Made by a program: the position numbers and the translations under genes. A stretch of 64,000 nt of DNA from positions 62,001-126,000 of the forward strand of contig CAMCRE010000001.1 of assembly GCA_945877255.1 (NCBI GenBank), in the 5' to 3' direction. Shown piece by piece: positions 1 through 64,000 of the stretch. The notes beneath the pieces were generated by a model. That model saw nothing but the letters and a program-made list of their open reading frames with translations, did not search any database and was not told the DNA's origin. The stretch comes from an uncultured Erysipelotrichaceae bacterium (GTDB taxonomy: Bacteria > Bacillota_I > Bacilli_A > Erysipelotrichales > Erysipelotrichaceae). Each line of letters starts with the position of its first letter. Positions within the stretch are counted from its first letter, which is position 1.

Positions 1-932
1 TAAAAAACAATATTTATGAGTTTTATGCCTTAGGATTAGGTGATCCGATACCAGTATCTGCCTCTCACGGTATTGGAATTGGTGACACATTAGATTTATT
101 AATCGCTTCTTTTGATAAAAAAACTAGAAAAGAATACGATGCAACATTAGCGTTTAGTTTTATAGGGAGACCAAACGTTGGAAAATCATCGTTAGTTAAT
201 GCAATTTTAAATCAAGAGCGTGTCATTGTATCAAACATAGAAGGTACAACACGTGATGCGATAGATACACCTTTTAAAGTTGATGGTAAAGAATATGTTG
301 TTGTTGATACAGCCGGAATTAGAAAAAAAGGTAAAATATTTGAAAATATTGAAAAATATTCTGTTTTACGTGCAATGACAGCTATTGAGCGAAGTGATGT
401 TGTATTAATTGTGATTGATGGTGAAAAAGGAATTATCGATCAAGATAAACACGTAGCAGGTTATGCACATGAATCTGGAAAAGGTGTGATTATTGTATAT
501 AATAAATGGGATGTAATTGATAAAGATGAACATACTATGCAAAAAATCACACACCAAATTAGAAATGAATTTGTGTATTTATCGTATGCACCAATTGTGT
601 TTGTTTCGGCATTAACGAAACAACGTATCCACACGTTATTACCGCTAATTGAAGAAGTAGCAGAAGCGAATACACAACGTATTCCGACGAATGTATTGAA
701 TGAAGTAATTTTAGATGCACAATTAGTTACACCGCCGCCAACACACAATGGAAAACGTTTAAAAATTTATTACGCATCACAAGTTGCAACAACACCGCCA
801 ACGATTGTGTTGTTTGTGAATGATCCAGAGTTAATGCATTTTAGTTATCGCAGATATTTAGAAAATAAATTACGTGAAGTATTTGATTTTAAAGGAACGC
901 CAATTCATATTATGGCTAGGGAGCGTAAATAG
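1..932 (+). CDS. der: Ribosome-assembly GTPase Der (EngA), 5' end missing
   Basis: This is the C-terminal part (about 309 residues) of the double GTPase Der, which acts in assembly of the 50S ribosomal subunit. The reading frame is open from base 3 to the TAG at 930-932 and runs off the left window edge, so the start and most of the first G domain are missing. The second G domain shows its P-loop GRPNVGKS (about 171-194), the DTAG switch motif (about 306-317) and NKWD specificity motif (about 502-513). The remaining C-terminal part fits the KH-like domain of the family. The stop overlaps the GTG start of gpsA by one base, and der next to gpsA is a common Bacillota arrangement. The identification is secure; only the 5' extent is unknown. 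Confidence 0.95.
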
Positions 933-1936
933 TGAAAACAGTAGTTATTGGTAGCGGAAGTTGGGGGACAGCATTAGCACAAGTGTTAGATGATAACCAA
1001 CAAGATGTTATAATTTATTCAATTAGTGCAGAACAAGTTAATGCTATTAATTTTGATCATATTAACCCGATTTTACCGGGTGTGATTTTAAATCAAGGGT
1101 TAAAAGCAACATTAGACATTAATGTTGTAAAGGACGCTGATATTATATTATTGGCAGTTCCATCTAGTGCAATTGTGGGAATTGTACAGCAAATTGTACC
1201 ATTACTGCAAAAAAAAGTAATTGTTGTGAATACTGCAAAAGGATTTCATCCAGCCACAAAACAACGTTTATCAGTTGAGATAAGAAATCATTTTGATGCG
1301 AGTAAGTTAAGTAGTGTTGTATCTTTAATCGGACCTTCACATGCTGAAGAAGTTGCAAGAAAAATATTAACGTTAATTAATGCTGTTAGTAGTAATGAAC
1401 AAGATGCTGCGATTATTCAAAAATTATTTTCTAATCATTACTTTCGCGTATATACATCAAACGATGAAATTGGTTGTGAATTAGGGGTTGCGTTAAAAAA
1501 CATTATTGCACTATGTTCTGGTATGATACACGGTTTAGGGTATGGAGATAATACGCGTGCCGCTTTAATGACACGTGGGCTAAGTGAAATGAGCCGTTAT
1601 ATTTTAAAAGAAAATGGTAAATTAGAAACGTTGTTAGGTTTATGTGGTGTAGGTGATTTAATTGTTACTTGTACAAGTATACATTCTCGTAATTTTATGG
1701 CAGGAAAATGTATTGGTGAACGAAATGATGCAACGCAATATTTACTTGAAAACACTAAAACTGTGGAAGGAATTAATGCTTGTAAATATTTATACGCTCT
1801 CGCAAAAGAAAAAAACATTGAAATGCCAATTGTTGAAAAAATGTATGAAATTTTATTTGAAGGGTTAAAACCCAAAGATGCAGTAACGCAATTAATGTTG
1901 CGTGATTTAAAAATGGAGTTTGGATCGTATGATTAA
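932..1936 (+). CDS. gpsA: Glycerol-3-phosphate dehydrogenase [NAD(P)+]
   Basis: GpsA reduces dihydroxyacetone phosphate to sn-glycerol 3-phosphate, the backbone for phospholipid synthesis, in the cytosol. The 334-residue length is normal. The N-terminus has the Rossmann nucleotide-binding motif GSGSWGTALA (residues 7-16), and the middle has the catalytic-lysine segment ELGVALKNIIAL (about 184-195) and the conserved RGLSEM motif. The start is GTG at 932, one base inside the der stop, with an AGGGAG-like ribosome-binding site just upstream. Its end overlaps the polC start by 8 bases, so der, gpsA and polC are probably co-transcribed and translationally coupled. Confidence 0.95.
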   Translation: MKTVVIGSGSWGTALAQVLDDNQQDVIIYSISAEQVNAINFDHINPILPGVILNQGLKATLDINVVKDADIILLAVPSSAIVGIVQQIVPLLQKKVIVVNTAKGFHPATKQRLSVEIRNHFDASKLSSVVSLIGPSHAEEVARKILTLINAVSSNEQDAAIIQKLFSNHYFRVYTSNDEIGCELGVALKNIIALCSGMIHGLGYGDNTRAALMTRGLSEMSRYILKENGKLETLLGLCGVGDLIVTCTSIHSRNFMAGKCIGERNDATQYLLENTKTVEGINACKYLYALAKEKNIEMPIVEKMYEILFEGLKPKDAVTQLMLRDLKMEFGSYD

Positions 1937-4900
1937 TCAATTATTGCATATATTGAATTTACCAAAAGAAGAATATAGTTGTATTCAAGGTATTACAAAA
2001 ATCACAACTAATAAAACAGGGGATAGTCTTTTACTTGAAGTAAAGGGTGAAAACCTTTTTTCTTATTTATTGTATAAAAAATTATTAAATGCTTTAAAAT
2101 CGTATTTTAATGTTCCAGTGCAATTAAACTTATTAATAAGTAACGACATTAATCGTATTGATATTTTAAGACCATATATTGCACATGTGTGTGATGAAGA
2201 ATCATTATTAAGACCACTACAATCACATTTTCCAATATTAGAAAATAATGCGTTAATATACTTTGATAAAAATATTCAACCACAGGTATTAATGACACTT
2301 CAATCTAAATTAAATGAAATAGGTATTCATGTGACTGTAACGGTTCGTGAAACAGAAGAAGATGAAACTTTGTATGAATTGGATGAATCAATGTTTGTCA
2401 AACCAACTGAAGTAAAACAGCAATATCGACATGATTATGTGGACTATGATATCCAGGATATTTATGAAGCATGCCAAAAAGTTAGAATAAAAGGACAAGT
2501 TTTTAAAGTTGAATCACGAACATTTCCATCTGGTAAATCATTATTCATATTTTCACTTAAAGACAAAACAGATGCAATTATTGTGAAAGTGTTTGAGAAT
2601 AAAAAAAATACGAAAGAAATACTAGATGACATTAAAGAAGGGATGCATTTAATTGTTGAGGGAGATATTGAAAATGATCAATATTTAAGAACGTTAGTTT
2701 TTGTGGGGAAAAACATAAAAAAATATCAACCGCATGAAAGAATGGATCATGCTATTAAAAAGCGTGTTGAATTACATATCCATACTAAAATGAGTGAAAT
2801 GGATGGTGTCAGTGAATATGATGAATATATTTTTACTGCTGCTAAATGGGGACATCGTGCGATTGCGATAACCGATCATCATGTTGTGCAAAGTTTTCCA
2901 AAAGCGCAAATGGCTGCTAAAAAAGTAAGCACGAACGAAAATCCGTTTAAATTAATTTACGGAGTAGAATTAAGTATGATTGAACCACAACTTCCAATAG
3001 TCGTTAATCCAGATTCACGTGAATTAAAAGCATTAAATTATTGTGTATTAGATTTTGAAACAACAGGTTTATCAACGTATTATGATGAAATTATAGAGTT
3101 TGGTGGTCAACATTTAGATGGACTAACGATGAAGAAATCAACGCAATTTTTTGTGAAGACGAATAAAACTATAGGTGATCACATCTCGCAACTCACAAAC
3201 ATTTCAAATGATTTATTAAATAAAAAAGGAATTGCGATCGAGGAAGCATTAGATCGTATTGTAGCGTTTATTGGTGATCGTGTGATTGTTGCACATAATG
3301 CAGAATTTGATGTGAGTTTTTTAAATGACACATTAATTAAATATAATCGTCAACCATTAAATAATCCTGTAATTGACACATTAAATTTAGCACGTAGTTT
3401 ACATCTAGATCGGAAGTCATATAAACTAGGTAATATTGCACGTCATTATGGTATTATTTATGATGAAGAAGGAGCACACCGTGCTGATTATGATACGGAG
3501 GTATTAGCTCAAGTATTCATTAAAATGATTGATGAATTAGAAAACATTACAACATTAGAACAATTGCAAAGTTTTCAACCAAAAAAAGCTGTTTTAAAGC
3601 AGTTTGATACACATGTTAATGTGCTAGTTAAAAATCAAGCAGGATTAAAATCATTGTTTGAAATCATAACATTATCACATACTGAATATTTATCGACGAA
3701 TGCAACAGTTCCTTCACCACGTATACCTCGTGATATACTCCACAACAAACGTGAAAATTTATTAATCGGTTCTGCTTGCAGCAACAATGAAATTTTTGAA
3801 TATGCGTTGAATCGTAGTGATGAAAAATTAAAAAATGCAATGGCGTTTTATGATTATATCGAAATTCAACCAAGAAATTGTTATCGTCATTTATTACGAA
3901 GAAACATTGTGAAATCGGAAGAACATTTAATTGAAGTTATACAAAGAATTATTAATGTTGCTAAATCGTTAGATAAAATTATTGTTGCAACATCAGATGC
4001 CCATTATGTTGATGAATCACAAAAAAATGTTAGAGATATTTATATTTCAGCACAAGGAATTGGTGGGGTAAGACACCCGTTGTTTATTTATAATAAAGAT
4101 GAGCGTTTAACACATCAAACATATTCGCAACATTTATTAACGACTGATGAAATGTTGGCGGAATTTAATTACTTAGATGATGCATTAGCGTATGAAATTG
4201 TTGTTGAAAACAGTAATAAAATCGCTGATGAGATAGAATATGTATATCCTGTTAAAAAAGATTTATATCCGCCAGTAATCGAAAATTGTGATCAGAAATT
4301 AAAAGAAATTGCATATGATAATGCACATAAAAAATATGGCAATCCGTTACCAAAAATCGTTGCTGATCGTTTAGAAAAAGAATTAAACGCGATTATTGGT
4401 AGTGGCTATCATGTGGTGTATTACATTTCACATTTATTAGTAAAAAAATCATTAGATGATGGCTATTTAGTAGGATCACGTGGATCAGTAGGTTCTTCTT
4501 TAGTCGCAACAATGACTAATATTACAGAAGTTAATCCATTAGTGGCACATTATTATTGTCCGAATTGTTGCTACAGTGAGTTTTTTGAGGATGGTAGTTT
4601 AGGTAGTGGATATGACTTACCCGATAAACCTTGTCCAAAATGTCAACACAATTTAAAAGGTGAAGGTCAAGATATTCCGTTTGAAACGTTTTTAGGTTTT
4701 AAAGGTGATAAAGTACCGGATATTGATTTGAATTTCTCGGGTGTTTATCAACCAATAGCACATCAGTACACAAAAGAAGTATTTGGTGAATCTAATGTAT
4801 TTAGAGCAGGAACGATTGCTACTGTTGCCAAAAAAACGGCATATGGTTATATTAAAGGTTATCAAGAAGAAATGGATATTCAAATTATTAAACCAGCACA

Positions 4901-6155
4901 AATTGAGCGTTTATCGGATGAATCAGAAGGTGTCAAACGAACAACTGGACAACATCCTGGGGGTATTATTGTTATTCCTAACTACATGGATGTACATGAT
5001 TTTACACCTGTACAATATCCTGCTAATGATGCTAATTCTGAATGGAAAACAACACATTTTGAATTTCATGATATTCATGATAACGTTTTAAAATTAGATA
5101 TTTTAGGACATGTCGATCCGACAGCAATGCGTTTCTTGCAAAACATTAGTGGAATTGATCCATTGAGTATTCCATTAAATGATGAGAAAGTTTTAAAAAT
5201 ATTTTCAAGTATCGAAACATTAGCGGTTGATACAACTAAATATAAAGAAAAAACTGGAGCAGCAGGTATACCAGAATTTGGGACTGCGTTTGTTAGGAAG
5301 ATGTTAGAAACAACTAAACCAACATCATTTAGTGAACTTGTGCAAATTTCTGGATTGTCACATGGTACGGATGTGTGGTTAAACAACGCTAAAGATTTAA
5401 TCGACAATAAAGTATGTACTTTAAAAGAAGTAATTGGTTGTCGTGACGATATTATGGTTTATCTTATTCAAAAAGGATTAAAAGATATTGATGCGTTTTC
5501 AATTATGGAAAGTGTGCGTAAAGGAAAAGGGCTAAAACCTGAATGGATTGATATTATGAAATCGCATGCTGTACCAGATTGGTATATTGATTCTTGTTTA
5601 AAAATTAAATATATGTTTCCTAAAGCGCATGCTGCAGCGTATGTTTTAATGGCGGTACGAATCGCTTGGTTTAAAATTTATTATCCACTATATTATTATT
5701 GTATGTTTTTCTCAATTCGTTGTGACAGCTATGATATACATACCATGATAAAAGGTGAAAATGCAATTTTACATAAACTACAAACGATTAATGAATTACG
5801 TGAAAGAAAAGAAGATAGTGTTAAAGATAATGCGGTGTATGCTTGTTTAGAATTAGCGTATGAAATGGTTATGCGTGGTTATCAATTTTCTAACATCGAT
5901 ATTAATTTATCGCATGCAACTGACTTTATGCCACATCCTACACAAGAAAATACGATTATTCCACCATTTGTGTCATTAGATGGTTTAGGTGATAGTGTTG
6001 CAATTTCGATAGTAAAAGCTCGTGAAGAAAAACCATTTATTTCAAAAGAAGATCTAAAAAAACGTACAGGTTTGTCTACAACGTTAATCAATAAACTTGA
6101 TGAAATGAATGTTTTAAATAATCTAATTGAAAAAAATCAAATGAGTTTATTTTAA
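1929..6155 (+). CDS. polC: DNA polymerase III PolC-type alpha subunit
   Basis: PolC is the replicative polymerase of low-G+C Gram-positive bacteria, combining polymerase and 3'-5' proofreading. About 1408 residues is typical. Domain order visible: an OB-fold region (about 180-270), the PHP domain starting with HIHTKMSEMDG (from about 283), an inserted DnaQ-like exonuclease with DFETTGLS (from about 375), the rest of PHP, a zinc-binding CPNC...CPKC segment (from about 877), and the palm with PDIDLNFSG (from about 930). I chose ATG 1929 because a GGAG lies 10 bases upstream at 1915-1918; an in-frame TTG at 1920 would sit almost on that site. It overlaps gpsA by 8 bases and is followed by the rimP operon, as in Bacillus. 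Confidence 0.97.
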   Translation: MINQLLHILNLPKEEYSCIQGITKITTNKTGDSLLLEVKGENLFSYLLYKKLLNALKSYFNVPVQLNLLISNDINRIDILRPYIAHVCDEESLLRPLQSHFPILENNALIYFDKNIQPQVLMTLQSKLNEIGIHVTVTVRETEEDETLYELDESMFVKPTEVKQQYRHDYVDYDIQDIYEACQKVRIKGQVFKVESRTFPSGKSLFIFSLKDKTDAIIVKVFENKKNTKEILDDIKEGMHLIVEGDIENDQYLRTLVFVGKNIKKYQPHERMDHAIKKRVELHIHTKMSEMDGVSEYDEYIFTAAKWGHRAIAITDHHVVQSFPKAQMAAKKVSTNENPFKLIYGVELSMIEPQLPIVVNPDSRELKALNYCVLDFETTGLSTYYDEIIEFGGQHLDGLTMKKSTQFFVKTNKTIGDHISQLTNISNDLLNKKGIAIEEALDRIVAFIGDRVIVAHNAEFDVSFLNDTLIKYNRQPLNNPVIDTLNLARSLHLDRKSYKLGNIARHYGIIYDEEGAHRADYDTEVLAQVFIKMIDELENITTLEQLQSFQPKKAVLKQFDTHVNVLVKNQAGLKSLFEIITLSHTEYLSTNATVPSPRIPRDILHNKRENLLIGSACSNNEIFEYALNRSDEKLKNAMAFYDYIEIQPRNCYRHLLRRNIVKSEEHLIEVIQRIINVAKSLDKIIVATSDAHYVDESQKNVRDIYISAQGIGGVRHPLFIYNKDERLTHQTYSQHLLTTDEMLAEFNYLDDALAYEIVVENSNKIADEIEYVYPVKKDLYPPVIENCDQKLKEIAYDNAHKKYGNPLPKIVADRLEKELNAIIGSGYHVVYYISHLLVKKSLDDGYLVGSRGSVGSSLVATMTNITEVNPLVAHYYCPNCCYSEFFEDGSLGSGYDLPDKPCPKCQHNLKGEGQDIPFETFLGFKGDKVPDIDLNFSGVYQPIAHQYTKEVFGESNVFRAGTIATVAKKTAYGYIKGYQEEMDIQIIKPAQIERLSDESEGVKRTTGQHPGGIIVIPNYMDVHDFTPVQYPANDANSEWKTTHFEFHDIHDNVLKLDILGHVDPTAMRFLQNISGIDPLSIPLNDEKVLKIFSSIETLAVDTTKYKEKTGAAGIPEFGTAFVRKMLETTKPTSFSELVQISGLSHGTDVWLNNAKDLIDNKVCTLKEVIGCRDDIMVYLIQKGLKDIDAFSIMESVRKGKGLKPEWIDIMKSHAVPDWYIDSCLKIKYMFPKAHAAAYVLMAVRIAWFKIYYPLYYYCMFFSIRCDSYDIHTMIKGENAILHKLQTINELRERKEDSVKDNAVYACLELAYEMVMRGYQFSNIDINLSHATDFMPHPTQENTIIPPFVSLDGLGDSVAISIVKAREEKPFISKEDLKKRTGLSTTLINKLDEMNVLNNLIEKNQMSLF

Positions 6156-6181
6156 AATGCAAGCAGTTTAGTATATTTTTG

Positions 6182-6210
6182 TTGAAAAAAAAATGAATGT
6201 ATGCTATTAT
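6182..6210 (+). promoter_or_regulatory. Promoter of the rimP-nusA-infB operon
   Basis: A sigma-A type promoter with -35 TTGAAA at 6182-6187, a 17-base spacer and -10 TATTAT at 6205-6210. Transcription would start near 6217 and give a leader of about 54 bases that contains the hairpin at 6228-6252. Confidence 0.75.
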
Positions 6211-6227
6211 ATGAACATAGAAAGATA

Positions 6228-6252
6228 CAAAGAGTGGTTACGCCACTCTTTG
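6228..6252 (+). promoter_or_regulatory. Leader hairpin of the rimP operon
   Basis: A perfect 10-bp inverted repeat (arms CAAAGAGTGG and CCACTCTTTG, 5-base loop) sits between the promoter and the rimP ribosome-binding site. No T-tract follows it, so it is not a plain terminator. Comparable stem-loops precede rimP (ylxS) in other Bacillota, as far as I recall. Its position in the untranslated leader of an operon encoding NusA suggests a regulatory or stability role, but that is inference. Confidence 0.6.
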
Positions 6253-6270
6253 TTGTATGAAAGGAGAAAA

Positions 6271-6735
6271 ATGGATAAATTAACGCTAATCAAAAGTAAA
6301 ATAGCACATATTTTTAATGAAGATGTATATTTGTATAACATAGATTTTATTACGCGTGATAGTATGTATATTTTAGAAATTCAAATCGATCGCTACTCAA
6401 ATCCTGTTGATTTAGATTTATGTAGTGAAATTTCAATGAAAATATCAGATATTTTAGATGAAATTGATGTTATTAGTGAAGATTACTATTTAGAAGTATG
6501 TTCTGCTGGGGCAGAAAAAGAAATTAGAAATGAAAAAGAATTGGAGCAAGCCAAAGGTAAGTATGTATATGTCAAGTTGCATCAGCCATCAAATGGAATA
6601 GATGAAATTCTAGGAACGTTAGAAGATATTACGGATGATGAGATTTTAATTATTCATTTTATTAAAGGTGTTAGAAAAAAAGCAAAAATATTAAAAGAAA
6701 ATGTGAAATATATTTCGCATGCAGTAAAAGTATAA
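6271..6735 (+). CDS. rimP: Ribosome maturation factor RimP
   Basis: RimP helps assemble the 30S ribosomal subunit. The 154-residue product has the family pattern: an N-terminal alpha/beta domain with YYLEVCSAG (the family signature ending in S-x-G) and a C-terminal SH3-like barrel. The chosen start is ATG 6271 because AAAGGAG lies just upstream (6260-6266). An upstream in-frame ATG at 6193 lies before the predicted transcription start and would read through the leader hairpin, so it is rejected. It is the first gene of the rimP-nusA-ylxR-ylxQ-infB-rbfA operon. Confidence 0.92.
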   Translation: MDKLTLIKSKIAHIFNEDVYLYNIDFITRDSMYILEIQIDRYSNPVDLDLCSEISMKISDILDEIDVISEDYYLEVCSAGAEKEIRNEKELEQAKGKYVYVKLHQPSNGIDEILGTLEDITDDEILIIHFIKGVRKKAKILKENVKYISHAVKV

Positions 6736-6745
6736 GGAGAAAATC

Positions 6746-8242
6746 ATGAACTTTAAAAAAATTATGGCTGCTTTACAAGCAATTGAAAAAGATCGCATGA
6801 TCACAAAAGAAATTGTAATGGAAGCATTAGAAGAGTCGCTCACAAAAGCTTTCCGCAAACAAATCGGTCGACCAGAAGCAACAGTAAGAGTGGATATTAA
6901 TGAAAAAACAGGTGAGATTAAAATTATTCACTTAAGACCAGTTGTTGAAGAAGTGATTGATGCAGAATTAGAATTAGATTTAAATGATGTTGAAGAATTA
7001 GGATTAACAGCTAATGTAGGGGATGTACTAGAATTTGAAGCAGATATTGAAGAGTTTTCACGTGCTGCAGTTATTCTTGCTAAACATGTCATGAAGCAAA
7101 AAATTCGTGAAGCAGAAAAATTAGCGATTTATGAAGAATACGTAGATTATGTTGGTGATATGGTTAGTGGCGTAATTGAGTCAATTGAACCACGTTTTTT
7201 AATCGTTAATTTAGGTAAAACAATGGCATTGATGTCGATTTCAAATCAAAACCCATTAGAAAAATATTATGAAGGTCAAAGAATAAATGTGATTATTACT
7301 GAAGTATTACGTGAAACTAAAGGTGTACAAGTACTAGTTTCTCGAACGGATGCAACATTAGTAAAACGTCTATTTGAAAAAGAAGTTCCAGAAATTTATG
7401 AAGGAATTGTGGAAATTAAAGCAATCGCACGTGATGCTGGTGAGCGTACAAAAATGGCTGTTGTTTCACATAATCCAAATGTGGATGCGATTGGGGCTTG
7501 TATCGGTCCAAAACGAAAAAGAGTGCAAGCTGTAATTGATGAGTTATTAGGTGAAAAAATTGATATTTTTGAATGGAAAGATGACATTAAACAATTAATT
7601 GAAAATGCACTTTCGCCGGCACCAATTGTTGCTGTGGTAGAAAACGGGAAAGACATTATCGTAGTTGTTGAGGATGAACATTTATCACAAGCTATTGGTA
7701 AAAAAGGTAAAAATGCACGTTTAGCAGTTAAAATGGCTAATAGAAAAGTTGATATAAAATCAGTAAGTGATGCTGAAAAATTAGGAATCAACTATAAATC
7801 AGTGTTAGAAGAGGTTGAAACACCACAAATAATTGAAGAAATAATTGTTGAAGAACCTGTGGTTGAAACTATTGAAGTAGATTCAAATCAAGAAATTGTT
7901 GCTGAACCAATTGAAGAGATTGTGGAAGAAGTTGCATTTGAAGAAGAAAAAATAGCGATTAAATCTAAAGAAGAAATTAAAAAAGATGATGTTTCTGATT
8001 TATTACGTCAAGTGCAAAAAGCTAAAAAAGAAGCAGCTAAAAAATCAAAACCTAAAGTTGAAAAAGAAGAGCGTAAAATTAGAACACCACTTGTTGCTAC
8101 ATCAAAAAATACAACTGCAATTTATTCAGATGAAGAGTTAGAAGAAATTGAAAGATTACAAGAGATTGAAGAACAAAAATCTTGGATCTATGATGATACT
8201 GACTTTGATGAATATGATGAATACTATGATGACTATGAATAA
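6746..8242 (+). CDS. nusA: Transcription termination/antitermination factor NusA
   Basis: NusA binds RNA polymerase and controls pausing, intrinsic termination and antitermination. The 498-residue protein has the N-terminal polymerase-binding domain (about 1-125), an S1 domain (about 135-200) and two KH domains (from about 205, including IGACIGPKRKRVQ and QAIGKKGKNARLA). After about residue 350 there is a long charged tail rich in Glu, Lys and Asp that ends in a very acidic DEYDEYYDDYE. Bacillota NusA is usually about 370 residues, so this tail of roughly 140 residues is unusual. A GGAG ribosome-binding site precedes ATG 6746, and the stop overlaps the ylxR start. Confidence 0.95.
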   Translation: MNFKKIMAALQAIEKDRMITKEIVMEALEESLTKAFRKQIGRPEATVRVDINEKTGEIKIIHLRPVVEEVIDAELELDLNDVEELGLTANVGDVLEFEADIEEFSRAAVILAKHVMKQKIREAEKLAIYEEYVDYVGDMVSGVIESIEPRFLIVNLGKTMALMSISNQNPLEKYYEGQRINVIITEVLRETKGVQVLVSRTDATLVKRLFEKEVPEIYEGIVEIKAIARDAGERTKMAVVSHNPNVDAIGACIGPKRKRVQAVIDELLGEKIDIFEWKDDIKQLIENALSPAPIVAVVENGKDIIVVVEDEHLSQAIGKKGKNARLAVKMANRKVDIKSVSDAEKLGINYKSVLEEVETPQIIEEIIVEEPVVETIEVDSNQEIVAEPIEEIVEEVAFEEEKIAIKSKEEIKKDDVSDLLRQVQKAKKEAAKKSKPKVEKEERKIRTPLVATSKNTTAIYSDEELEEIERLQEIEEQKSWIYDDTDFDEYDEYYDDYE

Positions 8243-8489
8243 AAAAATACCGATGCGTAAATGTGTGATCACACAAGAAAGATTACCAAAAAAAGAGCTT
8301 ATTCGTGTGGTCAGAACACCAGAAAATGTAGTAGAAATTGATTTAAGTGGTAGAAAAAATGGAAGAGGTGCATATCTCTCTAAACAAAAAGAAGTGATAT
8401 TACTTGCACAAAAGAAAAAGACGCTTTCAAAAGTGCTTGAAGTTGAAATACCAGATGAAATTTATGAGGAGTTATTAAATATTGCATAA
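8235..8489 (+). CDS. rnpM: YlxR/RnpM family RNA-binding protein
   Basis: A small (84-residue) member of the YlxR family, which in Bacillus subtilis has been described as RnpM, a modulator of RNase P. The family signature is visible: the N-terminal PMRKCVITQERLPKKELIRVV followed by GRKNGRGAYL. ATG 8235 lies inside the end of nusA (8-base overlap) with no clear ribosome-binding site, which suggests translational coupling. A longer in-frame reading from 8148 is only nusA read in another frame and begins with an implausible Met-rich stretch. The gene sits in its canonical place between nusA and ylxQ. Confidence 0.88.
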   Translation: MNKKIPMRKCVITQERLPKKELIRVVRTPENVVEIDLSGRKNGRGAYLSKQKEVILLAQKKKTLSKVLEVEIPDEIYEELLNIA

Positions 8490-8781
8490 TTCAAAAATAA
8501 TAGGAATGTTGGGACTTGCGACACGTGCTAGAAAAATTGTTACAGGGGAAACGATTTTTGTTGCATTAAAAAAGCAACAAGCAAAATTAGTGCTGATTAG
8601 TAATGAAGCAAGTGATAACACAAAGAAAAAACTAATGGATAAATGCCAGTACTACAATATCGCTTTTGAATTTTTTGATGAAAATAGTTTAAATTTAGCA
8701 ATTGGTGAATTTAATAAAAAAGCAGTAGCAATTACTGATGAAGGAATGAGTAAAAAAATAAAACAATATATGAAGGGATAG
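8482..8781 (+). CDS. ylxQ: L7Ae-family ribosomal protein YlxQ
   Basis: This 99-residue protein belongs to the L7Ae/L30e/S12e/Gadd45 family, whose members bind kink-turn RNA. It shows the typical early motif LGLATRARKIVTGE and the following KLVLISNEAS strand-turn. Translation appears to start at TTG 8482, with GAGGAG at 8467-8472 at good spacing and an 8-base overlap with ylxR. No closer ATG start fits the family N-terminus. It lies between ylxR and infB as in other Bacillota, and its exact cellular role there is not well established. Confidence 0.85.
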   Translation: MHNSKIIGMLGLATRARKIVTGETIFVALKKQQAKLVLISNEASDNTKKKLMDKCQYYNIAFEFFDENSLNLAIGEFNKKAVAITDEGMSKKIKQYMKG

Positions 8782-8790
8782 GTGAATTGA

Positions 8791-10608
8791 ATGGCAGTAA
8801 AAAATACTAGAAAAAAATCAAACTACAAACAAACTACCAATAAAAAAGTGGTGGAAAAAATTACGAATATTGTTTATCATGATGTATTAACAGTAAAAGA
8901 ATTAGCTGAAAAAATTAATAAAAACGCTAGTGAAATTATTAAAATGTTATTTATGCTTGGAAATATGGTGACGATTAATTCAACATTAGATGATGACACA
9001 ATTGAGTTAATTTGTTCGGAGTTTGGAATTGAAGTAAAAAAAGAAATTATTATAGCGGAACACGATTTAGAAAATATTCAAATAGATGATGATCCTAAAT
9101 TACTTGTAACACGTCCGCCTGTAGTAACGATTATGGGACATGTTGACCATGGAAAAACATCGTTGTTAGATGCAATCAGAAAAACAAGAGTTACAGAAGG
9201 AGAATTTGGGGGAATTACGCAACATATTGGGGCGTATCAAGTAAGTGTTAAAGGACAAAAAGTAACGTTTTTAGATACACCAGGACATGAAGCTTTTACA
9301 GCGATGCGTTCTCGTGGAGCACAAGTAACGGATATTGTTATTATTGTTGTTGCAGGAGATGATGGTGTCAAACCACAAACTAAAGAAGCAGTTGACCATG
9401 CTAGAGCTGCAAATGTTCCAGTAATTGTGGCGATTAATAAAATTGATAAACCGGGATGCAATTTTGATAAAGTTCAAAGTGAATTAGCTAATCTTGGATT
9501 AATGCCAGAAGAATGGGGAGGAAGTACAATATTTTGTAAAGTATCTGCCAAAACTGGGGAAGGACTTTCTGATTTATTAGAAACGATTTTATTAGTGGCT
9601 GAAGTTGAAGAATTTAAAGCGAATCCTAAACGAAGCGCTAGTGGTAGTGTTATTGAAGCTAAGCTAGATAAATCGCGTGGACCAGTAGCAACATTATTAG
9701 TACAAAATGGAACATTAAAACATGGTGATTCAGTTGTAGTAGGTACAAGTTTTGGTAAAGTTAGAAGAATGGAAGATGATCGAGGTAGAGAATTGAAAGT
9801 AGCGTTACCTTCAACACCAGTTGAAATTATTGGATTAAATAATGTTCCTGTTGCTGGTGATATTTTCATGGCTTTTGAAGATGATCGAAAAGCACGTTTA
9901 ATTGCTGAAAAACGTACGCAAGAGCGTATTGAGCAACAAAGAAATGCAAGTAGTGCATTAACGTTAGATGACTTATCGAAACAAATTGCACAAGGTGAGT
10001 TACGTGAAATTAACGTTATCGTTAAAGCGGATGTTCAAGGATCGGTTGAAGCAGTTAAAGCAAGTTTTGAAAAATTAAGTTTAGAAGATGTAAGAGTTAA
10101 AGTAGTGAGTGCATCAGTAGGTGCAATTAGTGAATCAGATGTTATGCTTGCTAGTGCATCAAATGCCATTATATATGGATTTAATGTTAGACCTAATGCA
10201 CTCGTTCGTGATAAAGCAACAGAATTAAAAGTAACGATTCGTTTACACAATATTATTTATAAAGCATTAGAAGAGTTAGAAGCTACAATGAAAGGTCTTT
10301 TAGCACCGGTTTATGAAGAAGTTGTAATCGGACAAGCTGAAGTACGTCAAATTTATAAAGTATCTAAAGTAGGTACGATTGCTGGTTGTATGGTTACTGA
10401 CGGAAAAATTAAAAAAGATTGTCGTGTACGTTTAATCCGTGATGGTGTTGTAATATATACTGGACAATTAAGTTCTTTAAAACGTTTCCAGAATGATGCT
10501 AAAGAAGTTGCGAGTGGGTATGATTGTGGATTAACTATTGCTAATTATAATGACATTAAAGAAAATGATGTGATTGAAGCATATGAAGATCAAGAGGTTG
10601 TTGAATGA
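8791..10608 (+). CDS. infB: Translation initiation factor IF-2
   Basis: IF-2 is the GTPase that brings initiator fMet-tRNA to the 30S subunit and promotes subunit joining. The 605-residue protein has a short IF2-N domain (about 30-80), a G domain with GHVDHGKT (about 116-123), DTPGHE and NKID, then domains II to IV. It lacks the long low-complexity N-terminal extension of larger IF-2 proteins, so it is a compact form (about 716 residues in B. subtilis). Start ATG 8791 follows AGGTGA. The stop overlaps rbfA (ATGA). Confidence 0.97.
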
Positions 10609-10940
10609 GTGTGAAAAAAGAGCGAATGGAACACATTATTTTAAAAGAAATAAGTGAAATCATTCAATTTAAAGTTAAGGATCCTAAAATAGGATTTATT
10701 ACTGTAAGTGATGTATCACTCACAAATGATTATGCTTTTGCGAAAGTTTATGTTTCATTTTTAGGTCAAGATGCAAGAAGTGAAGCTGGTTTAAAAGCAT
10801 TAAATCGTTCTAAAGGTTTTATAAGAAGTGAATTATCTAAAAAACTGACGACTTATAAAGTGCCTAGTATTACGTTTGAGTTGGATGAAACATTAGCTGA
10901 AGGTAATAAAATTTCAAAAATTTTAGCGAGTTTAAAATAG
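10605..10940 (+). CDS. rbfA: Ribosome-binding factor A
   Basis: RbfA is a KH-fold protein that binds the 30S subunit and helps 16S rRNA maturation and cold adaptation. The 111-residue length and the motifs [19 protein letters not shown] and AKVYVS are typical of the family. It starts with ATGA overlapping the infB stop and is the last canonical gene of the rimP operon. The next gene, popT, begins 8 bases downstream and may be read from the same transcript. Confidence 0.93.
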
Positions 10941-10948
10941 GTGATCAT

Positions 10949-11764
10949 ATGAAAAACATTATACTAAGGTTTATTAAGGGGATGTTTATTGGTTCGGGTT
11001 TTATTTTGCCTGGTGTAAGTGGTGGAACGTTAGCTGCGATTTTTGGTGTTTATCAAAAAATAATTAGCTTCATGTCCAATCCACGTAAAAACACAAAAGA
11101 AAATTTAAAGTTTTTTACACCGATTATGATTGGTTACATCGTTAGTGTTGTGTTACTTTCTTATTTTGTGAGTTTTGTATTAGGGCAATATGAATCAATC
11201 GTTATTTGGTTTTTTATTGGTGCTATCGTTGGAACGTTTCCTTCTTTATTAAAAGAAGCAACTAAACAAAAACATTCAAAATCAGATATTATTTTTGCGA
11301 TTATTGGATTTGTGGTTGTAGCAACTATACTATATTTTGGAAAGTCAACGTTATTTAATAACGTACCACGTAATTTCTTTACGTGGTTTATATCAGGTTT
11401 CTTAATTTCGCTTGGTATTTTAATTCCAGGATTGAGTTCTTCTAACTTCATTGTGTATATGGGAATGTATAAAGATATGAGTGATGGTTTTAAGTCTTTA
11501 AATTTAAACGTCATTATTCCTATTTTTTTAGGTATGATTATTACAGTTGTTGTTTTAAGCAAAACGATTAATTATATTTTAGAGCATTATTATTCGAAAA
11601 TGTTTCATTTTATAATTGGGGTTGTTGTTGCATCTACTGTTATGATTATTCCAACTAATTATCAAAACCTTAATATAGCTATTGTGGGGGCGTGTATTGC
11701 TGTCTTTATGGCTGGTTTACTTTTAGGTCGTTGGATGTGCAAGCTAGAAGAAAAATATAAATAA
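10949..11764 (+). CDS. popT: PopT-type undecaprenyl phosphate translocase (DUF368)
   Basis: A 271-residue polytopic membrane protein of the DUF368 family. Members of this family have been identified as flippases that return undecaprenyl phosphate, the lipid carrier for cell-wall polymers, to the cytoplasmic face. The family signature GMFIGSGFILPGVSGGTLA (residues about 10-28) is clear and is partly repeated at about 157-168 (GILIPGLSSSNF), as expected for an inverted-repeat transporter. About seven to eight hydrophobic segments are visible. AGGTGATC precedes ATG 10949. Family membership is firm; the substrate is taken from published family members. Confidence 0.85.
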   Translation: MKNIILRFIKGMFIGSGFILPGVSGGTLAAIFGVYQKIISFMSNPRKNTKENLKFFTPIMIGYIVSVVLLSYFVSFVLGQYESIVIWFFIGAIVGTFPSLLKEATKQKHSKSDIIFAIIGFVVVATILYFGKSTLFNNVPRNFFTWFISGFLISLGILIPGLSSSNFIVYMGMYKDMSDGFKSLNLNVIIPIFLGMIITVVVLSKTINYILEHYYSKMFHFIIGVVVASTVMIIPTNYQNLNIAIVGACIAVFMAGLLLGRWMCKLEEKYK

Positions 11765-11774
11765 GTGTTATTTT

Positions 11775-11797
11775 TAAGTGAAGTTTACTTAGTTTTT
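11775..11797 (+). terminator. Probable terminator after popT
   Basis: A 7-bp stem (arms TAAGTGA and TTACTTA, one G-U pair, 3-base loop) followed by GTTTTT. The stem is weak, so termination may be partial. Confidence 0.45.
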
Positions 11798-11869
11798 GAC
11801 ATGTATATAGATGTTTTTTGATATTGATATAGTTTCTAAGATGTTTTAAGGATAGAAGAAGTTTAAAAA

Positions 11870-11878
11870 TGGTATAAT
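11870..11878 (+). promoter_or_regulatory. Extended -10 promoter of the nucleotidyltransferase-like gene
   Basis: TGGTATAAT, a perfect extended -10. No good -35 is seen at the matching distance. It lies 29 bases before the chosen start codon and rules out the upstream in-frame ATG at 11887, which would sit before or at the transcription start. Confidence 0.65.
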
Positions 11879-11907
11879 ATAAAAAAATGAAATTAATGAG
11901 GTATAAA

Positions 11908-12399
11908 ATGAGTGTTTTATTCGATGAATTTAGGAACATTTGCGTATATTTGAATAGAATTGGAATCGTACCTACACTCATGGGTTCTTTAGGATTGGAA
12001 TTTATATCAAATGTAGATTGGGAATCATCAGATATTGATATTCATGTTTCGGGAGACCCGAGAGGTTGGGATGCTCCGGATGAATTGAGAATTGATGATT
12101 GGGACAAAATAGTGATGATTATGAATGAATTGGGATATGACTTAGTAGACATTCATGAGCATGAATTTCGTAAAAATGGAATTAGTGTAGAATATGGTTC
12201 AATTGATTCTTTATATGATTTTGCAGGTGTCTCTGAATTAGATATAGAACTTATTCAACTAAATGAAATAAAGTTTCGTGTACCGAGTTTGAAGCAGTTT
12301 TTAAGTATTTATGAAGCATCATCAAAAGACTCATATAGAAATGATAATAATAACAATAAAGATTTTAAGAAGATTGAGTATTTAAATAGACAGGTATAA
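11908..12399 (+). CDS. Nucleotidyltransferase-fold protein, unknown function
   Basis: A 163-residue soluble protein. GSLG (about residues 26-29) followed by SSDIDIHV (about 41-48) matches the GS...DxD core of nucleotidyltransferase-fold proteins, and VEYGS (about 92-96) could hold a third metal ligand. Similar Bacillota proteins end with a Tyr-Arg/Lys-Asn-rich segment like SYRNDNNNNKD here; I recall some being labelled phosphoribosylanthranilate isomerase in databases, which the sequence does not support. GAGG at 11898-11901 sets the start at ATG 11908. It has its own promoter, is monocistronic, and faces the rhuM-fic gene across a shared terminator. Its substrate cannot be told; an aminoglycoside-type or antitoxin-type role is possible but unsupported. 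Confidence 0.7.
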   Translation: MSVLFDEFRNICVYLNRIGIVPTLMGSLGLEFISNVDWESSDIDIHVSGDPRGWDAPDELRIDDWDKIVMIMNELGYDLVDIHEHEFRKNGISVEYGSIDSLYDFAGVSELDIELIQLNEIKFRVPSLKQFLSIYEASSKDSYRNDNNNNKDFKKIEYLNRQV

Positions 12400-12434
12400 A
12401 TCCAAATTTGCAAAATGAAAAATTAATCTCAAAA

Positions 12435-12458
12435 GGCGATAGAAATATCGTCTTTTTT
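12435..12458. terminator. Bidirectional terminator between convergent genes
   Basis: Stem GGCGATA/TATCGTC (one G-U pair) with GAAA loop, followed by TTTTTT on the plus strand and preceded by AAAA, so that it also has a short U-tract when read on the minus strand. It can end the nucleotidyltransferase-like gene and the rhuM-fic gene. Confidence 0.75.
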
Positions 12459-12559
12459 ATACAAAAAACAGGTCTTTTTTTAACTAAACACATTTATAAT
12501 TTTGTTTCTGATTTTTGTAGCATTAACAATATATTTTTTTGTATTGAAAATAATAAAAC

Positions 12560-13498
12560 TTACCATTCTAAGAAATTCATAATCATGTTAATCATAATTT
12601 CTTTTTCCTCTGGGTTAGACTCGGCTAATAGTAAAGTGATGGATACTAATGTACTGTCAGAAATTATTTTTTTATTACCTTTAAATAGTAAATTGTTTTT
12701 GCTTAAGAAATATAAGAATATACTTGCAGCGATTCTTTTGCACCCGTCAATAAAAGGGTGATCTTTTACAATGAAATAAAGCAGGTTTGCTGCTTTTTCC
12801 TGAACAGATTGATACAAATCTTTTCCAAGTGCAGTTTGATAAACGGAACCAATAATACCTTCTAATGCGCCTTTACTTTTTTCCTTGCCAAATATAGTGG
12901 ATGTAGTACTAATTGCCATATTATCAATTAGATTACGGCATTCTGTATAGTTTAATTTATAAGTTTCCTTGTTGGATAGAATCGGTTTCTCAACAATTTG
13001 ATGGTCATAATCATCTAATAATTCAAGAGCTTTGCTATATTTTTGTATAACATCAAGAACTGCTTTAGAATCCAGTTCAAGAACATCGGCAATGATGTTT
13101 GACTGAATTTCTATTACTTTGTTCAATACTTTTAATCGCTTGTGATTAACTGCGTAACCTTGCACAATATATTCTTTTAAGACAGATGTAGCCCATTTTC
13201 TAAATGCAATTCCTCTTTGTGATTTTACTCTATAACCAACAGATATTATCATATCTAGGTTATAGTAATCTACTTTATAGGTTTTACCGTCAGGTGCAGT
13301 TGTCGCAAAACTTGCGACAACTGAATAATCTAACTCTTCTTTAAGTGCGTTGTTTATATGCTTGCCTATAGTTTTTACATCGCGATCAAACAAAATTGCG
13401 ATTTGTTTTCTATTCAGCCAAACAGTTTCTTTATCGGGTGTAACTTCTACAGGAAGTTCTAACGCACCATCTTTATAAATGATAACTTCATTACGCAT
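12560..13498 (-). CDS. RhuM family protein with C-terminal Fic/Doc domain
   Basis: A 312-residue fusion. Residues about 1-140 match the RhuM family (EVTPDKETVWLNRKQIA, then YYNLDMIISVGYRVKS and FRKWATSVL). The C-terminal part is a Fic/Doc domain with HPFIDGCKR (about 247-255). In canonical Fic the motif is HPFx(D/E)GN(G/K)R; here Asn is Cys and the final Arg is absent, which resembles the shorter Doc type and leaves the chemistry uncertain. A perfect AGGAGG at 13510-13515 and the adjacent ATG at 13498 set the start; an in-frame extension upstream would translate the ribosome-binding site itself. Codon use (many CTT, CTG, AAG, TCC, AAC) differs from the TTA/AAA-dominated neighbours, which suggests horizontal acquisition. 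No partner gene lies in the same orientation. Confidence 0.85.
   Translation of the reverse strand: MRNEVIIYKDGALELPVEVTPDKETVWLNRKQIAILFDRDVKTIGKHINNALKEELDYSVVASFATTAPDGKTYKVDYYNLDMIISVGYRVKSQRGIAFRKWATSVLKEYIVQGYAVNHKRLKVLNKVIEIQSNIIADVLELDSKAVLDVIQKYSKALELLDDYDHQIVEKPILSNKETYKLNYTECRNLIDNMAISTTSTIFGKEKSKGALEGIIGSVYQTALGKDLYQSVQEKAANLLYFIVKDHPFIDGCKRIAASIFLYFLSKNNLLFKGNKKIISDSTLVSITLLLAESNPEEKEIMINMIMNFLEW
13298..13324. repeat. 27-nt inverted repeat inside rhuM
   Basis: Perfect 12-bp arms CAGTTGTCGCAA and TTGCGACAACTG with a 3-base centre, inside the coding sequence for the SVVASFATTA segment. The core TTGTCGCAAAA recurs at 13808-13818 in the upstream non-coding region. The repeat could be a by-product of the protein sequence or a binding site. 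Confidence 0.6.
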
Positions 13499-13623
13499 AA
13501 AATTAATACCTCCTAATTTAGTAATTTGTAGCTCAAAGCGGTTTAGTTTTTTTATCGCATTTTGACTCAAATTCTTTATATCACCAACTAAGGTAGAATC
13601 TTTTTCTAATGCACTACGCCTTA

Positions 13624-13645
13624 TTTTTCCGAAAATTCGGAAAAA
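13624..13645. repeat. Inverted repeat upstream of rhuM-fic
   Basis: Perfect 10-bp arms TTTTTCCGAA and TTCGGAAAAA around a 2-base centre, 126 bases upstream of the rhuM start. It could be an operator, or a terminator since both flanks are A/T runs, but there is no gene whose 3' end it would serve. Confidence 0.6.
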
Positions 13646-13705
13646 TACATTGCAAACACTAGATATAAAGGAATTGAAGCTTTCTTTTTCTTATATGTTT
13701 TTTTG

Positions 13706-13719
13706 CAGGAATATTCCTG
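13706..13719. repeat. Perfect 14-bp palindrome upstream of rhuM-fic
   Basis: CAGGAATATTCCTG is an exact palindrome in otherwise A/T-rich non-coding DNA. It has the form of a homodimeric regulator site; no regulator is identified. Confidence 0.5.
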
Positions 13720-13970
13720 ATAAGTTGCATTTGATTCTTAAACTTTTTAAATAATATTGAATAATAAATTTTTTAGGACATTTCAATAAGTATAATCGAT
13801 TGGGTGTTTGTCGCAAAAAGTTTAATGCTGTTATTATAAATATCAAAACAAGTTTCAGAAAGATTAATTTATTTAATTAACTATAACCACTAGTTATAAA
13901 ACTAAGTTCTTTATTTTTATACATATCAGTGGTATCAAAACAGATATTTTAATTAAAGGTAATATTTATG

Positions 13971-13999
13971 TTGTCAAACTAATAAATATAATATATAAT
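13971..13999 (+). promoter_or_regulatory. Promoter of nrdD
   Basis: -35 TTGTCA (13971-13976), 17-base spacer, -10 TATAAT (13994-13999). The transcript would start near 14006, just before the GGAGG ribosome-binding site at 14011, giving a very short leader. I do not see a clear NrdR box pair near it. Confidence 0.8.
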
Positions 14000-14021
14000 A
14001 TATGATATATGGAGGATGTGT

Positions 14022-16256
14022 ATGAAGCAGATTCAAAAACGAGATGGAAGATTAGTTGAATTTCAGTATAGTAAAATTTATACAGCGATTGAACGTGCTT
14101 GTAAAACTTCAAAAGAAGAAGTAAATATTGCAGATGTGTGTGATAAAGTAATTGCAGAATTAGATAGTGTATATTGGCTCCAAACTCCGACTGTAGAAGG
14201 GGTTCAAGATATTGTTGTACAAATTTTAAAAAGCGAAGGCTATAATAAAACAAGTGAACTATATGCGAGTTATCGCTCTAAAAGAACAAGAATCCGAACG
14301 TTAAAAATGGGATTAATGAAAGAAATAAGTGATATTACATTTTCAGACACAAACGATATTAAACGAGAAAATGCGAATATTGATGGAAATACTGCGATGG
14401 GTACAATGTTGCAGTATGGAAGTAGTGTTTCTAAATTTTTCTGTAAATCAGCAATATTATCAGAAGAATTTGCAGAAGCACATGATAATGGCTTAATTCA
14501 TATTCATGATTTAGACTTTATGAATATGGGGACATTGACTTGTTGCCAAATTAATTTAGAAAAACTATTTAAGAATGGATTTTCAACTGGGCACGGCTAT
14601 TTAAGAGAACCACAAAGTATAACATCTTATGCTGCATTAGCAGCGATTGCAATTCAAAGTAATCAAAATGATCAACACGGCGGTCAAAGTATTCCAGCGT
14701 TTGATTATTACTTAGCACCAGGTGTTGAAAAATCATTTAAAAAAATATTTAAATCAAACTTTGCGAAAGCTAAACAATTATTAGAACTTGAATTTGAAAT
14801 TGAAGAGGATGAAATTTATTTAGATAACCAATTTGAGAATATTGATGCTAAGTATCGAAAATTAGTTGATTTCACATTAAAAACTACATTAGAAGAATTA
14901 GATAAAGAAACGTACCAAGCAATGGAGGCATTTGTGCATAATTTAAACACAATGCATTCACGAGCAGGGGCACAAGTTCCATTTTCAAGTATTAACTTTG
15001 GAACAGATACATCTACAGCAGGACGTTTAGTATCTAAAAACTTATTATTAGCACAAGAAGCTGGATTAGGTAATAAAGAAACACCAATTTTTCCAATATT
15101 GATTTTTAAAGTTAAAGAAGGTATTAATTATTTACCAACAGATAAAAATTATGACTTATTTGAACTAGCTTGTCGTGTAACTGGAAAAAGACTTTTCCCT
15201 AATTTTTCATTTATTGATGCACCATTTAACTTGCAATATTATAATGAAAAAGAAAAACACACAGAAATTGCGTACATGGGATGTAGAACAAGAGTTATTG
15301 GAAATATTGTAGGTGAAAACACTGTTGCAGGTAGAGGAAACACATCTTTCACAACAATTAACTTAGTTAGATTAGGGATTGAAAATGGTATAGTTTCTGG
15401 TAAATATAATAAAGTAGCATTTTTTGATAGTTTAAATAAAACAATTGATTTAGTAATCAAACAGTTATTAGAACGATTTGAATATCAAGGTAAGAAAAAA
15501 GTGAAAAACTTCCCATTTTTAATGGGACAAGGTGTATGGAATGGTAGTGAAAAATTATCACAAAATGATACGCTAGAAAATATTATTAAAGACGGAACGT
15601 TGTCGGTTGGATTTATTGGGTTAGCAGAATGTCTAAAAGCGTTAATTGGTAAGCATCATGGGGAAAGTGATGAAGCACAAAAATTAGGATTAGAAATTAT
15701 TCAATTTATGAAAGATAAAATGGATGAAGCTAAACATCATTATAAATTAAATTTCTCGGTAATTGCGACACCAGCAGAAGGGCTATCAGGACGATTTACA
15801 AAAATGGATCGCAAAACATATGGACATTTCCCAGGTATTACTGATAAAGAATACTACACTAATTCGTTCCATATACCAGTGTATTTCAATATATCAATAT
15901 CAGAAAAAATTTTAAAAGAAGCACCTTATCACGCTTTAACTGATGCTGGTCATATATCATATGTAGAAATTGATGGCGATGCAACAAAAAACGTTGAAGC
16001 AATTAAATCAATAGTTAAATGTATGAAAGAAGCAGGAATTGGATATGGCAGCATCAATCATCCAATAGATCGTGATCCAGTATGTGGTTATTCAGGTATT
16101 ATAAATGGTGTATGCCCAAACTGTGAGCGTGAAGAAGGTTCGATACCGTTTGAGAGAATACGCCGAATTACGGGGTATTTAGTAGGAACATTAGATCGTT
16201 TCAATAACGGAAAAAAAGCTGAAGAACACGATCGTGTAAAACATGGGAACCATTAG
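14022..16256 (+). CDS. nrdD: Anaerobic ribonucleoside-triphosphate reductase
   Basis: NrdD makes deoxyribonucleoside triphosphates under anoxia using a glycyl radical. The 744-residue protein has an N-terminal ATP-cone (RDGRLVEFQYSKIYTAIERA), the catalytic core, a zinc site with CGYSG and CPNC near the C-terminus, and the glycyl-radical loop RITGYLVGTLDRFN about 20 residues from the end. ATG 14022 is chosen because GGAGG at 14011-14015 leaves 6 bases to it; an in-frame ATG at 14016 would abut the site. It overlaps nrdG by 14 bases. Confidence 0.96.
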   Translation: MKQIQKRDGRLVEFQYSKIYTAIERACKTSKEEVNIADVCDKVIAELDSVYWLQTPTVEGVQDIVVQILKSEGYNKTSELYASYRSKRTRIRTLKMGLMKEISDITFSDTNDIKRENANIDGNTAMGTMLQYGSSVSKFFCKSAILSEEFAEAHDNGLIHIHDLDFMNMGTLTCCQINLEKLFKNGFSTGHGYLREPQSITSYAALAAIAIQSNQNDQHGGQSIPAFDYYLAPGVEKSFKKIFKSNFAKAKQLLELEFEIEEDEIYLDNQFENIDAKYRKLVDFTLKTTLEELDKETYQAMEAFVHNLNTMHSRAGAQVPFSSINFGTDTSTAGRLVSKNLLLAQEAGLGNKETPIFPILIFKVKEGINYLPTDKNYDLFELACRVTGKRLFPNFSFIDAPFNLQYYNEKEKHTEIAYMGCRTRVIGNIVGENTVAGRGNTSFTTINLVRLGIENGIVSGKYNKVAFFDSLNKTIDLVIKQLLERFEYQGKKKVKNFPFLMGQGVWNGSEKLSQNDTLENIIKDGTLSVGFIGLAECLKALIGKHHGESDEAQKLGLEIIQFMKDKMDEAKHHYKLNFSVIATPAEGLSGRFTKMDRKTYGHFPGITDKEYYTNSFHIPVYFNISISEKILKEAPYHALTDAGHISYVEIDGDATKNVEAIKSIVKCMKEAGIGYGSINHPIDRDPVCGYSGIINGVCPNCEREEGSIPFERIRRITGYLVGTLDRFNNGKKAEEHDRVKHGNH

Positions 16257-16728
16257 ATTAGCTAGTCCAATTACTAAAGATTCGATAGTAGATGGACCAG
16301 GACTGAGAACAGTGGTTTGGGTGCAAGGTTGTTATCACCACTGTTTTATGTGTCATAATCCACAAACACATTGTTTTTCTGGTGGTTTTGATAAAGATAT
16401 TGATGAGCTCGTTTCAGAAATAGTAGCGACAAAATATCAAGATGGACTAACGATTAGTGGTGGAGAACCATTTGAAAAAATTGATGAACTATGCGAATTG
16501 TTGGATAAGTTAGCACCATATCAAATTAATGTATGGTGTTATAGTGGCTATACTTATGCGTATTTGAAAAATCATCCACATAAATCACGGCTACTTAATA
16601 AAATTGATGTGATAGTGGATGGAAAATTTGAATGGAAACTACGCAATTTCGATTTGAAATATCGTGGTTCAAGTAATCAAAAAATTATAGATTGTAGAAC
16701 AGGGTGTGAGCTACTTTTAGATGAGTAG
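16243..16728 (+). CDS. nrdG: Anaerobic ribonucleotide reductase activating protein (radical SAM)
   Basis: NrdG uses S-adenosylmethionine and a 4Fe-4S cluster to install the glycyl radical on NrdD. The 161-residue protein has the Cys cluster CYHHCFMC (Cx3Cx2C, about residues 28-35), preceded by DGPGLRTVVWVQG and followed by the SGGEP motif that contacts SAM. The overlap with nrdD implies coupled translation and a fixed ratio. An 8-bp hairpin (16707-16732) covers its stop codon but has no T-tract. Confidence 0.95.
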   Translation: MGTIRLASPITKDSIVDGPGLRTVVWVQGCYHHCFMCHNPQTHCFSGGFDKDIDELVSEIVATKYQDGLTISGGEPFEKIDELCELLDKLAPYQINVWCYSGYTYAYLKNHPHKSRLLNKIDVIVDGKFEWKLRNFDLKYRGSSNQKIIDCRTGCELLLDE

Positions 16729-16751
16729 CTCATTGTCATATGGAGGAAAAA

Positions 16752-17960
16752 ATGAAAGATATTATAGAAAGATTTATTAGATATGTGAAAATAAATACAC
16801 GATCAGATGCCAATTCAAACACGATACCTTCTACTTATCGCCAAGTGTTGTTCCAACAAATGCTGAAAGATGAATTGGAACAATTAGGGTTTGATGAAGT
16901 GCGTTATTATGAAAAAAACAGTTTTTTAATCGCAAAAATTAAAGGGAATAGCACAAAACCAGCAATTGGATTTATTGCACACGTTGATACTGCTGATTAT
17001 GAAAGTGAAAATGTTAAGCCACAAATTATTGAAAATTATGATGGAAACATAATAACGTTAAATGATGAATATAACTTAGATCCAAATAGTTTTCCAAATC
17101 TAAAAAATTATATTGGAAAAACATTAATTACAACATCAGGTGATACATTGTTGGGGGCAGATGACAAAGCAGGAATTGTGGAGATTATTGAAGCTTGTCG
17201 TTATTTTATAGGGAATACACAAGATAAGTACGGTGATATTTATGTCGCTTTTGGACCAGATGAAGAAATAGGGAAAGGTGCCGATTTATTTGATGTAAAT
17301 GACTTCCCAGTTGAATTTGCCTATACATTAGATGGAAGTGTTTTAGGAGAATTACAATTTGAAAGCTTTAATGCTGCACAAGCTGAAATTACAATTAAAG
17401 GCGTCTCAGTTCATCCAGGTAGTGCAAAAAATAAAATGATTAATGCAAATGTAGTTGCAACACAATTTCATAATGAATTACCATTATTAGAATCTCCAGA
17501 AAACACAGATGAAAAAGATGGTTTTTATATGCTCTATGACATTGAAAGTAATGTAGAATTAGCTAAATTAACGTATATTATTCGTGATCACGATAAAACG
17601 ATATTCAACCATCGCAAAAATATGATGTTTAAAATTGCGGATAAATTGAATAATTTATATCAAGCAAACATTGTTAGTGTTGAGATGATAGATCAATACT
17701 ACAACATGAAAGAAATAATTGAAAAAGATATGCGTTGTGTGGAATTAGCAAAAAAAGCGATGCTCAAACTGGGGGTTCAACCACAAATTAATGCAATACG
17801 TGGTGGGACAGATGGATCTAAAATATCATTTATGGGTATTCCAACGCCAAATATTTTTACAGGTGGCGAGAATTTTCATGGTCGCTATGAATTTATTTGT
17901 GTGGAGCATATGGTGTTAGCAACAAACACAATCATCGAAATTATTAAGGAAAATCAATGA
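16752..17960 (+). CDS. pepT: Peptidase T (tripeptide aminopeptidase)
   Basis: PepT is a cytosolic dizinc aminopeptidase of family M20B that removes the N-terminal residue from tripeptides. The 402-residue protein has the metal-site segment IAHVDTADY, the LGADDKAG motif, PDEEIGKGAD with the catalytic Glu pair, the dimerisation-domain HPGSAKNKM, and the RGGTDGSKIS and FTGGENFHGRYE C-terminal motifs. GGAGG at 16742-16746 sets the start at ATG 16752 rather than the in-frame ATG at 16740 that contains the site. The stop overlaps the next gene (ATGA). Confidence 0.95.
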   Translation: MKDIIERFIRYVKINTRSDANSNTIPSTYRQVLFQQMLKDELEQLGFDEVRYYEKNSFLIAKIKGNSTKPAIGFIAHVDTADYESENVKPQIIENYDGNIITLNDEYNLDPNSFPNLKNYIGKTLITTSGDTLLGADDKAGIVEIIEACRYFIGNTQDKYGDIYVAFGPDEEIGKGADLFDVNDFPVEFAYTLDGSVLGELQFESFNAAQAEITIKGVSVHPGSAKNKMINANVVATQFHNELPLLESPENTDEKDGFYMLYDIESNVELAKLTYIIRDHDKTIFNHRKNMMFKIADKLNNLYQANIVSVEMIDQYYNMKEIIEKDMRCVELAKKAMLKLGVQPQINAIRGGTDGSKISFMGIPTPNIFTGGENFHGRYEFICVEHMVLATNTIIEIIKENQ

Positions 17961-18979
17961 AATTAAAAATTAATAACGTTTTAACTGGATTAAGTATTGG
18001 AATAGTTGTCGCATTAATGCCAAGTGCAGTTTTTATGGAAGTTTTAAAGCTAGTACCAAATACATTTCAATTAAAAGATGAAATTCAATTAATTGTTGTT
18101 GTGGCACAACGTTTAATGAGTGTATGTGTAGGGATATGTATTGCCAAACAATGTCATTATTCAATGATTCAAGCTGCAAGTATGTCGATGGTAATATTTA
18201 TTGGAAGTGGTGCTATTAAATTACAACAAAACACAGTTGTTTTAAATGGAACAGGTGATATTATTAATATGTTTATTATTGGAATATTATGTGTGATTGT
18301 AATTGATATGATAAAAGATTATTTTAAAGCATATACATTACTGTTGTTACCAACAATACTTTGTGTGTTATTTGGTTTGTTAGGTTTAATGATTTTGCCA
18401 TTCACTAAAGAAGTTAGTCGTTTAATAGGTGAATATATTTTGTTTGCGACACAATTTCAACCATTACTAATGTCGATATTAATTTCGATTAGTTTTGCGT
18501 TTTTAATCGTATCACCAATTTCAAGTGTTGCAATCGCAATGGCGATATCAATTAATGGTTTAGCTGGTGGTAGTGCAAGTGTAGGGGCTGCTACGTGTGG
18601 TGTTGTATTAGCTGTATTTGCGATTAAAAGCAATGGTTTTTCGGTTGCATTAGCACATATTATTGCTTCTCCTAAATTACAACTAGCAAATTTTGTGAAG
18701 AAACCTAAAATATTTATTCCAGTATTTTGTGTTGCATTGATTAATGGTGTTTTTGCATATTTATTTAATATTAATGTTAATGCAATTTCAGCTGGTTTTG
18801 GCGTGAGTGGGCTAGTCGGTCCATTACATGTATTGTCGAATGCAAAATTTTCGCTAACGAGCATTTTTATAGTCATAACAACATATTTTATCGTTCCGAT
18901 TAGTGGTGCATTGTTGTTATCGAAAATTTTAATAAATAAAAAAATAATTAATGATGAAGATTTTAAAATACAATATTAG
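17957..18979 (+). CDS. PTS EIIC-like membrane permease
   Basis: A 340-residue integral membrane protein with about nine to ten hydrophobic segments. Composition and motifs such as GLAGGSASVGAATCG and the following LALAHIIASPK-type stretch (VALAHIIASPKLQ) resemble the PTS_EIIC_2 family of phosphotransferase-type permeases, which lack fused EIIA or EIIB parts. The substrate is unknown, and no EIIA or EIIB gene is nearby. It overlaps pepT by ATGA, so the two are co-expressed. An alternative is an unrelated small-solute permease; family placement is moderate. Confidence 0.65.
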   Translation: MKLKINNVLTGLSIGIVVALMPSAVFMEVLKLVPNTFQLKDEIQLIVVVAQRLMSVCVGICIAKQCHYSMIQAASMSMVIFIGSGAIKLQQNTVVLNGTGDIINMFIIGILCVIVIDMIKDYFKAYTLLLLPTILCVLFGLLGLMILPFTKEVSRLIGEYILFATQFQPLLMSILISISFAFLIVSPISSVAIAMAISINGLAGGSASVGAATCGVVLAVFAIKSNGFSVALAHIIASPKLQLANFVKKPKIFIPVFCVALINGVFAYLFNINVNAISAGFGVSGLVGPLHVLSNAKFSLTSIFIVITTYFIVPISGALLLSKILINKKIINDEDFKIQY

Positions 18980-18987
18980 GAGGGAAA

Positions 18988-19131
18988 ATGATTAAGCAAG
19001 TAGTTGCAACAAATGATGTATCTAATAACAAATTATGGTTAATGGTATTAACGATTAGTGGTTTATTGCTAATTAGTTATTTAATCTTTATGTTTGTGAA
19101 AAGATCTAAAAAGAAAGATGATGAAAATTAA
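18988..19131 (+). CDS. 47-residue single-pass membrane peptide
   Basis: A short gene directly after the PTS EIIC-like permease, with a strong AGGAGGG site ending 4 bases before ATG 18988. The product begins MIKQVVATNDVSNNK, continues with one hydrophobic segment (about residues 17-37) and ends with the basic-acidic tail KRSKKKDDEN. The positive charges after the helix predict a cytoplasmic C-terminus. I do not recognise a family. It is the last gene before a terminator, so it probably belongs to the pepT-permease transcript and could be an accessory subunit of the permease. Confidence 0.7.
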   Translation: MIKQVVATNDVSNNKLWLMVLTISGLLLISYLIFMFVKRSKKKDDEN

Positions 19132-19150
19132 GGGCGAAAGCTCTTTTTAT
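19130..19150 (+). terminator. Terminator after the small membrane peptide gene
   Basis: A 6-bp stem AAGGGC/GCTCTT (one G-U pair) with GAAA tetraloop followed by a T-run. It starts within the stop codon of the preceding gene. Confidence 0.7.
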
Positions 19151-19223
19151 TTTAAGATTAAAGTGCGTAAGGGCTTCAAAAAGCAAAAAAATGTTGTATA
19201 ATAAAGTAGAAGGAGTTATAAAT

Positions 19224-20084
19224 ATGCACGTAAATAAAAAATTAAGAGAAATAAAAGCACATGGAACCCGAATGTTGCCGCTCGAAGTATATAAAGATGA
19301 TTGTCGCGTATACGGAGCTATTTATACACATTGGCATAAAGAATATGAAATGATATTAATTACATCAGGAACAGGTAAATTGTGGATTAATAAAAAATCA
19401 TATTCTCTTAAAAAAGGAAATATAATATTAATAGGTAGTGAAGAATTGCATTATATAGAATCTAATAAAAAAGACATTTTAGCATTTGAAAGTATTGTAT
19501 TTAATCAAAGTATAATTAATGAAAAAGATTCAGAAATATTTTATGCCGTTTTAAAAAACGTTATTACTGAGAAAGACGAATTTTATTCCGAAATAAAAAA
19601 ATTAATTTCTGATATTGTGCAAGTGTATTTCAGTGCAGCACAACACTATGCTTTATTAATCAAATCATATATACTACAACTCATTTATTTATCTTTGAAT
19701 GGAAAATATTTAAAAGAAATCGTTAAGAACGAAAAAACGAGTAATGTTGTGATGAAGGAAATATGTGATTATATACAACAAAATTATCAACTAGATTTGA
19801 AAAGTGAAAAATTAGCTGAAATGGCAGGATATAGTAAATTTCATTTCACAAAAATTTTTAAAGAATATACCGGAAAGTCTGTATTGGACTATATTCATCA
19901 TTTGAGAATGGATCGTGCATTAAATTTACTAACAAACACTAATTTAACAGTAGAGGAAGTAGCATTTGATTTAGGATATGAAAGTGTAAGTTATTTTATT
20001 AAACGCTTTAAATCGTTGACAGGGAAATCACCAAGTAAGTATAAAAACGACAACAAAATAAAACAAAATTGCGACAATAAATAA
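19224..20084 (+). CDS. AraC family transcriptional regulator
   Basis: A 286-residue regulator with an N-terminal cupin ligand-binding domain (THWHKEYEMILITSGTGKL, about residues 36-55) and a C-terminal double helix-turn-helix of the AraC/XylS type (about 183-280, with LAEMAGYSKFHFTKIFKEY and VEEVAFDLGYESVSYFIKRF). AAGGAG upstream selects ATG 19224; an earlier in-frame ATG at 19191 is inside the probable promoter (TATAAT 19197-19202). It lies immediately before the maltodextrin operon in the same direction, so it is the likely regulator of that operon in response to a sugar; this is inferred from position. Confidence 0.88.
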   Translation: MHVNKKLREIKAHGTRMLPLEVYKDDCRVYGAIYTHWHKEYEMILITSGTGKLWINKKSYSLKKGNIILIGSEELHYIESNKKDILAFESIVFNQSIINEKDSEIFYAVLKNVITEKDEFYSEIKKLISDIVQVYFSAAQHYALLIKSYILQLIYLSLNGKYLKEIVKNEKTSNVVMKEICDYIQQNYQLDLKSEKLAEMAGYSKFHFTKIFKEYTGKSVLDYIHHLRMDRALNLLTNTNLTVEEVAFDLGYESVSYFIKRFKSLTGKSPSKYKNDNKIKQNCDNK

Positions 20085-20095
20085 CAATTCTAACA

Positions 20096-20124
20096 TTGAA
20101 ACCTCTTACTTGTTTGCGTATAAT
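20096..20124 (+). promoter_or_regulatory. Promoter of the maltodextrin operon
   Basis: -35 TTGAAA (20096-20101), 17-base spacer, -10 TATAAT (20119-20124), with the start codon of the phosphorylase gene 22 bases later. The strong core elements suggest that control is not by a weak -35 alone; an AraC site further upstream was not resolved. Confidence 0.75.
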
Positions 20125-20145
20125 ATAAGTGTATAAGGAGGAGCG

Positions 20146-22404
20146 ATGAAGAAGTTATTAACGCAATTAGCAAAAGAGCAATTTAATAAAGATCTGATTC
20201 AGTGTAATAATGCGGAGCTTTTTGTATTATGTTTAGCACTAACAAAAAGGGAAATTGAAAATAAAAAACGCATTACAGGAAATCGTAAACTATATTATTT
20301 TTCAGCAGAGTTTTTAATTGGTAAGTTATTATCTAATAATTTAATCAATTTAGGATTATATCACGACATTAAAAATGAATTGGCAAGTATTGGAAAAAAT
20401 ATCTCTGATATTGAAGAATTAGAAAACGAGCCATCACTAGGAAATGGTGGATTAGGGCGATTAGCAGCTTGTTTTTTAGATTCGATTGCTACATTAGGAT
20501 TACCTGGTGATGGAATTGGGTTGAATTATCACTTTGGTTTATTTAAGCAACAATTTAATGATCTTAAACAAACAGAAGAAAAAAACGCATGGATCACGCC
20601 ACAAAGCTGGTTAGAAAAAACAACATTTGAATGTGATGTTACTTTTAAAAATCATCAATTAAATGCTTGTTTGTATGACATTTCAGTTGTCGGATATCAA
20701 AATGGTGTGAATAAATTACATTTATTTGATGTTAAAACAATAGATGAATCAATTGCTAAAAGTGCAAGTTCATTTGATAAAACGGCTATTGAAAAAAATT
20801 TAACGTTATATTTATATCCTGATGATTCGGATCGTGAAGGACATTTATTACGCATTTATCAACAATATTTTATGGTGAGTGCAGGTGTGTCGTATATATT
20901 TGATGAAGAAATTAAAAAAGGACATTCATTAAGAAAATTACATGAACATGTAGTCATTCAAATTAATGATACCCATCCTACGATGGTTATTCCTGAATTA
21001 ATTAGAAGATTGCAATTAGAAGGGATTAGCTTTGATGAGGCGATCGATATCGTTACTAAGACATGTGCATACACTAATCATACTATTTTAGCAGAAGCAT
21101 TAGAGAAATGGCCACTAACTTATTTAGAAGAATGTGTGCCACAATTAGTACCTATTATCAATCAGTTAGATGAATTGATCAAACAAAAATTCAGTAATAA
21201 AAAAGTGCATATTATTGATGAATTTAAGCGTGTACACATGGCAAATATTGCAATTCATTTTTCGTTTAGTACGAATGGTGTTGCTAAATTACATACTGAT
21301 ATATTGATTAACGAAGAATTACATGATTTTTATGAAATATATCCAGAAAGATTTAACAATAAAACGAATGGTATTACATTTAGAAGATGGTTGCAGTTTA
21401 CGAATCAACCATTAACAGCGTATTTAGAAAGCAAAATAGGAAATGATTTTTATAAAAATGCAACAGCATTAGAAAAACTATTAGATTATCAAGATGATTC
21501 TGAAACACAAGAAGTTATTTTAGAAATTAAACAACGATCTAAACAACATTTAGTTGATTATATTTTAGAAAAAGAAAATATTTTGCTGCATCGAGACGGT
21601 ATATTTGATATTCAAATTAAAAGATTACACGAGTATAAACGCCAACAAATGAATGCGTTATATGTTATTTATAAATATTTAATGATAAAAAAAGGACATT
21701 ATCCAAAACGTCCAATTAATATTATTTTTGGTGGAAAAGCAGCACCAGCGTATACTATAGCTAAAGATATTATTCATTTATTATTAACGTTAAGTCGATT
21801 GATTGAAAACGATCCTATCGTTAGTCAGCATCTAAAATTAGTAATGGTTGAAAATTATAATGTTACTTATGCAGAAAAACTTATTCCAGCTTGTGATGTC
21901 AGCGAACAAATTTCATTAGCAAGTAAAGAAGCAAGTGGAACAGGTAATATGAAATTTATGCTAAATGGGGCTGTTACATTAGGAACATTAGATGGTGCTA
22001 ATGTGGAAATTAGTGAATTAGTATCATCAGAAAATATATTTATATTTGGTAAATCAAGTCAAGAGGTAATAGAACTTTATGATAAGCATTCGTATCGTTC
22101 ACGAGAATATTACGAAAAACCTGAAATTAAAGAAATCGTTGATTTTATTGTAAGTGATGAATTATTGTCAATTGGAAGTCATGAAAATTTAAGTCGCTTA
22201 CATCATGAATTAATCAACAAAGATTGGTTTATGACGTTATTAGATATAGAAGATTATATTAACACAAAAGAGAAAGTGTTTGAAATGTACGAAGATCGTA
22301 AGAAATGGTCAAAAATGATGATCGTAAATATTGCTAAAGCGGGTATGTTTTCATCTGATCGTACAATTAAACAATACAATGATGAAATATGGAAATTAAA
22401 ATAG
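20146..22404 (+). CDS. malP: Glycogen/maltodextrin phosphorylase
   Basis: The enzyme releases glucose 1-phosphate from alpha-1,4-glucans by phosphorolysis. At 752 residues it is somewhat shorter than E. coli MalP or B. subtilis GlgP (about 800). Visible are the [15 protein letters not shown] active-site segment, DTHPTM, RIHEYKRQ-like RLHEYKRQQ, and the pyridoxal-phosphate region [15 protein letters not shown] with the cofactor lysine. AAGGAGGAG precedes ATG 20146. As first gene of an operon with a maltodextrin ABC transporter and MalQ, it most likely acts on maltodextrins; whether it also uses stored glycogen cannot be told. Confidence 0.94.
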
Positions 22405-22413
22405 GAGGAAATT

Positions 22414-23646
22414 ATGAAAAAAATAAAAAAGTTAGCAGTAGCAGGATTAGCTGCATCATTATTATTAACAGCTTGTGGTCAATCAACGGCTAAAAAAGAC
22501 GTAACATTAAAAGTGTGGGCACCATCAGAAGATCAAACACCAACTGAAAGACATAAACAAGGTTATATTGGTGAAGTATTAGATGCGTTTAAAAAAGAAC
22601 ATCCAGAATGGAATTTAACATTTAAAGTAGAAGTAATGTCAGAATCAGATGCTAAAAAACAATTATTAAAAGATGTTGATACGGCTGCAGATGTATTTAT
22701 GTTTGCGAATGATCAAATTCCTGAAATGGCAAAAGCAAAAGCGATATCTAAATTTGGTGGTAAATATTTAGAAGAAATGAAAGCAAATAACTCAGAATCA
22801 ATGGTTGGTTCAGTTACTTATGAAAATGCAGTATATGGAATACCGTTTACACCAAATACATACTTTATGTTCTACGATAAATCTAAATTTACTGATGATG
22901 AAGTTAAAAATTTAAATAAAATGATGGATAAAAACTTAGGTGCAGGCGTAACTAACTTTGCATATGACATTTCAAATGGTTGGTATTTACCAGCATTCTA
23001 CTTCTCACAAGGTGGAACATTATTCGGAACAAATGGTACGGATGAATCAGCAGGAACTAACTTTGGAAGCTTAGATAAAGTAACATTATATTTATCTAAT
23101 TTAGTTAAAAATCCAAAATTCGCTAAAGAAGAAAAAGGTTCTTCAATTGCGAAGTTTAAAGAAGGAAAATTAGGTGCATATGTAACTGGTTCTTGGGACG
23201 CTGCAGCGATCAAAGAAGCATTAAAAGAAAACTTTGGTGCCACTAAATTGCCAACAGTAACAATTGACGGCAAAGAAGGTCAAATGAAATCATTTGCTGG
23301 AAGTAAAGCAATTGGGGTAAACGCAAAATCTAAAAATCAAGAACAAGCAGTAGCGTTAGCAGCATTTTTAGGTGGTGAAAAAGCACAAGCGTTACACTAT
23401 GAAACACGTGGTATTACACCAACATGGAAAACACTAGCAAATTCTGAAGCGGTTAAAAAAGATGTTGTTGCATTAGCACAAATTTTAGAAATTGCGGAAG
23501 CGAGTGTTACACAACCAATGGTTGCTAAAATGGGTAACTTCTGGGATCCAATGGCTGCTTTAGGAACAAGTATCTTAAGTGGTGAAGTAACTGAAAGCAA
23601 TGCTGCAGAAATTACTAAAAAAGCTGGAGACGCAATTAATAAATAA
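22414..23646 (+). CDS. malE: Maltodextrin-binding lipoprotein of ABC transporter
   Basis: An extracellular solute-binding lipoprotein of 410 residues. The N-terminus is a type II signal peptide: basic MKKIKK, hydrophobic stretch, lipobox LTAC with the lipidated Cys at about residue 21. The mature part shows the maltose-binding family layout (VWAPSEDQ near the start, GKLGAYVTGSWDAAAIK, SFAGSKAIGVNA). It captures maltodextrins and delivers them to MalFG. AGGAGG lies 5 to 10 bases before ATG 22414. Codon use (regular TTA, GCA, GGA; several TTC and AAC) suggests high expression. A stable hairpin follows the gene. Confidence 0.93.
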   Translation: MKKIKKLAVAGLAASLLLTACGQSTAKKDVTLKVWAPSEDQTPTERHKQGYIGEVLDAFKKEHPEWNLTFKVEVMSESDAKKQLLKDVDTAADVFMFANDQIPEMAKAKAISKFGGKYLEEMKANNSESMVGSVTYENAVYGIPFTPNTYFMFYDKSKFTDDEVKNLNKMMDKNLGAGVTNFAYDISNGWYLPAFYFSQGGTLFGTNGTDESAGTNFGSLDKVTLYLSNLVKNPKFAKEEKGSSIAKFKEGKLGAYVTGSWDAAAIKEALKENFGATKLPTVTIDGKEGQMKSFAGSKAIGVNAKSKNQEQAVALAAFLGGEKAQALHYETRGITPTWKTLANSEAVKKDVVALAQILEIAEASVTQPMVAKMGNFWDPMAALGTSILSGEVTESNAAEITKKAGDAINK

Positions 23647-23657
23647 TTAAATCGTTT

Positions 23658-23684
23658 AAAAGTGGAGTGTATTTCTCCACTTTT
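23658..23684 (+). promoter_or_regulatory. Hairpin between malE and malF
   Basis: A perfect 10-bp stem (AAAAGTGGAG/CTCCACTTTT, 7-base loop) in the malE-malF gap. Only a short U stretch in the 3' arm follows, so it may be a partial terminator or an mRNA-stabilising structure that raises binding protein over permease, as known for other binding-protein operons. Confidence 0.7.
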
Positions 23685-23714
23685 CTGGCATGAAAAAATG
23701 AAAAGGAGTGCTAT

Positions 23715-25103
23715 ATGTTTAAGAAGAAAAAAACTTCACAGTTTAATACACCATATACAATACAATCAGCTTTCAAAAAAGGTAATCGTTGGACTAAATT
23801 ATCATTTTTGATTATGGGATTAGGTCATTTTTCTCATAAGCAAATTATTAAAGGATTAATTTTCTTTACGTCGCAGGTGTTGTTTTTAACATACATGTTG
23901 CGTTTTGGATTGTATTCACTATCAATGCTGCCAACGTTAGGAACAGAGTTAACTGGTGAAAAATATGATGCAGTAAAAGGTATTTATATCCAAACGTTTG
24001 GACATAATTCAATGTTGTTATTATTGTATGGTTTAGTAACGATCGGGATGATTATTTCGTTTTTCTTATTGTGGAAAGCGAATGTATGTTCGGCGTATCG
24101 TACGCAAGTGCTATATGAAACAACAGGTAAAGTTTCTACGTTTAAAGATGATTTACGCCGTTACTTTGATCAAGAATTACATAAAACATTATTGTTTTTA
24201 CCTATTTTAAGTATTGTGGTATTTACTGTATTACCATTAATATTTATGATTTCAATGGCGTTTACTAATTTTGATCGCCATCATCAACCGCCTGGTAATT
24301 TATTTACTTGGACGGGTTTTGAAACTTTCAAAGAATTGGTTAGTTTTTCTGGTGAATTAGGAACAACATTCTGGAATATTGCGGGCTGGACAATTGTTTG
24401 GGCGATATTCGCAACATTTTTAAACTATATTTTTGGTATTTTACTAGCGTTATTAATTAATCGCAAAGCAACGAAGTTTAAATCATTTTGGCGTTTAGGT
24501 TTCGTATTATCTGTTGCTGTTCCACAATTTGTAACATTGTTAGTAATTAATGGTTTGTTGCAAGATCAAGGTGCATTGAATATTATTTTACAAAAACTAG
24601 GATTATTAAGTCATGGTACATATTTACCGTTTTTAAGTAATGGAGATTGGGCGAGAGTAACTGTAATTATTGTAAACTTATGGATTGGTATTCCACACAC
24701 GCTATTAATTGTGACTGGGATATTGCAAAACATTCCAAAAGATTTATATGAAGCTGCTTCAATTGATGGTGCAGGACCATTTACTACTTTTATAAAAATT
24801 ACGATGCCACAAGTTTTATTCATTACAGCACCTTATTTATTATTACAATTTATTGGTAATATTAATAACTTTAATGTTATTTTCTTGTTGACAGGTGGCG
24901 GTCCTGCGTCTTTAGAGTACTATAAGGCTACAGCAGGAAAAACTGATTTATTAGTAACGTGGTTATATAAATTAACGATTCAATATAACGACTATAATAT
25001 TGGTGCAACAATCGGTATTTTAGTATTTGTGCTATCAACAATTATGGCATTAGTAATTTATCGTCGAACAGGTGCATATAAAAATGAGGAGGGATTCCAA
25101 TAA
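23715..25103 (+). CDS. malF: Maltodextrin ABC transporter permease MalF
   Basis: Membrane permease of 462 residues. Two to three hydrophobic segments in the first 120 residues form an N-terminal extension typical of MalF; the core permease domain has the EAA loop YEAASIDGAGPFTTFIKITMP (about 349-369), which docks the ATPase. It ends with an ATG-overlapping stop (TAATG) so malG is coupled. AAAGGAG precedes ATG 23715. Together with MalG it forms the channel for maltodextrin; the ATP-binding partner is not in this window. Confidence 0.93.
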   Translation: MFKKKKTSQFNTPYTIQSAFKKGNRWTKLSFLIMGLGHFSHKQIIKGLIFFTSQVLFLTYMLRFGLYSLSMLPTLGTELTGEKYDAVKGIYIQTFGHNSMLLLLYGLVTIGMIISFFLLWKANVCSAYRTQVLYETTGKVSTFKDDLRRYFDQELHKTLLFLPILSIVVFTVLPLIFMISMAFTNFDRHHQPPGNLFTWTGFETFKELVSFSGELGTTFWNIAGWTIVWAIFATFLNYIFGILLALLINRKATKFKSFWRLGFVLSVAVPQFVTLLVINGLLQDQGALNIILQKLGLLSHGTYLPFLSNGDWARVTVIIVNLWIGIPHTLLIVTGILQNIPKDLYEAASIDGAGPFTTFIKITMPQVLFITAPYLLLQFIGNINNFNVIFLLTGGGPASLEYYKATAGKTDLLVTWLYKLTIQYNDYNIGATIGILVFVLSTIMALVIYRRTGAYKNEEGFQ

Positions 25104-25969
25104 TGAAAAATTTTACGTCTGCTAAACTTAAAAAAATTATAAGTAACATATTTTCTCATTCATTTTTATTAATATTAGTATTAATATGGATTGCACCATT
25201 AGTATGGATCTTACTCACAAGTTTTAGAGGAGAACAAGGCTTATATTCAACTGAAATTATTCCTAAAACATTAACGTTAAGCAATTATACACGTTTATTT
25301 ACAGAAACTGAAATTTTTAATTTTGGATTATGGTTCATGAACACATTAATTGTTTCTATTTGTAGTTGTATTATATCTGCGTTTTATACATTGGCAGTGG
25401 CATATGCGATGAGTCGAGCACGTTTTAAAATGCGAAAACCATTTATGAATATGGCACTAATTATGGGGTTATTTCCAGGATTTATGTCAATGATTGCTGT
25501 ATATTACATTTTAAAAGGTGTTGGATTAACTGAAGGTTATTTTATTTTAGTTGCTTTAGTATTAGTATATTCTGGTTCGGCAGGTCTAGGATTTTATATT
25601 GCAAAAGGATATTTCGATACAATTCCACGTGCAATTGATGAAGCCGCAATTATTGATGGAGCTAGTAAGTGGGATGTATTTACTAAAATTACGATTCCGC
25701 TATCTAAACCGATTATTGTTCAGACGGTTATTGCATCTTTTTTAGCACCGTGGGCTGATTTTATATTCGCAAAAGTTATTGCAGGGTCTAATGCACGATA
25801 TTACACTGTTTCGGTAGGATTGTTTGAGATGATATCGCGTGAAAATGTAAACCAATTTTTTACAAGATTTGCGGCTGGTGCCGTACTTGTTTCGATTCCG
25901 ATGGTTATCTTATTTTTATCAATTCAACGTTATTACTCAGAAGGTAATTCAGGGGCGGTCAAAGGATGA
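25103..25969 (+). CDS. malG: Maltodextrin ABC transporter permease MalG
   Basis: The second permease, 288 residues, with six predicted membrane segments and the EAA loop DEAAIIDGASKWDVFTKITIP (about 179-199). A GAGGAGGG ribosome-binding site lies within the end of malF. The stop overlaps the malQ start (ATGA). Its partner is MalF, and both depend on a MalK/MsmK-type ATPase that must be encoded elsewhere. Confidence 0.93.
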   Translation: MKNFTSAKLKKIISNIFSHSFLLILVLIWIAPLVWILLTSFRGEQGLYSTEIIPKTLTLSNYTRLFTETEIFNFGLWFMNTLIVSICSCIISAFYTLAVAYAMSRARFKMRKPFMNMALIMGLFPGFMSMIAVYYILKGVGLTEGYFILVALVLVYSGSAGLGFYIAKGYFDTIPRAIDEAAIIDGASKWDVFTKITIPLSKPIIVQTVIASFLAPWADFIFAKVIAGSNARYYTVSVGLFEMISRENVNQFFTRFAAGAVLVSIPMVILFLSIQRYYSEGNSGAVKG

Positions 25970-27417
25970 GAACTTCAGGAATATTATTACCAATTTCTGC
26001 TTTGCCAGCACGTCATGGTGTAGGAGATTTTGGGGAACAAGCATATCATTTTATTGATACATTAGAAGAAATAGGAAAAACAATTTGGCAAATTTTACCT
26101 TTAAATAGATTAGGATATGGTGAATCACCATATCAAACTTATTCATCGTTTGCGGGAGATGAAATATATATCAATTTAGATTTATTAAAACAAGAAGGTT
26201 TGATTTCAGAGGATATTTCAAGTTTTAATGAAAATAGTGCGGTTGTTGATTATCAAGCAGTTAGAGATTTCAAAGAAAAATACTTTAAGATTGCGTTTGA
26301 AAATTTTAAACCAACACCATCATATCAGTTATTTATTGAACAAGAATGGGTTTATTTGTATGCTGTTTTTGTAACGTTTAAAAAATTGAATAATAACAAA
26401 ATTTGGAATCAATGGTTACCAGAACACAGAAATTGGATAAAAGATAAAAAGTATGATGTAACGATTCATCAAAAAGAAATTGAATATGAAATGTTTTTAC
26501 AATATATGTTTTATAAACAATGGGATAAATTACGTCAGTATGCAAATAATAAACAGATTATGATGATGGGTGATTTACCTATTTATACTGGGTTAGATTC
26601 ATTAGATGTATGGTGTAATCAAGAAGTGTATTTACTAGATGAAAACGGTGATCCAACATTTGTTGCTGGCGTTGCACCTGATTATTTTAGTGAAACGGGT
26701 CAACGTTGGGGTAATCCTTTATATGATTGGGACTATTTAGCGAAGCATGATTTTGACTTTTGGATAAATAGATTAGCTTATACAGAAAAAATGTTTGACA
26801 TTATTCGCATTGATCATTTTAGAGCGTTTGATACTTACTATAAAATTCCGGCAAGTTGTCCAACTGCTATTGAAGGTGAGTGGATTGAAGCACCAGGTTA
26901 TGCGTTGTTTGATATGATACAGCAAAAATTACCTAATCTAAAAATTATTGCTGAAGATTTAGGTGATTTAAGACCAGAAGTATTAGCGTTAAGAGATCAT
27001 TATAAGCTAAAAGGTATGAAAATTGTCCAACATATGCTAGATTTTGAAAAAGAAGCAATGTTAAACGAGAGTCGAAATATGGTTATTTATACCGGCACAC
27101 ACGATAATCAAACTATTCAAGGTTGGTTAAATATACTTGATGAAACATATCTTTCTCAAATCAAAAACTTTTTTAAAGAAAAAAATTACAACAACAATGA
27201 ATTATGGCAAAATTTTGTTGAATATACGTATCACACATTACCAGATATTGCGATTATTCCAGTACAAGATTTACTAGGTTTAGATGATGAAACTCGTTTT
27301 AATATGCCAGGTGTGCTTAATGAAACAAATTGGCGATGGAAATTAGTTAATTTTGATGAATTAACGAAACATATTGCTAATATAAAAAAATGGTTAAAAG
27401 AAAGTAAAAGATTATAA
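25966..27417 (+). CDS. malQ: 4-alpha-glucanotransferase (amylomaltase)
   Basis: MalQ transfers maltodextrin segments between chains, releasing glucose and making longer chains for the phosphorylase. The 483-residue protein belongs to glycoside hydrolase family 77: N-terminal RTSGILLPISALPARHGVGDFG, IRIDHFRAF with the nucleophile Asp, IAEDLGDL with the acid/base Glu, and THDNQTIQGW with the third acidic residue. It overlaps malG and ends the operon before a strong terminator. MalP plus MalQ convert imported maltodextrins to glucose and glucose 1-phosphate. Confidence 0.96.
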   Translation: MRTSGILLPISALPARHGVGDFGEQAYHFIDTLEEIGKTIWQILPLNRLGYGESPYQTYSSFAGDEIYINLDLLKQEGLISEDISSFNENSAVVDYQAVRDFKEKYFKIAFENFKPTPSYQLFIEQEWVYLYAVFVTFKKLNNNKIWNQWLPEHRNWIKDKKYDVTIHQKEIEYEMFLQYMFYKQWDKLRQYANNKQIMMMGDLPIYTGLDSLDVWCNQEVYLLDENGDPTFVAGVAPDYFSETGQRWGNPLYDWDYLAKHDFDFWINRLAYTEKMFDIIRIDHFRAFDTYYKIPASCPTAIEGEWIEAPGYALFDMIQQKLPNLKIIAEDLGDLRPEVLALRDHYKLKGMKIVQHMLDFEKEAMLNESRNMVIYTGTHDNQTIQGWLNILDETYLSQIKNFFKEKNYNNNELWQNFVEYTYHTLPDIAIIPVQDLLGLDDETRFNMPGVLNETNWRWKLVNFDELTKHIANIKKWLKESKRL

Positions 27418-27445
27418 TTGTGGAGTTTATACTAAACAATAGCTT

Positions 27446-27483
27446 AAAATGCGAACAGTATTAAATCGTTCGCATTTTTATTT
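27446..27483 (+). terminator. Terminator of the maltodextrin operon
   Basis: An 11-bp perfect stem (AAAATGCGAAC/GTTCGCATTTT) with an 11-base loop followed by T-rich sequence. Nothing else was recognised between 27484 and the next promoter at 27577. Confidence 0.85.
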
Positions 27484-27576
27484 TTAAGTGCGTGTGTTAT
27501 TATCTACAAATGCAGAATTATAGTATTTGCGTGCTAAAATAAAAATGCTGTAAATTCCGTATTTTAATGCTTTTAT

Positions 27577-27605
27577 TTGCTATTTTATTGATATTATGTT
27601 AAAAT
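27577..27605 (+). promoter_or_regulatory. Promoter of rplU-prp-rpmA
   Basis: -35 TTGCTA (27577-27582), 17-base spacer, extended -10 TGTTAAAAT ending at 27605. Transcription would start near 27612, at the 5' edge of the L21 leader. Confidence 0.7.
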
Positions 27606-27611
27606 AACTAT

Positions 27612-27700
27612 GTTGTATGCATCTATAAGCTACAACCGCTCATAAAAAGGTTTAAGCGAGTCACCTTACATGGCGAGTCTATAGAGAAAAAGGAGGTGCA
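27612..27700 (+). ncRNA. Ribosomal protein L21 leader
   Basis: The 5' untranslated region of rplU. CTATA (27623-27627) can pair with TATAG (27680-27684) to enclose an internal region with CCGCTC, GCGAG and a CACC...TGGCG pair, consistent with the Bacillota L21 leader described upstream of rplU. That element is thought to let L21 repress its own operon. The AGGAGG site follows the closing stem directly. Identification rests on position and partial pairing, not on a covariance-model match. Confidence 0.65.
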
Positions 27701-27702
27701 AT

Positions 27703-28011
27703 ATGTACGCAATTATTGAAACAGGTGGAAAACAAGTAAAAGTTGAAGTAGGAAGCAACATTCTTGTAGAAAAATTAAACGTGGTTGAAGGAGATGTTGT
27801 AACTTTTGATAAAGTTGTATTCGTTTCTGAAGGAACAAAAATTGGAACACCATACGTATCTGGAGCTACTGTAACTGCTAAAGTTTTAAAACAAGGTAAA
27901 GCTAAAAAAATTACAATCTTCAAATATAAAGCAAAAGACGGTTCTACTAAACGTAAACAAGGACACCGTCAACCATATACAAAATTAGTTGTAGAAAAAA
28001 TTGTAGGTTAA
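27703..28011 (+). CDS. rplU: 50S ribosomal protein L21
   Basis: L21 is a 50S subunit protein that binds 23S rRNA near L20. The 102-residue product has the family N-terminus [17 protein letters not shown] and the C-terminal [19 protein letters not shown] strong AGGAGG precedes ATG 27703. First gene of the conserved rplU-prp-rpmA cluster, with the leader above as probable autoregulatory site. Confidence 0.98.
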
Positions 28012-28012
28012 T

Positions 28013-28327
28013 ATGATAAAAGTCGTGCTTTCTTATTCAAATCAATTAATTAAAGAAATTGTGATTTCTGGTCATGCTAATAGTGCTGTTAGAGGTCAAG
28101 ATCTTGTTTGTGCTGGTGTGAGTAGTATTTCAATTGGTATGCTGAATGCAATTGAAAATATTGCCAACGATCAGTGTGAATTAAGTGTTTCGGATGGATT
28201 TGTTAAGATAAGTGTAAAAAAATATAGCGAACAATTATCAGTATTATTACATGCTTTAGTAATACAACTAGAAACTATACAAAAAAGTTATCAAAAATAC
28301 ATAAAAATAACAAAACAGGAGGTGTAA
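28013..28327 (+). CDS. prp: Ribosomal-processing cysteine protease Prp
   Basis: Prp removes the N-terminal extension of ribosomal protein L27 in Bacillota and related phyla. The 104-residue protein has the catalytic pair in [18 protein letters not shown] (His and Cys; about residues 21-38). It sits between rplU and rpmA as expected, one base after the rplU stop, and its substrate is the next gene product, which does carry an extension. Confidence 0.95.
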
Positions 28328-28329
28328 TT

Positions 28330-28606
28330 ATGAAATTTATTTTAGATATTCAGTTATTTGCTTCTAAAAAAGGGGTAGGTTCGACTAAAAACGGTCGTGA
28401 CTCACATTCAAAACGATTAGGTGCAAAAAAAGCGGATGGACAATACACTAACGAAGGCTCAATTATTTATCGTCAAAGAGGAACTAAAATTCACCCAGGA
28501 ACTAATGTAGGACGTGGGGGAGATGATACGTTATTTGCTTTAACGAGTGGTATTGTGAAATACGAACGTTTAGGTAAAAATAAAACAAAAGTTTCAGTAT
28601 ATCCAC

Positions 28607-28611
<5 letters not shown>
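28330..28611 (+). CDS. rpmA: 50S ribosomal protein L27 with cleavable N-terminal extension
   Basis: L27 reaches into the peptidyl-transferase centre with its N-terminal tail. The 93-residue precursor begins [10 protein letters not shown] followed by [15 protein letters not shown]; by analogy to Staphylococcus, Prp should cut just before the Ala, exposing the mature tail. The presence of prp immediately upstream supports this. AGGAGG precedes ATG 28330. The terminator at 28607 overlaps the stop. Confidence 0.97.
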
Positions 28612-29937
<1,326 letters not shown>

Positions 29938-29940
29938 CGT

Positions 29941-32178
29941 ATGAATGGACTAACTAAAGAAGAAGTAAATCAAAGAAAAGAAGCTGGTTTAATTAATTAT
30001 CAAACAGCAACAAAAACGAAATCTAAAAAAGCAATATTTTATCATAATATTGTTAATTACTTTAATATTTTAAATATTGTATTAGCGATGATTATTATTT
30101 TAAGTGGTCATTATAAAAATGTGCTATTTATGGGTGTAATTATTTTTAATACATTTATTGCAATATTTCAAGAATTAAAAAGTAAAAAAATGGTTGATTC
30201 ACTTACATTATTAGTTGAATCAAAAATTAAAGTGATTCGTGATAATGAAACACTTGAAATTAATAATGATGAAATTGTGGTGGATGATTTAATCATAGTT
30301 GGAATAGGTAATCAAATACCGGTAGATTGTAAATTAGTAGATGGTTATATAGAAGTAGATGAATCTAATTTAACAGGTGAAAGCGACACAATTCATAAAC
30401 ATTTAGAAGATGCAGTATATTCTGGTAGTGTTGTTGTTAGTGGCAATGCAGTTTTAAAAGTACAATTTGTGGGTGAAAACTGTCGTATTAATAAAATAAT
30501 TTCACAAACAAAAGCAAACAAAAAACATCCTTCAGCATTGCGTGATACATTAGATAATATTTTAAAAATCATTACAATAGCGATTATTCCGGTAGGAATA
30601 TTAATGTATTTAAAAAATAAATATGTTTTTAAGTTAGTTATTGATGAAGTAATATTGAAATCAGTTGCACCATTAATCGGAATGATACCGGAAGGGTTAA
30701 TTTTATTGACGAGTGTTGCATTAGCAGTTGGTGTTTATAAATTAGCGAAAAAAAACGTATTAGTTCAAGAGCTTTACTGTATTGAAACACTTGCAAGAGT
30801 AGATGTATTGTGCGTTGATAAAACAGGGACGATTACCGAAGGTCGTTTACAAGTTGTCGAAACTTTAGGAAATTTTGAACATGAAATTGCAAATTATATT
30901 AATGCATTTGAATACGGTAATGCTAGTGAACAAGCAATCGAACAACATTTTGGTAAATTAAATGACTTTGAAATAATTAATAAATTACCATTTAATAGTA
31001 AGCGTAAATTTAGTGCTGTAACATTTAAAAAAGAAGGAACATATTTATTAGGTGCATATGAATTTATGTTTAAAAAACAAAATCAAACAGAACTTTCTAA
31101 AATTCAAAACTACATTAATAATGGTTATCGTGTATTAGCTTTTGCGAAAAGTGAATACGGTGTAACTGAAAGTTATATACCAGATAATTTACAATTAGTC
31201 GGGTTTATTATTTTAAGTGATGTAATAAGAGAAAATACAGCACAAATTTTTGACTTCTTTAAAAAACAAAACGTAGCAGTCAAAGTTATTTCTGGTGATC
31301 ATCCTTTAGCTGTATCAGCAATTGCAAAAAAAGCAGGATTACAAGATATTGATGCTATTGATGCAAGTACATTATCAGATGAACAACTTACCACAGCGAT
31401 TTTACAATACAATGTTTTTGGTCGTGTTACACCTGAACAAAAACAAAAAATGGTTGATATTTTGCAACAAAATAAAAAAACAGTTGCGATGACTGGTGAT
31501 GGTGTTAATGATGTATTAGCACTGAAAAAAGCAAACGTCAGTATTGCGATGGCACAAGGATGTGATGCCGCCAAACAAATTTCAAACATTGTATTATTAA
31601 AAAATGATTTCCAAAGTTTATATGATATTTTAATGGAAGGTCGTAGAGTTATTAATAATATTCAAAAAGTAGCAACTTTATTTTTAGTAAAAACGATTTT
31701 AACGATTATTTTAGCGTTAATATCATTATTGACGCCAATAAAGTTTCCGTTTATTCCAATACAATTAACATTAGTTTCGGCATTAACGATAGGTATTCCG
31801 GCATTTTTCTTAACGTTAGAAACAAACAAAAATCAAATTTCTGAGAATTTTATGAAAAATGTATTGTTGACTGCAGGAAGTTCGGCAATATTATTAAGTA
31901 TTGTAATGCTGTTTTTTAGTCAAATGACTAACTATTATACTATTGCAACAGTTTTAGCGGTAATTAATGGATTAATGCTTGTGATGTATGTTGGGAAACC
32001 ATTAAATAATCTTAAAAAAATATTAATCGGTTTATTATTGTTGGTGTTTGTGGTAGCATATACAGTATTTGGAAGCTTTTTCCAATTAATGCCATTGACA
32101 GGAAATGAAATATTGATGGTAGGTATAGGTAGTATTGCATTAATAGGACAACGATTACTATATAAATATTACGATTAA
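29941..32178 (+). CDS. P-type cation-transporting ATPase (CtpE/MgtA-like)
   Basis: A 745-residue P-type ATPase with the actuator motif TGES (about 147-150), the phosphorylation site DKTGT (about 294-298), and the hinge motif MTGDGVND. The membrane motif PEGLILLTSV near residue 250 is the variant seen in CtpE-like and streptococcal MgtA-like pumps, which have been tied to calcium uptake; the ion here is inferred only. No soft-metal CPx motif and no N-terminal metal-binding domain, so copper or cadmium export is unlikely. It begins 3 bases after obg and probably shares its transcript. Confidence 0.85.
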   Translation: MNGLTKEEVNQRKEAGLINYQTATKTKSKKAIFYHNIVNYFNILNIVLAMIIILSGHYKNVLFMGVIIFNTFIAIFQELKSKKMVDSLTLLVESKIKVIRDNETLEINNDEIVVDDLIIVGIGNQIPVDCKLVDGYIEVDESNLTGESDTIHKHLEDAVYSGSVVVSGNAVLKVQFVGENCRINKIISQTKANKKHPSALRDTLDNILKIITIAIIPVGILMYLKNKYVFKLVIDEVILKSVAPLIGMIPEGLILLTSVALAVGVYKLAKKNVLVQELYCIETLARVDVLCVDKTGTITEGRLQVVETLGNFEHEIANYINAFEYGNASEQAIEQHFGKLNDFEIINKLPFNSKRKFSAVTFKKEGTYLLGAYEFMFKKQNQTELSKIQNYINNGYRVLAFAKSEYGVTESYIPDNLQLVGFIILSDVIRENTAQIFDFFKKQNVAVKVISGDHPLAVSAIAKKAGLQDIDAIDASTLSDEQLTTAILQYNVFGRVTPEQKQKMVDILQQNKKTVAMTGDGVNDVLALKKANVSIAMAQGCDAAKQISNIVLLKNDFQSLYDILMEGRRVINNIQKVATLFLVKTILTIILALISLLTPIKFPFIPIQLTLVSALTIGIPAFFLTLETNKNQISENFMKNVLLTAGSSAILLSIVMLFFSQMTNYYTIATVLAVINGLMLVMYVGKPLNNLKKILIGLLLLVFVVAYTVFGSFFQLMPLTGNEILMVGIGSIALIGQRLLYKYYD

Positions 32179-32184
32179 AAAAAT

Positions 32185-32235
32185 GAGCATAATATAATAA
32201 TTGAGGTGAGTTTATGAGATTATTATATTATGCTC
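32185..32235 (+). promoter_or_regulatory. 16-bp hairpin enclosing the dprA ribosome-binding site and start codon
   Basis: A perfect 16-bp inverted repeat: left arm GAGCATAATATAATAA (32185-32200), right arm its exact reverse complement (32220-32235). The 19-base loop holds GAGGTGAG and the ATG of dprA; the right arm is codons 3 to 8 of the gene. No T-tract follows, so this is not an intrinsic terminator. As RNA it would display or restrict the initiation site, giving translational control; as DNA it could be an operator. Confidence 0.8.
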
Positions 32236-32921
32236 TTCGTTATAATGGCGACTACAACAAAATTAATAACGCAATATTAAATAATGAACCGTATGAAAGA
32301 GTCGATTATAACGGTAAATATATTACAATTGAAGACAAAAATTATCCTGAAATACTGAAACAATTAGCTAATCCACCATACGTATTATTTTATCATGGAA
32401 ATATTGATCTACTGAAAAGAAAAATAATTTGTGTGATTGGAAGTCGAAATGCTAGTTTAGAGGGTAAAAAACTAACACAACAAATTACAATGCATAATTG
32501 CTTATTTATTAGTGGTCTTGCAAAAGGTATTGATGGCTATGTGCATCAATATGCAAAACAATCGATAGGTGTAATAGGGTGTGGAATAAATCGTATATAT
32601 CCAAAAGAAAATAAACTACTATATGGAAAAACTGATTTAATAATAAGTGAGTATCCTAATGATGTTAAACCATATCGTCATCATTTTCCAATGCGTAATA
32701 GAATTATGGTAGCTTTATGTGAAAAATTAATCGTTGTTGAAGGTAAAATTAATTCTGGAACAATGTTATCCGTTAATTTAGCTTTATCATTAGGAAAAGA
32801 AATATATGTTTTCCCTACAAGCTTTTTTTCAGAGTATAATCTAAACAATTTATTAATAAAAGAAGGTGCATTCGTAATTAATGATGCAGAAACGTTGAAA
32901 GAAATAGTTAGTGAGTTGTAA
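32214..32921 (+). CDS. dprA: DNA-processing protein DprA (short form)
   Basis: DprA loads RecA on incoming single-stranded DNA during natural transformation. The 235-residue product keeps the Rossmann-like core: VIGSRNAS (about 83-90), ISGLAKGIDGYVHQYA, GCGINRIYP, and FPMRNRIM. It is shorter than common DprA proteins (280 to 370 residues) and lacks a C-terminal winged helix, so it is a minimal form. The start at ATG 32214 follows GAGGTGAG and lies in the loop of the strong hairpin. It precedes topA, as in many Bacillota (dprA-topA). No other competence genes are in this window except the short ssb. Confidence 0.9.
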   Translation: MRLLYYALRYNGDYNKINNAILNNEPYERVDYNGKYITIEDKNYPEILKQLANPPYVLFYHGNIDLLKRKIICVIGSRNASLEGKKLTQQITMHNCLFISGLAKGIDGYVHQYAKQSIGVIGCGINRIYPKENKLLYGKTDLIISEYPNDVKPYRHHFPMRNRIMVALCEKLIVVEGKINSGTMLSVNLALSLGKEIYVFPTSFFSEYNLNNLLIKEGAFVINDAETLKEIVSEL

Positions 32922-32944
32922 AATCAGCAAAAATAGTATATTAT
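32916..32944 (+). promoter_or_regulatory. Promoter of topA
   Basis: -35 TTGTAA (32916-32921, overlapping the dprA stop), 17-base spacer, -10 TATTAT (32939-32944). Confidence 0.65.
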
Positions 32945-32968
32945 AGGTACTTGAGAGGGTGTGAGGAT

Positions 32969-35059
32969 ATGGCAAAGTTGATTATTGTAGAATCTCCTGC
33001 AAAAGCAAAGACGATAGAAAAATATTTAGGGAAAAATTATCGTGTTGTTTCTAGCAAAGGACATATTCGTGATTTATCAAAAACGGGTAAAGGAAGATTA
33101 GGGATTGATGTGGAAAATAATTTTGAACCACATTATGTTGTTAGTAAAGATAAAAAAGATGTTGTAAAACAACTCAAAACAAACGCTAAAAACGTTTCTG
33201 AAGTGTATATTGCAAGTGACCCTGATCGTGAAGGGGAAGCAATCGCATGGCATATTTTAGATGAATTAAATTTAGATATTAAACAACTAAATCGTGTCGT
33301 GTTTAATGAAATAACATCAAAAGCAGTAAAAAAAGCAATAGAAAATCCACGCCAAATTGATATGGATTTAGTTCGCTCGCAAGAAACAAGAAGAATGTTA
33401 GATCGTATTATCGGGTTTAAACTATCGAATTTATTGCGTCAAAAAATTAAATCACAATCTGCTGGTAGAGTACAATCCGTAGCATTATCATTAATTGTGA
33501 AACGTGAAGAAGAAATTCAGCAATTTATACCACAAGAATATTGGAATTTAGAAATTGATGTTAATGGGTTGTTTAAAGCAAAACTAACAAAATATAAAAA
33601 TAAAAAAGTTAAAATTGAATCATTAACAGAAGCTGAATCGATTATTAATCATTTATCAGAAAACTATTACGTTACTACGATCGAACATAAAGTTAAAAAT
33701 AAAGAATCAAAATTACCGTTTATAACATCTACATTACAACAAGAAGCCGCAACGAAATTAAATTTTTCAGCTAAAAAAACAATGCAAGTCGCACAAAAAC
33801 TATATGAAGGTATTCAACTTAAAAATGGCATAGAAGGGTTAATTACATATATGCGTACTGATTCATATCGTTTATCTGATGATTTTGTGAAAGAAACGTT
33901 GTATTACATTGAAAATACGTATGGTGAACAATATGTGGGGAAATATCGACCAATTAAACAAGGAAATGCTCAAGATGCACATGAAGCAATTCGTGTTTCA
34001 AATATTCAATATACACCATCAAGTATTAAGTCGTATTTATCACATGATGAATATAAATTGTATCAATTAATTTATTTTAGAACGATTGCAAGTTTAATGG
34101 CTAGTGCAAAACTAAATGCAACAACAATATCTATTATTAATAATGAAGCAGAATTTACTGCAAATGGTCAAACTTTAGTGTTCGATGGTTATTTGAAAGT
34201 TTATTCTGATTATGAATCAACGAGTGAAACATTACTTCCAGAATTAGTTGAAAATCAATTGTTGGAGCATGTAGTTTGCGAAAAATCACAGCATTTTACA
34301 GAACCACCACTACGTTACTCTGAGGCACGTTTAATTAAAGAATTAGAGGAAAATGGTGTTGGAAGACCTTCAACTTATGCAACTATTTTATCCACATTGC
34401 AAGATAGAAAATATGTTTTATTAGAAAAAGCTACTGCTAGTAGTAAAACAAAAGTATTTTTTCCAACACGGCAAGGTATTCTCACGAACACCCAATTGTT
34501 ACAATTTTTCAGTGAGATTATAAACGTTGAATATACAGCATTATTAGAAAAACAACTTGATATTATTGCAGAAGGTGATTTAAGTCATGTTGAAGCATTA
34601 AATAATTTTTATCAAAAATTTATACCATTAGTAGATATTGCATATGAAAAAATGGAGAAAAAGCAGTTAGAACGCGTTAATGCTTTATGTCCTAAATGTA
34701 GTAATGAATTAGTATATCGTGAAGGAAAATATGGAAAATTTATTTCGTGTTCAACATATCCGGAATGTGACTATACACAAAATGAACAAGATGATCGTGT
34801 GATTGATGAAAAATGTCCAGATTGTGGAGGTGCGTTAACGTATAAAAAAGGTCGTTTTGGTGAATTTGTAGGGTGTAGCAATTATCCAACTTGTAAGTAT
34901 ATTAAATCTAGTAAGGAAAAAAAAGAACCAGAAAAAACAGGTAAAATTTGCCCAGAATGTGAAAAAGAACTTGTTATACGTGTATCGCGTTATAATAAAC
35001 CATTTTTAGCTTGTAGTGGTTTTCCAAAATGTAGATATATCGCTAAATTAGAGGAATGA
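32969..35059 (+). CDS. topA: DNA topoisomerase I
   Basis: TopA relaxes negative supercoils through a 5'-phosphotyrosine. The 696-residue protein has the TOPRIM motif IVESPAKAKTIEKYLG at the N-terminus, DPDREGEAIAWH, the active-site YMRTDS with Tyr near residue 294, and three C-terminal four-cysteine zinc ribbons (CPKCS...C..C from about 571, CPDCG, CPECE). GTGAGGA before ATG 32969 sets the start; an in-frame ATG at 32951 lies very close to the predicted transcription start. It leads the topA-trmFO-xerC cluster. Confidence 0.97.
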   Translation: MAKLIIVESPAKAKTIEKYLGKNYRVVSSKGHIRDLSKTGKGRLGIDVENNFEPHYVVSKDKKDVVKQLKTNAKNVSEVYIASDPDREGEAIAWHILDELNLDIKQLNRVVFNEITSKAVKKAIENPRQIDMDLVRSQETRRMLDRIIGFKLSNLLRQKIKSQSAGRVQSVALSLIVKREEEIQQFIPQEYWNLEIDVNGLFKAKLTKYKNKKVKIESLTEAESIINHLSENYYVTTIEHKVKNKESKLPFITSTLQQEAATKLNFSAKKTMQVAQKLYEGIQLKNGIEGLITYMRTDSYRLSDDFVKETLYYIENTYGEQYVGKYRPIKQGNAQDAHEAIRVSNIQYTPSSIKSYLSHDEYKLYQLIYFRTIASLMASAKLNATTISIINNEAEFTANGQTLVFDGYLKVYSDYESTSETLLPELVENQLLEHVVCEKSQHFTEPPLRYSEARLIKELEENGVGRPSTYATILSTLQDRKYVLLEKATASSKTKVFFPTRQGILTNTQLLQFFSEIINVEYTALLEKQLDIIAEGDLSHVEALNNFYQKFIPLVDIAYEKMEKKQLERVNALCPKCSNELVYREGKYGKFISCSTYPECDYTQNEQDDRVIDEKCPDCGGALTYKKGRFGEFVGCSNYPTCKYIKSSKEKKEPEKTGKICPECEKELVIRVSRYNKPFLACSGFPKCRYIAKLEE

Positions 35060-35065
35060 GGTAAT

Positions 35066-36364
35066 ATGAAAAAAGTAACCGTTATTGGTGCAGGATTAGC
35101 AGGAAGTGAAGCTTGTTACCAATTAATTAAAAGAGGAATTAAAGTTGATTTATATGAAATGCGTGCTAAGAAAATGACACCAGCACATCATACTAATCAT
35201 TTTGCAGAGTTAGTTTGTACGAATTCATTACGCAGTAATGAACTAACAAGTGGCGTAGGATTATTAAAACAAGAAATGCGAACGATAGGATCGCTTATTA
35301 TGGAATATGCGGATAAACATCAAGTACCAGCCGGTAGTGCGTTGGCAGTTGATAGAGAAGGTTTCTCATTAGGAATTACAAATTTTTTAAAAAATCATCC
35401 ATTAGTAACTGTTTTTGAAGAAGAAATCACAAAAATTCCAGAAGGACCGGTTATTATTGCGACTGGTCCACTAACAAGTGATGAATTGAGTAAAGAAATT
35501 GCAACGTTAGTAGATGAAAAATCATTATATTTTTATGATGCTGCAGCACCAATAATTGAAAAAGATAGCATTGACTTTACAAAAGCGTATTATAAATCAC
35601 GCTATGATAAAGGGAATGGTCAAGATTACATTAATTGTGCGATGAGTAAAGAAGAATTTGATGTTTTTTATCATGAATTAATTAATGCTCAAGTCGTACC
35701 TTTAAAAGAATTTGAAAAAGAAATATATTTTGAAGGTTGTATGCCATTTGAAGAAATGGCAAGAAGAGGTTATCAAACGTTATTATTTGGACCAATGAAA
35801 CCAGTTGGTTTAGAAAAAGATGAAAATCATCAGCCATATGCTGTTGTACAATTAAGACAAGATAATGCTGCTGCGAGTTTATATAATATCGTTGGTTTTC
35901 AAACACATTTAACTTGGAAAGAGCAAAAACGTGTTTTATCGTTAATACCAGGTTTAGAAAATTGTAACATCGTGCGATATGGTGTGATGCATCGTAATAC
36001 TTATTTAAATGCACCAACTTGTTTAAAGGCAACGTATCAATTTAAAAATCGTGAAGATTTATTTTTTGCAGGTCAAATGACAGGTGTGGAAGGATATGTT
36101 GAATCAGCAGCTAGTGGAATGCTGGCAGGTATTAACATGGCTAAATATGTTTTAGGAGAAGAAATAAAAACATTGCCTAATACATTTATGCTAGGTGCAT
36201 TGGCACATTACATTTCTAATACATCTGCGCATAATTTTCAACCTATGAACGCTAACTTTGGTTTAATGCAACTACTAACAAAAGTAAAGAAAAAAGAGCG
36301 TAAACTAGCGTATGGACAGCAAGGAATTGAACAGTTGTCGCAATGGCTAGCATATTTTAAGTAA
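35066..36364 (+). CDS. trmFO: tRNA (uracil-54-C5)-methyltransferase, folate/FAD-dependent
   Basis: TrmFO makes 5-methyluridine at position 54 of tRNA, using methylenetetrahydrofolate and FAD. The 432-residue length is typical. The FAD-binding motif [15 protein letters not shown] starts at residue about 5, followed by [28 protein letters not shown], a signature of the family with the catalytic Cys. The second dinucleotide motif [18 protein letters not shown] is near residue 336. It ends with TAATG overlapping xerC. Older name gid. Confidence 0.97.
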
Positions 36365-37218
36365 TGTTTTTGGATCAATTTATTACACAATTAGATGCTA
36401 GTGATAACACAAAGTTAGCTTATCAAAATGATATTCAACAGTTTATTAATTTCATTAATCGTGAAAATATTGCTGTTGATGCAGTAACGCATAAAATAGT
36501 CGGGAATTACATTTATTATTTACATCAAGAATTTAATTTAAAAAGCAGTAGTGTTTCTCGTAAGCTATCTGCACTAAGGTTGTATTATGATTTTTTAGTG
36601 CAAAGAAAAGGGATATTAAATTATCCGTTTCAAAATATAAAAAATCCGAAGCAAAATAAAGCGTTACCTGATTTCTTGTTTGTGGAAGAAATTGATGAAT
36701 TTTTATCATCAATCAATTTACACGAACAATTTGGATTAAGAAATCGCGTGATGTTTGAGTTAATGTACGCTTGCGGTTTACGTGTAAGTGAAATTTGCAA
36801 TTTAACGTTGTCGCAAATTGACTTTGAAAATAATATTGTTACAGTTGTGGGAAAAGGTAATAAAGAAAGAATCGTGCCATTTTATGATGCGATTAAATTA
36901 TTAATGGTGCAGTATATTAATGAAAATTTTATTAGTGATCGTTTGTTTTTAAATAAAAATGGTCAACCATTAACAACACGTGGTATACAATATATTTTAG
37001 ATCAGTGTAGTAAAAAAACGAATTTAAGATTAAAACTACACCCACATATGTTTAGACATTCGTTTGCGACGCATTTATTAGATAATGGTGCTGATTTAAG
37101 GTTGCTTCAGCAATTATTAGGGCATGAAAACATTAAAACGACACAAGTTTATTTACATGTGAGTAATGATTATTTGAAGCAAACGTATTATGCAGCACAT
37201 CCACGTGCTAAAAAATAA
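36364..37218 (+). CDS. xerC: Tyrosine recombinase XerC
   Basis: A 284-residue tyrosine recombinase. The N-terminal SAM-like domain (about 1-85) is followed by the catalytic domain with Arg in ACGLRVSEI (about residue 140), HMFRHSFATHLL, LLGHENIKTTQVYLHVS with the nucleophile Tyr near residue 263. Its position after topA-trmFO matches codV/xerC of Bacillus, so it is a chromosome-dimer-resolving recombinase rather than a phage integrase. The clpQY-codY genes that follow codV in Bacillus are absent here. Confidence 0.93.
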   Translation: MFLDQFITQLDASDNTKLAYQNDIQQFINFINRENIAVDAVTHKIVGNYIYYLHQEFNLKSSSVSRKLSALRLYYDFLVQRKGILNYPFQNIKNPKQNKALPDFLFVEEIDEFLSSINLHEQFGLRNRVMFELMYACGLRVSEICNLTLSQIDFENNIVTVVGKGNKERIVPFYDAIKLLMVQYINENFISDRLFLNKNGQPLTTRGIQYILDQCSKKTNLRLKLHPHMFRHSFATHLLDNGADLRLLQQLLGHENIKTTQVYLHVSNDYLKQTYYAAHPRAKK

Positions 37219-37224
37219 TAGAGC

Positions 37225-37250
37225 AAAAAGTCCAAATGGGCTTTTTATTA
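37225..37250 (+). terminator. Terminator after xerC
   Basis: Stem AAAAGTCC/GGGCTTTT with one G-U pair and loop AAAT, followed by T residues. Confidence 0.8.
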
Positions 37251-37259
37251 TGTTTAAAC

Positions 37260-37288
37260 TTGCAAAAAATCATTAATTTTGGTAAAAT
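37260..37288 (+). promoter_or_regulatory. Promoter of secG
   Basis: -35 TTGCAA (37260-37265), 17-base spacer, extended -10 TGGTAAAAT (ends 37288). Confidence 0.75.
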
Positions 37289-37322
37289 ATTTTAGTAAAA
37301 GTGTATAAGAAGGGATGATTTT

Positions 37323-37556
37323 ATGTTACAAGTACTATACGGCGTATTGTTGATTTGTGCAATATTGCTAATTGTATTAGCGTTATTACAAAGTGGTAAA
37401 TCTGATGGTATTAGCAGTGCTTTTGGTGGTGGAGAAGGTTTAAACTTATTCGCAAACATTAAAGAAAGAGGATCAGATAAAGTAATGTCGCAAATTACAA
37501 TGTTGATTGGAATGGTATTTATTCTAACTGCAATTGCAATTCAGTTTCTAAAATAA
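37323..37556 (+). CDS. secG: Preprotein translocase subunit SecG
   Basis: SecG is the small auxiliary subunit of the SecYEG channel. The 77-residue protein has two hydrophobic segments (about 3-22 and 55-75) separated by the conserved LLQSGKSDGISSAFGGG loop. GAAGGGAT precedes ATG 37323. secG-rnr-smpB is a conserved Bacillota cluster and is preserved here. Confidence 0.95.
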   Translation: MLQVLYGVLLICAILLIVLALLQSGKSDGISSAFGGGEGLNLFANIKERGSDKVMSQITMLIGMVFILTAIAIQFLK

Positions 37557-37577
37557 GACCTTTAGGTCTTTTTTTAT
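37555..37577 (+). terminator. Terminator or attenuator between secG and rnr
   Basis: Stem AAGACC/GGTCTT with a TTTA loop followed by a long T-run, overlapping the secG stop. Because no promoter is seen before rnr, it may be leaky and set the secG to rnr ratio. Confidence 0.75.
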
Positions 37578-37592
37578 TTTGGAGGTGAGAAC

Positions 37593-39650
37593 ATGCTACA
37601 AGATTTAATAAATAGTAGTAAATTTAGTCAATACGACATAACAGAAATTAAGGAAATTTATGGTGAACAAGTATTGTCTATATTGTTTGAAATGGCAAAT
37701 AATGGCGAGATTGTTTTTGATAATCAACGTTTTTATAAAATTGATCAACAACGATACATTAAAGGAACGATTCGTGTCAATAAAAATGGTTATGGTTTTG
37801 TGGATACAGAAAATCAATCATTTTACATCGCTAAGGAAAATATGCATACTGCAATGCATAATGATTTAATTATCGGAAAATATATTAAATATAAAAACAG
37901 TGATGAAATAACAGTTTTTAAAATTATTAATCGAAGTATAACTAATTTTGTGGGTGTTGTGAATAATAATAAAGTTAAACCCGACAATCAGAAAATTCAA
38001 AATAAAATAAAAATTAAAAATATTGCACAGTTTAAATTAGTAAATGGGCATAAAGTATTATGTGAAATATTAAAGTATGGTGAAATATTAGAAGCAAACA
38101 TTACAAAAATTATTGGCCATAAAGATGAAGTTGGTGTGGATATTGAAAGTGTACTTTATGAATATCAAATTCAACCATATTTTAGTGATGAAATTTTACA
38201 AGAAGTTCAGCATATTTCGGATAAAATAGATATTGAGAATCGAAGAGATTTAAGAGATTTATTAACGATTACAATTGATGGTGAAGATGCAAAAGATCTT
38301 GATGATGCGATATCACTTATTAAAGAAGAAAATAATACACGATTATTCGTGCATATTGCGGATGTCTCATATTTTGTTGGTGAAAATAGTTTAGTTGATT
38401 TAGAAGCAAGAGAGCGTGGAACAAGTGTATATGTCGTCGATAGAGTTGTTCCGATGTTACCACAATATTTAAGTAATGGAATATGTAGTTTGCATCCAAA
38501 TGTTGATCGTGCAACATTAACTTGTGAAATATTATTTGATAAAAAAGGTGATATAATTGAATATGAAGTGTATCCATCAGTTATTAATAGTAATTATCGT
38601 ACATCTTATACCGAAATTAATGATTTATTAAATGGTAAAATAGCGTTATATGAAAAATATTCTGAAATTTATGAAATGTGTTTATTATCGCAAATATTAA
38701 GTGATAAAATTTCAAATCGACGTAAACTTGCTGGTTCAATTGATTTTGATACAAAAGAAGCAAAAATTTTGTTAAATAAACAAGGAAAAGTTAAAGATAT
38801 TCAATTGTATAAAACGAATAAAGTTCATAAAATAATTGAAAATTTCATGATAAGTGCTAATGAATGTGTAGCAGAAATTTTAGATTATCAAAGTTTGCCG
38901 GGTGTTTATCGTGTCCATTTATCGCCAGACAGTAAAAAAATGAAAGAATTTGTTCAGTTTTTAAAAGTTATTGGCGTTAAACACAAAATAAATACTTCAA
39001 ATGTATTTCCGTTACAGTTACAGCAATTACTCACGCATGTAAAAAAAATGGCTAGTTATCCAATGATTTCTAAAACATTATTAAGAAGTATGCAAAAAGC
39101 GTATTATGATGCGAACTGTTTAGGTCATTTTGGATTAGCATTAAAACATTATTCGCATTTTACATCACCTATTCGACGTTATCCTGATTTAATTGTGCAT
39201 CGTAGTTTAAGAAAGTTTTTATTTGAATTACGATATCAAGAAATTCAATCGTTTTCTAGTAAATTGAAAGATATTTGTGATCATGCGAGTCGTCAAGAGC
39301 GTAATGCGATTGATGCAGAGCGAGCAGTCGAAGATTTAAAAAAATGTGAATATATGAAATCAAAAGTAGGAATGCAATTTAACGGTATTATTTCTGGTGT
39401 TCAAAATTTTGGTTTTTTTGTGGAATTAGATAATACAGTAGAAGGATTAGTGCATATTAAACAATTACACCAACCTGCTTTTTATAACGATAAAACTAAA
39501 ACGATTGTGGCGGGAAAAAAGATATACCAATTAGGTGATAAAATTTCAATAATCGTGGATAAAGTAGATATTTTGAACAAAACAATAGATTTTAAAATAA
39601 AGGAGAAAAAAATGCATGAAAAAAATTATCGCACAAAATCGAAAAGCTAA
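37593..39650 (+). CDS. rnr: Ribonuclease R
   Basis: RNase R is a 3'-5' exoribonuclease that degrades structured RNA and works with tmRNA-SmpB. The 685-residue protein has an N-terminal winged-helix region, cold-shock-like domains (GTIRVNKNGYGFVDTE), the RNB catalytic domain with DGEDAKDLDDAISL (metal-binding Asp cluster, about 229-242), and a C-terminal S1 domain (about 590-670, GIISGVQNFGFFVELD). The lysine-rich tail is short. GGAGGTGAG precedes ATG 37593. It overlaps smpB by 35 bases. Confidence 0.96.
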   Translation: MLQDLINSSKFSQYDITEIKEIYGEQVLSILFEMANNGEIVFDNQRFYKIDQQRYIKGTIRVNKNGYGFVDTENQSFYIAKENMHTAMHNDLIIGKYIKYKNSDEITVFKIINRSITNFVGVVNNNKVKPDNQKIQNKIKIKNIAQFKLVNGHKVLCEILKYGEILEANITKIIGHKDEVGVDIESVLYEYQIQPYFSDEILQEVQHISDKIDIENRRDLRDLLTITIDGEDAKDLDDAISLIKEENNTRLFVHIADVSYFVGENSLVDLEARERGTSVYVVDRVVPMLPQYLSNGICSLHPNVDRATLTCEILFDKKGDIIEYEVYPSVINSNYRTSYTEINDLLNGKIALYEKYSEIYEMCLLSQILSDKISNRRKLAGSIDFDTKEAKILLNKQGKVKDIQLYKTNKVHKIIENFMISANECVAEILDYQSLPGVYRVHLSPDSKKMKEFVQFLKVIGVKHKINTSNVFPLQLQQLLTHVKKMASYPMISKTLLRSMQKAYYDANCLGHFGLALKHYSHFTSPIRRYPDLIVHRSLRKFLFELRYQEIQSFSSKLKDICDHASRQERNAIDAERAVEDLKKCEYMKSKVGMQFNGIISGVQNFGFFVELDNTVEGLVHIKQLHQPAFYNDKTKTIVAGKKIYQLGDKISIIVDKVDILNKTIDFKIKEKKMHEKNYRTKSKS

Positions 39651-40065
39651 ACATGATTATTTTTTAGAAGAATTTTATGAAGTTGGCATTGTATTAGTTG
39701 GAACTGAAATAAAATCAATACGTAAAGGTAGTGTCCAATTAAAAGATAGTTATATTTCATTTGTGGGTAATGAAGCGTTTATTAAAGAAATGTTTATCGG
39801 CAAATATGATTTTGGTAATCGTTTCAATCATGATGAAACACGAATTAGAAAGCTATTATTACATAAACGAGAAATTAAGAAATTACATGACAAAGTAAAA
39901 ATAAAGGGATATACAATTGTGCCGGTATCACTTTATTTAATTAATGGTATTGCTAAATTAGAAATCGCACTCGCAAAAGGAAAAAGTTTATATGACAAAC
40001 GTAATAGTGAAAAAGAAAAAACAGCACAAAGAGAAATAGAGAAAGTATTAAAGCAGAGATGGTAA
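39616..40065 (+). CDS. smpB: SsrA-binding protein SmpB
   Basis: SmpB binds tmRNA and brings it to stalled ribosomes for trans-translation. The 149-residue protein shows IAQNRKAKHDYFLEE, GTEIKSIRKGSVQLKDSY, and the basic C-terminal tail GKSLYDKRNSEKEKTAQREIEK that acts as a decoding probe. The start is 35 bases inside rnr, with AGGAG at 39601-39605. rqcH, the parallel rescue pathway, is also in this window. The ssrA gene itself was not seen here. Confidence 0.97.
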   Translation: MKKIIAQNRKAKHDYFLEEFYEVGIVLVGTEIKSIRKGSVQLKDSYISFVGNEAFIKEMFIGKYDFGNRFNHDETRIRKLLLHKREIKKLHDKVKIKGYTIVPVSLYLINGIAKLEIALAKGKSLYDKRNSEKEKTAQREIEKVLKQRW

Positions 40066-40067
40066 AT

Positions 40068-41270
40068 ATGAAAATAATTAAAGATGATAGATTTTATACG
40101 GCAGAAGTAGAAGTGTATTTTTTATCTGAATTAGATAATACGTTAACGTATCGTAATTTAGTAAAAGATTTATTAGTTAATGCATCAAAAAAATATCCAA
40201 CTAAACAAGCTATTCGTGAAAAATTAGATGATTTATACGGTTCAACATTAAGTGTGAGTTCAACAACTTATGGAAAATATCATGCCATTGTTTTTAAGGG
40301 AAATGTGTTGTGTGATAAATATACACTGGATCAAGAAAACAATGTACAACAATATTTAGACTTTATTCAAGAGCTAATTTATAATCCATTAGATTTTAAT
40401 CAGAATTTAGAAGAAATCAAACAAAAATATATTGCAAGCATATTAAGAAGTCAAGAAGATGTGGCAAGTTATAGTATGAAAATAGCTTTGCAAAGTGCAA
40501 CGAATCATCCATATTTAACAACAGATGTACATGGTGATATTGACTTAATTAAATGTGCAGATATAAATATTTTAAATAAAACATATCAAAATATGATTGA
40601 AAACGATATTGTGCGTATTTATGTAGCGGGTGAAGTAACTAATTTAACTTTTAATGTTAAAAACAAAAGTGTTGAAAATGCTTGTTATGTTAATGAATGT
40701 AATGAATATCATATCACAAGAGAAAAAAGAGTTGTTGATCAAAGTTATATTAATATGATTGTTAATGTTAATAATGCATTAAATGTGAAAACTTATTTTC
40801 CGTTGTTAGTGTTGAATGAGTTATTAGGTGGAAATGATTCATTATTGTTTAATGAGATACGTGAAAAAATGGGATTGTGTTACAGTATATTTTCCCATTG
40901 TTATTATTATGATAATGTAATGTTAATTCATGCAGGTGTTGATTGTTCAAATATTGATTTATGTCGTGATGCGATTATTCATGAACTAACAAAAATTAAA
41001 AATGGGCAATTTACTGATGAAATGTTATTAAAGGTAAAAAATAGTTTAGTGTCGTTGTTTTTAGGAATGAATGATAGTTTAACATCACAAATTAGTATGG
41101 ATTTACATAATGAATTGCGTAAAATTGATTTATCATTACAAGAAAAAATAAAAAAAATTCATGCAATTACAAAAGAAGATGTTATTACTGTTGCAAAACA
41201 GTTAAATTTAATTTACGAATATATTATTGAAGGAGAACCAGATGGAAAAAATAACGACATATCAATATGA
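40068..41270 (+). CDS. M16 peptidase-family protein, non-catalytic (YmfF-like)
   Basis: A 400-residue member of the M16 (insulinase/pitrilysin) fold. The zinc motif HxxEH is missing, while the partner-type motif LFNEIREKMGLCYSI is present, as in inactive subunits of M16 heterodimers such as B. subtilis YmfF. ATG 40068 is preferred because GAG at 40056-40058 is 9 bases upstream; an ATG at 40059 is also in frame. It overlaps the catalytic partner by 29 bases, which supports a two-subunit enzyme. The substrate is unknown. Confidence 0.85.
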   Translation: MKIIKDDRFYTAEVEVYFLSELDNTLTYRNLVKDLLVNASKKYPTKQAIREKLDDLYGSTLSVSSTTYGKYHAIVFKGNVLCDKYTLDQENNVQQYLDFIQELIYNPLDFNQNLEEIKQKYIASILRSQEDVASYSMKIALQSATNHPYLTTDVHGDIDLIKCADINILNKTYQNMIENDIVRIYVAGEVTNLTFNVKNKSVENACYVNECNEYHITREKRVVDQSYINMIVNVNNALNVKTYFPLLVLNELLGGNDSLLFNEIREKMGLCYSIFSHCYYYDNVMLIHAGVDCSNIDLCRDAIIHELTKIKNGQFTDEMLLKVKNSLVSLFLGMNDSLTSQISMDLHNELRKIDLSLQEKIKKIHAITKEDVITVAKQLNLIYEYIIEGEPDGKNNDISI

Positions 41271-42447
41271 AAATGGCTTAACGCTAATTCATGTGTATAA
41301 GCCTAATTTCACAAAAAAATTTGCTTCTGTTTGTTTTCAATATGGTTCGAAACATAATTTGAATGATGATGTACCACTTGGTATTGCTCATTTTTTAGAA
41401 CATAAAATGTTTGAAAAATATGATGGTGATTATTTACATGAATTTGCAAAATTAGGGAGTCATGTTAATGCATTTACGTCATTTAATGAAACAGTGTATT
41501 ATTTTACAACAACGCTCAATTTTGAAGAATCATTTTTATTGTTGTTAGATCTAGTAACAAAATTAGAAATTAGTGATGATAGCGTCAAGAAAGAACAAGA
41601 TATTATTTTACAAGAACTTAGCATGTATGATAGTGATCCAGAAACAGTAATGTTCCATAAATTATTTCAAAACATGTATGAAAATACGCCAATTAAAAAT
41701 AATATATTAGGTACCGAAAAATCAATTAGTGATATTTCAGCTAATCATTTATATGATATTTACAACAAATACTATACACCACAAAATACTGTTATTACAG
41801 TGGTGGGTGATATAGATTTTGAGCATATTAAACTAACGATTAATAATCATGCATTGATGAATAAAGAAAACAGTATTATTCATAATAAAATGATTAGTGA
41901 GAAAAGTGAGGTTGTCATAGAAAAAGACGAAATTAATTTAGATGTTGCAAGTGATAAAGTATTATTAGGATATAAGTTAAATATTTTACCTAAAGATAAA
42001 AAAATAATGTATGATGTTGCACTAAAATTACTACTCACAAAAGTACTTACACCATTAAACTCAGATTATCAAAAATGGTTGGATGATAAAAAAATTAATG
42101 ATTATTTTGGTTACTTTGTGGATATACATGATCTACATAGTATGCTGGTGTTATATGCAGAAAGTTCAGATAGTGAATTTTTATCGTCATTAATGCAATA
42201 TATTATTGATTTTAAAATGACAGAACAAGATTTAAATCAAATAAAAAAAAGAATGTGTAGTTTTGAAATGCGTTTAAAAGAACGTTTTGATAAATTATCG
42301 TTTCAATTAATGCGATATCAATTTGAAAAATTACCGTTTAATTATTTTTCAGAATTATTGAAATCTATTACGTTAAAACATATATGTGAAGCACAGCAAT
42401 ATTTAAAACAACATTCCATATCAAAATTATATGTAAAAAAAAGATGA
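41242..42447 (+). CDS. M16 family zinc metallopeptidase (YmfH-like)
   Basis: The 401-residue catalytic partner, with the inverted zinc motif HFLEH (about residues 49-53, HxxEH) and the downstream Glu in the EQDIILQELSMYDSDPE helix. B. subtilis YmfH and related proteins are the closest architecture I recognise. AAGGAG at 41230-41235 sets the start at ATG 41242, whereas an in-frame TTG at 41227 precedes that site. The pair may process a small peptide, but no peptide gene is nearby. A strong terminator ends the transcript. Confidence 0.88.
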   Translation: MEKITTYQYENGLTLIHVYKPNFTKKFASVCFQYGSKHNLNDDVPLGIAHFLEHKMFEKYDGDYLHEFAKLGSHVNAFTSFNETVYYFTTTLNFEESFLLLLDLVTKLEISDDSVKKEQDIILQELSMYDSDPETVMFHKLFQNMYENTPIKNNILGTEKSISDISANHLYDIYNKYYTPQNTVITVVGDIDFEHIKLTINNHALMNKENSIIHNKMISEKSEVVIEKDEINLDVASDKVLLGYKLNILPKDKKIMYDVALKLLLTKVLTPLNSDYQKWLDDKKINDYFGYFVDIHDLHSMLVLYAESSDSEFLSSLMQYIIDFKMTEQDLNQIKKRMCSFEMRLKERFDKLSFQLMRYQFEKLPFNYFSELLKSITLKHICEAQQYLKQHSISKLYVKKR

Positions 42448-42476
42448 TGTAAGATAATCTTATATCATCTTTTTTG
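42441..42476 (+). terminator. Terminator after the M16 peptidase genes
   Basis: A 13-bp stem (AAGATGATGTAAG with CTTATATCATCTT, one G-U pair, loop ATAAT) followed by T residues. It overlaps the stop codon. Confidence 0.85.
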
Positions 42477-42513
42477 ATAAAATAGTTGTAAGAAATTTTT
42501 GGATTGTTTCAAT

Positions 42514-42542
42514 TTGACAATGTATTACAAATGTATTACAAA
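42514..42542 (+). promoter_or_regulatory. Promoter and tandem operator of the RelB/RelE-type locus
   Basis: -35 TTGACA (42514-42519) with a 17-base spacer to a weak -10 TACAAA (42537-42542). The spacer is almost filled by two head-to-tail 11-bp copies of AATGTATTACA (42519-42529 and 42530-42540); each holds the near-palindrome TGTATTACA. Spacing of one helical turn between core promoter elements fits cooperative binding by a ribbon-helix-helix antitoxin, hence autorepression. Confidence 0.7.
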
Positions 42543-42568
42543 GTATGTGAGAAAAGAGGAAGGAATAA

Positions 42569-42793
42569 ATGGCAATAATTAGTTTAAGAATAGATGATAG
42601 CGAATTAGAAATATTTAAAAACTATGCAAAACACCACAATATGCGTTTATCTGAAATTATCCGATTAACTATGATTCATAAAATTGAAGATGAATATGAT
42701 TTAAATGTGTTTCGTGAATACGAAAATGAAAAAAATAATGGCACATTAAATGTTAAACCAATTGGAGAGTTGTGGGATGAGCTCGAATTATGA
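42569..42793 (+). CDS. RelB-like ribbon-helix-helix antitoxin
   Basis: A 74-residue protein beginning MAIISLRIDDSELEIFKNYAKHHNMRLSEIIRLTM, the pattern of a ribbon-helix-helix DNA-binding domain (beta strand then two helices). The acidic C-terminal half (EYENEKNNGT...ELWDELEL) fits a toxin-binding tail. GAGGAAGGA precedes ATG 42569. Its stop overlaps the start of the toxin frame (ATGA), the usual antitoxin-toxin arrangement. It probably represses its own promoter through the tandem repeats upstream. Confidence 0.85.
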   Translation: MAIISLRIDDSELEIFKNYAKHHNMRLSEIIRLTMIHKIEDEYDLNVFREYENEKNNGTLNVKPIGELWDELEL

Positions 42794-43056
42794 TATATCA
42801 GATTGTTACGACAGATAAGTTTGATAAATCATTTAAAAAATTAGATAGACATGTTCAAAAAATTATTAAAGCATGGATTGATAAAAATTTAATGTGATGT
42901 AGCGATCCTAGAGCACTTGGGAAAGGGATTCTTGGAAATCAAAGTGGGCAATGGCGATATCGAATAGGTGATTATCGACTTTTATCGGATATTCAAGATG
43001 ACAAAGTGGTATTAGTCCTTGTGGATGTTGGATATAGAAGAGAAGTTTATAAATAA
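42790..43056 (+). pseudogene. RelE-family toxin gene with in-frame stop
   Basis: From ATG 42790 an 88-codon frame reads as a RelE/ParE-fold mRNA interferase, starting MIYQIVTTDKFDKSFKKLDR and continuing to GKGILGNQSGQWRYRIGDYR, then VDVGYRREVYK. Codon 36 is TGA (42895-42897), between NLM and CSDPRALGKG. No bases are gained or lost and both halves match the family, so a single substitution (for instance GGA to TGA) explains it. TGA is a normal stop in the neighbouring genes, so the toxin should be truncated at 35 residues, before its catalytic basic residues. No in-frame start downstream with a ribosome-binding site was seen. A base-calling error remains possible. Confidence 0.85.
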
Positions 43057-43139
43057 AATGAATGTAACGAATAAGAAATAGAGGAACCGAAAATAAAAAT
43101 TATACCTTAAATGGTTGTCAGTATTTTTTGGTGCTATTT

Positions 43140-44333
43140 TTATAAATTACAAAGAGGATAATATTGATTTTTGATAAGTTCACTTAAAATTTCATCAGCA
43201 TGTTCTTGATTCATTGTTTCGATATGAAAAGATACGAATGCTTTATGTGTTAGTAAGTTTTGGTCATAACGCGTATGATGAATATCTAAAACATTACCAT
43301 TATGATTTTTAATGATGTCTAATATTTTGATTAAAGCACCACTTTTATCATCGATTTCTATTGAAAAACGTAGTTTTCTACCAGTTTTAGATAACCCTAA
43401 ATCAATAATTTTACTTAATAAATTGACATCAATATTACCACCAGATATAATACACACACATTTTTCATGAGGTAATGGTTGATAATGATAGAGGTAGCCA
43501 GCTAATGCAACTGCTCCTGCACCTTCAGAAGTTAATTTCATTGTTTCTAGTAGTGTTAAAATACTAGCTGCGATTTCATCTTCGCTGACTTTAATAAAAG
43601 CATCAACATATTGTTTAACTAATGAAAAAGTAATTTCACCAGGTTGGGTAACATTAATACCATCTGCGATTGTATATTGTTTTTTTACGATGCAAGGTGT
43701 ATTTTCTTGCACGGATATAATCATCGATGGTGTTTGAGTTGTTTGTACACCAATAATTTTAATTGATGGTTTTAAGTTTTTTAAAACAAAAGCGATACCG
43801 CTAATTAGTCCACCACCACCAATCGGCACAAAAACCGTATCAATATCGTGTAATTGTTCTAATAATTCTAGTGCAATTGTACCTTGACCAATAATCACGT
43901 CTTCATCATCAAATGGTTCGATAAAAACGTAATCATTTTTTTGTTGGAGCTTTTTAGCATAGTCGTATGCTTCATTAAAATTCTCACCGTATAAAATCAC
44001 ATTACCATTAAATTGCTTTGTTGCTTCAATTTTGGAGATAGGCGTTGAAATAGGCATCACAATATTTGCGACGACGTTTAATTTATTGGCGGCAAAAGCC
44101 ACACCTTGTGCATGATTTCCAGCACTAGCACAAATGATACCTTTTTTAAGTTGAGAATTTGTAAGTTGTTGAATACGGTAGTATGCACCACGTAATTTGA
44201 ACGATCCACTAAATTGCATATTTTCACATTTTAAAAATAAATTTTCTTTAATTTTTTTGGCGTGAATACACGGCGTGACATATGCAACATTATTTAAAAT
44301 AGATTTAGCATCATATACTTTAGAAATTTTCAT
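43140..44333 (-). CDS. ilvA: Threonine dehydratase (catabolic type, with ACT domain)
   Basis: This PLP enzyme deaminates threonine to 2-oxobutanoate. The 397-residue protein has the cofactor lysine in SGSFKLRGAYY (about 42-52), the Asn loop SAGNHAQG, the phosphate-binding GGGGLISG, and a C-terminal ACT-like domain (about 325-397). No other isoleucine genes are nearby, so a catabolic, energy-yielding role (TdcB-like) is as likely as biosynthesis. AGGAGGTGA precedes the ATG at 44333, and an extended -10 TGCTATAAT lies on the minus strand at 44361-44353. Confidence 0.92.
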   Translation of the reverse strand: MKISKVYDAKSILNNVAYVTPCIHAKKIKENLFLKCENMQFSGSFKLRGAYYRIQQLTNSQLKKGIICASAGNHAQGVAFAANKLNVVANIVMPISTPISKIEATKQFNGNVILYGENFNEAYDYAKKLQQKNDYVFIEPFDDEDVIIGQGTIALELLEQLHDIDTVFVPIGGGGLISGIAFVLKNLKPSIKIIGVQTTQTPSMIISVQENTPCIVKKQYTIADGINVTQPGEITFSLVKQYVDAFIKVSEDEIAASILTLLETMKLTSEGAGAVALAGYLYHYQPLPHEKCVCIISGGNIDVNLLSKIIDLGLSKTGRKLRFSIEIDDKSGALIKILDIIKNHNGNVLDIHHTRYDQNLLTHKAFVSFHIETMNQEHADEILSELIKNQYYPLCNL

Positions 44334-44431
44334 AATTTCACCTCCTAAATATTATAGCATAAAAATAAATTGTAATATATTTAAACTGTTTTAACGTTTA
44401 ATTTTGATTCCGTAGTAAATAATACAAAAGA

Positions 44432-44459
44432 AGGTTGCTGATAAAGTTATCAACAACCT
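44432..44459 (-). terminator. Probable terminator after ssb
   Basis: Arms AGGTTGTTGATAA and TTATCAGCAACCT read on the minus strand pair with one mismatch around a 2-base centre, then TCTTTTG. It overlaps the ssb stop codon. Confidence 0.6.
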
Positions 44460-44772
44460 ATTTTTTAATAAATGATAATTTTTCTGCGATAAATTCATAA
44501 TTATAAAACGTATTTCCGTGTTCAGATTCGTAACAACGTGATTGTACACGAGCTTTAACGGCAACATAATCATGAACTTTTGAAGACACAATTGCTTCTT
44601 CAGCAATTCCTCTCCATAGTGTAAAGTGAATTAAATCTTTTTCAAAAACACCATCAGCGTTTCTAAAATTGCGTTCTACTTCAATGACCATTGATGTAAA
44701 TTTAACACCACTGTTTGTTTCTTTGAGCTGTGGTAACTCAACAATTTTCCCCACAAAAAATGAATAATTCAT
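44458..44772 (-). CDS. ssb: Single-stranded DNA-binding protein, short form
   Basis: A 104-residue OB-fold SSB: MNYSFFVGKIVELPQLKETNSGVK, FTLWRGIAEE (the conserved W-R/G region), and HDYVAVKARVQSR. It ends right after the OB fold (EKLSFIKK) and lacks the Gly/Gln-rich linker and acidic tip (DDDIPF-type) by which the main SSB recruits repair and replication proteins. This is like the second, competence-linked SsbB (about 113 residues) of Bacillus, so a second full-length ssb probably exists elsewhere. AAGGAG precedes the start, with TATAAT at 44799-44794 on the minus strand. Confidence 0.85.
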   Translation of the reverse strand: MNYSFFVGKIVELPQLKETNSGVKFTSMVIEVERNFRNADGVFEKDLIHFTLWRGIAEEAIVSSKVHDYVAVKARVQSRCYESEHGNTFYNYEFIAEKLSFIKK

Positions 44773-44856
44773 AGTTATTCTCCTTTCTCTGTAATTATAA
44801 TAGTATTAAATAATAAAAAATCCTAAAAAAAAAATTAAAACTGAAATTTATCAATT

Positions 44857-45999
44857 TTAATCGAAAATATTATTGTAGTAAAAAATAATTAAACCAACGA
44901 TTACAAGACTAGCTGAAATTAAAAATACAATATTACTGCCTAATTGTTGGTAAATCATTCCAAAAAACATATTATAACCAGCACGAATTAAACCCGCACA
45001 TGCACTAAATAATGTAAACACCATTGCAAGCTCTTCTTTTTTAAATGTTTTTCTTAAAAAAGTAATATTACCAACAGTAGCAGCCACAAGACTAGTAAAG
45101 TGAAAAATAGGCATTAAAATAACAATGACAGGAGAATTTGTGATACCAGTAACGAATAAACGAATAAATACAAGTATAGCTGATAAAATATAGTATTTTC
45201 GTTGCCCAAAATAATTGATCAATCTTAATGCAAATGGTAATACGAGTATTTCGGGTAATACCATAAATAAAGTATATAAACTAATATAGTAACTTTCAGC
45301 TTTTAATGTGATTATTAAATGATTTCCAATATATGAAGATGTTGCATCAATTAAAGTTGTTGTTGTCACAACATATAACAATAATACATAAAATTTTTTA
45401 TTTTTAATAATCGAACTAAAATTTAATTTAAAAGCAGGTTGTTTTTTTGATTGATTAGGAATAAAAATAAGGGAAGTAATTGCAATAATTAACGCAATTG
45501 AAAATGATGTAAAAATCATACCATCATAACCAATTGATTCTAAAAAAATACCAGTAATAATACTCCCAAGCATATATCCAAGTGATCCAAACGTACGAAT
45601 GGTGCCAAAAGGAACATGATTTTTTTCGGCAAACTCACTTGAAATTAAATCACTAATTGGTAATAAACTTGTTCTAAATAGTTCAAATAAAACTGCAATT
45701 AATAAAATAATCGCGAATGAGGTCGCATTTCTATAAAATTGTAGTAGTAATAACAACATTGAAAGAATTAAAAGTAATATATGTTTATGACGATTTGTTT
45801 TGTCACAAATAATACCAAAAATAGGTGTAAATGTAATACCAAACAATACTGAAATAGCATTAATTTGACCAATTTGATAACCATTAAAAAAATGTACTTT
45901 TTCTAAATAAACATTAATGTAGGGAAGAAAAACACCTAATCCATAAAAAATTGAAAAATATAATATAAAATATTTAAATGTATGATTTTTTGACTGCAT
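44857..45999 (-). CDS. Major facilitator superfamily transporter
   Basis: A 380-residue protein with about 12 membrane segments. The loop GIICDKTNRHKH (about 61-72) matches the MFS motif between helices 2 and 3 (G-x3-D-x2-R). Overall it resembles the LacY/nucleoside-symporter-like branch (MFS_1-like), which begins with a short N-terminus and a YGLGVFLPYINVYL first helix. The substrate cannot be predicted. GTGAGG lies before the start at 45999 and TATAAT at 46024-46019 on the minus strand. It is divergent from the 53-residue acidic protein gene. Confidence 0.85.
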   Translation of the reverse strand: MQSKNHTFKYFILYFSIFYGLGVFLPYINVYLEKVHFFNGYQIGQINAISVLFGITFTPIFGIICDKTNRHKHILLLILSMLLLLLQFYRNATSFAIILLIAVLFELFRTSLLPISDLISSEFAEKNHVPFGTIRTFGSLGYMLGSIITGIFLESIGYDGMIFTSFSIALIIAITSLIFIPNQSKKQPAFKLNFSSIIKNKKFYVLLLYVVTTTTLIDATSSYIGNHLIITLKAESYYISLYTLFMVLPEILVLPFALRLINYFGQRKYYILSAILVFIRLFVTGITNSPVIVILMPIFHFTSLVAATVGNITFLRKTFKKEELAMVFTLFSACAGLIRAGYNMFFGMIYQQLGSNIVFLISASLVIVGLIIFYYNNIFD

Positions 46000-46061
46000 A
46001 ATTTACCTCACAACAATTATTATAAAATAATCAGTAATTTTTTAAAAGTATAACGAAAATA

Positions 46062-46070
46062 TGGTATACT
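46062..46070 (+). promoter_or_regulatory. Extended -10 promoter of the small acidic protein gene
   Basis: TGGTATACT with only a weak TTAAAA at the -35 position (46042-46047). It faces away from the MFS promoter at 46019-46024. Confidence 0.6.
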
Positions 46071-46089
46071 AAAGATAGGAGGGATAATC

Positions 46090-46251
46090 ATGTTTAGTAA
46101 ACTTTTAAAATCATTAAAAAATAATCAACAACAAGAGAATGATTTAGAAAAATGGCAAAAAGAATTAGTTGAAAAGGGAGAATATGATGTTTGTAATTTT
46201 GAAGAAGAAGAGTTAGAAGATGACGATTATCATTTTGAAGATGAGCAATAA
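46090..46251 (+). CDS. 53-residue acidic protein of unknown function
   Basis: A short gene with its own promoter and a strong AGGAGGG site ending 5 bases before ATG 46090. The product starts with a basic amphipathic stretch (MFSKLLKSLK), has a helical charged middle (ENDLEKWQKELVEKGEY) and ends with a very acidic tail (EEEELEDDDYHFEDEQ). No membrane segment. It resembles no family I can name. It is monocistronic or co-transcribed with the large orphan gene 278 bases downstream; a dedicated promoter for that gene argues for separate transcripts. Confidence 0.7.
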   Translation: MFSKLLKSLKNNQQQENDLEKWQKELVEKGEYDVCNFEEEELEDDDYHFEDEQ

Positions 46252-46381
46252 GTTTTCAATTTTATTACTTTAAAAAAGCAAGTAAAATAGCGTATTATCA
46301 CAATAATATGGCAAAAACAACAATATTTTTTTCATAAATTGAAAAAAATATAAAAAAATGCGTAAAAACTAATATTTTTTA

Positions 46382-46410
46382 TTGACTGTTTATTTTAAAA
46401 TCGGTATAAT
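46382..46410 (+). promoter_or_regulatory. Promoter of the orphan 763-residue protein gene
   Basis: -35 TTGACT (46382-46387), 17-base spacer, -10 TATAAT (46405-46410). Transcription would start near 46417, leaving an untranslated leader of about 113 bases. The remainder of 46252-46381 is A/T-rich with no gene seen. Confidence 0.8.
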
Positions 46411-46469
46411 TATTATGTAAAATAGCTAATTTGTTTCAAAACAATAGTTTATGCGAACGTAATATTTGA

Positions 46470-46504
46470 CAATATAATGGCATATGCATTTGCATATGCT
46501 ATTG
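46470..46504 (+). promoter_or_regulatory. Leader hairpin of the orphan gene
   Basis: Arms GCATATGCA and TGCATATGC pair perfectly around TT (46480-46499), and flanking CAATA (46470-46474) can pair with TATTG (46500-46504) across a 5-base bulge. It ends 13 bases before the AGGAGGG ribosome-binding site, so it is placed to affect initiation, or to act as a DNA operator. Confidence 0.65.
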
Positions 46505-46529
46505 TTGACTAAAGAATAGGAGGGATAGA

Positions 46530-48821
46530 GTGTATTATACGTTGTACTACTTGTTGAAAAATAACGGGACACTTGCAGGAGCTAAACAATTGTCGTCTAG
46601 AAAAATGTGTTATGCTGATTTGTTTTTTGTGGATGAAAAAATATTTTCATTAGGTGAGCGAGAAAAAACGTACTTTATTACATTGCGGTCGATTGCTGAG
46701 AATAATATAAATATTGGACTTGATATATTAGATAGTGTTTATTTTCTGGCGGCACATAATATTCCGGTAAGTGTAATTGATAACATTTATAAGCATAACA
46801 TTAAAACACTAACAGAATTTAAAAATGAAGCATTTAAATATCGTTCGCAAATAGGAATCTCTAATAAAGTTTTTGAAACGATTTTATCAGCATGTGATAA
46901 AATAAAAATTAGTGAATATGAAAAATTTATGGCGTTGACTTTCTATTGGATTTTCAATAATAATGATGAAGCAATAGATAGTTATTATCGTTTTTTATTC
47001 CGATATTTGAATACTGAAAAAGTATACTATTTTTTAGGAGAAGAATTAGGAAATGGCCATTTGACATTAGAAGACAATACAGTAAAGTTTGCTAAAAAAT
47101 CAATTAAAAATTTTATTAATTATAATAATGAAGAAATTAATATATTAAAAGAGCGATTAAATGGCGACACACTCCAACAAATAGGTGATCGAAGAAACTT
47201 AACTAGAGAAAGAATTAGACAAAAAATAACCAAGATTTTTCAATTAATTGGAGATTTAAAAGAAGATCAATATCAAACAGTGTTTGAAAAATATGACATG
47301 TCACTTGATGATTTTAAAACGTTGTATCATGAAGATGAGAGTACGTATTATTATTTAAACAATAAATATACAAGAGGTAATTTACCAGTATTTAAAATAT
47401 TTGATGAATATCAATTTAAAGACACAAGTAAAAATGCATTATTGACTGCTAAAAATTTAATGGTCAATTCTCATAATGAAACGACAACATTGAATTTAAT
47501 TAATTTATTCAGTGAATGTATGTATAAAAATAAAAATAAAAATTTTGATGAAAAATCTATCGAAAAAAAATTTTATGAATTACTTTATACATACAACCCA
47601 GAATATAGAGGACGTACAGTAGCATTACGTGGAATAATAGAAAGATGTACATGTATTATATTTTCTAACTCTAATCAATTTAGATATTTTGAATGTCAAA
47701 TTACAGATAAAATCATTAACAAAATTAATCAAATTACAGATTTGCGACCAGGAATATACGGTGCATCTAAAATATATAACGATAATAAAAAATTAATGAA
47801 GCAATTAGATTTACGTAACAGTTATGAGTTTTGTGATTTTTGTACGAAGTTTGTGGGTGTTACGAACTTAAAATTCATTAAAAAAATACATCGTAGAACA
47901 GAAATTCAAATTAGAGAAATTTCAAAAATCGACTTTATACAAACGATATTATATATGAATATTGATTGTAAAGTGCGTGATGTAGTAAATGATCTTGAAA
48001 AAAAATATGGTTTAAATCAATCGTCTATTTTAACGTACATTCGTTTGAAATTTCCAGAAGCGATCACAAACCAACACATTAAGTTAGTAAGAAATATCGA
48101 CTTAGCTGAACGAATAACAGAATATATTAATGAAAATTTTGATAAAGATTTGTATGGATTAGATGCATTCAACCAACAAATAAGAAACCATTTCAATAAT
48201 GATAGTATACATGTCCATAATCAGTTACTTGAAGAAACTAATTATCGTATTGGAAATGAATTTGTGTATAGCAACAAATATAGTTCGCATCAAGAAGCAT
48301 TGCAGCAATATTTAATTAGTCTTCATAAATTTAATTTCAAAACATTAGAATTACCTAAAACGTCTACTTTATATAATGCAGTTAGAAAGTTAGAACTTGA
48401 ATTTAAAATATTTAAACTAGATGATCAAGTTTTTGTGAGTGAAGAATGGTTATCACAATATGGAATACGAATTCAAGAGATAAAAGATTATGTTGCAAAC
48501 GTAGAAGACTTTACTAAAAACATGGATATTTTTACCCTTGATTCAATCATTAATCAAGGGTTTCACGACAATTTATTAAAATATCAACTAAATACTGTTT
48601 TTTATGAGCGTTTAATTACAACGATTAAAAATATTTCTTGGATAAGAAGTAAACCAATCATTTTTAGCTATAGTAAAAATCATGTTTCGATTGATGATGT
48701 TGTAAAATATTACATTGATGAAGAAATAACAGATATTGAAACATTATATGATATACTGAATAATCAAATGAATTTAAATGTAGCTAAATCAACGATATCA
48801 AGTATATTGATTAAAAAATAA
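46530..48821 (+). CDS. Orphan 763-residue protein with sigma-70 region 4-like HTH
   Basis: A large soluble protein I cannot assign to a named family. Residues about 204-240 (LKERLNGDTLQQIGDRRNLTRERIRQ then KITKIFQ) closely resemble sigma-70 region 4, the helix-turn-helix that reads -35 elements. Residues about 77-123 (IPVSVIDNIYKHNIKTLTEF followed by ISNKVFETILSACDKI) have the look of the helix-hairpin-helix C-terminal domain of RNA polymerase alpha subunit. No sigma region 2 is seen, so it is not a normal sigma factor. The rest has Tyr/Asn/Lys-rich helical stretches and possible winged-helix parts (about 485-520, 595-640). GTG 46530 follows AGGAGGG. It has a strong promoter and structured leader and no obvious partner gene. 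A role in transcription control or genome defence is speculation. Confidence 0.7.
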   Translation: MYYTLYYLLKNNGTLAGAKQLSSRKMCYADLFFVDEKIFSLGEREKTYFITLRSIAENNINIGLDILDSVYFLAAHNIPVSVIDNIYKHNIKTLTEFKNEAFKYRSQIGISNKVFETILSACDKIKISEYEKFMALTFYWIFNNNDEAIDSYYRFLFRYLNTEKVYYFLGEELGNGHLTLEDNTVKFAKKSIKNFINYNNEEINILKERLNGDTLQQIGDRRNLTRERIRQKITKIFQLIGDLKEDQYQTVFEKYDMSLDDFKTLYHEDESTYYYLNNKYTRGNLPVFKIFDEYQFKDTSKNALLTAKNLMVNSHNETTTLNLINLFSECMYKNKNKNFDEKSIEKKFYELLYTYNPEYRGRTVALRGIIERCTCIIFSNSNQFRYFECQITDKIINKINQITDLRPGIYGASKIYNDNKKLMKQLDLRNSYEFCDFCTKFVGVTNLKFIKKIHRRTEIQIREISKIDFIQTILYMNIDCKVRDVVNDLEKKYGLNQSSILTYIRLKFPEAITNQHIKLVRNIDLAERITEYINENFDKDLYGLDAFNQQIRNHFNNDSIHVHNQLLEETNYRIGNEFVYSNKYSSHQEALQQYLISLHKFNFKTLELPKTSTLYNAVRKLELEFKIFKLDDQVFVSEEWLSQYGIRIQEIKDYVANVEDFTKNMDIFTLDSIINQGFHDNLLKYQLNTVFYERLITTIKNISWIRSKPIIFSYSKNHVSIDDVVKYYIDEEITDIETLYDILNNQMNLNVAKSTISSILIKK

Positions 48822-48851
48822 TTTTAAAAACGATATAAATTTGTTTATTTT

Positions 48852-48884
48852 TTTCTTAAAAAGGTGTATTATTATTTTAAGAAA
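48852..48884 (+). promoter_or_regulatory. Inverted repeat in the deacetylase promoter region
   Basis: Perfect 10-bp arms TTTCTTAAAA (48852-48861) and TTTTAAGAAA (48875-48884) enclose a possible -10 TATTAT (48867-48872). No convincing -35 is at standard spacing. This layout fits a regulator that covers the promoter, or an RNA hairpin just before the ribosome-binding site at 48889. Confidence 0.55.
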
Positions 48885-48901
48885 GATTGGAGATTAAAAT
48901 T

Positions 48902-50161
48902 GTGAGAAGAGAGTATCGAAGTAAAAGATATCGTGTTAATTATAAGAATATTGTTATTGCGATAATAAGTGTGTTAGCTATCGTTTTTGCAGGAATTAAA
49001 GTTACTGGCTGGATATTTAAAAAAGATTCAACTGTTTACCTAGAAAAAAAATATGGCAATCAAAAAATAGAAAAAATCAATAAAGGAAAAATCGTTTATT
49101 TAACAACACCAAACAAAAAATTAAATGAAATATTATTAGAAAACGCTAATAAAGTAAAAGATAAAATTAAAGAAAACAGGTTATATGACTGTAGTTCAGC
49201 TTTATATTTTAATACAATCGCACAAGTAAATTGTAGTTTAAAAGAAGGCAATAATGTTTTAGAATATTCTAAATTAGCGTTCAATATCACATCTAATGAA
49301 ACACTAACGTTTGATAAAATATTTAGAGATAATACAAGACGTGTGACGGATGTTGTTAAAAATTTATCTGAAGTTGATAAAAATGTTATTAATATTGATG
49401 ATACGCATATTACATTAGGGAATGATGACAAAAACGTTAAAATTGTGATTAAAGATAATGTGCATTTATTTAAAACAGGAAATGGTTTACCAACGCTTTT
49501 CCAAAACAAACAAATTACACCACGTCAATTCACATATGAAAAAGGTAAAAAAATAGTTGCACTAACGTTTGATGATGGTCCATTAAATGCTGTTCATGGT
49601 AAAATTCGTGATCTTCTTAACCAACATAATATACCAGGTACTTTTTATGTAATTGGTAACTTAGTTGAAAGAAATCCAGATGAAGTATTGAAAACTTATC
49701 AAAGTGGACACACTATTGCAAATCATAGTTATACGCATCCAGGGTTATTCAACAAAAATTTAACGAATATTGGTGATGCAAACGTTAAAATTGAATATGA
49801 TAAAACAGACGATGCAATATTTAAAGTAATTGGAAAAGACGCAACGACTACACGCCCGCCAGGAGGTTTCGTTAATAAAAAAGTCGCTGCATTAACGAAT
49901 CAAAAACAAGTGATGTGGTCTGTTGATTCTTTAGATTGGAAAAATCGTAACGCTGATGCAGTGTATAATGCAGTTAAGCAAAACATCCACAATTATTCGG
50001 TAGTACTTTTCCATGATTTATATGAATCTACTTATGAAGCATTAAAACGTTTAATTCCTGAACTTAAACAAGAAGGATATACGTTTGTGGGGATTGATAC
50101 GTTCCTAGAATTATGTAAAGAAGTTAAAAATGGATATTGCAATATTGCAGATCGCTACTAA
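48902..50161 (+). CDS. Peptidoglycan/polysaccharide N-deacetylase (NodB domain)
   Basis: A membrane-anchored extracellular deacetylase of 419 residues. A basic N-terminus is followed by one hydrophobic anchor (about residues 15-38), a PgdA-type middle region (about 60-205), then the NodB domain: TFDDGP (about 221-226), HSYTHP with the two metal-binding His, RPPGGF, SVDSLDW, and VLFHD with the catalytic His. All five motifs are intact. It probably removes acetyl groups from cell-wall glycan, giving lysozyme resistance. GGAG at 48889-48892 with 9 bases to GTG 48902 sets the start. Confidence 0.9.
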   Translation: MRREYRSKRYRVNYKNIVIAIISVLAIVFAGIKVTGWIFKKDSTVYLEKKYGNQKIEKINKGKIVYLTTPNKKLNEILLENANKVKDKIKENRLYDCSSALYFNTIAQVNCSLKEGNNVLEYSKLAFNITSNETLTFDKIFRDNTRRVTDVVKNLSEVDKNVINIDDTHITLGNDDKNVKIVIKDNVHLFKTGNGLPTLFQNKQITPRQFTYEKGKKIVALTFDDGPLNAVHGKIRDLLNQHNIPGTFYVIGNLVERNPDEVLKTYQSGHTIANHSYTHPGLFNKNLTNIGDANVKIEYDKTDDAIFKVIGKDATTTRPPGGFVNKKVAALTNQKQVMWSVDSLDWKNRNADAVYNAVKQNIHNYSVVLFHDLYESTYEALKRLIPELKQEGYTFVGIDTFLELCKEVKNGYCNIADRY

Positions 50162-50167
50162 TAAAAA

Positions 50168-50200
50168 AAGCTAAAATACAAATGTGTTTTAGCTTTTTTC
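50168..50200. terminator. Bidirectional terminator between deacetylase and rqcH
   Basis: A long stem (AGCTAAAATAC with GTGTTTTAGCT, one G-U pair, loop AAAT), flanked by A-run on the left and T-run on the right. It ends the deacetylase transcript and overlaps the last codons of the convergent rqcH, which it can also terminate. Confidence 0.85.
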
Positions 50201-51772
50201 AATAAGTGATGTAATTAAATTTGTATCAATGTCAATGTAAATTGTTTTGTAACTACCTAAAAAAACCATACCTAAATGGTTACCACGTGTTGCTTTTAAT
50301 TGTTTAAGTAAGCAATAATTGACAGGAATACTACTACTGTATCTCGCTTTAGAGTAATATGCCGCCAACATTGCACAAATTCGTAAAATTTTTTCATTTA
50401 CTTCACTTTGATTAACAACAACATGTGCACCATGATAATCTTTAACGTGGAACCATAAATAATGTTTTTTTGATAGTTTATTAGTGATATAATCGTTTTG
50501 GATATTATTTTTACCAACGTATATTTCAACGTTATCAATGTTTATCTTTAAAAAATTAGGATGTTTTTGTTTGGTGGTTTTGATGTTTTTCTTAGTATTT
50601 ATTTTTAATTCTTCACCGATTTCATAAGCATCATTAATATTAGAAATTGCAAGCTGGGCTTGTATTGTTTCATAATATTGTATACTTTGTAATGTGTTTT
50701 GAATTTGTTGCTGAATAATTTCAACTGCTACTTTATTTTTAGTGTATTTTTTAAAATAACGACGCGCATTTTCTTTAATATCATATTTAATGTCTAATGG
50801 TATTGTTACTTGATTACCTTCAAAATCCAACAATGAAATTTGATTGTTATGGGTATTAATATGACAATTAGCATATAAAATCTCACCAAATTGTCGATTA
50901 ATATCATAGTTTTTTGCACTTGCTAAAGTAGCATTAAGTTTAATGAGTTTTTTATTAGCTTTATCAAGTTCTTTTTTAACGTATTTATAGATATTACCAC
51001 TGATTTCATTTATTTGGCGTTTGCTTTCTTGTGAAGCATATATAATATCTAATGCGTGATGTAATGGATAAGTTTCATATTCCATATTAAAATGTGTTAA
51101 TGGTATTAAATGGAAAACAGCTTTTTCTGGATAGTAGTATATCGTATCACTATTAATGATTGCATCAGAAAATTTTTTGATAGTTAGATGACGATAAAGT
51201 ATTTCATCTTTAATTACTTTAGATAAGCCGTTATAATGAGATAGTTCAAGATGATTGTTTTCAAAGATAGAAAATTTATTTTTATTATATGTGGCTTCAA
51301 AAATAGCATTAGGAAATAGTACGCGTGAAGTAGAAATACTGTTTCTTTTCAAACAATCAATAATTTTATTTGTATCATTCACAAGTATCATATTAGTATA
51401 TTTTCCAAATAATTCAATATGTAAGTAATATTTTACTTTATCTTTTAAATTGTTGAGTGTTTCAATTTCTAATACCACAACACGATCTCCAGCAGGTTGT
51501 GATATATTCGTAATTACCGATTGTGTCAAGTATTTTCTTAGCAACATTAAAAAACTAGTAGGTTCAAAGCTTGTTGTATACTTTTTATTTGTATAATGTA
51601 TTCTATAAGAATCGTTATCTAAACTAATTAAAAGTTGATGATTAGTTTGTTGGGAGCGAACTTGAAATAAAAAAGCTTGCTCATTAATTTGATGTAATTT
51701 ATTTATTTTAATTGGTAATTGTTTTTGTAATTCTAGAACATATCGATATAATAATATTCCATCTAAATGCAT
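50189..51772 (-). CDS. rqcH: Rqc2 homolog RqcH (NFACT/FbpA family)
   Basis: RqcH binds stalled 50S subunits carrying peptidyl-tRNA and adds a C-terminal alanine tail that marks the peptide for degradation. The 527-residue protein has NFACT-N with the Asp-Arg pair in QPAGDRVVVLEIE, a central coiled coil (KYVKKELDKANKKLIKLNATLASAK, about 270-295), and NFACT-R with VEIYVGKNNIQNDYIT and LWFHVKDYHGAHVVV. Older annotation calls it fibronectin-binding protein. Start ATG 51772 follows GAGGTGAG, with extended -10 TGTTATAAT on the minus strand at 51798-51790. With smpB-tmRNA this gives two rescue pathways. Confidence 0.93.
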   Translation of the reverse strand: MHLDGILLYRYVLELQKQLPIKINKLHQINEQAFLFQVRSQQTNHQLLISLDNDSYRIHYTNKKYTTSFEPTSFLMLLRKYLTQSVITNISQPAGDRVVVLEIETLNNLKDKVKYYLHIELFGKYTNMILVNDTNKIIDCLKRNSISTSRVLFPNAIFEATYNKNKFSIFENNHLELSHYNGLSKVIKDEILYRHLTIKKFSDAIINSDTIYYYPEKAVFHLIPLTHFNMEYETYPLHHALDIIYASQESKRQINEISGNIYKYVKKELDKANKKLIKLNATLASAKNYDINRQFGEILYANCHINTHNNQISLLDFEGNQVTIPLDIKYDIKENARRYFKKYTKNKVAVEIIQQQIQNTLQSIQYYETIQAQLAISNINDAYEIGEELKINTKKNIKTTKQKHPNFLKINIDNVEIYVGKNNIQNDYITNKLSKKHYLWFHVKDYHGAHVVVNQSEVNEKILRICAMLAAYYSKARYSSSIPVNYCLLKQLKATRGNHLGMVFLGSYKTIYIDIDTNLITSLIEKS

Positions 51773-51789
51773 AATCTCACCTCAAAAAT

Positions 51790-51841
51790 ATTATAACACA
51801 TATATGAATTATTAGAAATTTATATTAATTTATGATAAGAT
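51790..51841. promoter_or_regulatory. Divergent promoters of rqcH and gmk
   Basis: Minus strand: extended -10 TGTTATAAT at 51798-51790, leaving a leader under 20 bases for rqcH. Plus strand: extended -10 TGATAAGAT at 51833-51841 for gmk. Neither has a strong -35. Confidence 0.55.
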
Positions 51842-51867
51842 ATTAAAAATTATTAGAAGGGGAAAGT

Positions 51868-52434
51868 ATGAAAAAAGGACTATTAATTATTATGAGTGGA
51901 CCATCAGGGGTTGGAAAAGGAACGATTCGTGATTTATTTATTGATGATGAAAGTTTAAAATTAGCTTTTTCAATATCAATGACAACAAGAAAGCCTCGCA
52001 ATGGAGAAATAGATGGCGTACATTATTATTTTGCTACTAAAGAACAATTTGAAAAAAATATCGCAGAAAATAAATTTTTAGAACATGCTGAATTTGTGGG
52101 GAATTATTACGGTACGTTATATGATGAAGTTGAAAGATTAAGAAATAGTGGAAAAAACGTATTGTTGGAAATTGAAATTGAAGGTGCAAAACAAGTGATG
52201 GAAAAATGTCCTGATGCTTTATCAATTTTTATTTTACCACCTTCATTAGAAGAATTAGAAAGAAGAATTCGTTCGCGTCAATCAGAAGATGAAGAAACAA
52301 TTAATTTAAGATTGTTGAAAGCACAAAAAGAAATGAATTTAGTATTACATTATAAATATGCTGTATGTAACAATCATCCTAAGTTAGCAGCTGATATTGT
52401 GGCATTAATTATTAAACGCCATATGGAAGAATAA
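51868..52434 (+). CDS. gmk: Guanylate kinase
   Basis: Gmk phosphorylates GMP to GDP with ATP. The 188-residue protein has the P-loop GPSGVGKGT (about 11-19), SMTTRKPRNGEIDGVHYYF (GMP-binding), and RRIRSRQSEDEETINLRL in the lid. It is slightly shorter than the usual 200 or so residues but complete. AAGGGGA precedes ATG 51868. It is not next to rpoZ or remA, unlike Bacillus, and is a single-gene unit ending in a terminator. Confidence 0.96.
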   Translation: MKKGLLIIMSGPSGVGKGTIRDLFIDDESLKLAFSISMTTRKPRNGEIDGVHYYFATKEQFEKNIAENKFLEHAEFVGNYYGTLYDEVERLRNSGKNVLLEIEIEGAKQVMEKCPDALSIFILPPSLEELERRIRSRQSEDEETINLRLLKAQKEMNLVLHYKYAVCNNHPKLAADIVALIIKRHMEE

Positions 52435-52450
52435 AAGATCTAATTAAATA

Positions 52451-52480
52451 AAGTCTTCTTTTTTAAGAAGGCTTTTATTG
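52451..52480 (+). terminator. Terminator after gmk
   Basis: A 10-bp stem AAGTCTTCTT/AAGAAGGCTT (one G-U pair, TTTT loop) then TTTATTG. Confidence 0.7.
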
Positions 52481-52514
52481 TTGCTATTAAATAGTATTTT
52501 TTTATTAGATGTTG

Positions 52515-52520
52515 TATAAT
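52515..52520 (+). promoter_or_regulatory. Probable -10 of the CydDC-like operon
   Basis: TATAAT 27 bases before the ATG of the first ABC gene; the -35 position (about 52492-52497) is not close to consensus. Confidence 0.45.
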
Positions 52521-52546
52521 TTCATAAGAAATTTAACGAGGTATTT

Positions 52547-54298
52547 ATGAAGCAACAAAAAATTTCAAGAGAAAGAAAAAAATATTTACTTACAAGACTG
52601 AAACAACAATTAGGAAAAAACAAAAAATACGTATATTTAATTAGTTTTTTTTCATGGTTTCAATTTTTAATGCGTGTCATATCGTTTGGTTACATTGCAA
52701 AAATAATCGTTTCATTAGTTAAAAACGAAACAATTAATTATAGTTTATTTATTATGATAATCTTAAGTTTAAATATATTCGGGTTTATCGTTGCGATGTT
52801 ATCTAAAAAAATTCAAGGTATACCATCACAATATGCGAGAAATAAATTAAAAGCACAGTTTTTAGAAGCTTTTGAAGCTAAACAAGACGATTTTAAAAAT
52901 CAATCTGTCAATGATATATTGACAATAGCATCACAAGGTATCGACATGTTAGATACATATTATAGTCATTATTTAAATTTGTCGTATCGAACGTATTTTA
53001 ATTGTTTAACAGTATTATTAATAGTTAGTTATTTATTTCCATTAGGTGCAATTATTTTTATTATCAGTTTACCACTTATACCAGTATTTATTATTTTAAT
53101 TCAAAAAAGATCAAAAAAAATAATGGAACATTATTGGGGAACGTATATGGATGTTGGTAATCAATTTATCGATCATTTAGATGGTTTAAATACATTGTTT
53201 TCATATCAAACGATTGATTACTTTAAAGATGACTTCATTAAGAAGGCGGAACAATTTAGACTATCAACAATGGAGTTATTGAAATTTCAATTACAATCAG
53301 TAGGCTATATGGATTTCGTAATGTATGGCGGAATAGCGGTTTCTGGATATTTTGCTGTACAAGCGTTTTATCATAATCAATTATCGTTATTTTCAATAGT
53401 GTTTTTTGTGTTAATTGCAGCTGAATTTTTTGCTCCGATTAGAGAAATGGGATATGGTATGCACTTAGTGATGATGAACACAAAAATGGCTGATCGCATT
53501 TTTACGTTTTTAGATAACGTTCGTATCGAAAAAGACGTTTCAAAAAATAGCATCAATACGATAAAAAATGTTACTTTTAAAGATGTTTCGTTTGCGTATA
53601 GTGAAATAAATGTGCTTAATCATTTAAATATGGAAATCAATAAAGGTGAAATTTTTGGTATTTGTGGTGTTTCTGGTGTTGGTAAAACAACAATCGCTAA
53701 GTTGTTGCAGAAAAAAGAAACTAATTATAGCGGTGATATTTTAATCGATGGTTCATCACTACAAAATATTTCTAAAAACAATTTGTTTAATCATATTGCG
53801 TATATTAATAGCGATGCTTATTTATTCAATACGTCAATTATTGATAATTTAAAAATTGGTTGCCAACTTTCTGAAACTGAAATTATCAGTTATTTAAAGC
53901 AAAAATCGTTACTAAGTTTTGCGTTTGAATTAGAAGATGGGTTAAATACTATTGTAGGTGAAAATGGTAACCGTTTATCGTTTGGTCAAAAACAACAAAT
54001 CGCGTGTGTAAGAGCGTTATTAAGTAATAAAAAAATGTATATTTTTGATGAAGTAACATCAAGTGTCGACATTGAAAATGAAAAAATTATTTTTGATTTA
54101 ATTAAAATCGCAAAAGAAAATGCAGTTGTGATATTTATTTCACATAAAATGAAACAAATATTACATTGTGATCGTGTACTATTTATGGAAAAACAAAACT
54201 ATGCGATTAATTCACCAAAACAATTATTAAATTTAACACAATTTGCGAATCTTGTTGCTACGCAAAACGAATTGGAGGAAATTTACGATGCAAAATAA
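52547..54298 (+). CDS. CydD-like ABC exporter half-transporter
   Basis: A 583-residue ABC protein with an N-terminal transmembrane domain (about 1-320, six hydrophobic segments) and a C-terminal ATPase domain: Walker A GVSGVGKTT (about 374-382), signature LSFGQKQ, Walker B MYIFDEVTSS, H-loop FISHK. The membrane segment SLPLIPVFIILIQKRSKKI and the following HLDGLNTLFSY match CydD, half of the heterodimer that exports cysteine and glutathione and is needed for cytochrome bd assembly. No cydAB genes are nearby, so a related thiol or other exporter is possible. It overlaps the next gene by 11 bases. Confidence 0.8.
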   Translation: MKQQKISRERKKYLLTRLKQQLGKNKKYVYLISFFSWFQFLMRVISFGYIAKIIVSLVKNETINYSLFIMIILSLNIFGFIVAMLSKKIQGIPSQYARNKLKAQFLEAFEAKQDDFKNQSVNDILTIASQGIDMLDTYYSHYLNLSYRTYFNCLTVLLIVSYLFPLGAIIFIISLPLIPVFIILIQKRSKKIMEHYWGTYMDVGNQFIDHLDGLNTLFSYQTIDYFKDDFIKKAEQFRLSTMELLKFQLQSVGYMDFVMYGGIAVSGYFAVQAFYHNQLSLFSIVFFVLIAAEFFAPIREMGYGMHLVMMNTKMADRIFTFLDNVRIEKDVSKNSINTIKNVTFKDVSFAYSEINVLNHLNMEINKGEIFGICGVSGVGKTTIAKLLQKKETNYSGDILIDGSSLQNISKNNLFNHIAYINSDAYLFNTSIIDNLKIGCQLSETEIISYLKQKSLLSFAFELEDGLNTIVGENGNRLSFGQKQQIACVRALLSNKKMYIFDEVTSSVDIENEKIIFDLIKIAKENAVVIFISHKMKQILHCDRVLFMEKQNYAINSPKQLLNLTQFANLVATQNELEEIYDAK

Positions 54299-55922
54299 TG
54301 CGATAAAAACGATGATACGTTTAGCACATCATATGAAACATTTGACTTTCCAAATCGTGATAGCGGTCATATTTGCAGTAGGAGGATTTATATGTTCAGT
54401 TGCGATTCCGGCGTATTTAGTTTATTTACTATTTATTGAAAAACCGACTATTTTACATTTAATTATATTGTTGGTTATGGCAATATTACGCGGTTTAATG
54501 CGTTATGGAGAGCATTATTTTGGTCATTATGTTGCTTTTCGGGTATTAGCTGATTTTAGAAAAATCATTTATGAAAAATTAGCACAATTATCACCAAGTA
54601 AACTCGACACACATCAAAAAGGATCGCTATTAAAGATGATTGGTGAAGATATTGAAGCATTAGAAATATTTTTTGCCCATACATTAGCACCACTTACTAC
54701 AGCAACAATTGTTTGTGGGATATTGTTGGTGTATTTTGGAACGTTGCATATTTATTTAGCTTTAATTGCATTAACATGCTATATTTTATTAGCGATTGTG
54801 TTACCAATTCGTTTTGCAAGTGCATTAAAGCCATTATTATCGCATCAAAATCATGTGCGAAAATCATATTATGCAAGTTTTATGGAATGTTTGCATGGAA
54901 TTGTTGAATTAATACAATATCAAAAAATTAAAGATTTTTTTAATGAATTAAATAAAAAAAGTCAAGATGTGAATTTAGCAGAAAGAAAAATTAGTCATAC
55001 GCAATTATTACAAACTGCAAGCAGTTTTCTTGTAATAGGGATAAGTATTTTATTATTTTCATTAATTGCTTTTCAATTAAACAATCCATTTAAATCAATT
55101 TCAGCTATTGTTGTTTTTAGTGGTAGTTTTGCACCATTTTTAGAATTGTCGAGATTACCGTTAGGATTGAGAAAATCTATTAATGCTGCTAATGATATTT
55201 TTGTGTTATTAGATGAGCAACCATTAATCGTTGCTGGAAATGAAACGTTACAACATTTTTCTGAAATTAAAGCAAACAATGTTTATTTTAAATATCCTAA
55301 TAGAAGCGATAATGTTATAAACGATTTAGCTGTATCATTTTCTAATAATAAAATTATTGGAATAATTGGTAAAAGTGGATCTGGAAAATCAACACTTATG
55401 AAATTATTGATGAAATGGTATGCTTTTGAAGGGGGAATGACATTAGGAAATCAATGTTTAAAACATATTACAGTTCAAGATATTCAAAATCATTTTGCGT
55501 ATATTCCGCAATATCCAAAAATTTTCAATGTATCATTACGAGAAAATTTAACGTTAGGGAAAGAAATATCTGATGCAAAAATTTTTGAAGTTTGCCAGCA
55601 ATGTAATATTTTGGAACGTATTAATACATTACCAGAAGGTCTAAATACGTTGATGAACACTGAATCAAAAATATTTTCGTCGGGTGAATTACAACGAATT
55701 GAACTTGTGCGTGCGATTTTAAAAGATGCACAATGGTATATATTTGATGAACCAACAAGCAATTTAGATTCTATTAATGAAGCGATTATTTTAAACATTA
55801 TTAAATATCAATTAAATAAACCGTGTTTTTTAATTACACATCGCGAAAGTAGTTTAGCGATTGTAGATGAAATATACGCATTTGATAATGGGAAAATTTA
55901 TAAAAAACAAGACATAGTTTAG
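54288..55922 (+). CDS. CydC-like ABC exporter half-transporter
   Basis: The partner half-transporter, 544 residues: membrane domain (about 1-300) and ATPase domain with Walker A GKSGSGKST (about 360-368), signature FSSGELQ, Walker B WYIFDEPTSNLD, H-loop LITHRES. RYGEHYFGHYVAFRVLADFRK near the N-terminus is the CydC-type pattern (RYxERxxxHxxxxRxLxxxR). GGAGG at 54274-54278 sets the start at ATG 54288; an in-frame ATG at 54243 lies upstream of that site. Together with the preceding gene it forms a heterodimer. Confidence 0.82.
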   Translation: MQNNAIKTMIRLAHHMKHLTFQIVIAVIFAVGGFICSVAIPAYLVYLLFIEKPTILHLIILLVMAILRGLMRYGEHYFGHYVAFRVLADFRKIIYEKLAQLSPSKLDTHQKGSLLKMIGEDIEALEIFFAHTLAPLTTATIVCGILLVYFGTLHIYLALIALTCYILLAIVLPIRFASALKPLLSHQNHVRKSYYASFMECLHGIVELIQYQKIKDFFNELNKKSQDVNLAERKISHTQLLQTASSFLVIGISILLFSLIAFQLNNPFKSISAIVVFSGSFAPFLELSRLPLGLRKSINAANDIFVLLDEQPLIVAGNETLQHFSEIKANNVYFKYPNRSDNVINDLAVSFSNNKIIGIIGKSGSGKSTLMKLLMKWYAFEGGMTLGNQCLKHITVQDIQNHFAYIPQYPKIFNVSLRENLTLGKEISDAKIFEVCQQCNILERINTLPEGLNTLMNTESKIFSSGELQRIELVRAILKDAQWYIFDEPTSNLDSINEAIILNIIKYQLNKPCFLITHRESSLAIVDEIYAFDNGKIYKKQDIV

Positions 55923-55942
55923 TGCTATGTCTTAAAATGTTT
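55909..55942 (+). terminator. Probable terminator after the CydC-like gene
   Basis: A perfect 9-bp stem AAGACATAG/CTATGTCTT with a 7-base loop across the stop codon; the following TTAAAATGTTTTT is only a moderate U-tract. Confidence 0.55.
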
Positions 55943-55966
55943 TTAGTGTCATTTTTTTTATTGTTG

Positions 55967-55975
55967 TGGTAAAAT
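55967..55975 (+). promoter_or_regulatory. Extended -10 promoter of the ECF transporter operon
   Basis: TGGTAAAAT 27 bases before the ecfS start; the -35 region reads TGTCAT at 55948-55953 and is weak. Confidence 0.6.
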
Positions 55976-56001
55976 AAATAAGAATTTAAAGGAGTTTTTA
56001 T

Positions 56002-56592
56002 ATGAAGTTGACTATAAAAGATATCATCACAATTGGTATATATTCATTATTGTATTTTATATTTGTGGCAATTGGAACTTTTTTAGGTGTAATAATTATT
56101 CGTAGTGCTAATATGTTACTTGCACCTATTTTTGCAGCACTATTATGTGGTGTGGTATATATGTTGTTAATTGAAAAAACGCAAAAATTTACAGCAATCA
56201 CAATCGTGGGAACGGTAATGGGATTATTTTTCTTTGCGACAGGGCATTATTTTTTATCGTTTCTTCCAAGTTTTATATTTGCGATAATAGCTGATTTAAT
56301 TGCAAAAATAGGTAATTATAAAAGTAAAATTACTAATTTAATTTCATATATTGTATTCTCTTTTGGTAATTTAGGACCAATTATTTTAATGTGGGTTGCA
56401 AAAGAAGCATACATTCAACGATTAATTGAAAAAAATAAAGATGCACAATATATTAAAAATGTGATGGTTGATTTTACTTTTATTAATGTTGGTGGAATAG
56501 CGATAGCTTTAATAATTGCTGGTTTGATAGGTGGGTTATTTGGTCAATACCTTGTTAAAAAGCACTTTTCTAAAGCTGGCTTATCTCTATGA
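56002..56592 (+). CDS. ECF transporter substrate-binding (S) component, MptD family
   Basis: A 196-residue membrane protein with about six hydrophobic segments, typical of the S component that binds a vitamin or metal-like substrate in energy-coupling-factor transporters. The overall pattern (LTIKDIITIGIYSLLYFIFV, GLFFFATGHYF, VNVGG-like INVGGIAIALIIAGLIGG) matches the Trep_Strep/MptD family, whose substrate is not established. AAAGGAG precedes ATG 56002. It overlaps ecfT (ATGA), and the three genes form a dedicated, type I-like ECF module. Confidence 0.82.
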   Translation: MKLTIKDIITIGIYSLLYFIFVAIGTFLGVIIIRSANMLLAPIFAALLCGVVYMLLIEKTQKFTAITIVGTVMGLFFFATGHYFLSFLPSFIFAIIADLIAKIGNYKSKITNLISYIVFSFGNLGPIILMWVAKEAYIQRLIEKNKDAQYIKNVMVDFTFINVGGIAIALIIAGLIGGLFGQYLVKKHFSKAGLSL

Positions 56593-57278
56593 TTTTAGAT
56601 ATTAGAACTAAAGTTATATTACTGTTGTTTGCTAATTATTTGCTGTTTAAACGTGTTTTCAACATTTATGAATGGATAACAATTATTTTTATTAGTGTTT
56701 TATTTGTGTTAGCGAAGCGATTAAAAAAAGCATGTGTCTATTTTATGATTTTTGTTGTTTTGTTTTTAATCGAACATCATTTAATAAAAATACACTACGC
56801 AAATTTTAGTGCGTTTTTCTCAATGTTATCAATAGGAGGTCGATTATTATTCACTTGTTTTTACAGTGGAAGCTATTTATTTACAACGACAAAAACGGGT
56901 GAAATGTTAAGCGGGCTACGCAAGTGGAAAATACCAATATCATTATTATTAGTGATTGTTGTTATGCAACGTTTTATTCCTTTAGTTAAACAAAATTATG
57001 TTCAAATTAAAAATAGTTTATTATTAAAAGGCGAGTTTTTAAAGTTTTACAATATTATATTGCATCCAATAACATATTATGAAAAAATAACAATTCCATT
57101 ATTATTGTCATTAGCAAGAGCAGGTAACGAACTAGTAATTGCAACGACAACTAAAGGTATCACATTAGGAAAACAAACAACGAATTATTTAGATGTTAAA
57201 ATGAAGTTGCTTGACTATGCAACATTAATTTTTTTAGCTGTTTTAGTTGTAATGATTGAAAGTGGGTTTAAATTATGA
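56589..57278 (+). CDS. ECF transporter transmembrane (T) component
   Basis: EcfT couples the ATPases to the S component. The 229-residue protein has about five membrane segments and the cytoplasmic coupling-helix region with SLARAGNELVIATTTKGI (about 177-194), where the Ala-Arg-Ala is the family's ARx motif. It overlaps its neighbours by ATGA on both sides, which indicates tightly coupled synthesis of the complex. Confidence 0.85.
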   Translation: MILDIRTKVILLLFANYLLFKRVFNIYEWITIIFISVLFVLAKRLKKACVYFMIFVVLFLIEHHLIKIHYANFSAFFSMLSIGGRLLFTCFYSGSYLFTTTKTGEMLSGLRKWKIPISLLLVIVVMQRFIPLVKQNYVQIKNSLLLKGEFLKFYNIILHPITYYEKITIPLLLSLARAGNELVIATTTKGITLGKQTTNYLDVKMKLLDYATLIFLAVLVVMIESGFKL

Positions 57279-58609
57279 TATACATTAATGATTTAAAATT
57301 TAGTTACGACAATAGTGAAGTAATTAATTTAAACATCAAAAAATGTTGTATTGAAAAAGGTGAATGTATTGTTGTGTGTGGTGCATCTGGAAGTGGTAAA
57401 ACAACTTTTATGCGTGTATTAAATGGTTTAATTCCAAGTTTTTTCAAAGGTCAAATTTCTGGAAACATTAATATCAATAATCTTACGATTCAACAATTTT
57501 CATGTGAGCAACTTTCTGAAATTGTAGGGAGTGTTTTTCAAAATCCAGCGACACAATTTTTTCATCGTCGTGTGCTAGATGAATTAGTGTTTGGATGTGA
57601 GATGAACGGAATATGTAAAAATGATATTCAGAAACGTTTAGATGAAATAGTAGCACTATTTTCATTACAATCATTATTACAAAAAGATATTTATACTTTA
57701 AGTGGTGGTAAGCAACAAAAAGTTGCAATTGCTAGTGTTGCAATGCGTTTGCCTGAAGTCATTTTATTAGATGAACCTACAGCAAATTTAGATGCGATTG
57801 GAATAAATCAATTAATTCAACAATTGCAATTGTTGCGCTCAATTGGTATGACGATTATTATTTGTGAGCATCGTCTAGCACCATTTAGTGCAATTGCTGA
57901 TAAATATTTTTATTTTAATAATGGAGAATTAAAAAAAGTTTATAGTTGCCAAGAGTTTAATCTCTTAACAAAAGATGAATTAAAAAATTTATCTTTACGT
58001 CAAAATAAAAATCAAATTATTAAATTTGATTGTTATGTATACACAAACGGTTTATTAATAAAAAATTTAAATTTAAAATATAATTATATTTTTAAATCAA
58101 TTAAACAATTACACTTCAATTACAACAATGTTTATGGTATTGTGGGTGAAAATGGTACGGGGAAATCAACGTTGTTAAAAACGATTGCAGGACTTTTAAA
58201 TTGTCCAGGTGCATTCTATCTCAATGGTCAAACTATAAAAGCTGAACAGCGTTTAAATTTATCAACGATTGTTTTTCAAGATGTACGATTACAGTTGTTT
58301 AATAATCGTGTTAAATTAGAAGTTGATAATAAAATGTATTTAGAATTATTATCATTATCGCATTTAACTGATCGTCATCCGATGACATTATCAGGTGGTG
58401 AGATGCAAAGGGTAGTTATCGCAAATGCATTAAGTCAAAAAAAATCAATATTTTTATTTGATGAACCGACAAGTGGTTTAGATTATAAAAATATGCTAGA
58501 AGTTGCCACAATGATTAAAAAGTTAAGATCTGAGCAACATATTGTAATAGTAGCATCACATGATATTGAATTTTTAAACTTATGTTGTGATTATGTAATT
58601 GAAATTTAA
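57275..58609 (+). CDS. ECF transporter fused double ATPase
   Basis: A 444-residue protein with two ABC ATPase domains in one chain, standing in for separate EcfA1 and EcfA2. Domain 1: Walker A GASGSGKTT (about 33-41), Q-loop VFQNP, signature LSGGKQQ, Walker B VILLDEPTANLD. Domain 2: GENGTGKST (about 292-300), VFQDV, LSGGEMQ, IFLFDEPTSGLD. Both sites look intact. The second domain is compact (about 175 residues). It completes the S-T-AA operon. Confidence 0.9.
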   Translation: MIYINDLKFSYDNSEVINLNIKKCCIEKGECIVVCGASGSGKTTFMRVLNGLIPSFFKGQISGNININNLTIQQFSCEQLSEIVGSVFQNPATQFFHRRVLDELVFGCEMNGICKNDIQKRLDEIVALFSLQSLLQKDIYTLSGGKQQKVAIASVAMRLPEVILLDEPTANLDAIGINQLIQQLQLLRSIGMTIIICEHRLAPFSAIADKYFYFNNGELKKVYSCQEFNLLTKDELKNLSLRQNKNQIIKFDCYVYTNGLLIKNLNLKYNYIFKSIKQLHFNYNNVYGIVGENGTGKSTLLKTIAGLLNCPGAFYLNGQTIKAEQRLNLSTIVFQDVRLQLFNNRVKLEVDNKMYLELLSLSHLTDRHPMTLSGGEMQRVVIANALSQKKSIFLFDEPTSGLDYKNMLEVATMIKKLRSEQHIVIVASHDIEFLNLCCDYVIEI

Positions 58610-58626
58610 GACGAATGGGTGAGTAT

Positions 58627-59295
58627 ATGTACGAAAAATTATCAAGCGTTTATCAAGAACTAGTAGGAACAATACAAGGGAGTCAATATTTTTATCAGTT
58701 AGCTAAAAAATATCTTAATGGTAAATTATTAGATTGTGCGTGTGGAACAGGTGAATTAGTGTCATTGTTTTATGAAAACAAATATGAAATTTATGGTTTT
58801 GATTTAAGTGCAGAAATGCTTTCAAAATGTTGTTATCCACATTTAGTTAAACAAGCGAATATGATTGATTTCCACTATGACACAAAGTTTGATGGCGTGA
58901 TGTGTTTCTGCGATAGTATTAATTATTTATTAAGTATTGAAGATATCACAAAATTTTTCACGAATGTGTACCAACATTTAAATAATAACGGTATTTTTAT
59001 ATTTGATATGCATCGTTATGAGACATTACTACAATTTACAGATGAATATTACCAAAGTGGCATAATTAACGATATTAGTTACGAATGGCAAATTGAAGTA
59101 CAAAATGACTTGTTGCTGCATACATTTGTTATTGATAATGTTGCTGAGCAACACGTTCAACGTATTTATTCATTATCAGTAATTATAAAATTACTACAAA
59201 ATATTGGTTTTACTGTTGAAACATTAAATGAAGAAATTTTAGGTGATTACGCACTTGAAAAAGAAGTACTGATAGCATATAAAAAGGAGAATTAA
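58627..59295 (+). CDS. SAM-dependent methyltransferase
   Basis: A class I methyltransferase of 222 residues. Motif I is LLDCACGTGELVSLF (about 35-49), followed by GFDLSAEML and CFCDSINYLL. YEKLSSVYQELV at the start is the N-terminal pattern of YqeM-like methyltransferases. GGGTGAG precedes ATG 58627 at short spacing; ATG 58615 is in frame and is the alternative start. The substrate is unknown. Its product S-adenosylhomocysteine would be cleaved by MtnN, encoded immediately downstream. Confidence 0.82.
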   Translation: MYEKLSSVYQELVGTIQGSQYFYQLAKKYLNGKLLDCACGTGELVSLFYENKYEIYGFDLSAEMLSKCCYPHLVKQANMIDFHYDTKFDGVMCFCDSINYLLSIEDITKFFTNVYQHLNNNGIFIFDMHRYETLLQFTDEYYQSGIINDISYEWQIEVQNDLLLHTFVIDNVAEQHVQRIYSLSVIIKLLQNIGFTVETLNEEILGDYALEKEVLIAYKKEN

Positions 59296-59296
59296 T

Positions 59297-59977
59297 ATGA
59301 TTGGAATTATTGGAGCGATGCCACAAGAAGTAGATGCAATTTTAACATACGTTACAAACCCTATAAAAAAAACATTACATCAGCATACGGTATATGAAGG
59401 TATGATTCATGATCAACGTGTTGTCATATGTTTAAGCGGTGTAGGAAAAGTTGCAGCTAGTATGATGACGACAGTATTACTTACGAATTATGCTATTGAA
59501 TACGTCATCAATATTGGGACGGCAGGTGGATTAAATGTTATTCAAAATACAATGGATATCGTATTATCCACAAAAGTTACACAACACGATTTTGATACAT
59601 CAAGTATTGATGGTGAAGATGGTGTAGGATTAACTTATTACGCTAATCATGTGCTTGTTGCAAAAGTTCGGGATGCTTTTAATAAAATTGATTTAGATTG
59701 CAAAATTTATGAAGGTGAAATTGTTAGTGGGGATATGTTTGTTAGTGAAGCACCACAAATCGAAAAAATATTAAAAAAATTCCCAGAAGCGATTGCATGC
59801 GAAATGGAAGCTGGTGCGATTAGTCAAGTGTGTGAAAAGTTCGATGTTCCGTTTATAGTAGTCAGATCATTATCTGATATTGTATATCATGATAATAGTG
59901 GTATTGATTTTATCAAAAACGTCGCTAAAACAAGTGCAAGAAGTGCTAAAATGGTAGAGGTATTATTAAATGGATAA
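59297..59977 (+). CDS. mtnN: 5'-methylthioadenosine/S-adenosylhomocysteine nucleosidase
   Basis: MtnN hydrolyses the glycosidic bond of methylthioadenosine and S-adenosylhomocysteine. The 226-residue protein has MIGIIGAMPQEVDAI, NIGTAGGLN, SGDMFV, and the active-site region CEMEAGAISQVC and VRSLSDI with the catalytic Asp. It begins one base after the methyltransferase stop, so the two are co-expressed. It overlaps the following 52-residue gene by 8 bases. Confidence 0.95.
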   Translation: MIGIIGAMPQEVDAILTYVTNPIKKTLHQHTVYEGMIHDQRVVICLSGVGKVAASMMTTVLLTNYAIEYVINIGTAGGLNVIQNTMDIVLSTKVTQHDFDTSSIDGEDGVGLTYYANHVLVAKVRDAFNKIDLDCKIYEGEIVSGDMFVSEAPQIEKILKKFPEAIACEMEAGAISQVCEKFDVPFIVVRSLSDIVYHDNSGIDFIKNVAKTSARSAKMVEVLLNG

Positions 59978-60128
59978 TCAATATTCATATCTACAAAACG
60001 AAAGAATAAAAAAGGCAAAAAAACAGTCTAAAATATTATCGTGCTGTTTATTGATTATATTGATAATGTTATTGTTATATGCACATTATATTTTTTATGG
60101 TGCGCCAGCAATAGAAATAAGAGGTTAA
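59970..60128 (+). CDS. 52-residue single-pass membrane protein
   Basis: A short gene whose ATG 59970 overlaps the end of mtnN by 8 bases, with AGAGG at 59956-59960 at good spacing. The product MDNQYSYLQNERIKKAKKQS is basic, then a hydrophobic segment (about 22-43, including two adjacent Cys) and a short tail GAPAIEIRG. The charge pattern predicts an N-in, C-out orientation. Its place between mtnN and dnaD in one overlapping run of genes suggests it is expressed. No family recognised. Confidence 0.65.
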   Translation: MDNQYSYLQNERIKKAKKQSKILSCCLLIILIMLLLYAHYIFYGAPAIEIRG

Positions 60129-60131
60129 AAT

Positions 60132-60644
60132 ATGAAAATGTATCATTATTTTTATTACATATTAGAAAATATGAAGAAATTAAATTTAACAAGTGAGCAA
60201 TTAAACTTATTGTTTTTTTTACGATATTATTTTGAAACAGGACAAGAGGTAGATTTAGAAGTGATTGCATATAACATGAATTTAGATTTAATGTATGTTG
60301 CTTCATTAATTGAACAATTACTTGAAAAAGATTATATTAAATTAAGTCGAAATGGATTTATCCAATATGACACAAATTGTATTTATGAGTTAGAAATGCA
60401 ACAACAAAAGCAAGAACAATCGCAAATTATTAATAAATTTGAAGTAGCATTTAATCGTCCAATCACGCAAAAAGAAGTAACAAAAATTGCAGAATTAATT
60501 AATGATTATCCACATAAATTAGTAGAGTATGCATTAAGAGAAGCGTTGTTGTATAACGCAAAAAATATTGCATATGTTGAAAAAATATTAATTAACTGGA
60601 AAAAAAGTAATTTTACAGTGGAAGATTATGAGCAACAAAACTAA
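60132..60644 (+). CDS. dnaD: DnaD-like replication initiation protein
   Basis: DnaD works with DnaA and DnaB in helicase loading at the origin in low-G+C Gram-positives. The 170-residue protein has an N-terminal winged-helix region (about 15-80) and a C-terminal DnaD domain (about 95-165, FEVAFNRPITQKEVTKIAELI and YVEKILINWKK). It is somewhat shorter than Bacillus DnaD (232 residues). The dnaD-nth order supports the assignment. It overlaps nth by 17 bases. Confidence 0.88.
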   Translation: MKMYHYFYYILENMKKLNLTSEQLNLLFFLRYYFETGQEVDLEVIAYNMNLDLMYVASLIEQLLEKDYIKLSRNGFIQYDTNCIYELEMQQQKQEQSQIINKFEVAFNRPITQKEVTKIAELINDYPHKLVEYALREALLYNAKNIAYVEKILINWKKSNFTVEDYEQQN

Positions 60645-61257
60645 TGAAATATTAGATTACTTTGAATCGCTTTTCCCAGATGCAAAATGCGAGTTAATCC
60701 ATAATACACCATTTCAGTTGTTAGTTGCAGTAGTGTTAAGTGCACAAACAACTGATGTTGCAGTAAATAAAGTGACACCTGCTTTATTTAAAAAATATCC
60801 AGATGCTTATCATTTATCAAAAGCACAATTAGATGATGTGAAATCTTATATAAAAACAATTGGTTTATTTCAAAATAAAGCAAAAATGATTGTTGAATTA
60901 TCAAAAATATTAGTAGATAAATATGACGGAAACGTTCCAAAAACAATGGCACAACTTACTGCATTACCAGGTGTTGGTAGAAAAACAGCTAATGTTGTGC
61001 AAAGTGTTGCGTTTAATATTCCGGCTTTTGCAGTAGACACACATGTGTATCGTATTAGTAAACGTTTGAAGTTTTCTAAATATGAAGACGATGTTTATCA
61101 AACTGAATTAAAATTAAGAAAAAAAATTAATCGTGAGCGTTGGAATAAAGCACATCATTTAATGATATTTTTTGGTCGATATTTTTGTAAAGCTAAAAAT
61201 CCTAATTGTCGTGCTTGTCAGTTGAAAAAATATTGTGTGAGAGAAAAATATGAATAA
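60628..61257 (+). CDS. nth: Endonuclease III
   Basis: A base-excision glycosylase/AP lyase for oxidised pyrimidines. The 209-residue protein has the helix-hairpin-helix LPGVGRKTANVV with the catalytic Lys, the Asp in VDTHVYRIS, and a C-terminal 4Fe-4S cluster C-x6-C-x2-C-x5-C (CKAKNPNCRACQLKKYC). It overlaps dnaD upstream and recG downstream by 8 bases. Confidence 0.96.
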   Translation: MSNKTNEILDYFESLFPDAKCELIHNTPFQLLVAVVLSAQTTDVAVNKVTPALFKKYPDAYHLSKAQLDDVKSYIKTIGLFQNKAKMIVELSKILVDKYDGNVPKTMAQLTALPGVGRKTANVVQSVAFNIPAFAVDTHVYRISKRLKFSKYEDDVYQTELKLRKKINRERWNKAHHLMIFFGRYFCKAKNPNCRACQLKKYCVREKYE

Positions 61258-63202
61258 AATTAAAATATCTGATAAAAAGTTAAAAATTTTACATGCATTA
61301 GGAATTAATACGGAAGAAGATTTGTTGGCGTATTATCCTTTTCGTTATGAACACCATGTTTATGTTCCAGTGTCAGATTGGAACATTAAGCAAAAAGTAT
61401 GTTTTGAAGGCGTAATTAAAGAAAAAATTACGACTAAAATGTTTGGAAAAAACCGTTGTATGCAAACAACAAAAGTTCAAGTAGGACATGATACGATAGC
61501 AATCACAATTTTTAATCAACGATGGTTTCAACAATATAAAATAGGCACAACATTAACGTTTTTTGGTGTTGTACAAGATGAAAAAAATGTAGTAATTTCA
61601 TCATATAACCAAATACCATTACAAATGCAATTAGGTATCACACCAAAATACAATAAAAAAGCAGGAATTAGTGAAAAAGACATTATTAAATATATTAAAG
61701 AAGCATTTAAGGTTGTTGATATTGTTGATTGGATACCACAACACTACAAACAAAAATACAATTTAATTGATAAAAAAACGGCTTTATTAAATATTCATTT
61801 TCCAAGTGATAGCTTAATGTTGAAACAAAGCATTCGATATTTAAAATATGAAGAGTTTTTAAAATTTCAACTCGCCATTCAGCAAATTAATGTTTTAAAA
61901 GATGAAAAATTTAAAGAAGCAAAAATATTAAATAATATTGAAAAAGTTTTACATCAAATCCCATTTCAATTAAGTGTGGATCAAAAAACAGCTGTTAAAG
62001 ATATTAGAAATGATTTATCATCTAATAAAAGTATGTATCGATTATTACAAGGTGATGTGGGAAGTGGAAAAACAATTGTTGCTTTTTTAGCGATGTTAAG
62101 TGTTAAAACACAAACTGCATTGTTGGCGCCGACAGAAATATTGGCACGCCAACATTATGAAAACTTCAAGCAATATTGCGATAATGTTGTATTATTAGTT
62201 GGCAGCATTTCTCAAAAAGAAAAAAATTCGTTATATCAAAAAATAAAACAAAACGAAGTCCAACATATTATCGGAACACATGCTATCTTTCAAGAAAATG
62301 TGCTATTTCATGACTTGGGGTTAGTCATCATTGATGAGCAACAACGCTTTGGTGTGAATCAAAGAAAAACATTATTATCAAAAGGCGATAATTTAGATGT
62401 ATTAATTATGAGTGCAACACCAATACCACGTACACTTGCAATGACAGTTTATAACGATTCTGATATTTCAATTATAAAAACATTACCAAAAACTAAAAAA
62501 ACGATACATTCTTATGTTATACCAGTCAATTCTGTTAAACCAATATTATCGCATATCGAACAAAAAATCATTGATAAAGAACAAGTGTATGTTGTTTGTC
62601 CATCAATTGAGAAAAACGATAATGAAATTAGAAATATTGAAGAAGTTTACAATAGTTTTGAAGTAGTGAGTAAAGGGAAATATCGTGTTGGGATGTTACA
62701 CGGTAAAATGAGTGCTGAAGAAAAAAATATAATCATGAATAAATTTATTAATAACGACATTCAATTACTTGTATCGACAACTGTGATTGAGGTAGGTGTA
62801 AATGTTAAAAATGCAAATACAATGGTTATTTATAATGCTGATCGTTTTGGATTAAGTCAACTACACCAATTAAGAGGACGATGTGCAAGAGGGGATAAAG
62901 AAGGTTATTGTTATTTTTTAACTGATTCTAAAGAAGAACTCGCACTCGAAAAATTAAAAGTATTGTCAGAAACGCAAGATGGTTTTTTAATAGCGGAACA
63001 TGATTTAAAATTAAGAGGACCTGGTGATGTTCTCGGGATAAAACAAAGCGGTGTCCCGAATTTTATTTTAGGAGATGTAATTGATGATAAAAATATTATG
63101 TCAATTGCAAAACAAGATGCCATAGCACTATTATCAACAATAGACGATTATCCATATATTAAAAACAATATTTTAACACATGTTGATGATTATTTGGACT
63201 AG
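61250..63202 (+). CDS. recG: ATP-dependent DNA helicase RecG
   Basis: RecG remodels stalled replication forks and Holliday junctions. The 650-residue protein has a wedge/OB domain (about 50-140), Walker A GDVGSGKT (about 269-276), a DEQQ box in VIIDEQQRFG, SATPIPRT, and the RecG-specific QLRGRCARG and GDVLG C-terminal motifs. It is near the usual length (about 680) with a slightly short N-terminus. In this genome it is followed directly by rnc instead of fapR-plsX-acpP. Confidence 0.95.
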   Translation: MNKIKISDKKLKILHALGINTEEDLLAYYPFRYEHHVYVPVSDWNIKQKVCFEGVIKEKITTKMFGKNRCMQTTKVQVGHDTIAITIFNQRWFQQYKIGTTLTFFGVVQDEKNVVISSYNQIPLQMQLGITPKYNKKAGISEKDIIKYIKEAFKVVDIVDWIPQHYKQKYNLIDKKTALLNIHFPSDSLMLKQSIRYLKYEEFLKFQLAIQQINVLKDEKFKEAKILNNIEKVLHQIPFQLSVDQKTAVKDIRNDLSSNKSMYRLLQGDVGSGKTIVAFLAMLSVKTQTALLAPTEILARQHYENFKQYCDNVVLLVGSISQKEKNSLYQKIKQNEVQHIIGTHAIFQENVLFHDLGLVIIDEQQRFGVNQRKTLLSKGDNLDVLIMSATPIPRTLAMTVYNDSDISIIKTLPKTKKTIHSYVIPVNSVKPILSHIEQKIIDKEQVYVVCPSIEKNDNEIRNIEEVYNSFEVVSKGKYRVGMLHGKMSAEEKNIIMNKFINNDIQLLVSTTVIEVGVNVKNANTMVIYNADRFGLSQLHQLRGRCARGDKEGYCYFLTDSKEELALEKLKVLSETQDGFLIAEHDLKLRGPGDVLGIKQSGVPNFILGDVIDDKNIMSIAKQDAIALLSTIDDYPYIKNNILTHVDDYLD

Positions 63203-63211
63203 GAGGTAAAA

Positions 63212-63889
63212 ATGAATATTAAAATTTTGTTAGATAAGCTTAATATCCAATCACGAGATTTATCGATAGTAAAAAATGCTTTTATGCATGCATCATATGC
63301 AAATGAGCACAGTGAGTTTGAAAATAATGAGCGATTAGAATTTTTAGGCGATGCTGTATTACAACTTTGGATTAGTCAATATTTATACAGTATGCCTGAA
63401 CATTTAAGTGAAGGTAATATGACAACATTACGTGCTCAATTAGTTTGCGAAAGTTCACTTGCTCAATATGCAACAGATTTATCTTTAGGCGATTACTTAC
63501 TTTTAGGAGTAGGTGAAGAAAAAAACGCGGGAAGAACACGCACTTCGATTTTAGCTGATTGCTTTGAAGCGTTTTTAGGTGCAGTATATTTAACAACTGA
63601 TTTTGTAACGATATCGGAATTATTAGAAAAAGTAATTGTTCCATATGTGAAGAAGCCAAAAACAGAAGAATTAGTTGATTATAAAACAATGTTGCAAGAA
63701 TATGTACAAGCAGATACACGCCGAAATGTAAAATATGAGCTTCTAAAAACAGAAGGACCAAGCAATGCACCAATGTTTTATGTGGTCGTAAAATTAGATG
63801 AAATCGTGCTTGGATATGGAAATGGTACCACTAAAAAAAAGGCAGAACAACGTGCTGCTCAAGCAGCGTTTGAAAAATTAGCGATTTAA
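63212..63889 (+). CDS. rnc: Ribonuclease III
   Basis: RNase III cuts double-stranded RNA, including rRNA precursors. The 225-residue protein has the catalytic signature NERLEFLGDAVL (about 39-50), the second metal Glu in ADCFEAFLGAVY, and a C-terminal dsRNA-binding domain (about 155-225, YGNGTTKKKAEQRAAQAA). AGGAGG precedes ATG 63212, 9 bases after recG. Confidence 0.96.
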   Translation: MNIKILLDKLNIQSRDLSIVKNAFMHASYANEHSEFENNERLEFLGDAVLQLWISQYLYSMPEHLSEGNMTTLRAQLVCESSLAQYATDLSLGDYLLLGVGEEKNAGRTRTSILADCFEAFLGAVYLTTDFVTISELLEKVIVPYVKKPKTEELVDYKTMLQEYVQADTRRNVKYELLKTEGPSNAPMFYVVVKLDEIVLGYGNGTTKKKAEQRAAQAAFEKLAI

Positions 63890-63914
63890 ATCAAAAATAG
63901 TAGATTTCTTTTTT
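63888..63914 (+). terminator. Weak terminator after rnc
   Basis: A 5-bp stem AAATC/GATTT followed by CTTTTTT. The stem is short, so this is tentative. Confidence 0.35.
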
Positions 63915-63920
63915 AAATTA

Positions 63921-63934
63921 TGATATAATATAAT
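63921..63934 (+). promoter_or_regulatory. Extended -10 promoter of the last gene
   Basis: TGATATAAT followed at once by a second overlapping TATAAT (63929-63934). No strong -35. It lies 28 to 33 bases before the start codon at 63962. Confidence 0.6.
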
Positions 63935-63961
63935 TGTCATATTCAAAAAGGAGGTTACGAC

Positions 63962-64000
63962 ATGAATAAGAGATTATTAGCTGAAGAAGTAAGCAAATTA
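63962..64000 (+). CDS. Start of an unidentified gene, cut by the window edge
   Basis: Thirteen codons from ATG 63962 (MNKRLLAEEVSKL) with a strong AGGAGG at 63949-63954 and a promoter just upstream. It is too short to identify. It does not look like Smc, which follows rnc in Bacillus. Confidence 0.6.
   Translation, partial: MNKRLLAEEVSKL

Follow-up and report, generated by a model that had tools for sequence, protein, structure and literature searches.

The gene and its leader

The window, a stretch of 64,000 nucleotides from an uncultured Erysipelotrichaceae bacterium, is part of a 1.26-Mb genome that is 98% complete. On the forward strand it carries a 763-codon open reading frame (ORF; 46530..48821) with a GTG start codon, flanked by genes for an MFS transporter and a polysaccharide deacetylase. 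Based on the ORF, its coding signature, and its homologs, the product is a 763-aa, helix-turn-helix (HTH)-rich protein with a sigma-70 region 4 (sigma-4) module and a segment at the position of an RNA polymerase alpha C-terminal domain (alpha-CTD), belonging to a family that we refer to as SigHTH. The codon usage of the ORF (-3.605 per codon) falls within the range of its neighbours (-3.49 to -3.67), the other reading frames at 46530-48821 score -4.34 and -4.83 per codon, and no open stretch exceeds 104 codons in shuffled DNA of equal make-up, compared to the 763 found here, confirming that the originally predicted gene is genuine.

The ribosome-binding site (RBS) AGGAGG (46518..46523, +) can be read directly from the sequence 6 nt ahead of the GTG. 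A sigma-A type promoter, TTGACT-17-TATAAT (46382..46410, +), matches 11 of the 12 consensus positions and is the top site in a 3-kb scan, in line with the strong promoter of its own that had been proposed for the gene; the total number of promoter-like sites in the scanned region (n = 33) is near the expectation from shuffled sequences (mean 26). The leader also contains a long inverted repeat (46474..46505; strand not applicable) with a 14-bp stem in the fold and the palindromic core GCATATGCA-TT-TGCATATGC at 46480-46499, which could be a hairpin or an operator. The structured leader of the original prediction is thus represented by this hairpin, but the leader as a whole folds barely better than shuffled sequences (z -2.04; 6/200). 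The palindrome is present as a single copy in the 1.26-Mb genome with up to three mismatches allowed, and none is conserved upstream of the relatives, leading us to reject a role as a shared operator.

Two further features were observed in the window. A 53-aa ORF (46090-46251, +) occupies the gap between the MFS and SigHTH genes, has its own AGGAGG site in an RBS context similar to that of SigHTH, and encodes a strongly acidic tail (EEEELEDDDYHFEDEQ). The sole Rfam match in the window is a ribosomal protein L21 leader (RF00559) at 27624-27690 (+), with a score of 45 bits.

Promoter-reading modules

The sigma-4 module occupies residues 204-238 (47139..47243, +), in agreement with the segment of about residues 204-240 predicted previously, and is supported by Pfam, by a DNA search, and by comparison with the sigma-A of the host. 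Pfam Sigma70_r4 matches these residues with an E-value of 2.3e-4 and 21 bits (cut-off 24.1 bits), and the genome-wide DNA search assigns the module 25.3 bits, above the cut-off. It is the one credible Pfam domain in the window protein; TnsA, NleF, and other weak Pfam matches were rejected as chance. The window helix TLQQIGDRRNLTRERIRQ aligns with TLEEVGQLFNVTRERIRQ of the host sigma-A and is identical to it across the recognition helix TRERIRQ. In sigma-70, the residues at these positions contact the -35 element, and their conservation in the window protein would favour promoter-like DNA as its target. As originally noted, Pfam detects no Sigma70_r2 (region 2, for core binding and -10 recognition) in the window protein, which is therefore not a sigma factor; region 2 is also not among the Pfam families listed for 26 SigHTH members.

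The helix-hairpin-helix (HhH) of an alpha-CTD, previously placed at about residues 77-123, was recovered in part. Pfam finds no alpha-CTD in the window protein, and an alpha-CTD-only profile built from the relatives scores at chance level (equalled by 212 of 2000 shuffles), but a profile of the corresponding family columns, built with the window left out, matches residues 69-125 (46734..46904, +) with 17.1 bits, a score reached by 0/2000 shuffles. Since these columns were chosen on an alignment including the window sequence, the match is supportive rather than independent evidence, suggesting a degenerate counterpart of the alpha-CTD HhH of the relatives. Pfam matches to RNA_pol_A_CTD were obtained for seven of the 26 SigHTH members, and Sigma70_r4 was identified in 17. 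The relative L002 contains two alpha-CTDs (E 2.2e-35, the best in the family) and a Sigma70_r4 (E 6e-9), and it passes the Pfam cut-offs for both domains, as do L060 and L062. Consequently, the proposed pair of promoter-reading modules derived from RNA polymerase holds for the family, while in the window copy the sigma-4 module is found directly and the alpha-CTD solely by homologous position.

The modest scores of the window protein (sigma-4 at 21 bits, alpha-CTD unmatched) might also be expected of an ordinary HTH protein, in which a generic HTH had been taken for sigma-4 and the alpha-CTD had been misread. We consider this highly improbable, as no other HTH family was matched by the window protein, the relatives pass the Pfam cut-offs for both domains, and homology over most of its length ties the window protein to these relatives. 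A PDB sequence search with the window protein returned nothing, and a profile search yielded one weak, irrelevant match. AlphaFold, run on an alignment of two sequences, reached a pLDDT of 37, leaving the domain model without structural support.

The SigHTH family and its genomic neighbourhoods

The family C-terminal region, identified by alignment A3, by profile, and by pairwise comparison with L002, spans residues 243-763 of the window protein (47256..48818, +). The family profile matches it over nearly all of 555 positions with an E-value of 2e-152, the window sequence being among the 11 training sequences. Independent support comes from the pairwise alignment with L002, which covers residues 192-750 (E 3e-17, 23% identity). 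The window protein furthermore matches an Exiguobacterium plasmid protein (E 4e-20) and other proteins within its order. Thus, the view of the protein as an orphan with 500 residues that match nothing has to be revised, as those residues are common to a whole family, whose members align along most of the protein and are found in Bacillota, in mycoplasma-type genomes, and on enterococcal plasmids. NCBI names the plasmid proteins "sigma factor-like helix-turn-helix DNA-binding protein"; the family is therefore known to the databases, but without an established function.

SigHTH proteins range from 760 to 1070 aa, and their distribution is sparse. The A3 profile, which covers the C-terminal region and leaves out both promoter modules, identified relatives in 15 of 392 genomes sampled across the phylum, including small TGA-reading genomes, and in 10 of 196 genomes of the taxonomic family of the window. 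Of the plasmid records with SigHTH, 48/52 are enterococcal. The members from TGA-reading genomes lack the TRERIRQ helix, and some of them keep the operon. A pattern-based scan of genome contigs gave no match for the window protein and matched L002 only to itself, SigHTH queries had no match in the viral contigs, and phage records yielded short alpha-CTD-like matches only. One copy, L011 in G088, is broken by an in-frame TAG and frame changes.

Many relatives are located beside genes of restriction-modification (R-M) or other defence systems. On plasmids of Enterococcus faecalis, E. casseliflavus, and E. lactis, SigHTH is the first gene of an abutting trio, followed by a ParB-like protein of ~405 aa (weak Pfam ParB match, E 0.0022, under the cut-off) and a 620-aa SNF2/DEAD helicase. 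L054 and L055, two TGA-reading genomes, encode the same trio. L048 and L064 share the gene order Sau3AI, SigHTH, ParB-like, and SNF2, with a divergent cytosine methyltransferase (Dcm), and the Sau3AI of L048 scores 472.8 bits compared to an NCBIfam cut-off of 300. In two other small TGA-reading genomes (translation table 4), SigHTH (L056 8446-10863; L058 904-3276) ends an operon of an N4/N6-methyltransferase, SNF2, and a PbeC/DndD-like protein. Exiguobacterium has the arrangement Dcm-Vsr-SigHTH, and in L060 SigHTH is accompanied by a Schlafen-group helicase (PDC-S41), Vsr, Dcm, a FokI-type nuclease, and PDC-M33A/B. In Priestia, the family C-terminal region is fused into a protein annotated as a MutH/Sau3AI endonuclease, whose gene lies near SNF2, ParB-like, Dcm, and second Sau3AI genes.

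In the unbiased sample of 392 genomes, eight of the 15 SigHTH carriers are defence-linked, with adjacent ParB-like and SNF2 genes (n = 4), Dcm (n = 2), or Pbe-like genes (n = 2). The remaining seven, the window included, have no defence genes beside SigHTH. A search for the ParB-like protein in the same 392 genomes returned eight genomes, and the four strong matches all adjoin SigHTH. A fifth match, in G423, lies beside a diverged SigHTH (A3 E 1.9e-17), the ParB of G038 is broken, and G459 and G493 carry MutH-ParB-SNF2 in R-M loci without a recognisable SigHTH; SigHTH is therefore not obligatory in ParB-SNF2 R-M loci. The ParB-like/SNF2 pair also occurs on viral contigs, following type II methyltransferases and what appear, by eye, to be type III R-M genes. 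Hence, several restriction systems seem to carry this pair as an add-on, and in Bacillota SigHTH is frequently its third member.

Regarding the individual viral contigs, ParB-like/SNF2 directly follows two type III R-M-looking genes in L086, L087, and L088, which contain no SigHTH. L089, L090, and L091 encode a cytosine methyltransferase, a protein of ~309-328 aa of no known type, and the ParB-like protein; SNF2 follows the latter in L089 and L090, and L091 ends inside the ParB-like gene.

Among the members without defence genes, two orphan groups (L052/L053 and L059/L061/L067) have neighbours that stay the same from one species or genus to another, an argument for a lasting role of some orphans in their own right. 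Defence-linked and orphan members are interspersed on the tree, which led us to reject a single origin of the linked members, and from which it follows that partners were gained or lost repeatedly across the family. Within the near-identical pair L050/L051, a methyltransferase is located next door in only one.

Among the orphans of three genera (L059, L061, and L067), SigHTH is followed by a SEL1/SLR-repeat-like protein, forming a conserved two-gene unit without defence genes. An ion-channel-like gene is located divergently upstream of SigHTH in two families of the order (L004 1596-2225; L067 11640-12581).

The solitary window copy and its possible function

The genome of the window encodes no ParB-like protein, no cytosine methyltransferase, and no MutH/Sau3AI above the cut-off, and its copy of SigHTH consequently stands alone, such partners having been either lost or never acquired; no SNF2 gene is found near it, the SNF2 genes of this genome lying elsewhere. 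The earlier suggestion of a part in a defence system is thus supported for many relatives, which lie beside defence genes, whereas the genome of the window offers its copy no such partner. This copy is also divergent and fast-evolving. It forms a long branch (2.16) whose placement is not settled in the tree; its position beside L017 was flagged as a long-branch join and not used. Two conserved C-terminal motifs of the relatives, YELHNLLKK (DIRDEYELHNLLKK) and RMPxIxFG, are degenerate, and the last ~35 residues of their C-terminus are missing. The family profile match continues past the stop codon (48822-48875, +) through two in-frame TAA codons, a hint at a shortened C-terminus, although such a match may arise by chance in AT-rich DNA.

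Beyond the flanking genes, the window retains an RqcH-gmk pair that is kept in relatives, but inspection of 29 relatives revealed neither the window SigHTH gene nor its neighbour at this site. The absence from this site in 29/29 relatives, the long and unsettled branch, the degenerate and shorter C-terminus, and the missing partners could all be explained if the window gene were a leftover of a lost defence locus, with its partners deleted and the gene itself drifting towards loss. This appears improbable, as the frame stays open for 763 codons in AT-rich DNA, its codon usage resembles that of the neighbouring genes, a strong promoter and an RBS precede it, the recognition helix is intact, and no decay is visible.

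On these grounds, we give slightly better than even credence to the interpretation that the window protein belongs, as a solitary and divergent member, to a family in which alpha-CTD-type HhH modules are combined with a region 4 of sigma-A type and an extended C-terminal region, and in which the protein would most likely serve as a DNA-recognition subunit in the operons of the relatives and, in the window, as a repurposed, lone binder of promoter-like DNA. We infer that the modules derived from RNA polymerase may bind -35/UP-like promoter DNA, for example on incoming transcribed DNA. In the operons, SigHTH would supply the recognition, leaving action on the bound DNA to the SNF2 helicase and ParB-like subunits. 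Lacking partners but retaining the helix that reads the -35 element, the window copy would most likely bind promoter-like DNA alone, as a repurposed regulator expressed from its own sigma-A promoter and perhaps autoregulated at the leader palindrome. The loss of TRERIRQ in the members from TGA-reading genomes suggests that -35 reading is dispensable for the role shared by the family, and weakens the -35 idea as a family-wide mechanism.

The main rival to this interpretation is a dedicated transcription regulator, in which SigHTH would tune RNA polymerase at -35 elements, timing nuclease expression in R-M operons and regulating housekeeping genes in the orphans, so that the defence linkage would reflect operon control rather than a share in attacking DNA. 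In its favour, the two modules that can be identified both read promoters, the sigma-4 helix agrees with that of sigma-A, and the window gene has a strong promoter and a unique palindrome as a possible operator. The seven of 15 carriers without defence genes and the orphans with conserved neighbours also count against a defence reading and would suit a housekeeping regulator. Still, 760-1070 aa is very large for a regulator, SigHTH lies inside the operon abutting ParB and SNF2 instead of being divergent, the Priestia member is joined to a MutH-type nuclease, and members that have lost the helix in TGA-reading genomes in some cases keep the operon. Therefore, we consider a pure regulator rather unlikely.

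Going beyond the recognition subunit favoured above, we tentatively propose, as a possibility that we regard as somewhat doubtful, that SigHTH may be the recognition subunit of an undescribed anti-phage system. Its borrowed promoter-reading modules would find promoter-rich or transcribed foreign DNA and hand it over to a ParB-like protein and SNF2 translocase added to various restriction systems, with the window copy as a solitary derivative. If so, a family named only by its sigma-like helix would become a testable component of R-M-linked defence, with the enterococcal plasmid operon open to laboratory study and parts of RNA polymerase reused for the recognition of foreign DNA. This would also suggest an origin for lone chimeric proteins in small bacterial genomes.

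Bacterial proteins combining features of RNA polymerase alpha and sigma were reportedly noted by Aravind and Iyer in 2012 in their HARE-HTH paper, and are said to carry an alpha-CTD and sigma-4 in one polypeptide, as SigHTH does; the HARE-HTH domain was not among the top 25 Pfam families shown for the 26 SigHTH members. While the alpha/sigma combination itself has thus reportedly been noted before, our searches of the open-licence literature turned up no account of the defence operon with its SigHTH-ParB-SNF2 set. The window gene is accordingly a new solitary variant of a known, uncharacterised kind, and the greater interest lies in the linkage of the family to defence. A member of the same family is WP_002362439.1 from the E. 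faecalis plasmid pQZ076-2, which shares the sigma-4 helix and the homologous C-terminal region with the window protein; it is encoded in an operon with ParB-like and SNF2, whereas the window protein stands alone and is ~100 aa shorter.

MzaA and PglW set a precedent for defence proteins that contain sigma-4-like and alpha-CTD-like pieces. MzaA of the MZA anti-phage system, mentioned as a sigma factor of mzaABCDE (PMC9523054), shares a sigma-4-like segment within a large defence protein. However, its similarity to SigHTH relatives is restricted to ~45 residues with at most 34 bits (NCBIfam cut-off 800), the window protein has no MzaA match, and no MutL, Z1, or AIPR partners of MZA were seen. 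PglW of type 2 BREX has an alpha-CTD-like HhH that matches 60 residues of L002 (E 5.5e-8), but the match is limited to the HhH stretch, no kinase or BREX genes were seen, and PADLOC gave no match for the window protein. Beyond these short MzaA and PglW stretches, PADLOC models detected nothing in the SigHTH and ParB-like proteins tested. Sau3AI and Dcm accompany several SigHTH relatives, but are absent from the genome of the window, and a description of Sau3AI-type R-M lists R, M, and sometimes helicase genes, with no mention of SigHTH (PMC10059834). Similarities to Pbe/Dnd-type systems (PbeA, PbeC/DndD) are found in L056 and L058, where the SigHTH member follows MTase, SNF2, and PbeC-like genes, but no Dnd modification genes were seen and the Pbe-like genes are not in the window. 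In L048, the N-terminus of the SNF2 protein encoded with SigHTH matches PbeA with an E-value of 3.4e-60.
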